Part shown: positions 1 to 64,000 of the stretch, piece after piece
Layout of the letters: every line of letters starts with the position of its first letter
Position numbering within the stretch: the first letter of the stretch is position 1
NCBI GenBank assembly: GCA_029207755.1
Contig: JARCOQ010000006.1
Span: 9,952,513 to 10,016,512, forward strand
Origin: Chamaea fasciata
Taxonomy: Eukaryota; Chordata; Aves; Passeriformes; Sylviidae
Length of the DNA stretch: 64,000 nt
Reading direction: 5' to 3'
Translations under genes and position numbers: made by a program
The notes under the pieces: generated by a model
Seen by the model: only the letters and a program-made list of their open reading frames with translations
What the model was told of the DNA's origin: nothing
Database searches by the model: none

Positions 1-948
1 AGTGTGGCAATGTTGCCTCAAGAATGAAATTTCCTCCAAGCATCTGTTTCAGCTGATTGAATATTCTCTTACTGTAGAAGACAAGTCCATTGTCTGATGA
101 ATGCACGTGATGTAATTTTTGAACAACATGTCAAGGACTCCTACAGCTTGTGTATGCAAATTCTTTACATCTATGAAAGAGCCATCATCTTTGCATCTTG
201 ATGGATCACTTTCAAGGGATGAGGCAGATAATTAATTTATTATATATATATTTGGTTGAAAACATAAAAGGGCTGTTTAACAGAGAGAACAATTAAGAAG
301 ATGTGAAAAGTTTGCAGAATTAGAAGCACTGGCAATGCAAAGTGGGTTTCCTCACAAAGAGCTTTTGTCAGGGACACATTAATATTCTAGGTAAGTCCAG
401 ACACTTCTAGGTTTTTTGTTGTGGCTTTTTATTCACGGTTTACTTTAGGTTGTCTTTTTTTTTTTTTTTTTTGGTTGTCTGAGGTTTTACAGTAGCTGCT
501 CTGAGATGTACAAATTACAGAGCTAAACACAAAATTAAGTGGAAATGGGAAATTAGTTTACTGTGCAGTACAGTCCGGCTGAAGGATGGCTGCAGTTCAC
601 TTTCAGCTTGCTTCGAAAACAATGCTGCTGCAAAAGTAATCTTTGCAAGCTGACTCTCCTTTTCACTCTTCCAGAAAAGAAAAAAAGAAAACCAAACATT
701 AAAAGGCTTGTTCTTAACTTGAATTGACTCGACATCATTACTTTGAGATAAAACCCAGGCTAAGACAAGGCAGTTTGGCACTTTAGCCCAGGTTGCCACT
801 GTAAATTAGAGCCTTCCTGAGGAGACAGCCCCAGGCTGGTGTAAATCAGGAGCAGCCAGCCCAGGGGCTGGGACAGCGCCTCTGATCCACACAAACTTAC
901 CAGCTCAGTGAATAGCAGAGCACAGGAGGTTGCTGTGGCTACAGAGGG
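1..948. other. unique non-coding DNA with a poly-T run
   Basis: No exon, RNA gene or recognisable transposon is visible here. A poly-T run lies at about 455-472. The ten bases GGACAGCGCC at 871-880 match the right half of the REST/NRSF motif, but no left half is present at the standard spacing. Open frames in this stretch have no recognisable domains. Confidence 0.5.
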
Positions 949-1110
949 AAAAAATACAAAACAAAAACCAAAACAAAACAAAAAAAACCAAACAAAAAAC
1001 CCCCCAAAAACCAAAAAACCCCACAACAAACAAACACACAAACAAAAAACCCCAAACAAACAAACAAACAAAAACAACAACAACAACAACAAAACCCCAA
1101 ACACCCCAAC
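949..1110. repeat. A/C-rich low-complexity tract with (CAA)n
   Basis: About 160 bases are made almost only of A and C. Short blocks of AAAAC, AAAC and CCCC precede a (CAA)n run at about 1069-1091. The tract creates long artificial Lys/Asn/Thr/Pro frames on the plus strand and Cys/Phe/Leu/Gly frames on the minus strand. Neither resembles a protein family. Confidence 0.85.
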
Positions 1111-1908
1111 TTTTCCAGGAGTTTTCCCACAAATCAACAATGTCCAGTACTGGTGGATTTAGCAAACCTGCTTCAAGCTGGCATTTAAATGTGACTGACT
1201 GGGCAGGGTACACCACATCAAACAGCCCCACCAGGCTCAGATTATTTTGGTTGCAGCCTGTTTGCTTGCACACCCAGTCCTTTAGTGCCAGAAACTTTGG
1301 GTACTATGGTCCCAAAATGGCCAGAGACAAAGCAGCTCCGTCCTGGCTGAGCAATCCCAGGACCAAGGCACTGCTCAGTGCTACAGAAAATGTCCTGTGT
1401 TAATGCAAACCTGCTGCCTGCCCTGCCTTCAGTGAGCCTTTTCACAATTCTGTCTCTCAAGGCGGTTTGATAAACCTTCAGATCCATCCTGCATGAGCTG
1501 ACACAGAGATATTAAAGAATACTCTGGCTGCAGTAAAAGCACCTAATAACAGTTCCTTGGGGCTCTCCAAAACCGTGTTTATTTGATTTTTTTCTTCAAA
1601 CCACCACAAGTATCAGCATTCCAACATCAACCTCATGTATTGTGGAGTAATGCAAAGATTCCCTTTCGAGAGTTAAGTATTGTGGGCAGCTTATGGATTG
1701 TTTTTTTATTAAAACAACAGGGATTTTTCTTCATATGATGATTCATTCCATTTTCTTTCTGCTTTCATAGAAGAGAAAGTGGCAGAAACAATTCCAGGCA
1801 AGTTGCTTGGAGGACTCAAGACAGGTTGTGGTTGTCGTGGAAAGTGCAAAGGGCTCTTTAGCCACATGGTGAATAATCCTGAATGCAATTGGAATAATAG
1901 CAACAGAC
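1111..1908. other. unique non-coding DNA, nothing recognised
   Basis: I see no gene, RNA or repeat in this stretch. Confidence 0.4.
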
Positions 1909-1990
1909 TGGTTTGGGTTGGAAGGGACCTTAAAGAACATCTTATTCCAAACCCCTGACATGGGCAGGGACACCTCCCCCTAGACCAGCT
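1909..1990 (-). mobile_element. CR1 LINE fragment, 3' end
   Basis: The plus strand reads GGTTTGGGTTGGAAGGGACC, the reverse complement of the CR1 3' tail, followed by the CR1 block 'ATGGGCAGGGACACCTCC' and 'TAGACCAG'. The element therefore lies on the minus strand. Only about 80 bp of the 3' UTR remains. Heavy 5' truncation is normal for CR1, which copies by target-primed reverse transcription. Confidence 0.9.
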
Positions 1991-4900
1991 TATTTGCTGA
2001 ATGTCTTTTTCCTCTATTTGATGCTTAAACCAACATTTTTCAGGTGATTGCTTGACAAGCTTACCACTGGTAACAACAGTGAGAGCAGCACAAACTCCTC
2101 CACCAGAAACTTCATGCCTGGTCACAGATGTTTATCCAAATCCATTGCCTCCACCTCAAATCCCCGCTGACCAAGGATGAAAAGGATGTTCATGTCCTCG
2201 CTGCCAAATTGTCTCTTCTAGAAATATGTGCTGCCTCTCACTAGTGCTGCTTTGGGAGGTTACAACCAAGCTCCTGGTAAATGTAACCGGGAAAATCAGG
2301 GAATGGCAGCAGATTGTTCCCACCAGGGGTAGTTTATCACCAGATTTGACAAGGAGAGAGCTGGCAGGGAGTGTGTATCCACAGGGGAGGTGAGGTAATG
2401 CAAGCAGAAGCATTAAGTTTCCGTGGGGGTCACGTTTTCATAGCTGATGGCACAAAATGCAATTAGAGAGGGAGAAAAATTAGATTTAGTGACTTCCCAT
2501 CTATAAACACAGGCGCTCGAGCTGCATTTTAAAGCAGTGCACAGAGAGATGCAAAGGACTGGGTGGCTGCTTAATTTGAGAGACCAGCTCCTCAAGTCTT
2601 AGGCCAAGATAAGGAATCAAGGGCAGTTATCTCAATGTGGAGGAGATTGAAGATTAGAGATCTCTTTTAAAATATTCATAGAGTGCTTGAAGCATTCCAT
2701 GGATATCAATAGATATCAGCAGTCCTAGGATAAGATTTCATTCTGAACAACAGACTCTGAAGATTTTATACTCTTATTGAGGACCAGGAAGGGAGGATGG
2801 CTCTTTCTTTGTAGGTGAGAAATTTCTGTCTGAAACGGATGTTTTTCCTGCAAAGTTATTACAACATGCACTTCATGAAACACTCAAGGACCCACCCAAA
2901 CTTTTTAATGTCCAGCACCTATGTGGCAACTGACTTTATTCTTCGGTTTTAAAAGGAAATATATTGTTTAGATTTTATCTTGCTCTATGACTTTGAGGAG
3001 CTGGGGTCTCCAAGTTGGTAATCTGCAGAACTCTTCTGTAACCTCTGTTTGAATTTCTGGGAGGTGCAGCAAGGATTCTTTCTGACAATGATGAGAAAAA
3101 GGTTTGTTTTTGTCTAAAATCATGTTCAAGAAAAGAGTAATTTGTTTATAATGACACAACACCTATTTTTAGATGGCTCCACTTGCCCTCATCATGTTTA
3201 AATAAATGCAAACATTAAAACATGAATGTACAACACCATTAATGTTTCTTTGTTCTTTAATGGAAAGAGGAAGAATCTGCCAATCCTTTGTCAATCCTCT
3301 GGTTGGCTTCCACTGAGAAATGAGATGACATAAGGTATTTCTAACAGGGTTTAAGTCATGTCTCAGATGATAATTGTGAGCTTGTGTAACCTGAAAGGGG
3401 AGGGAAAATAATTGCTTTAACCTCGAGTAGAAACCATTTCATTGGGGATTTCTAATGGAACTTTTACCACATGAAGTTAGATGTTTGATTCCAGTTCACT
3501 GTCTGTAGGAAGACTAAAATGAAGAACAGTTTTACAAGGCTATTCATCTCACCTCGAGATAGATAACCAAAGCAGGAGCCTGGATCCTACCTGCTTCCAG
3601 TGAAAGAGTTACTTAATGAAGTATGACTTAATTAGTTGGTATTTGACATCTAGCTGTGGGATAAATCCCACCAAAGTGAACATTTTGAAAAGCCAGGCTG
3701 AAATCACATCACAAAGAACATTCACATAGACAGGAAGACATGTATAAATCAGACCACTTTTCCTCCTTCGCAGACATCATCACTCACAAATCATCTTTAA
3801 TGTGTGTTATAAAAATAATGATTGGCCTAATTATAACTTATTTTTTTTCCCACAGTACTTCAGACACCTAATTTGTGTAAACATGCTCAGAAGATCCCAG
3901 AAAGTGCCTGTTTGCATCTGAAGGAGCCTGGAGATCTTTGAAAATCTGCTGCTGAGGGGATTTGAAAACACTGCCCTGTTTTCAGTCTTTTTTAATATGA
4001 ACTTTCCCGCTGTTATGTTCATTCCTTACAATAATGAAATGCAGCGTGGTAGAACGAGGGAGAGATTCTCTCCAAATACGTCTGGAAGCTGCACAGCAGC
4101 ACTTACAAATTGCTTTTTGACTGGAATGATTCAACTACAGAGGCTTGTTAACTGCAGTCATAGATGTACATAGCTGGTTTGTTAAAGACTGGCTTTGCCA
4201 AACAAATCAACATCTTGTAGTGTCGCAAGGAAGCTGAAGCTTGGACTCCTTATGCAACAAGAAGAGGCTGCTGGTAAATCCCATAGCATTGCTTTTGTCT
4301 TTAAATAAACTATGGTGTGAATTCAACATAAAAGCAGACACGGAGTATGTTGTCTGATAATTTGGCTTGGGTTCTAATCAACAGTGTTTACTCAAGTGAA
4401 ACGTGGTGATAAATACTCTGAATCAGAAGCATGTTGTGATGCGCTGCAAAATCCTCAGTGTTAAATTGGCTTTTTCCCCTCCTGACTGAAACATTGTTTG
4501 AACCGAGACAACAGAAAATAATTTCTTCAAGGAACCCTGTAAATCAAACTCTGGATGTATCAAAGGCTGTTCAATGAGCCTGAAGCTTCTATAACTTGTA
4601 GAAAGAGAATTATTTAAAGAAGATTCAAATTGAAAGCCCTGGGTTTGATTTTGGCTTTTTTTTTTTTTTTTAATTATGTCTCAAATAAACTCTCATCCTT
4701 ACTATTTTCTTTATAATTTTTCCTGACTTCATTTATGCAAGTGAGAATTTGGAATGCCAGCATGGAGTCATGGAGAAGTGGGAAGGAAGGAACCCTTTGC
4801 ATAAGACTTGTTTAGATTTTTTTTTTTTTGATAGCTGCCATGAATATTTAGAAGACTCATTTCAGCACTGCTGCATTTCATTGTTTGGGCCTCTGGGTAA

Positions 4901-5198
4901 ACCAACCTTCCTTCCTTCCCACTATCCTTTCCTCCTGCTTTCTTCCTCCCCATTCACTCCCTTTAAATCCTGCAAGTGCATCATAAGCAACAAACGCTTT
5001 TCGCAGCAAAGCAGCAGAAACAGAAATCCTGCAGGACACTTCCCCTAGCAGGCACAGCCTCCCCAGTCAACCAAGGATTCCAAGGAAAGATGAGCCCAGA
5101 TGAATTTCTTCAGGAGGCCAATGTGTTTTTAGCCCCCTGAAGGTTCATCACACTCTGAGGGTTGCCAGCAACCTCCCAGAAATGGCTTAAAAATAATT
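1991..5198. other. unique non-coding DNA
   Basis: No gene or dispersed repeat is recognised. A poly-T run lies at about 4656-4671 and a pyrimidine-rich stretch of CCTT-like units at about 4905-4960. Small open frames have no domain signature. Confidence 0.45.
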
Positions 5199-5584
5199 TG
5201 TGAGACGGCTTGATCGGAGGTGTTTTGAAAAAGCGAAATGGTTTTAATTAAAGAGAAAATAACAAACTATACAAAACAAAAGAATAAAAACCATGTACAG
5301 TGCAGGGAGGTCCCTTGCACCTGATAAAACGCCCCAAGAATCCCTGTGTTCTCTCTTAAATATTCAACGATCTAGGAGGGGTTTTGGAATGCTGCCCAAT
5401 AGAAAATAGTACAGTTCTTGAGGAACAGCTCCGGAATCCAACTGGTGCCTTTGTCCTGGCACCAGGCCAATTATGGTGAGAGGAGCATCAAAGTTTCTCT
5501 TCTTCCTTAAAAGTTCAGGGGCGAGGCTTAAACTCTTTTCCTAATATGGGAACACCTGCTGGGGTGTGGGGGTTCACTGCAACA
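5199..5584 (-). mobile_element. candidate solo LTR (unclassified), minus strand
   Basis: Read on the minus strand, this block has LTR-like order. A TG start is at 5584, an ATTGG box (inverted CCAAT) lies near 5400, a TATTTAAG TATA-like box near 5359, an AATTAAA polyadenylation-like signal near 5250, and a ...CTCACA end is at 5199. The terminal inverted repeat is poor and I see no target-site duplication. I do not recognise the family. It could instead be unrelated unique sequence. Confidence 0.35.
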
Positions 5585-7988
5585 TCACCCCCGGTGAAAG
5601 CGCCCAGGGAGGTGCTGGGGCCGCTGTTGTGCTCTGCTCTGTGAGCAGCAAACCACAAATTCAGGAGTGCTCTGTTCTTCCTGTGACATTTATGACCAGA
5701 TTTTTGCAGCTTAGTTCACTGCCTCATGCCCAATGTCCCAATGAAAATTTAAGTCTTTGAAGTCATTTTCCTTGATGATTTTCAGTCCAGTCCATATGTC
5801 AGAGATCCCTAGAGGCCCCAAGCCTGCCCAAAGGAGGCATCAGGATGAAGACAAAACGTTGACAAGGGGAATTTGGGCTTGTTTCCTGAATGGTCGTTGC
5901 AGTCTTTGGAAAACCTTGTTTTGAATCTCAATTCCCCGTCCTACAGATGGGGAATTATCTTTTCCTCTACTTTTTGTATCCCCTGTTTGCTTAAACTCCT
6001 TAAGGATGGTCTTTGGTGAAGCACAGTGGGACCTTGATCCTGGTAAAGTTCATCAATTCTTCAATAATTCAGATAGTGCAGAATCACCTCCATTCCCACA
6101 AATGAGTATTGTGCATATAGTGTATTGATTTTTTTCCCACTTAGTGAGCTTCCCCTTTCTTTTCTCCTTTTTCCTCTGATCTTTTTCATAAAGGAGATAC
6201 AGATTTATGAGGTCAGAGGCCTAACAGAGAAAGAGCAATTTAACTGTGCAACAGTAAAAAAAGAAATTGAGCAAAAAACTATCAATCTGCAAAGGAAGGA
6301 AAATCAAAAGATAAATAAGAAGCTGAAGAAAGACCACATTTGAAGGAAAATTCCCCTTTAAAGGAGATGAAAGGCAAATGATCTCTAACATCAAAAAACA
6401 CTACCCAAACAGAAGTCCAACATGATTTTTGTTCTAAAGTAGTAAAGGGGAAAAACAATTAGACTTAACATGAAAGATGGAGAGAGAGCTGGAGGGAATT
6501 TTAACTCAACAGAAAACAGTACTAGGAAACAGAAATGTGAAGCAAGTGGGAACTAACAGGAAAGGAAGAGCATTTGCAGGCTCAGAAGACCACACAGCAG
6601 AATATTATTTTCAAGAGACATCTCTAGTTCCTTGAAGCTTGATGGAAATACCTGGTATGGAAGTTTCAGCTGTTTTTTAACATATCTATTCTGTGATTTT
6701 ATGTGGCAGCTGTCTTTCCCATCAATGTTTTGTCCTCATTTCTCCCCTCCATTCATTACCAAAATGACGAAACCTCCTGGTCCATTCCTGACCGAGGAAA
6801 TGCAGACAGCAACATCTGTGCAGGAAATGCATTTTCACAGCAGGACTCATTTTAGTAGTGACCCCACATGAGTAGCTGCTTGACAATAGACTAAAATCCA
6901 TTTAAAAATGCCAGCTTGAAAGAGCAGCTGAAGGAAAGCTGGGCACACTCTCCTGAAATATGGACCATAGGTAGTTGGGTAGGTTTTCTTCTTTGAGTTT
7001 GAAATGAGGAATCCTACTCAGTGACCTTCCCAACTAAACCTGTGCATGGCAGAATGCATAGAAACCTAGATGTAAAATAAATGCATTGCAGCCACCCTCC
7101 CCACACAGAAAAATATAAAAATTTGCTGTAGGTATAACTCAAAGCAATTTTCTATCTCTGCTATCATTCACAGTAGGAGTAAATGTCCCAGCAGTGAGTA
7201 AATCATAATCCTTACCTTTCTGTGGAAAAAAACCCAAAAAAACCCAAAAAACCAAAAACCAAAAAGCCTCAAATTTTCTTTTGTAAAATGTTTGCTAGAG
7301 ACCTTGATTTATTATCATTTAGACATGGAAAGTGAGGACCTGCCTGTAGCCTGTGAAGCACAGAAAATGAATGTTAAAGAATGCATGATGGGTCCCAGTC
7401 AGGATAAAATATTAATAATGTGAGAAGGGCTGTGTGGATATTGCAAGCCTGCTGCCATCTAATTAGAGCACATTGTTTCCTAGCAGAGTTATAATACAAA
7501 TGTTTCTCTTGAATATTCCCAAACTCTCTGCTTCCCAGCCCAAAAGTGCTTGTGAAAACTCAAACTCACCATATATTGTTGTTTTGACTTTTTTTAAACT
7601 TTTTTAACTTTTTTTTTCTTTTTTTCTTTTTTTTTTTTTTTTTTGTTCCATGGTGGAGGTGAGCCCTCATGGGAATTCAAAATACAACTTTCAGAGTTCC
7701 TTTTTTTTTTGTCTCTGCTGCATAAGTGATTGAAAATAAGTGTTGAAAATGGTGTGTTGTTTAGAATTGGTGTCTAATCACCCTACTTATAAAAAGCAGA
7801 ACCTCTGGACATGTTAAGACAGGTTTCCAAGCAAATGTGTCAGAGGTCCTGGGTTTTCCAGGATGCTCTAAATGTTCGGAATTTGGGCAGATGTCTTGTC
7901 AAGTTCCAAACCATTTCTAGTTTCACTTGGCTCACACAAACTCTCCTCTCCTGATTATTTATTAGCATATTATAACAATTTTAGATCT
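5585..7988. other. unique non-coding DNA with A/C- and T-rich tracts
   Basis: Simple tracts occur at 7226-7268 (AAACCC/AAACC units) and about 7588-7643 (nearly pure T). No gene or dispersed repeat is recognised in the rest. Confidence 0.45.
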
Positions 7989-8166
7989 TTCAGGAAGAAA
8001 TCCTTCCCTGTGAGGGTGGTGAGGCCCTGGTATACAGTGCCCAGAGAAGCTGTGGCTGCCCCTGGATCTCTGGCAGTGTCCAAGGCCAGGTTGGAAAGGG
8101 CTTGGAGCAACCAGGGATAGTGGGAGGTGTCCCTGCCCATGGCAGGGGTGGAACTGGATGAGCTGT
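7989..8166 (+). mobile_element. CR1 LINE fragment, 3' region
   Basis: The plus strand carries the diagnostic CR1 3' UTR series: 'CTTCCCTGTGAGGGTGGTGA', then 'CCCAGAGAAGCTGTGGCTGC', 'GTCCAAGGCCAGGTTGGA' and 'GTCCCTGCCCATGGCAGG'. The copy is sense. It stops before the terminal ATTCTATG motif, so both ends are truncated or decayed. It does not encode protein. Confidence 0.93.
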
Positions 8167-11100
8167 CACCTGACGATGCCCGTTTCTCTGAATAGTTGCA
8201 TACAGGTGAGAAGATTTTTTGTAAACCTCTCAGACAAAAAGTTGTGTAGGATTTGTGGCTGTTCTTCGCGGGGTAAAGAACTGAAAGCTGTAAACCAGCC
8301 CCAGGGTATGAGACTGTGTCTAAAAAGAGTTCATGAAAATAAAAGGGTCTGACCTGTTGAAGTCAAAGCTCGCACTTGTAATATTGACAACAATTAGTGT
8401 TTAAAAGCCATGAGCCCGGTTCAAAGATACAGCAAAGTTGGCTGATAAATCATCTCTTAAAACTGGACATTTGCTTTCTTGCCCTGCAGTTGCATTTGGG
8501 ACATATTCGCAAGTTCTCCTTCTCAGAAATTTTTCTCATTTCCTTAATGCCACATTTACCATGCCTTGGTTTCAACTGCTGGCATCAAGTGTCAACACCT
8601 CAGCAGTGCGATCCTACACAAGGCACTGTGGGACCCAGGATGAGACATGCCTTATCACTGTAAAATCATAATTACAGCAACCAAAGGTTCCTGCACATCT
8701 GTCAGTGCAGAGCTTGCACCAGAATTTTTTTCAGAACGTCATTTTCCTGTCGTCACCTCACCTGAGTATTTCACACAGGATTGCCTTCTCCTTCACAAGG
8801 TATGGCAGGGAATGTTTCAGGCCTTGCCAGATGGCCACTGCTTCAGGACCTGTAATTAGGTGATAGTTGCTCAGTTAATTCCATGTTTCTGTTCTGTGTT
8901 TCCAACCACCCCTGTCAGAGAATCACTTTCTCCCTCTTTGATAGGAATGTTAATTTAAAATAAGGAACTAGACTCCAGCTTCACTGCAAAGTCTGAGTGT
9001 ATGTAATAATAAATCATAAGCATATTTTGGTGTGCATCTTCCATCTAAGGATGCAAAGGATTTCACAAGAAATCTTGTGTTTGAAGCCACGCTCATGAAA
9101 GCGTTAACTTGAAAAAGGCAGCTTTAGAAAAGAAACTGCTGGGGATTTGCCTGTGATGAATGTAGGGCAAGATCAGCCACTGAGATTTCACAGCATTTCT
9201 CACGTGATCTATTAAATGTGGTTGTCATGTCCCATGTCATGTCCCATCTGACATGATCTCGTTTCTGACTGACTTTGTTGGTAATAGTCAAGACTTCTCA
9301 CATAACTGAAGACAGACTCAGCCCCTGGCACTGACTGCACCTTCCAGGAAAGCACCAGGCTTTGATTGAAGACCCAACATGAATCACAGTCTACTCTCAC
9401 CAGCACAGAACTCTGTCAGATGAATGAGCAACAATTTCCTGTTAACAAACTCAGATTATTAGGCTAAAGGTTTTTTTGGTAAGAAATAAAACAAAAGGCT
9501 GGCAGATGGTCAGCTGAGGTGTGTGGCACAAAGCACTCCAAACGCAGATCTTGCCCAAAGCGTCCCAAAACTTTTTGCACTTACAGGAAAACACCCAAAT
9601 ATCTGGAGCTCAGTTTTGGTTTCTCATGGTCAGAGACTCTGATTCCTGTGGTGGCAATTAACAGCCCAGCTCACTCGTTATCCTTGCTATCCATGGGAAC
9701 ACTTTATAGCAAAAAGTGTGGCTTTGCTCATTAGCATCCCAGTCATAAGAGTCATCCTGCTCATTGTCATCCTAATAAGGGTATTTGAACAGGTGTATTC
9801 TGCAGAGGGACATGACCAATCTTCATCCCTCTTAGATACAAAATTCATTAGACATTTCTTTTTCTTTCAGTACTCCATTTATCTTTTGTCATGGACCAGC
9901 AGTTTTTAATTCTTGGTTTCCTACAGTTCTTTATCTTCTCTCAGGCTAGAGTGGAGTACATGCCTGTCTGATCCAGCAGAAGCTGCTCTCTCTAGTGAAC
10001 TGAAAAAAAATGTGGCTAAATCAGAATTCAGCTGAAAAATGGGACTTCCTATAGCTACTGCAACACTGAACTGATTTTTTGTACTGTTGGGTAGACCTAA
10101 GATTCTGTTTTGTTGTGGTGCTGCATTGTTTTGTATAAGATGAACCAGACAACTGTTTCTTTGCTACGTCTGCTCAGACATGCCTTACATCATCCTACAA
10201 GGTGCCAAATTAACTGTATGTATTCCACTAGGATTGCAAATTTTCAAAGAGATGAGCTGCTCCAGGTGATGACCAGTTTTTGGCAGAAATCCCTCTTTTT
10301 TCTTGACTCTAGGTGATGAAGTTCCTATTATTGGCACTTCAGCAAATGCCCACAGTCAAATAGTCTGACCAGGGGTTTTTGGGGAACCCCTTCTGCCTAC
10401 TTTAGGCTATTTTAGCCCAAATTTTATTGAGCTATTTATTTTAGCCCGAATTTATTTATCTGAAGTGTGATCCAGAAGGCAAAAAATCAGAGCCCAAGTT
10501 CCCATCTGTACAGACTATGGTAGGGATTGGGCAATCATTCAATCTGTAGGACTGAGTTACTGATGATGAAGCACATCCAAAGCAGTTTGAAGGACACAGC
10601 AGTGGGTGTAGAAACTAACCTGAAGTACCTAATCTCACTGCCCAGCCCTTCTTCCTTCCAAGATGCTGCTCCTCCCCAAAAAGCAGATTTCCAACAGATT
10701 TGGGAGTGAAGTTGCGTGCAGAAGGGAGGGTTGGAGGGAAGGAGTTTTAAGATTTGGCTTTCCATCTCATTACCCCCACACTGATTTGACTGGCAATAAA
10801 TCAAACCTGTGTCCCCAGTCAGATTTTTCTCTCCCCTGTTCAGCTGAGGAGGGGAGGGACACAGTGGCTTTGGTGGGCACCTGGCATCCAACCAGGGTCA
10901 ACCTGCCACAGACAAACAAAATACTGGGAAAAGAAATCTCAGGCTACAGACTCACTCGAGTCTTCTCCCTTCCCCACAGTCTCAGAAGAGTGTCCTTGAC
11001 TATCTTGCGTGCATTCACCCACTTAGCCCCAGGATTTTGTTTTTAAATTTCCTTTTTTAAATTTTGTGGTTTTACTTAGGTGTATGACAAACCACTGCCC

Positions 11101-12809
11101 CTGTGGAATTTGCCTCTTTCCAGTGTTACCAAGATAGAAGAAGTTACAGCTAAAGCACATAGTTTATGAAGGGGAGGTGGGGGGGAGAAGAAAAAAAGAA
11201 ACACAAACAAAACCGCTGAACTTGCTAAGCCATGTGGGAGAAGTGGGCTTTAATAAGGGCATAGGCTCCAGTCTGCCAATTCCCTGCCTGAATTTCTCTC
11301 AATGTCAGCAAAGCACATTTGTGTTGAATTTTTTCAATTGCCTCGAGTTCAGCCCAGGATTAGCTTTCCACTAATCTTCAAAATTGGGAATGACCTGAAC
11401 ATTTCCTGCAAGGTGAGCTCAGACACAAATACGGGAATCATTTGAATGTCATAAATTACCTCCACTCTCCTCTGTGCGCGTGTGGGTACATATAAGTAAA
11501 TAAACAAGTCCTTATGTTTTGTCCTTCTAAAGAGCCTGTGGAAGCTTTTTTCAGAGCTAGGCTGACAAATTGAGTGTTTAATTTCCTATAGAGGCAATCA
11601 AATTTTGCCTGCTTCTAAATCCCCCTCCTCCTTTTCAGCTTCCTCTCCCTCACTTCACATTGTCTCCAAGTGAAAAACACATTTCTGCCCTCTGCATTCG
11701 ATTATGTGTATGAGGAATTTTGAAGCAGCAGAACATAAAATATATGAACACTGAACAAAGAATTCAGTTAGGTTTTCCATGGCCTAAGGTAAACCAAGCA
11801 GTTTGTTTGCATATCACATCCAAGCTTTGACCTTGTATGAGCAAACTGCTTCCCAAAAGTGGGAATCTGTGAATGCACAAAAACCTCAATAAAAAGTTAT
11901 GACCCTTACCCTGACCCTGTCAGATCTTGTGCTACCAGGCCTTCCATGCCAGGACTCTGCAAAAAAATTATTATTGAATTAGAAATCAAACACATTCCTT
12001 TGCTAGACATTCCTAGTTCTAGAGGGGTTCCCAAAGTGGAAGGAATATATCTAACAAATCAAATAACCTGAGAGTCAGTCTGAAATTCCCCTGTGCATAT
12101 AAAATTATGCCTAATTTCTACTTCTGCCAAAAAGCATTTAATCATGTGCTTAACTCTGAGTCCCATCAAAGGCAATTACTGTGAGGAGGAGACCATTTGG
12201 TATTTCTGTATACAGCCCATCTACCGACTCAATATTGAGGTAAGTGCTTGCTCAACATTGTCAGGAGCACTCAAATATCAACAAATTCTGGATGCAAATA
12301 TATTTGATGGGCACAAATTTGGTTTTCTCAGTTACAAGCTAGTTATACAAAACAGTCCATGTGAACTCGTATTAAAATATGTTCAATATATTTTAAGGCC
12401 TTCATAGATAACTGCAATCATTTCTAAAACATCAACTTAGTCAAAGCAACCACTAAGTCAGCTGTGGGCAACAACCAAAAGGACTATGATGGAACAAGTG
12501 ACTTTGAAGCTAAATCTATCTATATTCACTTAAATAATATTGGTTTTCAACTGTTATAGCAAAATAACCTGTTCATCTCCACAAGTTCAATTACAAAGAA
12601 AATACTGCAACTGTTGTTTCTTACAGTGAAAAAAATTACAGACCACTGCTGGCCCAAAGAGAACTACAAGCAAATTAGGAGTGAATCATGATCTGGATTC
12701 ATCTTGGCTGCCTGTCGAGGTCAATGGCTTTCCAAGGAAAGTTTCTTACCTGGAGTTGCATATGCTTGATCCTACTGCCACACCCAGCACATTTACATGT
12801 TCACAGATG
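8167..12809. other. unique non-coding DNA
   Basis: No gene or dispersed repeat is recognised. There is a perfect 12-bp tandem duplication (GTCATGTCCCAT twice) at 9224-9247. A 7-bp stem hairpin at 10371-10391 has arms AGGGGTT and AACCCCT. Confidence 0.45.
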
Positions 12810-13219
12810 GGCTGGGGAAGAGTCTAGAGTAGAAGTCTGGTGAGAAGCAGCTGAGGGAGCTCTGGGGGGGCCTCAGCCTGGAGAAAAAGTGGCTGAAGGG
12901 AGATATATATTTCTACAGCTGCCTGACAGGAGAATGGAGCCAAGTGGTGGTCATGCTCTCCTCCCAGGGAACAAGGGACAGGGCAAGGGGAAACAGCCTC
13001 AAGTTGTGCCAGAAAAGATTTAGACTGGATATTGGGGAAAATTCCTTCACTCAAAGGGTTGTCCATCCCTGGCACAGGTTGTCCAAGGTAGTGTTGGTGT
13101 CCCCATCCCTGAAGGAATTTAAGAGCTGTGTGGATGTGGCACTTGGGGATGCAGGCTAGTGGTGGCCTTGGCAGTGCTGCGTTGGTCATAAAGGTATTTT
13201 TCAATATAAATGATTCTAT
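12810..13219 (+). mobile_element. CR1 LINE fragment, 3' region
   Basis: A sense CR1 copy of about 410 bp. It opens with the 'GGGGAAGAGTCTAGAGTAGA' block, continues through 'AGCTGAGGGAGCTCTGGGG', 'CTCAGCCTGGAGAAAAAGTG' and 'GAAAATTCCTTCACTCAAAG', and ends near TGATTCTAT. It differs in subfamily from the 8.0-kb copy. Internal divergence and indels suggest an older insertion. No intact frame remains. Confidence 0.88.
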
Positions 13220-16200
13220 TATTTTAATTCTTTTCTATTTGTCTTAACACCATGAAGCTGTGGTGCCAGAAGAGGATTATCCTTGGTTGGGTACTGAGGA
13301 TACACACCCTGAAAAGGAAGATCTTCCCTGAAGAATTTAAATGTTAAAAGATATGAAAAGCAAATGAATACGATTACCCTGGGAAAGAGAGGAAAAGAAA
13401 GGGATAGAACTGTTCAGTATCACAGGACACAGCCTCAAGAGGACTTTTGAATTTTCAGAGAACAGAAACATATCTGGGAACACATGTACCTGTCACAGTT
13501 ACATTTGTCCTGACAGCATCCTGCCTTCCTGTCAGCCTAAAGGGTGGGAAAACATAACCCGTGGAGCATCCCTGTACCTCTTTTCCAGCTGCTCATGGAG
13601 CTTAGGTTTTTAGCTTAAAGCAGATGCTGGGCATGCCTAAACACACCTAAGACAGCTAAAGCTAGGAAAGATGAATACCGAGTGATGGGAATTTGAATGA
13701 GAGTTTTGCCTCAAAGTCAAGTAGAAAAGGCTGGTATTTTGCTTGTTTTTATTTTAAGGAATGTTGAGAAAACTTTTCCCTGCCCTCAGCCGTGATCCCT
13801 TGCCTGAAGGATGACACAAGCTGTCTGAATTCATGGATGAGCATAAGAATGGCTAAAGAGAACGAAGATAGCCCAGGGGGATCACAGGGAAGGATTATAA
13901 ACTTGGTTCTGACCTTGCTGAGCTTGAATTGGTACATAATCACACTGAAGATGATGTGAGTTTGCCTGGAGGGAGACTGGAGTAAAGAGATCAATCTCTG
14001 AGCTTCCTGCTTAGAAAGGATGAACATTTTTCCTAAGAGTTACCCACAGGTGATTGACAGATCAAGATCAAGAAGGACCAAGGAAAATGGCCTTATAAAA
14101 CAGAGGAAATATTTACCAGATGGGAGGAGGAGGCAGGGTAGAAACAGGAGTCTGAATTAATTTTCTGATTCTGGGGTTGCTTGATGAAACCATGGCCACA
14201 GCTAAACCGTCTCTAGTATAATATATTTTTGCTACTGCAGAGGGGTTCAGGGGTGCTCTAATGCAGCTTCCAACAGGCAGGCATTGGGAAGTCTTCCTGG
14301 AAATCCAGATGGTTTCCAAATGCTTTTATCCTTGCTTTTGGCAAGCAGAGGATACTCAGATTAAGAGCACATTTATCTGTTTAGTGAAGTGTTTGCTGTC
14401 ATTCTTGAAGGCTGCTTCTCTACTGCTAAATTAAAAGGGGAGAAAAAAAATTCTGCAGATCTGAACTGCCTTTTTGTTGTTTGATATGAGGCCATCCAAG
14501 TGTGTTTTGGAACACAAAGCCTGCTGAGGCAGCTTTGGAGAACTGTACAAGGTGGAAAGTAAGTTCACACGTTCTCCACACAATGTCCCAAGAGCAGCCC
14601 CATTCCCAGACAACTCCTGGGCAACCAGTGGATGATAAAAGAGCACCATGGAACACATTAGTGATTAAATACCTTGGGCAGTCATGGATTAGCACTTGAA
14701 CCAAATTCCCTGCTGTATTTGACATCAAACAGTTCAAGAACCGGGAGGAGCACTCCCTGGCATTGGTCTGCTCTTATGATTTAATTCCCTGAGGAACAAG
14801 AAGAGCAAAATCCTCTCACACAGAAAACTTAAAAGGAAAAACCAACAACCCAGGACTTGGGTAAATCAAATTCTTCAGTGAGAGTCACATCTTTCTACTG
14901 ATCCATCCTACCCACTTAAGGGCATTTTACTGAGAGGAGTATATTAAGACTTAAATAATCTTAGGTTTTCTCCATAGTCAAAACAAGGAAGCAAAACAAA
15001 TTAATTATTTAGAAAGCTTAAATTCACCCTTCAAGAAGTTTTTGTTCTATTCAATATTTGTATACTTGTTCAGTATTTAGTCAAACTGTAGTACAATATA
15101 TCATTTTAAAATAGTGACATTTTTGCCTATCCCACCAGTGATTACCGTTTTCCAGTTATTAATCAACACCAGTTATAAAACATTGATTGCCAAATAACTT
15201 CAAAGTTAGGATAAAAACTACCAATCCACAAGGTAAAACTTCCTGTGTGTCAGAAGTAGGGAGTAGAAATTGGTTTTCACATCCACAACCACTGCTAACC
15301 CAAAAACAAAGCAAAGAGCACCTTCGCTATATGGGAGGTGTTGGGTAAATTCTAGAAAAGGGAATAAACATCCTATGCAGAGAGAGAAAAAAAATATTCA
15401 TTTAGCTCTAGGTCATGGGACAGGAGTGAAAACTTTAGTAAAGGCAATAACAGCACAACTAATGCATTTGTAATAGAGGACGAAACGGCAGAGGCTGTTT
15501 GCAGAGTCAGATTCTACTGTTGTAGAAAACATTAGAAAGGGGAAAATCAAATCACAGAGAATACAGAAAGCAAAGAGGAACATAAATGAATGAGTAAAAA
15601 GTTCTACCTGGTAAGGCGCTCGCATCTTCTCAACATGGCAGCAAGAGCAGTGTCTCTCCTACTTCACAAAAGGTTGGATCCACCCTGGATCAGAACAGCA
15701 GCATCCCAGTTTTCACTGGGCCAGCTGTAAGACCTTGTGTTTTTGGGGCTTACAACCACAAAATCCAGCCCGGAGCTGCAACCAGCCCTAGAGGAGCTAC
15801 AGCCTCCTCACCATCCCTTTATGTGCTTGCCCCAGACCTTGCCCTTACACCTCATCAGGAGACACAGGTGCTGTCCTCACTTTTGTCCATCTCATGGGTA
15901 ATGGAAGGAGCTGGGAGTCTGTGCCAGGTGCAGCTCCTTGCTCCTGATGAGCTGGGAAGTGTTAATCACTGACTGCTTAATTAATGCCTGGAGGTGTTTA
16001 CCCAATGCCACCTCCAGGGAGGTCAGGGCTAGTAAGAGATCTATCACCTTGCTGCTCCTGTAAAAGCCTCCCAATGGCATCTTTAATTTTTTTTTTTTTA
16101 ATATTCCCTGTCTTATGTATAACAGTCCAGGAGTGCTTGATCTATGGATTTTTATTTGTGTGTACTTAGAAATAAACATCCACAAACACAAGCTTGCACC

Positions 16201-16323
16201 CATGCATGTGGATGAGAGGCATTGGGGACTTTAAGGCACTGGAAATTTGGTTTGTTGCTGTGAATCCCATTCTTTTCCATGTGGTCTCATTTCCTGGCTT
16301 GCTTTATCGATACAGAACAATCA
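13220..16323. other. unique non-coding DNA
   Basis: No gene or repeat is recognised apart from a short poly-T run near 16087-16101. Confidence 0.45.
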
Positions 16324-16785
16324 GAGTCATAGAATAGAATATCCTGGGTTGGAAGGGACCCACAAGGACCAGCAATCCAGCTCCTGGCCCTGCACAGGAC
16401 ACTCCAGCAATCCTGCCCTGTGCCTGGAAGCATTGTCCAAGCATTTCTTGATCTCTGTCTCTCTAGGGAGCCAGTTCAGTGTCTGGCCATCCTTTGGGGG
16501 AAGAACCTTTTCCTAATATCCACCCTAAAACTCTTTTTCATTCCATTTCCCTGAGTCCTGTCACTGTTCACAGTGCAGAGATTGGTGCTGCTCCTCCTGA
16601 GGATCTTGAAGATGATGAGTCTCCCCTCAGTTTCCTCTTCTCCAGGTTGAACAAACCATCAACCACTCCTCCTATGACTTCTCCTCTGGACCCTTCACCA
16701 TTTTCGTGGCCTTCCTTTGGGTGTTACAGCTCTATACCCTTAATCCTGATATATTCCTCAGGCTCAGGAAAATGGACTGTCCAAA
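16324..16785 (-). mobile_element. CR1 LINE fragment, 3' region
   Basis: The plus strand reads as antisense CR1: 'CATAGAATAGAATATCCTGG', 'GTTGGAAGGGACCCACAAGG', 'GAAGAACCTTTTCCTAATAT' and 'CTCCCCTCAGTTTCCTCTTC'. This is the subfamily with the 'ACCCACAAGGA' variant of the tail. The distal part after about 16735 is degraded and its edge is approximate. It ends roughly 200 bp before the LTR that starts at 16982. Confidence 0.9.
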
Positions 16786-16981
16786 ATCTAGATGATGATC
16801 AAAATCTGACTGGTTTCTAACTGCATCAGCACCCTGATCTACCTCCCTACATGATATTGCATAAAATATCAATGTTTCTAACAAATCTGGTAGTGCCAGT
16901 TGGACCATGAAAGCAGGAACATGAGGCTGGAGGTGAAGGAGAGGGAGTGACCTCAGTAGCTCTGGTTTGACTGAGCTGAAC
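16786..16981. other. short spacer between CR1 and LTR
   Basis: About 200 bp with no clear identity. It may hold decayed CR1 sequence. Confidence 0.3.
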
Positions 16982-17431
16982 TGGTGCCTTAAGTTTCAGC
17001 TTTCATGTTTTTCAGATTCTGTGCTGCCTACGGATGTAGTGCTGAGCTTCATATTAAGTGTTGGTAAGCTCTCTTCACAGAGTAGGGAGACAAAACAAAT
17101 CCTTTTCCTGCTGGAGACCAGGGACAATTTTCAGGCCCAAAAGCACAAACAACGGTGGACTGAAGGGAGAAACAAGAAGGATGGGACCTCACAACCTGAA
17201 GCTGTAACTGGACAATTAAACCCCAATATGCAAATGAACCAAAACTTACAAAAGTGTGAGACCTCGTGACCGGTTGTCCATTTTGTGACTATTTTGGGTC
17301 CACCTTGGGTGTAGCCCTGGCCAGGCTCTTGTGCTGCCCAAGATGTGTCCTCAGAGGCCTTTTAATCAATATCTACTTTATTCCCTAGCTCTGCCCAGTC
17401 TCTGTTTCAGGTCAGCCTTCTCAAGGCATCA
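16982..17431 (+). mobile_element. solo ERV LTR, family A (copy 1)
   Basis: A 450-bp LTR bounded by TGGTGCCT and AGGCATCA, an imperfect inverted terminal repeat with canonical TG...CA ends. It aligns along its full length with 35830-36288, which fixes the boundaries. A CCAAT box followed by the octamer ATGCAAAT lies at 17224-17235. The position equivalent to the TATA box in the other copy reads TTACAAAAG, so the TATA box appears mutated. No internal proviral sequence flanks it, so it is a solo LTR. I see no clean target-site duplication. Orientation is inferred from the primer-binding site next to copy 2. Confidence 0.85.
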
Positions 17432-18218
17432 AAAGCACCATGGGACTGCACCCTTGGAGTGCAGTTAGGGTTGTGCAGTGATTTACAGGCATCCTCAAGT
17501 ACCCGCATGGCCAAGAGTGTGTATGGAAAGAAATGTGGCAGAAAACCTTGGACAGACAGTAAAAGTACTGTTAATAACATCTTTGGGGAATGACAGTACC
17601 TCATCTGTCTGTGAAGTTTCTAGCACACAATGGCAGCCAAAAAAAAAAAAAAAAAGAAAAATAAAATTAAAAGATTAGCAGGGTTCTGGAACAGAGGAGG
17701 CTGGCAAGGGAAACATCCCCAATCTGAAAAAGTTCAGACATGGAAATGAGGTGTGAGCCCTGCCATCAATTTGAAGTGTGGCTGATGGAACACAGTGAGC
17801 GTGCTCGTGCTCGGGTGAAGGCAGCAGAGACAGCAGCAGATGATTCACAGCCACATGGCTCTCATCCTATTAAATGGAAATGAAGCATCCACAGCCCAGG
17901 CGGCAGCTCAGGGGAGGATTGTGGCTGTGGCCATGAAATAGCAACGGGTGAGGGATTTTCCAATTATTCAAACAACAGTGAGTGAGAAGGGCTGCCCTCC
18001 AGCTCAGAGATGCCATGAGTGCTGTGGCCACAGTCACACTTCCAGAGGAGTTATTTACAAAGCTTGATAAGCTCTCCTCAGTTCTGTGTTGGAACCCTGG
18101 GCACAGAGAATTTTAGACTCTCTGTGCTAGCAGGCACTAACCTGCAAGAAAACACTACATTTGACCTGAGGCCTTGGAAGAGGCTTCCAAGATTGAATGA
18201 TAGCACCAGGATTATGGG
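17432..18218. other. unique DNA between two LTRs
   Basis: A poly-A run lies at about 17640-17657. No retroviral gene is recognised between the LTRs at 16982 and 18219. They belong to different families, so this is not the interior of one provirus. Confidence 0.45.
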
Positions 18219-18622
18219 TGTGTAGTTTGAATAGAAGTGTGTAATATCACAAGGTGGAAAACTTAGAGTTTAAGGTTTTAGACTATAGTAATATATATAA
18301 ACCAAGGTATTAAGGTGTAGGAGAAGTCCTTCTTTGTCACCTTCTTCTTCATGGGTCTGGGTGGTATCTTGTAATTGGGTAGAAAAGTCCACATTGAAGA
18401 CCATGGGTGGCTGGTTATTTGGTTTAAAGTAAAAATAACTAGGTGTCATTTCATAATTGGACAATTTGTTGTTAAAAGGCCTTGTAAAGTGAGAGAGACA
18501 AAGGAATTTTTCACTTTGTTAGCTAGAACTCACAGCTTGCGAGACTAATATGGATAAGAGTTAATGAACATCTGAGTCTGAACATGAAACTGTCTCTCGA
18601 GCATTTAATCCCGACTCTAGCA
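18219..18622 (+). mobile_element. solo ERV LTR, family B
   Basis: A block of about 404 bp starts TGTGTAGTTTGAAT and ends CCGACTCTAGCA, consistent with TG...CA LTR ends. Towards the 3' end, 'GTTAATGAACATCTGAGTCT' sits where I recall AATAAA in related songbird LTRs, so the polyadenylation signal looks mutated. An ATATATATAAACC element lies near 18290. No coding domain flanks it. The identification rests on memory of passerine LTR consensus sequences, and the edges could be off by several bases. Confidence 0.6.
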
Positions 18623-18835
18623 AAAAAAAGAAGATAAAAAACAACAGTTCAGCACCCATTTAACTCACAGTTTTAAGGCTATGGGATATAGGGACTCATC
18701 TAGATCCATGAAAACCTCTCCCCTCCCCAGGAAAAAGTTGTATCATACTGGAAACCCACACTGGGGGTCTTCTGATTGAGGTCCAGTCTTCCAGAACCAG
18801 GGAAAAGTTCATCAAAATCAAGGGAAGTGCTTCTA

Positions 18836-19270
18836 TGTCGCATCAGTCACGGACAAAGAGGACACAGCACTTCAAATTTTCAGCAGCCCAAGCCATACTT
18901 TAATGTTACTGCCTGTTTTTATAGAGTTTTCAAAGTCATGGTGTTTAATTCTAATTGGTTGGTAACTTTCTCGCTCCTCAGTTCATTGGCTACAAGGTGC
19001 TCGTGTGTGTACGTGCTGAGGCTCTCTCTTTGCCCTGGTGTTCACATTTTTTCTTTGTGGATTCTCACGGGATAGACTTTTTATTTTTCACAGATGCAAA
19101 CTGCCTTCTTACAGGAACAGATTGTTATGCAAACTGATTCTAATTCTTATGATTTTTTTCTCATGGGAACTTAACAGGCTAACTTAGCTTAACTGAAATA
19201 GCAAGGCCTAATTATACAAGGCCTTTCTTTTATAAGGTTTTACCTATGTGTAACTCTTCTAGTCTTCCAT
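18836..19270 (-). mobile_element. candidate ERV LTR, minus strand
   Basis: Read on the minus strand, promoter signals appear in LTR order: CCAAT at 18954-18958, TATAAAAA at 18916-18923, an ATTAAA polyadenylation-like signal at 18899-18904, then about 65 bp of U5-like sequence ending ATGCGACA at 18836. The TATA-to-poly(A) distance is very short, as in avian alpharetroviral LTRs. The far (5') edge is uncertain and I found no target-site duplication. It may be unrelated sequence. Confidence 0.4.
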
Positions 19271-22200
19271 CATCTTTGGATCAGGCCCTCAATGAAACCA
19301 TCTGTTCCCATGCATCTTCACAATGGGAAAAACAGCTCCAGAGGAAGTTTGAGACCATTGATCCTCTTTGCCTTTTGTTTTTCATCCTTCACCATCTGCC
19401 CTCCCTTCTTCAAGTGAGTAGTAAGAGGTTTTTAGGTGCCCTAGAAAGAGAGGACAGAGGGTGTGGAAGCTGTGGACATGGATCGCTCACCATTCCTACC
19501 AGGATGAGTAAACCTGTGATGGCATTGGAGCAATGAGTGTGTCCTAAAGCTATTCCTAAGGTGACAATTTCTTAACAGGAGTATGGATATCAACACACAA
19601 AGGTAAATGCAGGTATTGCAAACCCACCTTTTAGTTTTCCTCATCCTGCCAGGTACTGAGCAGTGCTGAGTCAGTTTTCTATGAATTTTGTTCTCTTCTC
19701 TCTTCTATAGGAAGTTGCAGCCAAAGCACAAGTACCTTCAATCAACAAAAAATAGCATCTTGTGCAGAAATAGGAGAGCTAAACAAAATCAAACCAAATG
19801 GGATTGAGAAAACATATGGAAAGAAAACACCTCCCACAAAGCTTGACCATCCTCAGCTCAAAATTCATATAATCAGGAGAAATACTGAGATTCCCTTTTC
19901 ACAGCTTGTTCTACTCGTCTGTCTTAGGTGTGGCAAAAGGAATTGCTGAGGATTTGTTGCTGCTCTTTCCCTCTATGTCTGTTCTGCCACCTTTACTGAT
20001 TGGATGATACATTGGATTTTTTTTTTTTTTTCCAAAAGGAAACAGTTCTATTTAAACTCAAGCCTTGACTTGAAGCCATCAGAAACCATTCAAAGGGTGA
20101 AAAGATTTTCAGTCTTTTCTTTAAATTCACCTTCACAGACCATGTATGTCTGCCCTGCCAGGCCATCAGACAGCATGTAATCTTCACAGGGAGACACAGA
20201 TATTGAAATAAAGGTACTGAAATAGCATTTCTGTAGCTTTTTGTATAACCCATACAGTCAATGAGAAAACATCCCTCCTATTTGAAATCAATGTCTAAGG
20301 ATGGGATCAATGGTACTTCCACAGGTGCCAAAATCCTTTTCCATTGACTGCGGAGAGCCCAGACAATGACCTTGGGTCAGGCACTGAGCTTTTAGATGCA
20401 TCTACATAAATGAGTAGCCTTTGCTGTAAATTCTCAAGGCTTTCTGCTGCTTTCAGTAGTCAAAGGAGAGCTTTCCCTTCCTCTGATACTCTCAGCAGGA
20501 CAGCCTGTGAATCAATCCACATACTGCTTCACAGACAAAAATGATAATTTTTTTCTATATTCCTGGAGCAGGAGGGGCTGTAAATGTTGTCCTCTTTGCT
20601 TTTTTCCCCTTCAAGCTGCAAAAGGTAAGGCAGTGAGATCTTAGCAGAGAGGAAATGAAGTTCAAGAATACTCAGTAGAATGTCCTGTCATGTCATGTGG
20701 GAGTGATGCAAAGTTAAACTCTCCCCTGTGGTGGAGATAAAAATTTGACAGGTTCTGGTACGGATGAACATCCTGTAGCCAGGGACATCATTTTCAAGTA
20801 TTGTGCTGCTCCAGGTCATTCTTAAATCACACTGGCTGTTGGAATGATTGAGGTGCATATTGTGAACTCAGACACTCGTGGTTATTCTCACAGACAGAAA
20901 TAATGTTACCTTTTTTTTTTTTCTGCATTAGTGGTCAAAAAGTAAGTAAGTAAGTTAGGATTGTGATAAGAAAATGTGATTTGTGGGTTGGATTTCACTT
21001 TTGGCTCTTTTACACTTACCTGGGGTGGTGCCTAAAGTGTCAGTAGAACTGTAGGATTTCCACAGTTCCCCTTAATGTGGAAAAAAACTCAGACAAAGCA
21101 TTGCAAGCACGTCACAGAAAAAAAAAATCTGACTGGGGTTCCATTGCTGCGGAGAACAGGAGTCTTATCCAGTGCCTCAGATTAGTGTGACAGAGCCCTT
21201 GAGCACCTAATTTCAGAAGCAATCAGATCCTTTCCAGCCTAGTGAGTGAAGAAAAAAATATTTTTGCAGCCTGGTTGGTTGAAAAAGTGGATGAAAGATT
21301 TTTTAAGGTGCTTTTAGTGTATACTCAAACCTGGCTCAGATCTGTACAAGCCACCTCTGAGCCCCTCTGTCCCCCCAGTACACTAGTTTTCTGTTTACTG
21401 TGATCTTCTCTTATGTCTCCCAACCTGCTCTCCACTGCTGTGCATTGAAATAACCTTTCTTTAAGGCTGATAATAAAATGAATGTGAGTGTAACAATGCA
21501 AAGTACGTTGTATTAACTCCCCTAAATTCTCCTTGGCGACTTTCTGCAGTTAACTTGAAAAGCACAACAAAGTTAATGTGCTGTCAACACTCAGCTCTGA
21601 AAATCCAGCTGGGATCTAAAGATAGCAGATCAAAACCTGTCACTGGAATGGGGGCACAGTGCTGCTGCTGAACAAGCTGTCCTAATATTTACAGGTTGTT
21701 TTAAACAACAATAATGTACTGATTCCCCTGCTGATACAATCCCTGGCACCGAGGGTGCATTGCAAATATCCTGGATATTGGCCCAGTGTCTCCATCTGAT
21801 ATAAAGCTTCTGCTGGTGGCAGAATATTGGAAGATGTATGGCCTTCAACTGCTGGCTGTGGCAGGAAGATGCATGAAGCCGTGTGAGATAAGAAGGTCAC
21901 AGGCAGAGCTCACTGGATGAATGCTTCCTTGAGGATCTTTGCTGGCTGATATAAGTCAGTTGTCCCAAAGGGAAAAAGAGCATCTACAAAAGTCACAGAC
22001 GTAAGTGCCTTCAGAACAAAACATCACACAGAAAGTCTTTGATACAAGAGTGTTTACATTCCATGATTGGGGTTTGGGATTTTAATTTACTGTTCTGGTC
22101 AGGCTAAAAAAGGGCTGATGGAGGTTTAAAAGCTTGCAAAGCATTCCTTTACCTTCCCTTTAATAAAATATCTAAACGTATTTATTGTGGCTTCTATCTA

Positions 22201-22429
22201 CTAATTTGAGCTCAGCCTGGGATGTTTTAACTACAGCCAATAACAAACATAGGTGCTGGGTTGGGTTAGTCCCTAAGTGCATTGGAACCTTGGAAAAGTA
22301 GAAGTGCCTTTCATCTGTTTGTAATTCCTGGGTAAGAAATCTGAACAAGATTAAACCCAAAAGGCATAACTGGTAAATTCTTTTTCTGTGTGTTGAAGCA
22401 AAAGATGCCACAGTAGGACAAGAGGCTGG
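19271..22429. other. unique non-coding DNA
   Basis: No gene or dispersed repeat is recognised. A short poly-T run lies near 20017-20031 and a four-unit (GTAA)n near 20940-20957. Confidence 0.45.
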
Positions 22430-23070
22430 ACATGCCCCGGCCATGTGCACTCAGAGCCCAGAACCTGCCGTGCCCTGGGCTGATCCCCCAGCATGGGCAG
22501 GAGGAAAGGGGGGATTCTGCCCCTCTGCCCTGCTCAGGTGAGACCCCACCTGCAGAGCTGCTCCAGCTCTTGGATCCCAGCACACGAAGGACCTGGAACT
22601 GCTGGAGACAGTCCAGAGGAGGCACCAGGATGATCAGAGGAGTGGAGCAGCTCTGCTGTGTGGGAAGGCTGGAAGAGTTGCAGTTGTTCAGCCTGGAGAA
22701 AAGGCTTTGGGATGACCAAATTGTGGCCTTCCAATGCCTGAAGGGAATTTACAGGAAATATGGAGAGACGCTATTGACAGGAGCCTGGAATGACAGGACA
22801 TTGGGGAATGGCCTCACACTGACAAAGAGTAGGTTTAGATGAGATATTAAAAAATAATTCTTTACTTGTGAGGGTGGTGAGGCCCTGTCATAGGCTGCCC
22901 AGAGAGGCTGTGGCTGTCCCTGGATCCCTGAAAGTGTCCAAGGCCAGGCTGGACAGGACTTGGAGCAGCCTGGGACAGTGGAAAGTGTCTCTGCCATGGC
23001 AGGGGGTTGGAACTGTACGGGTTTTAAGATCCCTTCCACCCCAAGCCGTTCCACAATTTTGTGATTTTCT
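22430..23070 (+). mobile_element. CR1 LINE fragment, long 3' copy
   Basis: A sense CR1 of about 640 bp. Recognisable blocks in order are 'GATTCTGCCCCTCTGCCCTG', 'GTGAGACCCCACCTGCAGAG', 'TTCAGCCTGGAGAAAAGGCT', 'GTGAGGGTGGTGAGGCCCTG', 'GTCCAAGGCCAGGCTGGACA' and 'CCATGGCAGGGGGTTGGAAC'. The tail decays to CACAATTTTGTGATTTTCTG. It belongs to the same subfamily as the copy at 27444. Open frames across it are by-products of its GC-rich sequence. Confidence 0.93.
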
Positions 23071-25005
23071 GACAAGAAAATGTGCTGCATTGTAAGTACC
23101 TTGAAAGTCATGGCAGTAGAGAGGGCTTTTGGACTGATTATTCTTTATAAATAAGTGCCTCAGAAGTGCACTCTTTGCAAGAAGGACTCTACTCAAGAGC
23201 ACTAACAAGGCCTAAGCAGATGTGAATGCCACTGTAATTTTGTTTTTTCTGAGGTTTATTATAGTCCAGATGTCAACAGCTGATGAAATGGATGACCCAA
23301 AAGCTCAAAAGTGTTATGAAATCAAGCCATCTTGACAAATAGGTACCTGCTTGTCCAATATAACCACGACTCAGTGAAAAAAAAATTAATTCATTGCTTA
23401 AGTAAGATTGAACATCCTTAGAGGACATTTTGGGAATGCACTTCAACAATCCATGAAATACATTCAGGAACACAGCTGCAGGGAAGGAATAAAGCGTAGG
23501 CAATTATACAGAGGCTTGAAAAAGATACAAACTGGGCAAATTGTATGAATGTGATTGAATAAAAGCCTCCATTTTCATCAAATTATTCACCACGCACTAG
23601 CAAGGTACTTAGAAAATAAAAAGGGATTTTTTAAAATGAATGTTTGGGTTTGGATTGAGGAAGCAGAAATGAGGTACCTTAGTCTGTCTATCTAAACAGT
23701 GCATGAATTTTCATTGTAATTAGCATATGGAGATCCCAGAAGCAGCACTAGAATTTAAGGGTCTTCAACAGCATCGAAAAATAGGGATCATTTTATCTGT
23801 GTGCTAAATACAGGAGTGGTGCCAAGCTTGGTGCATCGCTCTTGTAAAGTTTGGCCTCGGGTCATAGTTGCTTATGCAAAATGCAATCCAAGATTAAAAA
23901 CACCCTAAACAATGGGGTTTAATGGCAAAGATAAGTAACTACTTGATCTAAACTCTCAGAGGCTCATCGTTCTGAAAATGCACTGCCTTGGACACTTAAC
24001 TATGAAAGAAGGTGTAATTAGGTCTGCATGTTTTAAAATCCTTATCTTAATGAATGTAGGAGTTAATATATGACTACAAATGAGGAGAAAAGAGGGCAAC
24101 AGTTCTGAAGAGTTAAGCAACAGTTTTGTCTCTACTTTTTTGAGTCTAAGAGATGGTGATAAAGTGGGGGCGGGAGTGAAATGAAAAGATAAAGTCGCAA
24201 GGGTTCATTCGAAAGCACAGATGGATCTGATTGGACACCGTATGAAACGCAGGCTGAAGGGTAGGGCAAAACTTTCTTTGAAAGACAAAAAACATGCTAA
24301 AATCGTGTCGAACTTCACCCTTAGTGAGTGTTATCTGACATCCAGGAGCTGTGCTGCCTCACTCTGCCCTTCCCAGACGCTGCCCTTAACGCTGTAGTGT
24401 CAAATCTCTTTGACTGTGCCATCACAAGGATTTTCCCCGACTGCAGCCAGCAGTGCAGCTGAGTCTCACAGTAGAAATGGAATAAAAGGAAATCCAGAGA
24501 AAAAAGACAGCTAAGAATGGATGAAACAAACAAAAAAAAAAAAAGTAGAGAAGGACTGAGGTGAGGGGTGACCTTTTCCACATTCCTAAGACTGCAACGC
24601 TGCAGGGGAGCAGCCAGATCCTCAACTGCTATTGAGAGGATAGAGAGACCCAGATTCAGCCTTCCAGACTTCACAAGGACTCCCCAATTTAGAATCCCTC
24701 TATAACTGGTGGAGACCGTACCACAACCCAAATGACAGGGAGATACTTGTAAAAGAGGCACTTCTCTTCCTTTGCTAGTTCTCAGAGCAGAAGTTTGCTC
24801 ATGTTTGCAGAGTTCAGTGGTGATTTTTGAGGCATGGATTGTGGATTTCTGAATATGGGTCGCTGTCAAGCCCAACATAACCTGGAAGAGGCTTTCAAGG
24901 CAGGGCTGAGGTCTTTTTTTTCATCCCTAATCTGTGTACTGAGGTCTAAGGTGTCAAAAGCAGCTACCAGAAGGTGACAATCAGATTATTTTAAAAGACT
25001 AGAAA
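23071..25005. other. unique non-coding DNA
   Basis: No dispersed repeat is recognised. A poly-A run lies at about 24529-24543. A minus-strand open frame at 24321-24878 (185 codons) crosses that poly-A as Phe repeats and matches no family I know. Confidence 0.45.
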
Positions 25006-25235
25006 GGAAGACTCAGGGGACTATAGACCACGGAGCCCCACCTGTGTGCTGGGAAAATCATGGAGCAGATCCTTGTGGAAGTAATGTTAAGGCATGTACA
25101 AAAAAAGGAAGTGATTTGAGGGAGCCAGCAGGTCATCACCAAATCGTGCCTGACCAGACTGGTGCCTTCCAGGAGGGAGTGACTTCAACAGTCGACAAGG
25201 AAAGGCCAGTTGGTTTTATCTACCTGTGTAGAGGG
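25006..25235 (+). mobile_element. CR1 internal fragment (reverse-transcriptase region)
   Basis: A frame on the plus strand reads GKIMEQILVEVMLRHV. This matches the CR1/LINE ORF2 pattern 'GK-MEQILLE-MLRH-' in the reverse transcriptase domain. The next recognisable block, 'CAAATCGTGCCTGACCAGAC', corresponds to the 'KSCLTNL' segment. A stop codon (TGA) follows the KKEVI residues, and the frame is lost downstream. The element is dead. No 3' UTR or tail follows, so this piece was separated from its 3' end. Confidence 0.8.
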
Positions 25236-27443
25236 GCATAGAAATCAGTCTGAGAAGTTAATTTTAGAGTTACAAATCCATGGGTTTTTTAATATAAATT
25301 CCTAAGCGTATTTCTCTTTTTTCTCTGCCAGGAAATGATGACAAATGGTACAAATGATGACAATGGTAAACTTGGTATCAGGGGAGAATGCAGGCAGTTG
25401 TGTGCCTTCAGAAATTCTGGTGAGATTTTATAGATCTCAGGCCAGCCTTCTTTCAGAGCACTGTGCTTAGGAGAATAAAATCCTACTCTGTGTCTTGAAA
25501 GGGTACAGCAGAGTGCAATTAGGCTTATCTGAAATAAAAGGGATATGTATTAAAAATGTCAGATATATTGTGTTCCACTGCATTATTTGGTGATTGAGTG
25601 GTTAATTCTGTGGGAGAAATATAATTCTGATGCCAACATGTGAATTATATGGATATAGCCTGCTGGAACAGATCACAGATGTGTGTGAGAGATTTTTTTT
25701 ACTGTAAAATGAATGGTTTAAAGGGAAAGGGAACACACTCAACCCCTTTTCAAGGGATCAGAGTGACATTTCAGCTTTAATTTTAACCAAAATGTTCTGT
25801 GTTTGGATGTTGTAAATATTACTGTTCAGTAGAATAAATGCTTAAAACAAAGCATATAATGCAGTCTTTTAGACATGACATTTCAGTCCTGGTCCCCACC
25901 AAAACCCAACCCAAACAATAGCAGTCCAGCAAATATATAAAACCCAAAGAACTGATTTAAAAAAAAAAAAAATCCATCTATAGGAATTTAAAATTCTCTT
26001 CTCGTCAGAGAACATGAGGAAAGCCAAGGTTTTTGAAAGCCACGAATTATATTCAGAGCATACAATGTTCTGAAATTCAGCCTTCTTCAAGGTGTCTCTA
26101 GCTGAGCACCTGAAGCACCTGCAATAATTAATTGCTTTTCCAAAACCTGGATGAGGACCCAGATTCCAGGAATTGCTCCAGGTCAGGAGAGCAATATTTG
26201 GTCCATTGATGACATTTTTTTTCTCATGCCACACTCTTTTAAGGTGCATGAAGGAGAGGAAATGCACAATTTTCAGAGTGACAGTGAAAGTTATGCTGAG
26301 CTTGGAAGGCTTCCAGCAGTATTTTAGATTCTACTGCAGTACAGACAAACCCAGCAGTAACAAACCTTGTTTGCCATTAGATATATTTTCTAAAATAAAT
26401 GTGGAGGTAAAATTGTCAGCAAATTGGACCATCTGAGGCTTTTTACTTTCCTCCAGATTTATAGCTATAACACCCCTGCAAATTTTTAAGCTAGTATCAA
26501 ATCCCTGCAGAATCTTTATCCTTCTTAAACCAAATAATTGTCTTCTGCAGGAATACCAATTTTCCTGTGCCTCTAGGCTTGCAGTCTTTGTTAGAAATTT
26601 CTTTTGGATGCTAATTTATTTGGTTATATTACAGAGAGAAAAATCTGTTTGCAGCCAGTTTCTGGTTGGGGGAAGTAATATAAAACTACACCATCAGTGT
26701 GTATTCCAGAAACATGATGAAAACTAGGAACAGGAGAAGGAAATGATGGCTAAATGGTCCTTCTGAATATATGGGATTCCCCCAAGTATTAGGATTATTC
26801 ACTCTAAGTGGCCATGCAAAGGGGCTACAGAGGACAATGAAAGGGTTGGCATGGGTCACTCAGGAGATCAGATTTATTCTTGAGCTGCTGCAGCTCTCCA
26901 AAAATTTGGCACCTTTAAAAGTGGTTATTTGGATTCCCAACAGCTGTTGTGGGGAACGGAACATCTCTGGATGGTTTACTTCCCATCCTAAGGCAGAGGT
27001 CTGTGATAGGTAGATAATTTTTCTTCAGAAAAATAAATCCAGCTCATACAGTTCTCATTTCCAGCCAGTTTTTCCTTCACCTTTAGTAATTTAAATATTC
27101 CTTTCCACGAAGAAGCCACTGCGGGGCCAAAAGCCCTCTTGCAGTTCAGCTGATATGACATGTGACAGGAATCAGAAGGACTCCAGCCTCCAGGTGTTTC
27201 CAGACTTTTCCCTCTGGCATGTCAGGTACCTCTGCAATTTTCAAGGCTGATAAAGAAGCATCTCCCTTTTTCTTCTACAAACTCTTGGGGAAATAACTTG
27301 ACTGCTAGGGCAGTTTTACAGCTTTGGTTGGCTTCTTTATTGTCCTGCATATGGAGGTAAATTTATTTGCTGTTTGCATTAGTAAAGATGATCAGTGCAA
27401 ATCTGGGGTGCTAATTGGCACGTCTCTAATTACCTTCTTCTAT
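25236..27443. other. unique non-coding DNA
   Basis: I recognise no gene or repeat apart from a short poly-A run near 25958-25970. Confidence 0.45.
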
Positions 27444-28027
27444 CTTGGACTGATCCCCCAGTGGAGGCAGCAGAAAAGGGAGGATTCTGCCCCTCTGCCC
27501 TGTTCAGGTGAGACCCCACCTGCAGAGCTGCCCCAGCCCTGGGGCCAACAGCAGAAGGACGTGGAGCTGCTGGAGAGAGTCCAGACGAGGCCACGGAGCT
27601 GCTCCAAGGGCTGGAGCCCCTGTGCTCTGCAGCCAGGCTGGGAGAGCTGGGGGTGCTCACCTGGAGAAGAGAAGGCTCCAGGGAGAGCTCAGAGCCCCTT
27701 GCAGGGCCCAAAGGGGCTCCAGGAGAGCTGGAGAGGGACTGGGGACAAGGGATGGACGACAGGACACAGGGAATGGCTTCCCACTGCCAGAGGGCAGGAA
27801 GGGATGGGATATTGGGAAGGAATTCTTCCCTGTGAGGGTGGTGAGGCCTTGGCCCAGGGTGCCCAGAGCAGCTGTGGCTGCCCCTGGATCCCTGGGAGTT
27901 TCCGAGACCAGGTTGGATGGAGCTTGGAGCACCCTGGGATAATGGAAGGTGTCCCTGCCATGGCAGGAGGTGGAACTGGACGGGCTTTAAGGTACCTTAA
28001 CCTCAACCCATTCTGTGATTCTGTGAT
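27444..28027 (+). mobile_element. CR1 LINE fragment, long 3' copy
   Basis: A well-preserved sense copy of about 585 bp runs from 'CTTGGACTGATCCCCCAGTG' to the terminal 'CATTCTGTGATTCTGTGAT'. Internal blocks include 'GAATTCTTCCCTGTGAGGGT' and 'CTGTGGCTGCCCCTGGATCC'. It aligns with the copy at 22430-23070, so the two are the same subfamily. It is GC-rich relative to its surroundings and opens a 244-codon frame that is not a real protein. Confidence 0.95.
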
Positions 28028-30309
28028 CCAGACACTTTTCTGTGACACTTCTCTATGACACTTCTGCATGACTGACAAGTTGCAGATCTGTGGTCATCCT
28101 TACACTGATTAGTTAACATGATTTTTAAGCTCAGGTGTTTTCTCACAAGTGTAGTCAAATCTGTCTTCAAGCAACCTAAAATTCCACTGACACAAGGACC
28201 AGAACTCTAAATCCCCAAGGACTTGCTGACAAAGGGTAAATTAAACCCTTCAAGTTACCTCTGTGAATTCACACCAAGACAGTGACACTGACATCCTTTT
28301 TCCTGCCTGAGTGGGAAAGGGATTTGTCTAACCTGAAAAAAAGTGCTAAAAAAACCCCCAAAAACAAAACAAACAATCGAACAAAAACCCATTCCAAACT
28401 AAAACCAAGGCAAAAAAACCCAAACCAACACATCCTTCTTTTATTGACACTTCTAAACTACTATAAGCAGTAAAATATCTGTATCAGCAAGAACCAAATC
28501 CTTAAAACTAACTAGATGTCTGATTCATAATGGTCCATTTAGGGATTGTCTCTTTGATCCCTTTGGAAAATAAGCTTATATTTTAAAACATGTGATTTCT
28601 TCTATTATCAAAAAAGGAAAAAAAAAACCCCAACCAAACCAAACCTCATGTGGTGCTTATGCACCTTTTTCTGAGTGAACAAAGGAGATACAGACTGGAA
28701 ATCTTCAGCCTATGGAGCTTTTTGTGTTGCTTTTTTTGTTGCTTTTACCCGCCTTTGGACTTAATTGCCAAGACTTCATTGTTCATCTGTAGAAGTTTTG
28801 GAAACAAGTCATTTTTCCTGCAGCTCTGCAGGCTGTGGGAAATGATATTTTTGAAGCTGCATGGGTCTCAACAAACCAGGATTTCAAAATCTTTATTAAC
28901 CATAGGTGGCTGCTTCTCCAGTAACCCTACTGAGTTCTCCTCTCTTGCTAAGCAACAAGACAATTAACTTGACCGATGTCTTTGTAAATTTAAGTCAGAT
29001 TTTTCAGCAGTTAATTACATAAAAATGATAACAACATTACATTTAAGGCTGTGCAGTTTTCATTTCACGAGGAGTGATAATGTTTTCTGCAGACCTGTAT
29101 GCTCTGAATTACAGCATTAATTTGAAACGGTTATTGTAATCCCTGTAATGATTAAAGTTTCTAGGGCAATTTGAAGGTAAAAGAGAAACCTCAGCGCTGT
29201 TAAGGAGGAAAAAAAATTATTAAATGAATAGTTGAGGTGACAGTCAGAGAGTTAAGGCAGACAGATTGTGGGCCTTATTCTGTGCTGATTCTCTTCCCTA
29301 GCAGTCAGGGGAAATTTTCTCACAGTGCCTTCATTTATAGCAACACCTTTTCAGATGCATTGTAATCTAACACTTATTGTTCAAATTCTCCAGCACTTTA
29401 AAATTAAAAATCATGTGATTCCACAGTTTCTCCCTTCTGTGAATAAGTCACAAAGCAGGATTTTATCTCCAGGATTTTCCTGTCAATGTACACCACACAA
29501 TGGGGTATTTGCTGCTATTCTGATTTTGCAGCAAGTCTGATTGAAAAGTCCTGCTTCATTTCTGAACTGAAAGCAGGAATTAAGGTCTTATCTATCTTTT
29601 TTTCTTTAAACCAGGTCTCAGCTGAGAACTCAGGTATGTATTCTCACTCCTTTAAAAATGAAACCAATAATTTGGACAGGTGGAATATTATATGAATCAC
29701 ATATTGCATAGTTGGCTTGCTTTAAATAAATATTTACAAAAAAGAAAATCTCCTTGGTAAATGCAGTTGAATTGATCTATGCTGTGCATATGCAGCACAG
29801 TGATGTGCTGCTGTGCTTACAGACCATCATATCCTGAAAGAATTTCCTGCCTTTTTATTGAAATAATCTCAGGGTTGTCACTGCTTGGACTGCTACAGCT
29901 GCAGTTCATCTTTTCATGTTTGAGTTTGAGTTGCCTTTGGTCCTTCAGAGACCAAAAATTTGGCTTTTCAGGAAAATTGCAGCTATTGCTGTGTGGCTGT
30001 TGCAGTAGAAGCCTCAAGACACTGGGATGGAACCACTTTCTCACTGCTGCAGCACAACTGTGTAATGTGGGTTTATGCTTTATGCAGCACAGATGCAGGG
30101 AACAGAGTTACATCAGTGCAGCAACCTAATGCAGAGACAAAGCTCTTTACCTCTGTAAGTCATTGTTTCTCAGAGAAAGAGCTGTTGTAAAACACATGTC
30201 CTCTGTTAGAGTCAGTGCTGGTTAGAGTCTAACTCTTCTCGAAGCATTCCAAAAAAAGAGGTACCTCAAACACAGCTGATGTCTGTTTTCTTTCTCTCAC
30301 ACCCACAGC
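28028..30309. other. unique non-coding DNA, AT-rich
   Basis: A/C-rich simple tracts lie at about 28337-28432 and 28612-28645. The block 28985-29175 is AT-rich with several TAAT-type homeodomain motifs and no sign of a transposon. No gene is recognised. Confidence 0.45.
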
Positions 30310-30598
30310 TTCTCTCTGGTGGCCAGTGAGAGGAGCCCAGGGAATGGCTGGAGCTGTCCCAGAGAAGGTTTCTGTTGGATATCAGGGAAAGGTTCTTCCC
30401 CCAGAGGGTGCTGGGCACTGCCCAGGATCCCCAGGGAATGGGCACAGCCCCAAGGCTGCCAGAGCTCCAGGAGGGTTTGGACACCACTCTCAGGGATGCA
30501 CGGGGTGGGATTGTTGGGGTTGTCCTGCGTAGGACCAGGAGCTGGATCAATGATCCTGGTGGTTCCCTCCCAGTTCTGCGGTTTCTAATTTTCTATGA
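30310..30598 (+). mobile_element. CR1 LINE fragment, 3' region (second subfamily)
   Basis: A sense copy of a different CR1 subfamily. The order is 'GGAATGGCTGGAGCTGTCCC', 'CCCCAGAGGGTGCTGGGCAC', 'GGCTGCCAGAGCTCCAGGAG', 'GGTGGGATTGTTGGGGTTGT' and a degraded tail at about 30598. The 40.2-kb copy shares its last part. Confidence 0.9.
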
Positions 30599-32277
30599 CC
30601 TTAATGGTGCTTCCCTATTGAATGCATTGGATCACAGAGCAGCTCCTGACATTCCCAAATTTAGTGCCTCTGCTTCCGATGAGAGACTGCCTCCAATTCA
30701 CGCCCCATTTCCCACTTAGGCATTGGGCAATACTGCCAGACAACACCAAAATGCCTCTTTGCAGAAAGAACACTTTGCAGAGATGTTGGAACTGGTTTTC
30801 TACCCTTGCATGAGGACTCACTTTTGTGTCTCCTTCCAACTTCCTCCCTACCTGCTCTGCAAGGCTTGCCATGATTTTGACTTTGGTCTGCCAGTAAAAT
30901 AGCTTTGCCTACATCTGATTACTTTCTGTAAACTATTTGATAATCACAGTTCTTTCCTCCATCTCAGTGAAGTTCAGGTGATTCTGACAATGCTACTGCA
31001 GGGCTTGTGAAAACAGAATGTGGGAAGAAAAGCTGGTGTTTCACAGGGGAAGGCAAAACAGGAATGAGTTCACAGCAAATATTAAACTCTTAAAGAAGAG
31101 CTTGTGAGAAGCACTGAAACTGTGGGGTGGCTGCTGCCAGTGTAGAGCTCTCAAAAACACATAAAATACATTCGGCTTAAAATTAGGAGAATCAGAATTC
31201 CCAAATACTTACCCAGAAAGAAATAAAAAAAAAGATTTTAAATATCTACCTGTGGGCATTTTGATCTGTAGTTCAGCAAAGAATTCCCTCTTTATTTATT
31301 GCATTGAGACATAAATATAAATCAAATATAGGTAGTGCCAGGTACTGACCCTGGCTGAGGATCAGTTCCAAAGCTATTTTCTTGAGAATACAAATGAATA
31401 TAATAGAGATGGGCTTTATTTCTTTGTGTGATTTTTTCCCCCTAGAGCTTAATGAATAAAGACAAACATTCTCCCATTAACTGGAGTCATTCATTCTTCA
31501 GTCATGTTTGCATTCATTATTAGCTTCCTGAGAAGACCCAGCTATGTGATCTTATGTCTACAAACCCAGCTCTGCTCCTGCTTCTCCCTCCATCCTCTCG
31601 TGACTTTTGCAACTCAGTCAATCCCAAAAGAGATTTGAAGGGGCGGAGGTAGGAGGTCCGGAGAGAATTCAATATCCACAGGGTGGTGAAGGGAATTAGC
31701 ACTCTCTGAATTGAAAAAGGCGGGAAGAACTGACATTAGACAATTTATCTGGCCAGCCTCACAGGCACTGGCCCAGTGGCTGGCAGGCACCTTTGAAACA
31801 GGAATAACACACCTTGTTTCTCACCCAGCAAGACAGTGAGAGTCTCAGAGGGAGAACTGGAACTGATGCTGTGAAGTCACAAACCTGTAAAAAAGCTCAG
31901 TTTTTACCCCCTCTGCTCACAAAACAACTTCCTTCACCCTTCCTTCATTACACTCCCAGGAACCACATCCATTTCATTCAACAGAAGTTACTGAAATTAC
32001 TCAGGAGAAACCAGGTGAAATTTGGAAAACTTAAATTAGATAACTCCAGAAAACCATCTGACTTTAAATTCTGTGAAGCTCTGAAAAATACACAGATCAA
32101 AAAGGATGAATAAAGTGAACTCCTAAGTGACCTGTGGCAGTGGATGGTAGAAATGGACTGTTTGGCTGGCCATGGTCATCCAGATGTGAGTCAAGGCCAA
32201 GCAACTTTTAGAGCCAGTGATAAATACACAACTGAGATTACATTTTAATATTCCTGATCAGTGTCTGACACCTGACA
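30599..32277. other. unique non-coding DNA
   Basis: No gene or repeat is recognised. Confidence 0.45.
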
Positions 32278-32409
32278 CTGTTCAGAGAAGCTGTGGCAAA
32301 GTTGGTCTGGACGGGGCTGAGAGCAACCTGGTCTAGTGGAAAGCGTCCCTGCTGGAACTGAATCAGGTTTAAGGTCTCTCCCAACCCTAATAATTCCATG
32401 ATTCTATCA
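32278..32409 (+). mobile_element. CR1 LINE fragment, short 3' end
   Basis: About 130 bp of sense CR1 tail: 'CAGAGAAGCTGTGGCAAAGT', 'GAGCAACCTGGTCTAGTGGA', then 'TTAAGGTCTCTCCCAACCCT' and the terminal CATGATTCTATCAT. An internal deletion removes part of the 'CCCCTGGATCC' block. Confidence 0.88.
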
Positions 32410-34908
32410 TCAAATTTCAGAAAAGGTGGCTGTGAAGTACCGTGAATTCACTGGATAATGTCAGTCACCATTTCATGTGGTGACAGTCACTATTTCAGGT
32501 GACATTTTATTTGCTCAATTCTAATATTTCCTTGCCGTTTGTGAGTGGGATTAACAACAATGGGATTTCAAGTGAAATAAATGAAACTGTTACAGGAGGG
32601 AGCACCTGGGAGAACAAAATAAGACAAGTTGGCAAACGCACTCTTGTGCTTTACCTTTTCACCTCTGGAGACTTGACTTCCAATGTCTTTTAGAGCCCAG
32701 CTGGGAAGAGGAGACAGAAGAAAAAATGGAAAATTAGAGGCTGCTGGCAAAGTTTTTGTATAATATGCATCCCTTGAGTAGTATTTGCTCATAAAGAACA
32801 ATGACATCAGGAACCTCTGAGCCTGGTTCCCATGTGTCTTTCCAATTGCAACGTGACCCTGATGGTCACTGATGGGGGAGAGAGGAGGATCAGGTTCTCT
32901 GTACACAGTTCCTTGTGAAGTGCCAAGGCAGGACAGAGTGCATCAAAGAGGATTATGTCTGACACAGCTCTTTTTTAAAGGGATGTTTAGTTTCCCAGAG
33001 AAGTGGGAATCTTGCCTAATCCATAATAACCCAAATCGGTTTGAAATACGTCCTTCTAAACGAGTTTGGCCATTTAGTTTCTCACTGACAAAATCCCTTG
33101 ATTTTCTCGGGGTGTAGAAAAAGATTAGTGCATAAAAGACCATCTGTCTCCATGCTGCTGACAGGCTAAAAGATGGTCTTTTTCCTCTCTGTGGAGCAGG
33201 TTGCAACCCTCCCAATCTGGAGGCAGCGAGTGTTCGTTATCTCTGTGAAACACCAGCCTGCAAGAAGAATTTCCTTTCCCTCGATTTGCTGTCCTGGGAT
33301 AATCCCCTGGCTGCTCCATGGGCTGACCTGTGTGTGGGCTCCTGGAGCTCCCCACACCCAGGGACACGGGCTCATCCATCAGGTATTGATGGTTTGGCTC
33401 CAGGATCGGACATAATCGCGCCTTTCTACCAGGCAGACAAGCCTTCCATCAGGAAAGCTTTCCATCCCGATAAAGTCTTTTGGGAAAGAAAGGAAAGTTT
33501 TCCACCTGTCAGAGGTAGCAAACAGACATTATTTCCTGTGTTGTGGCCAGTGCTGTGCAGTGAGAAGCAAAGAACTGTCTGAGTCTCATTATTGCTCACA
33601 CCAGTGCAGCATTTGGGGCCTGGGGCTTTTCCATGTTGTGTGCTTTGCAAACTCAAAATAATAACCACTTCTTTCCTGGGGGATTGTTGCATGAATAGGT
33701 AAGGCAGGCAAAGAAAATAAAGACTTGTACTCCTGTTTCAGGGGTGGAAAACAGGCATGGAGAGACTGAGCAATCTGCCCAGAATACCAGGGGTGTAAGG
33801 TGAGAGGTGGGAGACATTCAAGTCTTTTCCCAATTTATTCACTGTTTCTCTGCAACTTTCCATTTGGGTTTGTTCACATTCTGTCACCCCAGGTATGGGC
33901 TGACACACGAAATATAACCACATTTGATAGTTTTAAGCATTTACAGTAGATAGGTACAGGAAGCATAATCCACTGTCATGGGTCACTCTGTCCTTGCTTT
34001 TAGGTGTCTCGTAAAAAATATAGTTACTTCCCCCTTACATCTCACAGATGCAGTGGGCTAGTTTAATATCAAGTTAATATTTAATAGTTTTCAAGATGTT
34101 ATGCTGTCCTCAGGGAAAGATGCTTCCTGAATGTAAAATGTAATCTCATATTTGGTGGATCTGAGTTTGGCACATGTCATTGGATCAGCTGCTGCTGTTA
34201 CCAGATAGGCTTATCTAGATCCTGACAGAGCTAAAAAAGCTAAAAAAATGCATGTGTATATTTTTTGGCTTGTGGTCTGTGTATCCTACCAGCCACCTTC
34301 AGTTCCTTCATTCTGGGGGTCTTTTATTTTTCTTGGAAAGGAGATTCAGTTTCTTGCCTTCTCCCCTCCCTGCATGGTTTTCAGTAATCAGGATTCTCAT
34401 TTCTCCATCCATAAAGCATGGATAAAAAGATAGGGCTGCCTGCAGTGTGAAACTGAAACTCCTGGCACCAAAACACAAGCCACTGTAGCACTGACATACC
34501 TGGTGGGCCACTGAACACAAGAGGGGGCTTACAATAGCTTTTTATTGGTCCATGTGTTTGAAGGAAAAGGAAAGCTTCAGTTCTTAAATCATTCAATGTA
34601 AATTTTTTTTTAACTAGCAAAAAGAAGACACAACCAGGAGAGAAGTGGAAAGCCAGGAGAAATGTTAATGTCCCTTCTAAATAGAAGAAGGACAGAGACT
34701 CCAGTTCTGTGGTTAAAAAAAAAAAAATTAAAAATATATATATATATATTTAATCAGAAGATTCCCAGAGTTGACAAAGCTTGTAAGAAAATCTACCTCA
34801 AATCCTGTTTCCTGAGAGAAGGTAGTTTTATCTCTCACCAGAGAATTTCCAGGCTCTCCAAGAGAGAAGTTTAATAATGTTTTCTGTTTCCACCATGCAT
34901 GTAACACA
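32410..34908. other. unique non-coding DNA
   Basis: A diverged tandem duplication of about 20 bp lies at 32462-32502 (CAGTCACCATTTCATGTGGTGA, then CAGTCACTATTTCAGGTGA). An A/T tract with (AT)n lies at about 34717-34752. No gene is recognised. Confidence 0.45.
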
Positions 34909-35003
34909 CAATCACAGAATGGTTTGGGTTGAAAGGGACTTTACACATTATTTAATTCCAACCCCCAGCTGTGGGAAGGGACACCTTCCAGCACAACACC
35001 AGC
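34909..35003 (-). mobile_element. CR1 LINE fragment, short 3' end
   Basis: Antisense CR1 tail on the plus strand: 'CAATCACAGAATGGTTTGGG', 'TTGAAAGGGACTTTACACAT' and 'GGACACCTTCCAGCACAACA'. Only the last 95 bp or so of the element remains. Confidence 0.9.
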
Positions 35004-35400
35004 TGAGAGCTCCCTTCACAGCAGCTGCCTCAGTTCAGGGCTATGCCACGTCTGTGATGTGTTTGGCAAAGCACCAGAGTCACAGGGTTGTGGTCTTGGT
35101 GCTTTTCCCTACAACTGCTCAAGCTCAAACTTGCCATCAAGGTTTTCCAGCTCTTTGGCTATTTCTGCACAGTTTGCCAGTAACAGGAGGCTGTGAGGAT
35201 GACTGTGCTGCATCAGATAAAAAGTCCTCCCTGTCCAGCATCCTTTTTCAGACAGAAATCCACTCTGGATGCCTGGGAAGAGCTTGGGAGCAGGCATGCA
35301 TGTCATCCTGCTTCCTCAGAGGGCTCGTCCACTCTGTGAGCTTGTGAGAAGTGGTGTTTAGCTGTCCTCAACATGAGACACTTTTCCCCATGAATCTCTT
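35004..35400. other. unique DNA between two CR1 copies
   Basis: About 400 bp without recognisable repeat or gene. Confidence 0.4.
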
Positions 35401-35829
35401 TAGAATCACCACCTTTGGAAAGGACCTCCACAATCATTGAGTCCAGCTTTTGACAGAACACCAGCTTGTCACCCAGAGCAGAGCACTGAGTGCCATGTCC
35501 AGCCATTCCTTGAGCACCGCCAGGGATGGGGACTCCAGCACCTCCCTGATCAGCCCATTCTAGTGCCTGACCATCCTTTCAGTGAAAAAATTCTATCTGT
35601 GGTTTAACCTGAATCTCTCCTGGTACAGATTGAGGCCTTTTCCTCTTACTGGCTACCTGGAGTAGAGGGTGATCCTCACTTGGCTACAGCCTTATCTCAG
35701 GGAGTTGTAGAGTGGCAGTCTCCCCCAAGCTTCCTTTTCTCCAGGCTAAACAAACCCAGCTCCCTTCAGCTACTCCTGCTGCTTCAGACCCTTCTTCATC
35801 TCTGTTGTCTTCTCTGAACATGTTCCAGC
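35401..35829 (-). mobile_element. CR1 LINE, 3' half of a copy split by an LTR
   Basis: Antisense CR1: 'CCAGCTTTTGACAGAACACC', 'GTGCCATGTCCAGCCATTCC', 'CTCCAGGCTAAACAAACCCA', ending 'CTGAACATGTTCCAGC'. The CR1 sequence breaks off at the first base of the LTR at 35830. It resumes at about 36392 with 'CCCTCAAGTTCTTTCTTGTC', the expected next block. The CR1 was therefore in place before the LTR arrived. Confidence 0.92.
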
Positions 35830-36288
35830 TGATGCCTCAAGTTTCAGCTTTCATGTTTTTCAGATTCTGTGCTGCCTAGGGGTGCAGTTCTGAGCCTCAT
35901 ATTAAGTGTTGGTAAGCTCTCTTCACAGAGTAGGTAGACAAAACAAATCCTTTTTCTGCTGAAGACCAAAGACAACAGGTACAAGTTTCAGGCCCAAAAG
36001 CACAAACAGCAGTGGGCTGAAGAGAGAAAAATAAGAAGGATGGTACTTCATAATCTGAAACTGTAATTGTAAAATTAACTCCAATATGCAAATGAATGAA
36101 AACTTATAAAAGTGTGAGACCTCGTGGCCAGTTGTCCAGTTTGTGATCATTTTGGACCATCTTGGGTGTATTCCTGGCCAGGCTCTTGTCCTGCTCACAG
36201 TGTGTCCTCAAAGGCCTTTTTATAAATATCTACTTTATTCTCTAGCTCTGTTGAGTCTCTGTTCCAGATCAGCCTTCCCAAGGCATCA
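35830..36288 (+). mobile_element. ERV LTR, family A (copy 2), nested in CR1
   Basis: A 459-bp LTR with a perfect 8-bp inverted terminal repeat, TGATGCCT at 35830 and AGGCATCA at 36281-36288. It is homologous over its length to 16982-17431, with a small insertion near 35977 absent from copy 1. Promoter elements are in order: CCAAT (36081), octamer ATGCAAAT (36086-36093), and TTATAAAAG TATA box (36104-36112). It is followed directly by a tRNA-Arg primer-binding site that extends into a near-complete tRNA copy. This sets the orientation and makes the structure more than a plain solo LTR. No gag, pol or env is present. Confidence 0.9.
36104..36112 (+). promoter_or_regulatory. LTR TATA box
   Basis: TTATAAAAG lies 11 bp downstream of an octamer motif and a CCAAT box within the LTR, in the standard order of a retroviral U3 promoter. 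The aligned site in the copy at 16982 is TTACAAAAG, so only this copy keeps a consensus TATA box. Present-day activity is not shown. Confidence 0.6.
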
Positions 36289-36293
36289 GTTTC

Positions 36294-36361
36294 TGGCAGC
36301 CCAGATGGGACTTGAACCCACAATCCCTGGCTTAGGAGGCCAATGCCTTATCCATTAGGCC
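36294..36361 (-). pseudogene. near-full-length tRNA-Arg(CCU) copy fused to LTR (extended primer-binding site)
   Basis: Five bases after the LTR, TGGCAGCCCAGATGGGAC is the complement of the 3' end of tRNA-Arg, including its CCA. This is the expected 18-nt primer-binding site. The match continues to 36361. On the minus strand it gives residues 9-76 of a tRNA with anticodon CCT (36334-36336 on the plus strand), a D-loop AATGGATAA, and T-loop TTCAAGT. Compared from memory with vertebrate tRNA-Arg(CCU), I count two differences: A for G at position 57, explainable as CpG decay, and C for G at 71. It is not a functional tRNA gene. The first eight residues are missing, half the acceptor stem is absent, and nuclear tRNA genes do not encode CCA. 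It is best read as a DNA copy of the primer tRNA. Confidence 0.88.
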
Positions 36362-36391
36362 TTAATGAAGAAGAACTTCAGGCACCACAGT
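36362..36391. other. 30-bp unassigned junction
   Basis: TTAATGAAGAAGAACTTCAG and the next ten bases lie between the end of the tRNA copy and the point where CR1 sequence clearly resumes. They match neither the missing 5' end of the tRNA nor, clearly, the CR1. ACTTCAGGCACC may be a diverged repeat of the left CR1 flank TTCCAGC, but no clean target-site duplication can be read. Confidence 0.4.
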
Positions 36392-36635
36392 CCCTCAAGT
36401 TCTTTCTTGTCCTGAGGGGCCCAGAACTGGACAAAGCACTCAAAGTGTGACCTCAGCAGTGTCCAGCACAGGGGATGGGCACTGCCCTGGTCCTGAGGCT
36501 ACACCACTGCTGACACAGGCCAGGTGCCATTAGTCACCTGGGCACAGCTGGCACATGTTGGACCACTGTCAACCAGCACTCCCATGTCCTTTCCTTCCAG
36601 GCCACTTTCCAACCACTCTGCCCCAAGGGTTTAGT
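36392..36635 (-). mobile_element. CR1 LINE, 5'-ward half of the split copy
   Basis: It continues the antisense CR1 of 35401-35829: 'GTCCTGAGGGGCCCAGAACT', 'GGGCACTGCCCTGGTCCTGA', 'CACCTGGGCACAGCTGGCAC' and 'CCAACCACTCTGCCCCAAGG'. In element order this is upstream of the other half. The end near 36635 is approximate. Confidence 0.9.
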
Positions 36636-39054
36636 TTATCTCTGCACTGATGTAAATTAGGGTTGGCCCATTACCTCCTGTGCTCACTTAGGCTGGGTAC
36701 TTCACAATAACTTTTTAAATGCTTATTTAAACGTGTGGAAGAGGCTTTCTGCTGTGCAGAGGATATGGATTTTAAAAAAAGACTTTGTCTCATCCTGAGA
36801 AAGACTTGCTGCTCTACAGAGAAGCTAATCCAGATTCCTGCAGCCAGGAAGCTGAGATGGTGAGTTTTAAATGCCAGCTGAAAAGATTGTGACATGCGTA
36901 GATTTCAATTATCACACTTGGATTGTTTGCCTGATTCATAACCTCTTTACTAGGAAGGTTTCAAGCCCACTGCAGACACTTTTGCTGCCCACTGTATATC
37001 TGCAAGCTTCTTGCACTGCCATATTCTCCCAGGGTTCCACCACTCTTATTTCAAAAGGTGAATTTTGTGATTGTTGTGGAGCTGGCAGAAGCAGAGTAAC
37101 GTATGTGCAAACTTGTGTCTCTGCATCCATCCCAGATGGGCAGCTGGAGCTCTAGCATGGTCCTGCCTTCCTTGCCAGCAGATTAGGAAAGGATTAGGAA
37201 AGAGAAGGATACCAAGGGGAAGCATCATTCCATGTCTGTACCGCAGCAATGCTCCAGCTGGCATCGGCTTCCGTTTGCTCTGTGCTTTACATGGGGGATC
37301 AACGAGGGAGACGCACAGAGAGAAACTGGGAAGGCCTGGAAGTAGAAGGAAAAATTTCTGGCACTTTTAATTCTTTTATTTTCAGCATAGTGCGAGTCTG
37401 CAAGACAACTGCAGAACACATGGGGAGGATGGATTAGGGATTTGGGCACTGCCCAGCATTTGTGTTTCTGCTCCACCACAGACTCCCCATGGCCTTGGGC
37501 AAGGTATTAATGGCCAGGTGTGGAGCAGTAAGGTGTGAACACACCAAGCACAGAAACTCTGTGAGGGGGACCACCGGGTGAGTTTTGGTGTCTCCACAGA
37601 CACTACAAACCAAGATAGAGACACAGCTTGTGACTGGGCAGGGTGAAGGCTGGTGTGGACCTCTCAAAGCTGGCTACTTTAAGCTAACATGGCATAAATA
37701 TGGATATTTCTACACCAGACTCCACTGCAAGGCACAAGGTAGACCAGAGGATGGAAACAGATCACTAGATCATGAGTTATGGTCATGAAAATTAGTTCTA
37801 CAGCCCAGATGTGTGCTGAATGGAGCACTCACACATTCCCTATCCCATGGCACAGATCTGATGCCACCCAGTCTCCAGTGTCCCATAAATGCAGCCACTG
37901 TCTTCACCACCAGGATGTTCCAGCCCACCTCTGAAAACTCTGTCAGCATCCAGGCAGAAACTCAATATCCACAGGGATGGAGGGAAAGCATTCATGACTA
38001 AACGTGCTGCAAAATATAAAATTATTGGAATTCTGAGGTTATGGGCCTGGAGGTTAGCACAGATATGAGAGAGTTCCTACTAATGTCCTTGAATTCTCTT
38101 TTTTTTTTAAGGCTGAAGTCCCTTTCCAAAGAACTCAGTTCTTTGTGGAAGTAAAGCTGTAGTGTCAGGTAACAGCAAGTGGCATATTTTTAACACACTA
38201 CACTGAACGTGTTAAAGTCATGGAATTTGTCTGAGGGTTAGAGTGAAAAGGTAACTTCCCTGAATATGTGCTTCCTGGGAAAAATCTTCAGGATGTAAGA
38301 CAGTGAGTCATCTCCTAGAGCAGAGGAGAAACACAAAGCATGAAACTCTTAAAGCTCATCAGAGAGCAGGGCACGTGCACCAGGCAAGGTATTACACAAA
38401 TGGACATGAGATGAGCTAAAAGGTCATCTTTCCCTCCATTTTAAGTATGGATCCAGAAGGAAACATGCAAACAGCAAGGCCACCTCCTGCTACCAATTAT
38501 TCAGAAAGGTAAGAGTCCAGGCTGTGCCACAGAGAACCACTTAGGCCTTCTCATCAAAATGTGGCTCTGGCAAAGTGAATGCTGTGGGAGGTCAAATGCA
38601 TTTCCACTCAGGGCAGTATCAGTTCCAAGAGCCTGAATGAAGGATTAACAAAGATGACTTGACATTTACCTGGATTCATGTGCAGCTAATAGGGCTGATA
38701 AAAGTGCTCCATGAATAATGCATATTGGGTAATTTACAGATGGAAAGATTCATCTTCTTCCATAAGCAGAAGGGATGGGGGAGGGTGGAACATCAGACAG
38801 AAAAGATTGGCCTTTAGATCCATAATATCCTTATCAGTGGAAAGAGAGGTCAAGGTTTCCTGGTTTAGTATCCAAAGTGCTTCCATTAAGGAAGTAGTGT
38901 TAATTATATAGAGGGTCACAGCCCCATCTTTATTTTGAGGGTTTTTTTTTTTTGGTGGGGGGGGAGGGGGAAGGTGGGATTTAGGGTAATTAGGAAAATG
39001 CATTAATTGCAGTTGATTTCTTTGGGGGTGGTACATGGAGGGGCTGAACACTGT
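36636..39054. other. unique non-coding DNA
   Basis: No gene or dispersed repeat is recognised. A T-run followed by a G-rich block lies at 38942-38978, with runs of 8, 5 and 3 G and G-quadruplex potential. Confidence 0.45.
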
Positions 39055-39372
39055 GTCACAGAGGCACAGAACAGCTGAGCTCAGAAGGGACCTCTGGAGA
39101 TTGTTTGCTCCAAAACCCATGACCACAGAAACACCAGCTACAGCAAGGTCTCCAGGCAAGCATCCAGGAAAGCTGGGTTTGAAAATCTCTAAGGATGAAA
39201 ACTCCACAGTTCAATCACCCTGACAAGAAAAGTGTTTTTTTTTTTACCTTGTATTTGAATTGTTTCTTGTTTTCCATTAACGACCATCGTATTTTGTCCT
39301 CTTACTGGACACCACCTGGTCCATCTCCTTTACTCTGTGTATTGTATACACCTTGGAAAGATCCCTCACAAA
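39055..39372 (-). mobile_element. CR1 LINE fragment, diverged
   Basis: Antisense CR1: 'CAGAAGGGACCTCTGGAGAT', 'CCAGGAAAGCTGGGTTTGAA', 'GGATGAAAACTCCACAGTTC', 'TTTTGTCCTCTTACTGGACA' and 'GGAAAGATCCCTCACA'. It is the 'CCTCTGGAGATC' subfamily. It is more diverged than most copies here and contains a poly-T expansion at about 39234-39246. Confidence 0.82.
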
Positions 39373-40199
39373 GATAAATCAAATCAAATCAGTCTCAACT
39401 CTCTCTGTCTTTTTTCACTGAGAGATACTCCAATTCTTATTCACCTTTGAGGCCCCTGAGTTAATGTTACCGTGACCGTTGGGGCAGTATTTTGACCATG
39501 GATGAGGCGATTCCTAATGTTTCCAGGGAAAGGTGAATGTTTGGGTGAACATTTTCGTGTCCCAGACTGCAGCTGACAGGAACAACCATCCAGTCTGTCC
39601 TGCAGTTCATGGAAGGGGTGACACGGTGACTACCTGTCACTGTGCATCTGGTGTTCTTCAGAATCCAGCTCTTGAGAGCTCTTGTAAGAGAGGCTTAGAG
39701 AAAAGATGTCTTGCCTGGGGCCAGGATTAACGAGATTGAATCCTACTGGTGGCCACAGAACTGATTCAGTTTGAAAAGCGCTGCTGTGGGGTTTTGTTCA
39801 TTACTGTGATGGGCCCACAAATCAAACACAACTTTCCCAAGGATGTGCCTTGATAATTCAGTAATATCCCCTTGAAGAGCACAGTGCCCTTTAAATTCAA
39901 AAATCTGTGTTTTGCACAGACTAGAACAATTACATTTCTAATTAGGACAACTCAAAGCAATTTGGTAAAGCAGAGGAAGAAAGGGAAGACACTTTGTCCT
40001 TGCTTCTCCTTTTGATTTCAATCAGCTCAGTGGTTTTCTGTGTTTCATAAAAGTCTAAATGGCTTCTTTGCTCTTTCCAGAAGTCTCCCAGTCTTGACCT
40101 GTGGTATACCAGGTCCTTGCTAAACTCTCTGCCTGTGTCTTCCTGTGCCTGCCCTATCTTTCAGTCCTGAAACCTCCTTGAGGAGACCAATTAAGCTTG
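39373..40199. other. unique non-coding DNA
   Basis: No gene or repeat is recognised. Confidence 0.45.
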
Positions 40200-40380
40200 G
40201 AACGCGCTTCCCAGGACAATGGTTGCAGCACCGAGCCAGTCTCAGTTCAAGAAGTGTTTGGATGCTTTCTGGCACAGGGTGGGATTTTTGGGGCGTCCTG
40301 TACAGGGTCAGGAGTTGGACTTGATGATCCTGATGGGTCCTTTCCTCCTCAGAATATTTCTATGTTTTTATGATTCTTGG
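40200..40380 (+). mobile_element. CR1 LINE fragment, 3' end
   Basis: Sense CR1 tail: 'CAGTTCAAGAAGTGTTTGGA', 'GGCACAGGGTGGGATTTTTG', 'TACAGGGTCAGGAGTTGGAC', 'TTGATGATCCTGATGGGTCC' and a terminal 'TTTCTATG...ATGATTCT'. It is the same subfamily as the 30.3-kb copy. The 5' edge is approximate. Confidence 0.9.
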
Positions 40381-43300
40381 TCCCAAAAGAACAACTCCCT
40401 GTCCCTCTGCAGATTTCCATCTGTCCCAGTCACTTCCGAAAGCCATGTGGTATATGACACATTTTTAAAAAGTCAGATATCCTTTGCCATAATTGATCAG
40501 CTGAAAACACTCTATCCTGTTGATGCAAGAGGGCAGAAGGAAATTCCCCTGGCCACCAAAATTCTCCTTTCCCCACAGTTAAAAGTTAATCTGTACTTCA
40601 ATGCAGTGTCCTTGGGCCAAGGACATCCACTTCTTCATTCCCCTCTAAATTAGATCTGGACTTTAGTCTGAAGTTGCATTTAAATGAAGGACAAAATTCC
40701 TCCTGCTTTAAACAGAAGGAAAAATTCTCCGCTTGAGTTGAATTTTACCCAGTCAAGACTTCACACTTGTCTTGGTAAATAGGAAAAGACATCCCCAAGC
40801 TGGTGAGAAGGATTCTGACCAAACTCCCTGAGGCTGCACAGAAGGGTGCAGTCTTCAGGGACACAGAGCCACGACATCTGCCTCCAACTCTGGAGTCTGC
40901 AGGGATAGGACTCAGCTGTGCCTTGACTTCAGTGGCACAACGTGCACACAGCTCCCATCATCATGGTTGTCCCCTGCCACCACCATGGAACCTCAAAGAA
41001 CTCACCACTGCCAAGAACAAAGCTTTCAGAGCTCCCTAAAGGGGTCCAGCTCAGCCTGGGCTGTGCCCACAGACTGGTCGCTGAGAAAGGTGACACGAGT
41101 GTCGCTGAGAAAGGAAGAAAGTCCCATGGAACAGGAAACACTGACAATCCTGTGCTGCACAAAATCCTCTGCATTGTGTGGCCCCAAAAGCAGGATATTT
41201 AATGAGGGGCTGGGCTCCTTTACGTGATGATTTGTAGCACTTCTGTCAGCTGAAGTTTGGGCTCTTTGTGTATTCACAAACTGTGTGAGACTCTGTGTGT
41301 GTGTGTGACAGGCACTGGCAGCCACATCCCCTCCGGGACGTATTTGTGGAATATCAGCTATTTAGTTCCATCTTGTTCACTCAGTGGGCAAGCCAGAAAT
41401 AACTGTGGAGCAAACCCAAAACAAGCCTTTCCTCTCCTGGAGGATCTGATGCATCCCTTATCTCGCCAGACACGAGCCAGGTGAAATCACAACCTGGATG
41501 TCCTGTGGAGACTGATCCTTGCTCTCCTTTGGGTGTGAAGTATCCCAGGTGAGGTTTCCATGCTGTTCTGATACTTCATCCAAGGCAAGGATCACTGTTC
41601 TTCTGTAAATTGTGGTTGAACTTTCACAAGAGGTAACTTCCAATTTGAGAGTAAATTGCTTCTGAGTACCTTGGTATGAATGCAAAGGGTCCTAAGATTC
41701 AGTTACCAGAGTGGAGAGAGGCAGTGATGTGGGAGAGAAAAGAATCAATTTGGTGAAAACTGAAATAAATGAGACCACAGGAACCTGTTCTCTTCATGCC
41801 AAGTGAAAAACAAACAAACAAACAAAAAAAAACAAAAACAAAAACAAAACCCTGTTGGGGAATAAAAAAGTTCAAATATTTCTAATTCAGAGCACCAGGG
41901 AGAAAAATAAAGAAGAAATAAAGAACCATACTCCCTAACTGGAGAAAAGATGTTTTGTTGCCCCAGCTGCTACTGACCTGGGTAGGGGAGGCACAGATTT
42001 CCCCCCTGATTTTGCTTTGGTGTGTAAAAAAACCACACCTCCACATCCTTTAATCCTTTTGTTGTTGGCTATAAGGGGCATAATTATTTCTGCTATTGCT
42101 TATCCAGTTTGCTTGTCCATTCTGGGTGCAGCTATTTGGAGGCAGGAGTCCCACCTCCCATGTGTGAGTGCCCTGCCATGTGCTTGGGTTCAGGCAATGT
42201 TGGACACAGAATGTGACCCCTCTGCCAAGACGATTTGGGGGACAAAATACCACTACAGACCTCATCTGAGGCTGCAATCTCTGAAACAAGCAGCTCATCC
42301 ATGTAAAGCAAAGACTCCAGGCTCCAGGGAATACTGACATGGAGGCAGAGACAAGTCTGAGCTGGGCTCACTAAATTTCTGCTTCATTTCACTAAGGCAG
42401 GGAAGAAGAATGAGTTTTAGCAGCCAGGACAATTAATAATCAAGCCTCATGTCAGGTGAAAGTGTAATTAGCAATGCCAGATGGAAGTGCATCAACAGGA
42501 GGCACGGAATGCTCCCTCTCCCTTGGAATATGCCACACTGCAGCCACACAAGGTGCTCCTGCAGGAAAGCGGGGGCTGAGATCTCCTCAAGCAGAAGATG
42601 GAATTGGATTTAGGTTTATACCCACGGGCTGACACCACAAACCCTGTGCAATTGGTTAACATGACCTGCTGTGATTACTTTGTAATTCTTGTGCTCCTCT
42701 CCCCTTTGTTTTCTATTTATGTTGCAGCTACTTAATGAGTCTTATAAAATCCTGGATAGTTTTGGGGAAAAGCTATGATGCTTTCTGTTGGTAAACCAGC
42801 TTCTCACCTTTCCATTTCTTATCCAGTTCTCAAGTTTCTTCCATGAAGGTAACATCCAAGTTGTTTTAAAAGCAATTTTATTTTATTTTGAAGCAACCCT
42901 TTAGTAAACAGGCTGCCTCACTGCAGACTGCTCACTTCCATACTGAGGAGGAGGAACTCCTCTAATAATAATTGAAGTACAATACTTCCCTTGAAGTACC
43001 CCCAGGAGGCTCCCTTTATCTGGGAGAGGTATTGGAGTATTCCCGCCTAATCACCACGACACAGAAATAGTTTTTAAAGGGGGAAAATCAATTTTCTCTT
43101 ACCTTTTAAAATGCTAACAATGTACTTTGCTGGAGCTAAGTGGTTAGATAAGATCATACATCTAGTGCTGATGATCAGTCTGAAAGTGAGGGGGCAAAAG
43201 GCCCAGTGGGGTCCAGTGATAACTGTAACTAAAGAGAAATTCATTAATAAAAAAGAAAAAAGAAAATTGTTAGATGGTTCTCTCCCCTCAGTTCAGTTCC

Positions 43301-43797
43301 ACACCAGTACAAAACCCCAGCAGCGTTGCTCCCTCAGGTTAAAGGTCTGTTTGCCATCCCTTGTGACATTATCAGGGCTTTTTACTGTTAGCAGTATCCT
43401 CTGGGATCTGTGGCACAGACAAATACTTGACACTCACCTGGAATTCTGGTCCCTTTTCCCTCTGCTGTACCCCCTCCATTACCTGCTTTTGTGAGTCACA
43501 GTGGTGGCAGCAGTTCTGCCCCCTGAGATCACATGAGAGACTTGAAGAGAAATCCATCTGCTGGAAAACTGCATTGTCAACCAAACTTAATTTTTTTAAA
43601 TGAAAAGTATTTCCTTCCTGTAGGGAATTCACAACGTCTGCTTAAAGAAATCCAAACAAACCCCTAAACTGAAATACTTTCACCTTGAATCTTTCATTTT
43701 ATGATATGAGAAAATCCATAGGGGTGGAATTCTTTTGTTTGCTTAAGAAAAAATCTATTATCCTACTCAATGAGACTTTACGAAGCAAAATATATGT
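40381..43797. other. unique non-coding DNA
   Basis: A short (GT)n lies at about 41287-41308 and an A-rich (AAAC)n tract at about 41808-41851. No gene or dispersed repeat is recognised. Several overlapping open frames around 40800-41330 have no domain signature and no splice-site support that I could see. Confidence 0.45.
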
Positions 43798-43998
43798 GGA
43801 TTAGATATTAGGAAGGAATTCTTCCCTGTGAGGGTGGGGAGGCCCTGGCACAGGGTGCCCAGAGAAGCTGCAGCTGCCCCTGGATCCCTGGAAGTGTCCA
43901 AGGCCAGGCTGGATGGGCCTTGGAGCAGCCTTGGGATAGTGGGAGGTGGTGAACTAATGCTTAAGGTCCCTTCCAATCCAAACCATTCTGTGATTCTA
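43798..43998 (+). mobile_element. CR1 LINE fragment, 3' end
   Basis: A clean sense CR1 3' end: 'AGGAAGGAATTCTTCCCTGT', 'GTGCCCAGAGAAGCTGCAGC', 'AAGGCCAGGCTGGATGGGCC', 'AAGGTCCCTTCCAATCCAAA' and 'CCATTCTGTGATTCT'. A small deletion removes most of the 'GTCCCTGCCATGGCAGG' block. Confidence 0.95.
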
Positions 43999-45079
43999 AA
44001 CACAGAGGGTGGCTGAACAAATCTGACCTATTTCTTTTCTACAACATCCTCATCTCCTGAGAATTTCAGTTATGCCCCATTTGTTCTTGCAGTCAGCCCA
44101 CAGTGCTTCTTTCTTTCCCTCTGTTTCTTTTTTTTTTCCTTCATCCCATCTTTCCCCTATTCCAAGGTCAGTGTAAAAAATCCAGCTCTGGGAAAACATG
44201 GAGAAATCTGGCATTCACTGTTTTTGTAACCCCAAACAGAAATCATATTAAAACCTGAAGTTCAGTGAGTCTATGGATGTATGCATGGATAGATATGATT
44301 TATTGGATGTGTCAGGGGTTCATTTCATCTTTAGATAGAAAAACCATGAGGTGTGACTTGATGACTTATTAAAAAAGTGTCACACTACCTAGGAAGAGTG
44401 ACACCATAAAATACTTACACGTATAATTCCTGAGAGGGGCTTGTCAGAAGGATATCCCAGCACTATTTAATGGGAAAAAAGAATTATTCACGGATTGTTA
44501 GTTTTGCTTTTTACAAACAATGAGTCCAGTTAATTTTGTCATATCACTGGCTCGTGTTTGCAAGCTTCAATCACTCCTTTCAAACAGCCCAGCCTTCCCA
44601 GGGCACATGGAGTGAAAAGGCATCATTTTAATGGGCTTGTAGCTAATTAAAATGTGTGACATTCAGAATGCGGCTGGAACGTGGCATAAAAAAGTAATTA
44701 CAGGACAATACATCATGTCACGGACAAGTGGCTAAATGTGAGCATGTGCTGGCTAATACCATGCAGGAAAATCCAGCTTGAACCAGGCTCTTCCAAGCAC
44801 TTGGGGCTCTGCATGTTTCATCCAGGAGTGGTGGATGTGCTTTCACTACGGATAAGTTTCAAGACCTGTTTTGCAATTTTCCAAGGTTCTGCCTTTGATG
44901 TCCTGTTGTAGATTGACCTCTGTCCTCAGAGGTGCTGGCTGCTGTAAGGGACAGTGTGGCAAACAATGTTTGATTCCCAGGGGAAGTATTTTGTGCAGGG
45001 AACAACAAAGATTTGGGGTTTTTGCCTGATGTTGTGTATTCCAGGCTGCTTGGTGCACCTGCTATGGAAATGAACACAT
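43999..45079. other. unique non-coding DNA
   Basis: No gene or transposon is recognised. The block 44560-44780 is AT-rich with TAATTA-type motifs and lacks any repeat signature. Confidence 0.4.
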
Positions 45080-45440
45080 TCCACTAGCCCAGGTTGCTCC
45101 AAGCCCCACCCAGCCCGGCCTTGGACACTTCCAGGGATCCAGGAGCAGCCACAGCTTCCCTGGGCAGCCTGTGCCAGGGCCTCACCACCCTCACAGGGAG
45201 GAATTCCTTCCCAATACCCCATCTCAATCTTCCTCTTTCAGTTTAAAAGCGTTCCCTGTTGTCATATAATTCCACACCCTTTCCAAATGTCTCTCTCCAG
45301 GTCTCCAGTACCCTTTAGGCACTGAAGGTGCTGGAAGCTCTCCCTGGAGTCTTCTCCCAGGCTGAACAATCCCAATTTTCACAACCTTTCCTCATAGGAG
45401 ACATGCTCCATCCCTCTGATCATCTTCATCGTCCTTGGAA
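45080..45440 (-). mobile_element. CR1 LINE fragment
   Basis: Antisense CR1: 'CCCAGGTTGCTCCAAGCCCC', 'GGCCTTGGACACTTCCAGGG', 'CTGTGCCAGGGCCTCACCAC', 'CTCACAGGGAGGAATTCCTT', then the upstream part to 'CTGATCATCTTCATCGTCC'. The terminal tail (GGTTTGGGTTGGAAGGGAC) is missing, so the 3' end has been deleted or degraded. Confidence 0.92.
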
Positions 45441-45549
45441 GAGCAGTTTCAAAGAGCAGCCTGGGTTTCAGTAGGCAGCTCACCAAAAAAAAAAAAAAAC
45501 AACCCAGCCTGAATCAGAAAGGTTTCAGAAAAAAATTTGGAAATTATGA

Positions 45550-45671
45550 TTGGATGGGCCAGTTTGGATTGTGTTTGCACAACCTGCCCTAGTGGAAAAT
45601 GTCCCTGCATGGGGTTGGAACCAGGAGATTTTTAAGGTCCCTTCCAACTCAAACCATTCTATGATTCTATG
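45550..45671 (+). mobile_element. CR1 LINE fragment, short 3' end
   Basis: Sense CR1 tail: 'ACAACCTGCCCTAGTGGAAA', 'TTTAAGGTCCCTTCCAACTC' and 'CCATTCTATGATTCTATGA'. It lies about 110 bp beyond an opposite-strand CR1, with a poly-A run (about 45486-45500) between them. Confidence 0.92.
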
Positions 45672-46795
45672 ACTGAGGTCTCCAAATAAATGATGAAAGG
45701 GAATATTGCTGTATGGGCTGATAAAGTTAAATATTTTTGTGTCCTAGCCTTCTCCACCTCCACTTTTCAAACTACTTCTATTTATTGCAGATAATTAATT
45801 CTTTTTCTTTCTTAGCTACGAGCATTGGCTCACACTACTGTAGAGATTAAAGGCTTTTTTTTTTCAATTCAAAATCTTGTTAGAATTAACCCCAGATTCT
45901 TAACTTAGCAGTCAAAATGGACTCCATGCTGAACTCAGCAGTCCTTTTTAAAAAAGGGAATTAAGAATGTCTATTTGCCTGCTTTTCAAGGAGACTAATG
46001 TTAGAAAAGGGAAAAGGGGGATAAAAAAAGAAAACAAAATGTACCAGTACTGTTAGATTTATTGCTTTTATTATCTTTTCTTTGGCTTATGTAAATTTAA
46101 CTGAAATTTTTCAGACCATTAATCCATAATACCAACTATAGCCCTCTTTGTTCTTAATTTAAAATGGATGGATTTATAGAAGAGGGATGAGATTTTCAGA
46201 AGTACTCAATGCTGGCCCAACCCTACTTTGATGAAATAAGTGATAGAAACTCCCCCAGAATCTATTTAAGAACAGAGTAGAGCTGAGCACTTCTGAATCC
46301 CCCTCCTAAGTGAAGTGTGGTGAGGAACCAATTCTGAGAGCATTCAGCGTTGTGGTTTGCATGAAGTTCAGTCTTTTTTTTTTTTTTTTTGTCTTAAAAC
46401 TGGTTTGAGCTGTTTAAAATCTACATCCCAAATAGGTTTTGTGGACTCTAAAGGAGTCTCTTGAGCTGTTGTGGTTGGGTTCAGAAATTTGGAGTGGCTC
46501 GCAGAAAAGTGCAATAAAAGCATGCATAAGGGAGTTGGGAGACACCACGAGTAGCAGTGTTTGTAAGCTGAAATGAGATAAATAAATGTGGCAGGAATGG
46601 ATTTAAAAAGTCTCAATGTTTTTATTACTTGAAACTGACACAAGTCCCTAAGGTCAGTAGTAGTTTTAACACCTCTGTCCTCTGGAAATCTAAAGGGAAA
46701 ACCAGAAAGCACTGAAGAACCAAACACAACAGATGAGTCCTGGTGCAGAGCTGGGAGAGAGGAACCACCCTGCAGCATCAGGAAAGAAAGTTCAT
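45672..46795. other. unique non-coding DNA
   Basis: A poly-T run lies at about 46374-46390. No gene or transposon is recognised. Confidence 0.45.
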
Positions 46796-47030
46796 GGAAT
46801 CACAGAATGGTTTGGGTTGGAAGAGACCTTAAAACACATCCCATTCTACCCCCTGCTATGGGCAGGGACACCTTCCACCATTCCAGGTTGCTCCAAGCCC
46901 TGTCCAAGCTGGTCTTGGACACTTCCAGGAATCCAGGGGCAGCCACAGCTTCTCTGGGCACCCTGTGCCAGGGCCTCCCCACCCTCACAGGGAAAAATTC
47001 CTTCCTAACACCTACTCTAAATCTAAAGAG
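46796..47030 (-). mobile_element. CR1 LINE fragment, 3' end
   Basis: Antisense CR1 with a complete tail: 'GGAATCACAGAATGGTTTGG', 'GGGCAGGGACACCTTCCACC', 'GGTCTTGGACACTTCCAGGA', 'CTTCTCTGGGCACCCTGTGC' and 'CCCACCCTCACAGGGAAAAA'. Truncated at its 5' end near 47030. Confidence 0.95.
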
Positions 47031-50000
47031 TTCAACCAAAGCCTTAAAACATCTTAAAATTCCCTGTGGTTCAAAGCATCAGGGGTGGTGGGGCAAAATT
47101 TCAAGCCAAGCTGTGCTTTTCTGCTGTGGAGGCCCATTCTGTTTATCCTTGTCAGGGGGTAGGACACAATGTGTTACAGAGACTCATTTCCTGAGGGAAT
47201 CAGATGGAGAACACCACATAAAGAGAAAGAATGGCCTGGTGGCTGTATCTCTAACTGGCCAAATGCCTGTGAAAACACACGGCCCCTTTGCCACCACAGA
47301 GGCTGGAGGAGAGGCAGTTTAATGGGGCTCTGCACACAAGTTTTAGAGCCTTTCATAGCACAGATATAAATGATACATTTCATCTTTATGCCACCCTTCT
47401 AAATCACTAAAACGTAAATTCAGTTAATGCTGAAAGGCAGAAGCCCTGAGCTGCTGCTTTGCTTTGCTATTTATAGTGTCAGAACCAGCTCTGGCTTAAT
47501 CTTCTGGGTGTCATTCAATATATTTCTGACCCAACCAGGTAGAACAGAAGATTTGGCTGAATTTCCAAGCTCTCAGAGGTTTTAAGACAATCCCACAGCT
47601 TTTGCTGCAAGTAGTATTTTGCAGTGTACTGATAAATAATCTCAGGGAGAGTGTAATTGTTCACAGGGAAACATCAGCTGCAGACCAGAAAAGAAAATCC
47701 CCCACCCAAAATTTAAAAAGCCTCAAACAACAAAACGCACCAAAAAAAAAAAAAAAAATTAAAAAAAAAATAGAAAATAAGGGACACACTGACTTCATTT
47801 TCCCAGCAGATGTCTTTGCTGAAGTCCCTCCCTTCCCTGGCTCCATTTCTGTCATGTTAATTGTCATAACTACGTGTGGCTCCTTGGTAGGAGAATTGTC
47901 ACAATTAGCCTGTGACTTCACACCAGCTGTCTTGGCACAGACAAGACAACGTGCTTTGGACTCTGAACACCTGCAAACCCAGTCCATGGTGGATGTTTGC
48001 ATGCTAAACCAAACAGCTGTTGCATTTCGGGCTTATTCTCTTGGGGATGCTGGGGTGAAAGAGGTGGAACAATGTCAATATGCCCGAATGCCGTAATTTT
48101 CCCTTTTTGAGGTTTATTCTGTGCATTCTCTTCCAGTGTGCTGCCTGTCAGCTGATAGAGGGATGGCCCCAGCAGTTATCTGGAGATTACAAAATCCCTA
48201 GGGTTCCATATGTTGGTAGCTCTGAGTAGCTAAATAGAATGGGGACAGGGGGTGAAAGAGAAAAAAACCTCCACATTTATTTTGATTTATTCCTAATTGC
48301 TCTCTTTCCAGGGCTCTGAGAGGACAGTTTGATTTGGTTGGTGCACTTCTGGATGAGTGTGATCTGGGAGCTGGCAGGCAGCACTTTGGCAGTTTTACCC
48401 CAGTGAGTTTAATAACCCAACGAGAATTGCCCAGAACAGTGGGATCAGATTCATGGAACGAGCCATGAATTCATTTCTGTTCCCCAGTAACTGTTCAGTG
48501 GGATTATTCAAGAGATTTAAATGTGGGTGGCATCAATTTGAAATGCAGATGGTGTATCTTATTAAACACCATTTTAGCTATTTGTAGTGCTCAGAACAGT
48601 ATTTGCCCTGAATTTAAATAACGATGTACAGTATTTGTTAAAAAACATGCTTGGGCATGTTTTGTTTAATTAGTGGCTTGAAATTTCCTAGCATATGGCT
48701 TGTCATTTGCTAAAAAGATACGCAATTATGAAGTTCCTTGAAGTTTTACTATTTAAATGCAAAATTAACTTAGTATGTTCAGCAGTTAATGGCAGACCAT
48801 TAAATATAGTATTTACTAAACATAAGACATATAGGAGCAGCTGAGTGTGCCTGTGCCATCTGTACCTCGAGCACTGTACATCTTTTGGTTCACAGGAGGT
48901 GGACTGGACCCACTCTGTTCCCACAGTTCATTACCAGAGTTTTCTGCACTTCAGTGCAAATGACATTGTGTCTGGTTATTATCTTTAAAGGCCTGGATGC
49001 TGCTTTAGAAGCATCAATTTAATTTTTATACCTCAGGAAAGCAAGCAGACCATCTGCTTAGAAATCCCAGCACTTTCTGAAGAGCTGCAGGTTTTTTTTC
49101 TTTCTTCTTTTTTTTTCTCTGTCAGGTTTTGAATGGCCTTTTAAAGTTTTTGAAACTTTTAGTTGCCTGCCTGTTCATTTTTCATTAGGAAATGGAAATG
49201 AGAGTCTGGAAGCCTAAAGGATGATGCATGGGTTTTTTTCCCCCTCCATAACTTACCTGCTCAGCTTCTACTCCTCATCACGACAGATGACTAATTCAGA
49301 GTCTGCCTCCCTTCACCAGCTCCGCTCGAGCCAGTTCCTCCATCCAACACCTCCATCCTTCCCCAGTCCCAGCAGAGCTGATGGAAAGACTTGCCGCAGG
49401 CATCTCCACCACCCCTCATTGCAGGCAATGTTATGTGCTCAAATGAGTCACAGATTGGAGAATTCTCATTTTTGCTTTTGAGAGTGACTTATCTCAGGAA
49501 GCAGAGAGGGAAGCAGTGAAGCCTGATGAAGAAGTGAGAAAGGAATGACCCCCAGCCTGACACATTCCTTCCCTTCACAAGTCTGATTTCATGGCTTTAT
49601 CACACGCTGCACTTCTTCAGGCACAGACAGCAGGATTCATCTTAGTGCATTATAGACATCTACACAAAAGCCAGGCCCTCCTAGGCTGAGAATTTATGCA
49701 AGAAATGGGCTGTTTTTGGATTTTACCTCTTCTATACATTTCCCTCTTGAAGAGGTGAATGACAGCCTTGAAACCCCCGTTTCTGGTTATTAACTCTGAA
49801 GGGAGTGTAGATACTGAGATACAGAGTCCAAGTGAAGAGCTCACAAAACTTATGGTTGAAATCTTCAGGTATCACTGGAAAATTCCTGTGGATTTCAGGG
49901 AAGTCAGAGTTTCACTTTGTTTCCTTTCTAATCACCACTCTGTTCAATAAGAACAAACATTCCCGCATCAGAGGGACAACCAAAGCCATGACCCTTTCCA

Positions 50001-51848
50001 GGGTGAGCTGTAAAACGTATGAAAAGAGAAAAAAAAAACAAAGCAGAGGGAAATAGGTGGGAAATCAGAAGCATTAATCCATATCTCTGTTTCTTTGAGG
50101 ACGGTATTTATATTCTCACTTTAGCCAGGATTGCCAATACTTTTGCTTATATTTTACCCATCTTTCATCCCAGTAGCCTGACCACAGTATCCCACCATCT
50201 CACTGATCTGCTTCACTCCCTCTCACGGTGACTTTTTCGGGATTCTCCTTTGATTTCAGGCTGGACTCCTGACTTTACCACAGTGCTTCCTTTTGCTCGC
50301 TCCTCACTCTGCCTGCTCCACTCCTTTTCCCGACCACTGCTGATTTCCCACCCCAGCTCTGTTATTTTTTACATGACTGTCTGAGCTCTCTGTCTAATGA
50401 ACAACTCCCGTCTCCCAGCTCCCTGCTAATGAAGATGGAGAGAGCTTTACCTCTTCAGGCATAGAACCTTGGGCAATATCACATAGCAAAAGGAATTATA
50501 ATACAAAAATAGATCCATATTGTGCTCACTCTTTTTTTCTTCTTCCATGACTGAGAGTGACTTCCTCTTTTGTTATCCACCTTCAGCTCTTATTTCCCTG
50601 GGTTCATGCTCTGGAGAAATGGGAAGGGGAAGGGAAAGGGGCACCTTCTGCTAGACCAGATTGTTCATCTAATGAGTTCTTTGGATTGGTGCTTCTTTTT
50701 GACTTATTAAGACCTCCAAAGTCCTTCATTTTTTGGTCCAGACATCATGAGTTGAAATATAGTTTGATTCCCTGAGTGGATGTTCCTTGCCAGACAAAGG
50801 GCCATTATTTTTTCTGCAGAGAATTAAAAGGGAAGAAATTAAAAAATGCACCAGGTCATTCGTCCTTTTTTGGCTTTAAACAGTTACTCCAGCAGCAAAA
50901 TAAGCCCACACACATCAGAAGAAATTATTGGGACTTGATAGCAAAGCATTAGAGGAATGGTGGAGGGAGGGAATAATACAAACTTTTAAAAACACAAACA
51001 CATTTTAAATAAATATGAAAATATGACTTTTCATCCCTACACTCACACATCCAAGTGGAATTCATTGTGGTCCAATTTTGACCTTCTCAGGTGCCCCAAA
51101 GTCTAAACAGTCTTCATGACATCCAGTTAAGGGCAATTCCAGAAATACACAGAACATTAAGGAGAACTTATAATAAGGATTCACCATGAGGAACTCATTC
51201 CTCCAAGTTGTTGAGAACCAATGCTTGGGGTCTCTGTGCTTAGGGATGTCATTTCCTAAAAAGAAGACATAAAAGACACCTTGACAAGTTGTCATTAAAG
51301 ATTTCCTGGCAATAGCTCTGAGTGCAGGAATTCCTGCTCCGTTGCCGTGGCAAAATTCACATTCAGATGATTACATTTTGCCTGCTTACACTCAGGTTGC
51401 ATTTTCAATTCCATGTGTCATTCTCCTTGTCTTCTCATCTTAAATTATTGTATAGTGCTGCTGTGCATTATTAAACAGTTGCCACATTTCATCCCAGTGG
51501 ATCTTGCATTTAAATGATGGATTTACAAAGGCTCTGCTGCTTTGTTAAGTTTCCCTGTACAGCTGGTTGAGGGTTTACCTCAAGAAAAAAAAGTTTTCCT
51601 TCAAAAGAAGACTTGAAAAATCACTGGGTTTCATTAAAAGTTGCCAAAATCTTTTCCTCTTCCATTTTTTCCTACAAAGTTTCCGGTTTTTTGAATTGAA
51701 AATTAAATTAAATAGAGGTATTTACAAGAAAAGGTGTTACAAATCAATGTTATTATTAACAAAAAAGAATTTTTTTCCAATTAAACACTGAAAATTATTC
51801 CAACAGTATTTTAGCTGTCTGCTTTCTGGATATTACAGTGAAAAAGAA
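47031..51848. other. unique non-coding DNA
   Basis: No gene or dispersed repeat is recognised in this longest repeat-poor block. A poly-A region lies at about 47742-47771. A p53-type site is listed separately at 48643-48662. Confidence 0.45.
48643..48662. promoter_or_regulatory. predicted p53-family response element
   Basis: AAACATGCTT followed directly by GGGCATGTTT. Both decamers fit the consensus RRRCWWGYYY at every position, both have the favoured CATG core, and the spacer is zero. This is the optimal form known for p53, p63 and p73 tetramer binding. It sits in repeat-poor, AT-rich unique DNA. Binding and any target gene are not shown. Confidence 0.5.
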
Positions 51849-51970
<122 letters not shown>

Positions 51971-52382
51971 TTTCAAACAACCAAGAATGGAAACAATGGC
52001 TGAGCTGCAAATATCACAGCAGAAATCTTTCAATTGTTCCCAGCAAGTTCCTTTTGTGCATCATCTTTTGAAACTCAAAAGTACTTGTATCCATAAAATG
52101 AAACCCAAGTGCAATTTGTTTCATAGATTAGAGGCTCAATGAGTCAGGGATCACTGCTCCATGAAATTAAGCACGTTGTGTGTAGGCTGAGGGAACATTC
52201 CTGAAAAGACAAAGTGTTAGGATGTGTCCCAAGGAGGATACAGGGTCTGTCTAGGGGGTTTCAAGAAATGGAGGATTTAGGCAATGATATAAAATATAAA
52301 ATAAATATAGAAAATTATATAAAATATAAACATTAGGGGGTGGTTGAAATGAAATACTGATGAAAAGGGTTACCTGTTGGTA
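51971..52382. other. unique non-coding DNA
   Basis: About 410 bp with an AT-rich part near 52287-52331 (ATAAAATATAAA-like units). No gene is recognised. Confidence 0.4.
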
Positions 52383-52510
52383 TTCAAGACCAGGTTAGCT
52401 GGGCTTGGAGGAACCTGGGGTAGTGGAAGGTGTCCCATGGCAGGGGGCTGGAGCTCAAAAATCTTTAAGTTCCCTTCCAATCCAAACTGAATCTGTGACA
52501 TGATTCCATT
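52383..52510 (+). mobile_element. CR1 LINE fragment, short 3' end
   Basis: Sense CR1 tail: 'AAGACCAGGTTAGCTGGGCT', 'TGGGGTAGTGGAAGGTGTCC', 'CATGGCAGGGGGCTGGAGCT', 'TAAGTTCCCTTCCAATCCAA' and a decayed CTGTGACATGATTCC. Confidence 0.9.
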
Positions 52511-53557
52511 GCATCTGTTATGCTTCAGCTACTGTTCAGTGGCAAATGAAGAACTGAGATTGATGGGCCCAGTCGGGGAAACCATCACAGTGTGTGTGTG
52601 ATGTGTTATCTTGGGGATAAAACAATCCCCAAAGGCAAAATTAGAGCAGTCAACACCCTTGGAAGTAAACTCAGGCTATTTTAAGACGCGTGGAAAGATC
52701 TCTAAGGGTGCAGATTCCCTAGAAAACTTTAAAAAGATTGAAGCATCTCCATTTATTTATAGAGATTTTCACAAAGTCAGCTGCTAAAAGGCAGTGAAAT
52801 CTGTGCTGTAGAGTCCTTTTAGAAACAGCACATTTCTCAGGATCAGAGTTCTGAGTGGGGCTGAACTCCACACTCAAATGTAAATATTTTCTATGGCTTG
52901 AAGCACTGACTGCAGGGGCAGCCCTGGGCAGACACTAATGCGCAGATTGTGTAGGTAACTTCGGAAAGCAAGAGCAAGCCAATATGTGCCATACTTTGGA
53001 AAGACATTGCTGGGTCCTACTCTTAGGAAAAATATCCCCTTGTGTTTTTTAAGACCGCGGTCTCCTTCTCTGACCATAAATAATTTCCAGCTCTGAGAAC
53101 AGATGGAATTCTGCCTCCTGGAGAACAGATGGGATTCTGCCTCCTGGACTTCATAGAAGTTTGTTGTGACTATTAGGAAGATTTCAGGAGATGTGTATTA
53201 CTGATACAAAAAAAGAGAGGGAGGCCTCCCATCACCAGCTGTGCTGGGTCCAACCTGTGTTTTAAAGGAAAGCTGAGATTGCTATGAAATAATCTGGTTT
53301 AATGGGCTGGGGCTCCAAGGGAAACATGAACACAATGAAGTTGAAAGAGAGCACCACCATTCTTCATAATCACCACTTCATTTTTACAATTTTTTACATA
53401 ATTTACCACTTTTTTACATCAAACTGGATTAAGGGAAGTTGCCTCACAATTTAAAGGCAGCCTTAGGGCTGTTTGTAGCTTGTGTGAGAGACTGGCACAC
53501 AGAAGTCTTCTGGATGACTTTGAAGGGACTGATCCTTTTTTCACCCAAGTTCAGTAA
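52511..53557. other. unique non-coding DNA
   Basis: No gene is recognised. A 26-bp tandem duplication lies at 53097-53148. Confidence 0.45.
53097..53148. repeat. 26-bp tandem duplication
   Basis: Two adjacent 26-bp units start GAACAGATGG and end CTGCCTCCTGGA. They differ at one base (AATTC versus GATTC). Confidence 0.95.
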
Positions 53558-53698
53558 GCAAGGCAGCATCCACATAAGTGGAATCTTCAAGGATTTTAAA
53601 GAAGTGTTTAAGGTGAGGTTGAATGGGGCTTGGAGCAACTGAATGTAGTCGAAGTTGTTGGATGGTTCTCCCATCCCAACTATCCTGTGATTCTATGA
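53558..53698 (+). mobile_element. CR1 LINE fragment, diverged 3' end
   Basis: Weak but ordered sense CR1 tail: 'GGTGAGGTTGAATGGGGCTT', 'GGAGCAACTGAATGTAGTCG', 'GATGGTTCTCCCATCCCAAC' and 'ATCCTGTGATTCTATGAAT'. It is more diverged than the other copies. Confidence 0.8.
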
Positions 53699-56600
53699 AT
53701 AGACAAGGGTTTTGTGATAGCCCAGTTTAGAGGTCACTAATATGTGGCTAAATGAGACAAAATTCGTAATGGACAGCAGGAATTGCATGGGTGAATTCCA
53801 ACTGTGCAGCTCATTTTATTTTCAGATAATTCCATGAACATCAAGTAATTAATCCTCAAAGAACCTTGAAGCAGACAGCTGGAAAGGACAGTTAGGCAGA
53901 CATGCCTGTGAATATTTAATTTCTGCTTCTTCTTCTTCCTTTTGGTTTGGGTTTTTTCTTCATGGTCTCTTTTTCTGGAGTAATTCCACTGGTGGACTCG
54001 TTGGTATCAGCTCGTTAGAAGAGGAAACAACTGTGACATGGTAGATAAGACTCATTTTCAAAAAATAATCCTATAGGTGATGTAATACTGCAAGCAGAAA
54101 TCACTTATTCCAGTAGGACATTGCAGAGAACAAATGAAACAGCAAAATGTACAGTGACACAGAGGCTCAGGGGACCTGCTTTGAGGCTCCTGCTTTATCT
54201 CTAACTACAAAGGCAAGATTGTCCCTTCTGTGCAGCAAGGATGTGCCAGAGGAGGGACTGCCATGGCAGAGAACAGCCACATTAAAGTCTCCCAGCCCCG
54301 AGCTTTTCTGCTCCTGTTTGCAGCCTCTCACCACTCAGGCCAGGCTGAGGTGCAAAGCCTCAGGACCTGGTGCTCAGATCCACCAGGGAATTCCTGTCTG
54401 GGCAATATGAGGCTGGATTTTGGCATTCCACATCCCCACCCGTGTCCAGGCACACACCATGAGTCCAGCCTGATGGATTTCCCACCATGAATTATGCCCT
54501 GGCCATCTTCCAGCCAGGCCATTTGGGACTATAGTGTTGTTAAATCCTGCTCCCTTGCAGGGTCAGGATTGATCAACACAAGGCTTATTTTTGGCAGCAC
54601 AAAGGAACGTGTTTATTGGCCAAGTCCTGTATGTAGGAGATGTGAGTAAATCTCCCTTTGCCTTCACAAAGGTCAGCTTTTCAAATTACCCTCATCCATG
54701 TACTGCACCAGGCCATGAGAAAAGGTGTTGAAAAAGTGCCTTTGTCACACTGAGGAGAGGGAGAGCTGTGGTTAACTCAGCACCTTTCAGGAGCAATTCT
54801 TCAGGACTTCTCCTTCCACTTGAGCCAGGATTCAACCCATACTCCACCTTAAGAAGGAATCCTGCCTATTTCTGCTGGTTTTGCTTCAGCAGAAATATGA
54901 AAGCAATCTGCTGGCTGGATTTCAGCTTGGATAATTACATTTTGCTCCTATAATTTACTTTATTAGTTTCAAAGAGGGGAAATTACTCCCTCCTAACTCT
55001 TCCAAAGATTTTTGGTAGCGTTAGTAGGAAAGATGAAATTGGCCAACCCACCAGAGAGGTGGCTGTGTTTTGATGGGTGATGAAATTCCCCTTGTAGAGA
55101 ATGTGTTCTGTGCAGGGAACTTCAGTCCATGTCCAGCCTACATGAAAGATAGAGAGCTATTAGTTCCTTTCTGAAGCCTCACTGCTCTCAGCCTGTGATG
55201 TATCTCCCTCAGCCTGACTCTCATGTATCAGGCTGGCTCTCTGACAGCTCTTCTGGGATGGCTTAATAAAGCCCTATTAAATCCTCATTTTCCCATTGTA
55301 AGCTGGCTGGATTTTGCCTTTCTTTCCTCTAGCACTAGCCCGCTTTCTTTGGGATCCACTCTGTCAGCTGGGCATTGTTTCTTGTTATCACCCAGGCTAA
55401 CTGCAAGGCTGCTTGGCTCTGCACCCATCACATCTGGAGATGCTGGAATTTTCCAGACAGGATAAAATTTTCCAGACAAGATAAAAATCTTGTTGGTGAC
55501 CTAAACACCCAGTTCTGCATCCCAGTGTCACACCACCTATCCTTGCCACTGCCTGGCACAAACTGCAGCTCCCAAATTATTCCCTACTGCTTTGAATGAT
55601 CCTCCTAGAGCCTGCTGTGGGAAATATGCTTTAACTTATCTTCACCTTTCTGTCTTTCTGAGGCAAGCTGGTTTTTCCCTCTGTACCACATCCAGTATTC
55701 TTATATTATATCTTGGGCATTAAATCCATCAAAAGTTTCATCTTATTCTTTCCCACCCTTCTTAAATTTCTTCAGTGTTCTCATCTATCACATCACTCAT
55801 TCCAGCCTTGATATTTCCATTGTCATCACTTTGGGTGTCACTCTCATGCTGGAGACGTCCTAAATTTTCTCATCTTTTAAGTATGTGACCCAAAATGACA
55901 TCCTGCCTGAGTCAGGGAATCAGAAGCATTATCTTTATGATTATTCATTAAACAGAAGTTTTAGGACAGCTAATGCATATGCATAAACTTATTGTTCACA
56001 AAGTCTTACGGTTCAAATACTCATTCTGTGAATTGTTACTGCAAGGAGAAATTTCTCCAGTGTTTGAGGAACACAGCCAAAGACATGTAGGATGGGAAGG
56101 TTTTGGAGTGCAATGGGCAAGATTTTCTTGCAAAACTCATGACATTAGAAGGGGTAGAGCTCATTTATTTGGTCGGACCTGGTGTTTTATAAAGGTTTAT
56201 ACACAACCAATCTGAATATTGCCAGTGCTCCTGCAGATTGTGACATGCAGGAGAAAAAGATTGCCCTAAACCATTGCATAGGCTGGTCTTTCTTTAGGAA
56301 GGATTTGTAGGTAGCTCTTCCCATCAGCTGTGAATTTATCTCATCTTGGCTGCTGAAAGGATTATTATTTTTTTAAATCTTGGGTTTTTCAATTTCTGGA
56401 GGTTCCAGCAGTTTTAATGGATTTGGGGTTTCTGATCTTGCACCATTATTCAAACAGAGATGAAGAGCTCAATGCTGAAAAAAAGGGCACAAATACATTC
56501 CCTGAATATCCTTATAAAAGAAATGAGATAAAAGAAATATTGTATCAAAATTTTCCGTTAAAAAAAATTGTTGTGTCATGAACTCCATTTCAAAAGTTGT

Positions 56601-56857
56601 GGATGTTGAATATTTTGAACAGTGGAAGATCTTCCTCACCAGTCACTTTTTATCAGCTGCTACTGTACACAGCATTTGCCATTTTCTTCTTTTGAATATC
56701 CTTCTATGATTACTATTTTCTCACTAAATACTTAAATTCCGTTTTTTCATCACTCTGTGCATCTACTCACCCTCAGTCCTCTCATGGGTGAAGTATATTC
56801 GTGTTATAATGTGATTTGAACAAACATCGGGATGTAAGAAGAAATGGGCGCTGGACA
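53699..56857. other. unique non-coding DNA
   Basis: No gene or dispersed repeat is recognised. A 19-bp tandem duplication lies at 55448-55485. Confidence 0.45.
55448..55485. repeat. 19-bp tandem duplication
   Basis: ATTTTCCAGACAGGATAAA is followed directly by ATTTTCCAGACAAGATAAA, with one mismatch. Confidence 0.95.
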
Positions 56858-57608
56858 TGAACGTGAACAGAAATTCGAGACATTTGCCCTCGTCTTGGGT
56901 TGCACTGCAAGATGTAACCGAAAGTATGTATTCTGTAACCATCTGTTGAAACTGGCTGTGGAGGTGTTTTTTCTCTTCTATGACCCGTTCCTAGTGACTC
57001 TGGGAGGGAGGGGGGCAGGTGTGTTCTGCTAATGTGCCAGCTGTTAAAACCAGGTGGGGCACTGTTCTTTATCTCTTCCATGACCCATCCTCCCTCCAGG
57101 GGATATCTGCTGTCAATGGGCCATTGAGGCTCACTGCATGACTGATACAATTACATCATCCCATTGGGAGATGCTCCACCCAGCAGGAGGAGCCGAGCAT
57201 TCCTACGTGGATAAAACCGGAGAGTCAGAACACCAGGACAGCCTGTTTGCACTGGATTCCCAGAGAAAGACCAGACCCATCTCACCACCACTGGACCCTT
57301 CTACAGGATCATCTCTGCTCCAACGGAACCACATCTGTGACTCCAGGAGGACTTGACTGGACTGCTCCCAGCACCCTGACCAACAGGGTGTCAGGTTGTA
57401 TTCTGACTCTGTCAGTAGTTTTTTTGTTTGCTTGCTTTTTTATTTATTTATTTTTTATTACTACATTTTTATTTTAATTTTCCTAGTAAAGAACTGTTAT
57501 ACCCATACCTTTGTCTGAAAATCCCTTAATTTCAAAATTATAGTAATTTGGAGTGAGGGAGTTTACATTCTCCATTCCAAGGGAAGCTCTGGCTTTTCCT
57601 GGCAGACA
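56858..57608 (+). mobile_element. solo ERV LTR, family C (ERVL-like)
   Basis: I recognise this block as a common songbird LTR from 'GGGGATATCTGCTGTCAATG', 'GAGATGCTCCACCCAGCAGG', 'CGTGGATAAAACCGGAGAGT', 'AACAGGGTGTCAGGTTGTAT' and 'CCTAGTAAAGAACTGTTATA'. GATAAAA near 57212 is in the position of a TATA box. AGTAAAG near 57485 lies where the poly(A) signal would be. The T-rich stretch 57419-57482 precedes it. No gag, pol or env flanks it, so it is a solo LTR. Both ends are approximate: TGAACG at 56858 and GGCAGACA ending at 57608 are my best TG...CA pair, but no target-site duplication confirms them. Confidence 0.65.
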
Positions 57609-60094
57609 CCTGTCCTTCCAAACCAAGGCAGCCCTAAATAACAGCAAAACTTTGGACACTTGAACTCCAAGAGTTCATCTACTTGTAACACCTTAGGCAA
57701 GAGCCACCTGGAAAGGAAAATCTGGGTTCCACGAATGATCCTGAAGCCATGAAAAACTTTAAATCGGAAATCAGTGGCAAAGAGGATGCATTGCATTATT
57801 TTTCCTCACTGCATTTTTGTTCTGCAGAACTTAAATATTCCAGCTTTTCATTCCAAATTCACTGAGGTAATCTGATCACACAAAAGCTACCTGTGTGTCT
57901 TCAAAACAAAAATGTGCTTCCCACTGGTGTCGTTGTTTTGTTGGGATGAGCAGGATAAAGGGAATCTGCACGTTCTCCTCTGTGGAAAAGAGTTAGACAG
58001 ACTGCCAGGAACTGGGAGCTTGGAACCTGGGCAGCTGTGCTGTCAGTTGCTGGGAAATTTGGGTTTTAGTCAAAGGACTTGCAGTTCTGGTGTGCCTCTC
58101 CTATGAAAAGAGGCCAGATGAGCTCTCGTGGTGCTGGGAAGCTCTGAAATATCTGATCCTGAAGCATCCACACTCAGAGCTTCCTGAAAATCTGCCCAGC
58201 AGTCAAGAAGCCCAAGTTCACTACTATTTGTAGGCACAATTTTCTTGGTCTTCTCTGAAAATAGATCCACTAACTGAAATTTCAGCTCTACAATTTCTAA
58301 TGGAGAAACATTTTGCTCTGAGAACTCCTAATTATAGTTACAGAGTCCCTCCAGAGCTTCGGGGCTGCTTTCCAAGTCACAGCCTTCACACTGGCTTGCA
58401 GGGAAGCAAGGGAAATGTTGACTGCTTCTTTTTCACTGCGAAATTTCCTCTTTATATGTCACTGAAATACACCCACAGAGCTGGAGAAAAATATTTTCTT
58501 CTTCCAAAAATTATGACATTAAAATCCCATGGCACATTGCAGAAGCAAATTTTGATATTACCTTTAAAACACTGGAATTCATATTTTAAGAAACCTTGCT
58601 TGGCCACCAGTTCCAGCCTGAGGAAATGCTGAATGGACAGGAGCTCAGGTGTGCTGGAAAGGAGGGGTGGGGTGTGAGAGCAGCGGTGTGTGGAGTGTCA
58701 AGCCTGAGGATGTGCAGCCAGACAATGTGACAACAGGGATTAGACTCCATAAAAATTTCAGTGCTGTCCTTGATAGGGAAGTCCTGGAACAACTGCATTG
58801 CATAACAGCAGCATCACTTATTAAGTGTGTCTTGTAATTGGTTCGGAAGCCATTAATGACAATTTGCTTCCAACCCAAGCAGCTGGCTCTGGGAGCCTCT
58901 AGGTAACAACAAATGCAGGAGGAGGAGGAACAGGAATAATTCAAATTCACGGTATAGCCAGTTGCTGTTCCAAATCCTAAGGTATTAACTTTTTATGTAT
59001 ATTACAATGACAAACCAATCCTGACACCTTTTCTGTTTAAATGTGTAACCACTGATTCTGGGGGAAAAAACAAAAAAGGTAGATTTAATTATTTGCTATT
59101 TTATTTTATTTTATCAGTGCAGCACTAGTTTATTTTGGTGTAATCCCTCTCATTCATGTCTAAAAAATCCCCTCAAGGATGCGTTGTGTTCTTAAGAGCA
59201 TCACTGTCATAAATCAGTGTAGCTGCACTGACGTTAGAAATGCTGCCATGATTTATTTGATTTGTAGCATTTGTATTTGTGGATCCAATCCTCCATTCTT
59301 GGGTGCTTGGTACCAGCACAACCCACCATTGAACTTTACTAGAAGGTTTCTGATCAATACAAAAAAATGAAATATTTTTTCTTCTTTTTTACATGACAAA
59401 AATTTCTACTTCCCTTTTAAGATTCTAAGCCTGCAAAGTACTCAAAGCCAACTTTCCTGCCATTTTCAAAGGCCTCTCATGGAGTTCAGTGGGAAACTGA
59501 GGCTCTTGACCCTCTGCAGGACAGGATCTCAGAGTTGGAAGGAAATTGCCTGGCATCTTGTACAACCTGCTAATGTGCTTGTGCATTCATGCACAGTAAT
59601 TGATCTTACAAGCTTCTCAGTGTTCACTGGACTTGCCATTATACCATGAATATTTTATAGCTGCACCACTGTAATAACAGTAATTACATTTGCCCTTTTA
59701 CAGAACCTTTTATATAAGGGTTTCAAGGTGGTTTATGGATGGTAATTAAGCCCCATGGTCTTCTTGTGGAGTGAGAATTATTATTACCCTTCTGGAAATG
59801 GGGAAGCTGAGGTACAGAAAACCTGAACTTGACCTTCCCCAAGGTCATATCTCACATCACTGCCAGGATGGATTCAAAGATTCCTGCTCCAGGGTCGCTG
59901 TAATTGTTTATTTGACTTGGATTATGCCTCTGACTGAAGAAAAGCTTTTAAAGTTGAAACTGTCAATATTTTCATATTATTTGGAATATTGCACATTTTC
60001 TTCTGTTCTGAAGAGTTGCTGTACCATCACATCCTCACAAAAAACCTCACGTGTCAGAAGGTACAAAAAGCCCCCAGTGTCAGCCAAAGAGTAA
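57609..60094. other. unique non-coding DNA
   Basis: A short (TTTTA)n lies at about 59098-59116. A possible but very degraded CR1-like tail ('CTCAGAGTTGGAAGG') is near 59528. No host gene is recognised. Confidence 0.4.
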
Positions 60095-60435
60095 CCAATA
60101 CCTGACCGTGACAATTATTGGTGTGCAGTTGCCAATGAGACAAATCCCATAACTGATTTGTATGACTGGACCCCTGATCTTCTTGAGATACTCTTTGAAC
60201 TTCAAGAAAAAATTGGAAATTCTTGGTTCTTGGAAAATGGAACTTTGCAGCTTGTCTAGAGGAGCTTCGCAAAGTAGGTAAATATGTATTGATGGTTATA
60301 GTAGCAATATTAGTGCCTTGTGTACTTCACTGTGTGCAGCAAATGATGAATAAGACCACCAGTGAAGTTTTTACAGTTCGAGAAAGAGGAGGAGATGTGA
60401 GAAATGGATTTGTAGAGGATTCTCAAAATGGCTGA
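60095..60435 (+). pseudogene. ERV env remnant, transmembrane subunit C-terminus
   Basis: Two overlapping frames together resemble the end of a retroviral transmembrane envelope protein. Upstream, one frame reads through DLYDWTPDLLEIL and stops after about 60260. The other frame, from about 60223, contains the hydrophobic span VLMVIVAILVPCVL (about 60280-60325). A Cys-containing segment and a charged cytoplasmic tail follow, ending in a stop at 60433-60435. The frame change and stop show that it cannot be expressed intact. Upstream env and all of gag-pol are absent. An LTR follows at 60653, which supports the viral origin. The exact ERV class is not settled; the layout and short LTR would suit a betaretrovirus-like element. 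Confidence 0.65.
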
Positions 60436-60652
60436 AAGCTCACATAATCTTGTCCATCTGTATGCAAACCCTGAGATAAGGTGTGCTGACTTAGAAAGGC
60501 TGTGGAATAGAGAAGACATTAATGAGAGAGAAATTGAACTGGAAACAAGTTTCCAACTATGGCCTTGCAAACAGACCAGATATTTTTGAGAATTAGAACT
60601 GTTAAAGATGCATTGTAGCAAGACCACATGGGGTAAAGTAATGGGTGATTAG
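60436..60652 (+). mobile_element. ERV 3' untranslated region between env and LTR
   Basis: About 217 bp separates the env stop from the LTR. A purine-rich stretch, CATGGGGTAAAGTAATGGG, ends about 7 bases before the LTR and may be a decayed polypurine tract, the site where plus-strand synthesis starts. Confidence 0.5.
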
Positions 60653-60803
60653 TGTTAGAAGTATTAGCAGCATTGTGTGTCAAAAACTAATAGGCTGAAA
60701 AACATTTATAAGATATTGTAACAAAGAAATAGGTTGGATTCTGAGAGAATGGTGTTGAGTTTTACATCTCTTGTGTTTCGCCCTTCTATGAGATTGATAA
60801 TGG

Positions 60804-60809
60804 AATAAA
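60804..60809 (+). terminator. LTR polyadenylation signal
   Basis: AATAAA lies about 95 bp after the TATA-like box of the LTR and 17 bp before a 9-bp stem-loop. This is the usual place for the retroviral R-region poly(A) signal. Confidence 0.6.
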
Positions 60810-60825
60810 ATCTTTAAAAAGGCCT

Positions 60826-60847
60826 CTCAGCTCTCTCTAGAGCTGAG
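60826..60847 (+). other. perfect stem-loop in LTR R/U5
   Basis: CTCAGCTCT, loop CTCT, then AGAGCTGAG: a 9-bp perfect stem with a 4-nt loop just after the poly(A) signal. Confidence 0.75.
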
Positions 60848-60858
60848 TTTTTCCAACA

Positions 60859-63800
60859 CTCATCCTACACTGAGATACCAGAGGGGACCTGTCACTAAGG
60901 ATTAACCCAGGTACCAACACAAAACCGTAACTGCCACCCTGAGCCGTCCACAGCTGTGAACAAAGCCCATGGTTGAAAGGAACTTTCCTCTCAATTGCTT
61001 TGCTAATAGTGGAACAATGTCCCAAGGTAGGTTGTAAAGTTGCTGCCTGTCGTTGAGATGAATGGAAATTACTGGCTGTGATTGCTGCCTTGAAAAACTT
61101 ATTTACTACCAGAGCCGCAGCCCTTGGCTGGGTTGTAAAAAGGGTGTAATTATTATACAATGATTATGTAATGAAAAGCACCTATTTATTGATGGAAAAT
61201 GAGCACATCTCCTGAGTGGCACCTTAGTGTACCTCAGTCTAAGTGGGGTGTAGGCTCACAGTCAGAGCAGGACAGGGCAGCGTTAGGGAAAGTGATATTC
61301 CAGCATGAAATCCCCGAGCAGCAAGCCCGCATGCACAGCAGAAGGAAGCTGTGGTATTTTTATCTCAGTTGCAGCTTAGAGGGAACATGAAGCATCTCCA
61401 CTTTTCCAGCTTCAGATTTAATGTGACTGGAACCACGTGTGGGATTTCCCTGCAGCTGGGGAGCAGATGGTGCCAGGTTATGCAATGTGGGATGTGGGGA
61501 CAGCGAGCCAATGCCCTGGCCAGCTGCTCCCCATGGCACTGAGCTGGTCTGGGAGAGGAGAACCCTCAGAAATCAATACAAAAATAGAAAATGTTCTCCA
61601 AGAATACAGAATCCTGGCTTCACAGAAGTAACCAGAAAATTATCACTTAATTCTGCCTGTTCAGAACGTCCTTCAGGGAGTTCAGAGATACCTTTGGCAC
61701 TTAGGAAGACACTGTAATTACTGTAAATGATGTAAAATCCTTTAAGCTATGAGAGATTCGACCAGTCTGATCAATACCTTGCAATAACAAGGTTTAACTT
61801 GGTAAGAACTATTGTGCAGTAATAACATTGCTTATGATTTATTCTGTTAAGCTTCCAAGTTTTCAGTCCAACAAACCTGTGTATTTGAACAAAACAGAGT
61901 CACAGAGCGGTGCTAGTGGGTTGAGTCTTTTGGGTTTCACCACAAGGAAGCAATGTGCTCCTGGCCTGGCTGGAGGTTGAAAGGGAACGAGAAGGGTGCC
62001 AGCACATCCAAGATAAGCAGGGATAAAACAAGACCACCCTAACCACAGAGAAATGCCTGGTGCAGACAACATACCTTGAGAAAAGAGTTACTCCCTCAGC
62101 ACAAGTTTCCCATCCCGTTTTTTTTATTTTTTCACTTTTCTTCCTTGTGGGATCTATATGTGGATCCTACCCCAAAAAACAGTGGGGTTTCCTGTTCCTA
62201 GCAGGGCTGTATGAGGAGCTGTCCTTTTATTTTTTAAAAGAGCATCATTCATGGGGAAAACTACCAAAGGAAACTACTTCCTCTGTCTTTGGCTATAACT
62301 ACTGATCTGAAATAAAACATTGGACATGGCAACATCCACTGAGTAATGTTCCACAGATTGCAGGCAGCAGCTCCCTGCACTGTACGTTCTGAACAGAACC
62401 ATATTTTAAGTTCAAGCTCTGATTTGCAAACACCTTAAAATGTCTGGAAATTTCACCGCTGCCTTTTACTTACTCATTTCAGCTCCTGTGCCTCAGCACC
62501 TCTCAGCTTTGATGCATTGAGAGTCATTAGCAAGTAAAGCACTTTGAATCTATGATTCTGAGTTTATGTTTCTGAACACAAGCAAAAACTCATACCCATT
62601 AGTTATTTACTGAGCTGGGGACTGCTAAAATATATCTCGAGGAGGTTCATGGGTTTTTTCACTTCAATTCATCTTATTGAGAGTTTTGTTAATGGAAGGT
62701 TCAGCAGGTGAGGAGCTCTTTTATTTTTACATGCACTATATGCAGTTTAAATGCCATTTCATTAAAAAGCTGTTTATGAAAAAAACACTTGAAAGCAAAT
62801 GTGAATTACCCAAAGCATTTTTCCCCATTGTCTGTGGTTAGGCTGTTCCCTGAGATCAATGATTTGATGGACTTTTGTTTTTCTTGCATTACAGGTTTTT
62901 ATCCCATGCATGTAACAAATGAAAACCATGAACTGGAGTGGACATGGCATTTTGAAAACCACAAAGCACTTGATTTATTCAAATTATGTTTACACAGGGA
63001 TTATTTCACCCACCAGTGAAATGCAGCTGCCTCTGGCTTGGAAAAGTCAGTCTTTAAAAAGAAACATTGCTAAGTGAAAAGAACTTTTATCTCATATAAA
63101 ACTTGAGGAGGAATGTAGGCTTGCAGAATGTAATTACTCATTTGGATCTTAGCCCAGACACCAAAGCTATCATTGCCTCTTTAGCAAAAGTAACTTGGAA
63201 TCTTAAATGCTTGCACATAATGAAAGCCTTGATTCTGCAACCTTTCTAGAAAATAAAATTAATATTAGTAGTATAATGCTTCCCAAATATTTAGATGTAA
63301 TTGCACTTACAATTTACATCACACTTTGAACAAGAGGCCTCCAGGCACTCTGTAAAAGTAAAGGTTGATTTGATTTTCCGGACATCCCTATTCACTACTT
63401 CTCCACGTTTCAGAGCCTGAAAGATGTTATCACAAGGGAAATAAGTGACTCTCTTCTGCATCCATGCAGAACTTCTCAGTCTTCCGAAAGGGAAGTTTCC
63501 TGGACGGATCGCTGGCAGATGCAGCTGCAGGGATGTGGTCACACGGTAACCACTGTGACAGCAGGAGCTGCTGAGAAGGATTGGTTCACCTCCCAGCCTA
63601 TTGATTGTGGGGTTTGCAGCAGCACTTTTAGCACTAGTGTCAAAATCATGGATGGGTTTGTGATAAAACTTCCATGATTTTTAAAAGCAGTGAGATTCCA
63701 GAGTGGGCACATCCATTTTCTCTGTGATGTCCAACATTGATACAATAATTTCTATCCACAGCAAAACTGGTGAGCGTGTTCCAGCAATGAAGATGTTATC

Positions 63801-64000
63801 TTTTTCCTTCTGTATCCTTGGCATTTTCATCAGTCTCCCCAAAGGATTCTCTGTCTTCCCTTCCGAGATCTTGAGCTATTGCCAGACTGTCATCTGAAGA
63901 TCTGTGTTATTTTAACGTTGTCTTGGTAAAGTATCTGACCCAAAATTGGAGGAGAAGAGAAACATCATCCAAACAGTAATAAAATCCATATTTTACATAC
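60859..64000. other. unique non-coding DNA
   Basis: No gene or dispersed repeat is recognised. Small open frames in all six frames lack domain signatures. Confidence 0.45.

Follow-up and report, generated by a model that had tools for sequence, protein, structure and literature searches.

A long terminal repeat joined to an antisense copy of a tRNA-Arg primer in a songbird genome: a candidate germline fossil of failed reverse transcription

Introduction

Plus-strand strong-stop synthesis usually stops at m1A58 of the primer tRNA. An initial annotation of the DNA described here assumed this stop, and its chemistry is backed by a review that places m1A58 in all retroviral primer tRNAs, tRNA-Arg included (PMC13191261). 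Synthesis can run further. Primer tRNA transcribed in vitro, and therefore unmodified, is copied over its whole length; when TRMT6 is mutated, the enzyme extends beyond A58, and HIV-1 is less infectious in such cells (PMC13191261). By the same account, the products that function are only those with an end at residue 58, 55 or 54 (PMC13191261). A second modified position lies near the other end of the molecule: in human tRNA-Arg-CCT-1 to -4, position 9 is modified by TRMT10A (PMC7293042, Table 2). The TRMT10A-dependent error rate at this position is 0.079 for CCT-2, 0.076 for CCT-1, 0.044 for CCT-3 and 0.014 for CCT-4, and without TRMT10A it is 0.001 to 0.003 in the four human isodecoders (PMC7293042).

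Integration leaves its own record in the target. Among 15 XMRV integration sites, 13 carried a duplication of 4 bp and one a duplication of 5 bp; the remaining site, with a deleted U3 end, carried one of 273 bp (PMC2857682). Coordinated joining of the two viral ends yields such short duplications (PMC2857682).

Here we describe a locus within a 64-kb stretch of DNA from Chamaea fasciata (the window, to which all coordinates refer), where a complete LTR is followed by an antisense tRNA-Arg copy extending from the CCA end to residue 9. We delimit the insert from the LINE that it interrupts, and weigh the ways in which it may have arisen.

Results

The insert comprises 558 bases (35830-36387), begins with TG, ends with CA, and consists in order of an LTR, a spacer, an antisense tRNA copy and a tail. 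The LTR (LTR_A; 35830..36288, plus strand) is complete, running from TGATGCCT to AAGGCATCA. The spacer, GTTTC (36289..36293, plus strand), leads from the LTR end to the position of the primer-binding site; the usual gap at this place is 2 bases, and here it is 5. The tRNA-Arg(CCU) copy (36294..36361, minus strand) runs antisense to the LTR from residue 76, at the CCA end, to residue 9, and its first 18 nt (36294-36311) are the equivalent of the primer-binding site. Next come TTA (36362..36364), three bases for which sequence comparison found no source and which presumably mark a switch point, and a tail (36365..36387, minus strand) that is likely an inverted copy of the U3 start of the LTR, as judged from alignment and a scan of 14-mers, and that ends in AACTTCAGGCACCA. 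Altogether, 99 inserted bases lie beyond the right end of LTR_A.

A second copy of the LTR (LTR_B; 16982..17431, plus strand), which carries no tRNA sequence, served as the comparison copy. Pairwise alignment gave 85.7% identity, with 53 substitutions over 448 aligned bases, and the existence of this copy establishes the LTR as a real repeat. TG..CA ends together with a second copy in the genome are as expected of a class I (gamma-like) ERV LTR. No tRNA-like sequence aligned behind LTR_B, the one other copy within the 64-kb window, and no clear target duplication was found around it (2/4 bases). At 17423-17440 the end of LTR_B, AAGGCATCA, is immediately followed by AAAGCACCA, which looks like either an inverted U3 tip or a brief tandem repetition of the end of the LTR; a matching target duplication behind AAAGCACCA was not found (0/4). 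Two further stretches of the window recall the start of the same LTR: TGGTGCCTAAAGTGTCAG (21026-21051), either a relic or a chance likeness, and TGGTGCCAGGAGTTTCAGTTTCA (34445-34470, minus strand), whose score against the U3 start is likewise high (14). Elsewhere, a perfect (AAAG) array of 30.5 copies (51849-51970) is likely to be a variable microsatellite. Pfam searches with 10 window ORFs, out of 40 listed ones of at least 100 aa, returned no families.

The tRNA copy was recognised by Rfam. RF00005 matched the minus strand at 36361-36305 with 41.3 bits (gathering score 29; E = 2.6e-5 for the 64-kb window), the single Rfam match in the window at gathering thresholds, and the D, anticodon and T arms were all matched (model positions 9-63). 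The anticodon is CCU, and bases past residue 9 cease to fit a tRNA. Sequence and Rfam thus bear out the initial annotation, which had described a complete LTR followed after 5 nt by an unbroken tRNA match from the CCA to residue 9. As expected of a read-through strong-stop product, the tRNA 3′ end (CCA) stands behind the LTR in primer polarity, the match is unbroken, and copying passed residue 58 and continued down to residue 9. A58, C32 and G9 were all copied without error. The copy presumably differs from human tRNA-Arg(CCU) at residues 57 and 71.

ARAGORN found no complete tRNA gene, as expected, since the copy lacks residues 1-8. Folded alone as RNA, the 68 nt did no better than shuffles (z 0.50) and formed no cloverleaf. 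This is unsurprising because the 5′ acceptor strand is missing, and the fold provides no support either. A protein search with the antisense frame over the LTR/tRNA join gave six matches among nine candidates (E 0.0099 to 4.5); the tRNA-encoded part, MGLEPTIPGLGGQCLIH, was present in all six, and the LTR part was clearly alike in none. The same search with the opposite-strand frame over the join gave no matches. Within the tRNA copy (36294-36361, minus strand) a near-consensus Pol III B box is kept, the sole match in the window to the B-box pattern tried, and the A box lacks its initial residue, U8.

The right border was placed from the host element, a LINE that we take to be of CR1 type. Left of the insert lies the C-terminal part of its reverse transcriptase frame (35703..35829, minus strand), recognised from matches of the peptide translated across the joined flanks, with its extent taken from the profile match. 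On the right the LINE resumes in frame (36392..36627, minus strand), as indicated by the joined-flank peptide, alignment and profile. Among 23 candidates for the joined-flank peptide, 21 matched at E <= 0.01, some of them named reverse transcriptase; an organism was named for 10 of these 21, and all ten were birds (Limosa, Grus, Hirundo and Pitangus among the genera). The join, KELEG followed by LEHVQRR, aligned without a gap with 9 of the 21 LINE proteins.

We scored 81 right cuts (36340-36420), with the left edge fixed at 35829, against a profile of 20 LINE proteins. Resumption at 36392 was the best of the 81 with 104.4 bits, followed by 36389 with 100.1 bits; these values carry a small bias toward 36392, as the profile proteins had been found with a query already joined there. 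The cut directly behind the tRNA copy reached 89.1 bits. DNA comparison with another LINE copy in the window gave scores of 36 for 36392, 34 for 36388 and 19 for 36362.

The best cut removes 562 bases, that is, the 558 bases from TG to CA and 4 bases of duplication. CAGC (35826..35829) on the left and CAGT (36388..36391) on the right form a 4-base near-duplication around the insert, identical at 3/4 bases, and 4 bases is the length of target duplication expected of a class I (gamma-like) ERV LTR. The flanks of the LTR alone match at 0/4 bases, as do the flanks of the LTR plus tRNA. The feature had been annotated as ending at 36361; this end did not hold, for the insert reaches 36387, 26 bases further, where it is bounded by the near-duplication. 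Since the 562-base cut best restores the LINE and CAGC/CAGT lie on its two sides, the LTR, the tRNA copy and the capping tail were most likely inserted together by integrase, as a single unit.

Two known element types were tried for the locus and rejected. For a solo LTR, the target duplication is absent directly at the right end of the LTR (0/4). For a TRIM, with two direct LTRs and a primer site and polypurine tract between them, a second direct LTR copy was not found; the longest direct repeat among those listed in 35300-36900 measured 13 nt.

The tail was then compared with both ends of the LTR. AACTTCAGGCACCA matched the inverted U3 start at 12/14 bases in LTR_A and 13/14 in LTR_B, and the U5 end at 8/14 and 9/14, respectively. 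Only 4 of the 127,972 14-mers in the window reach 12/14, namely both LTR starts, the one at 21026-21039 and the one at this border, which sits exactly where the LINE had placed it. In end-anchored alignment of all 26 bases behind the tRNA copy, U3 scored 10 (LTR_A) and 12 (LTR_B), and U5 scored 6 with either copy. Full shuffles reached the U3 scores in 0 and 0 of 2000 cases and the U5 scores in 5 and 5 of 2000. Random 26-mers of the window reached the U3 score in 0 (LTR_A) and 2 (LTR_B) of 2000 cases and the U5 score in 8 and 7 of 2000; the best random 26-mer scored 22 and was therefore probably drawn from an LTR itself.

These comparisons bear differently on the tip and on the bases before it. 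When the 8-base tip common to both LTR ends was held fixed, shuffles of the other 18 bases reached the U3 score in 58/2000 cases for LTR_A and 103/2000 for LTR_B. An unanchored local match to the inverted strand of LTR_A was reached by 142 and 68 of 2000 shuffles, which is not significant; for LTR_B the match was reached by 3 and 3 of 2000 (two scorings in each case). With the strict scheme, the same score of 18 is also reached inside LTR_A, by an interior stretch of its plus strand, and two one-base gaps have to be opened for the longer U3 alignment. A repeat search with a 9-base seed did not recover the pair of tail and U3. Taken together, these comparisons make the presence of an LTR-type tip at the right border a well-supported reading and favour inverted U3 over U5 as its probable source; support for assigning the bases past the shared 8-base tip to U3 is moderate.

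Wider searches covered viral and prokaryote collections, which are weak for bird DNA, and found no second LTR-tRNA chimera. Exact patterns for the LTR end plus primer site, the LTR core and a long tRNA stretch had 0 matches in viral contigs, and a 35-nt tRNA stretch had 0 matches in prokaryote genome contigs; both results say little on birds. The 18-nt primer site alone matched viral contigs twice. We take both matches to be chance, because neither locus has a tRNA gene and both lie in GC-rich sequence unlike the LTR. At the level of titles and abstract openings, the open-licence PMC papers listed for the terms used yielded no description of a genomic LTR with a near-complete copy of its primer tRNA.

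Discussion

We propose that reverse transcription once failed and left the 558-base stretch in the germline as a fossil. In this view the primer tRNA was read through to residue 9, the stalled end switched to U3 DNA, and a second end usable by integrase was gained. We put the probability of this reading at about 0.6. We observe the order and polarity of the parts, the CCA and the termination at residue 9, as well as a tip of LTR type on the right and a cut that restores the frame and comes with a 4-base near-duplication; from these observations we infer the steps as follows. Plus-strand strong-stop DNA would have passed position 58, probably on an undermodified primer tRNA, and synthesis would have stalled at G9 after one base had been placed opposite it. 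The stalled 3′ end would have been unfit for normal second-strand transfer. Freed, it may have moved, with the extra TTA, to the U3 start of a plus strand, be it in its own molecule or in a second one, and copied this template to its end. Flanked by a U3 end on either side, the resulting DNA could then have been inserted into the LINE by integrase.

This course keeps a large part of the initial annotation and alters the rest. Read-through by plus-strand synthesis, as originally proposed, accounts for the orientation of the tRNA copy, for its CCA, for its position so close to the LTR and for its termination at G9. Passage over m1A58 itself, however, has to be set against an undermodified primer, which is at least as likely because A58, C32 and G9 were copied free of error, even though m1A58 is described for every retroviral primer tRNA (PMC13191261). 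Residue 32 is, we assume, methylated in tRNA-Arg(CCU). Correct reading of residues 58 and 32 suggests a primer without those marks, and correct bypass is also possible. The annotation further held that the enzyme was stopped by m1G9. Position 9 is indeed modified in human tRNA-Arg-CCT, and the end at residue 9 is compatible with such a stop. Finally, the LTR-tRNA DNA was said to have entered the genome; the tRNA copy most likely did integrate with the LTR, but not bare, as the insert ends in an inverted-U3-like tip with a target near-duplication.

The tip matters because integrase would be expected to use a bare tRNA end poorly: the XMRV site with a deleted U3 end gave a duplication of 273 bp and not of 4 bp. 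An inverted-U3-like tip would remove this difficulty. Folding of the insert's single strand gave no advantage over shuffles (z 0.28) and left the two ends unpaired in the minimum-energy fold, so that a snap-back within one molecule gains no support. As a general salvage route, once plus-strand synthesis has run over the primer tRNA and the second transfer has failed, the stalled end might copy a U3 tip. The short U3-LTR-tRNA-U3 DNA so formed would be accepted by integrase and flanked by an ordinary 4-base duplication. One would then expect more chimeras of this kind in bird genomes, and they could spread antisense tRNA sequence, with its B box, to places behind LTRs. We offer this route tentatively, at a little less than even odds.

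The main rival, which we consider unlikely, takes the long tRNA-Arg match to be normal leader of the LTR family, an extreme primer over-extension fixed after one old capture, in a copy from which the interior and almost the entire 3′ LTR have been deleted. Lentiviruses and spumaviruses do have over-extension sequences beside their primer sites (PMC13191261), and a deleted provirus would fit TG..CA ends and a 4-base near-duplication as well. AATGAAGAAGAA is, in addition, purine-rich and like a polypurine tract; a polypurine tract in the tail was considered and rejected, a U3 start behind such a tract not being found. A provirus deleted in this way nevertheless predicts a U5 tip at the right, where the inverted U3 start fits better (12-13/14 vs 8-9/14). 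It also leaves the D, anticodon and T arms kept in a leader that need not keep them, and a second copy was not found in the viral and prokaryote collections, weak as these are for bird DNA. Less likely again is a variant of normal polarity, in which the read-through plus-strand DNA switched to minus-strand DNA near the 3′ LTR end and the right end is a U5 tip. No inversion is needed here, and the last 8 bases hardly discriminate between the two LTR ends (inverted U3 with 7/8 and 8/8, U5 with 7/8 and 7/8). Yet this variant does not say where most of the 26-base tail came from: of the 6 bases that precede the tip, 1 or 2 agree with U5 and 5 with inverted U3, and the end-anchored score is 6 as against 10 and 12.

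Two other explanations divide the locus between separate events. The tRNA may have stayed on the minus strand and been copied when plus-strand synthesis was finished off at the 3′ LTR; the two LTRs would afterwards have recombined, so that one LTR with the tRNA copy remained. The LTR-tRNA join would then look identical, and poor tRNA removal is known under APOBEC3G, where it leads to aberrant viral DNA ends (PMC5165236). This course calls for the recombination as a second event while still requiring a capping step, and we regard it as very improbable. Least probable of all is that the neighbours met by chance, a tRNA retropseudogene or tRNA-headed SINE already lying in the LINE and the LTR landing beside it. 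It is true that tRNA pseudogenes are common in vertebrates. An LTR-only insertion would, however, carry its own duplication, and the bases left and right of the LTR match at 0/4; the tRNA piece likewise has no borders of its own, with no duplication at the LTR/tRNA borders. Against chance also stand the CCA at 5 nt from the LTR in primer polarity and the single cut that best restores the LINE by removing LTR, tRNA and tail together.

If our reading of failed reverse transcription is true, a germline copy would mean that dead-end read-through DNA formed in nature and could still integrate, and the inverted-U3-like cap suggests how such DNA came by an end that integrase can use. Should there be further copies, the distance that each reaches into the tRNA would document the tRNA modifications at which ancient reverse transcriptases came to a halt.

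The locus has its closest likeness in plus-strand strong-stop read-through products (product P1 and others beyond m1A58), where U3-R-U5 is likewise followed by a primer tRNA copy running from the CCA inward past residue 58. The HIV-1 read-through products come from in vitro work and from cells mutant for TRMT6, and of these products just the shorter are usable; here, in contrast, the copy ends at G9, carries an inverted-U3-like cap and is genomic (PMC13191261). With the over-extension sequences of lentiviruses and spumaviruses it shares tRNA-matching bases past the 18-nt site. Those sequences, however, adjoin the primer site in the leader and accommodate extension to residue 55, whereas here 50 further bases follow, to residue 9 (PMC13191261). 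The TG..CA LTR, the tRNA-Arg primer and the 4-base duplication are those of a class I ERV solo LTR, and human ERV-Goku, of group I, combines tRNA-Arg with 4 bp (PMC11905727). A solo LTR, unlike this insert, sits directly between its duplications, the insert having 99 more bases on the right. At 2-LTR circle junctions with insertions of tRNA or primer-site sequence, tRNA-derived bases are left at an LTR end, as they are here. These circles differ in being unintegrated, in occurring in infected cells and in the shortness of their insertions. The read-through product itself is thus already known, and the chimeric structure of this locus is real and unusual.
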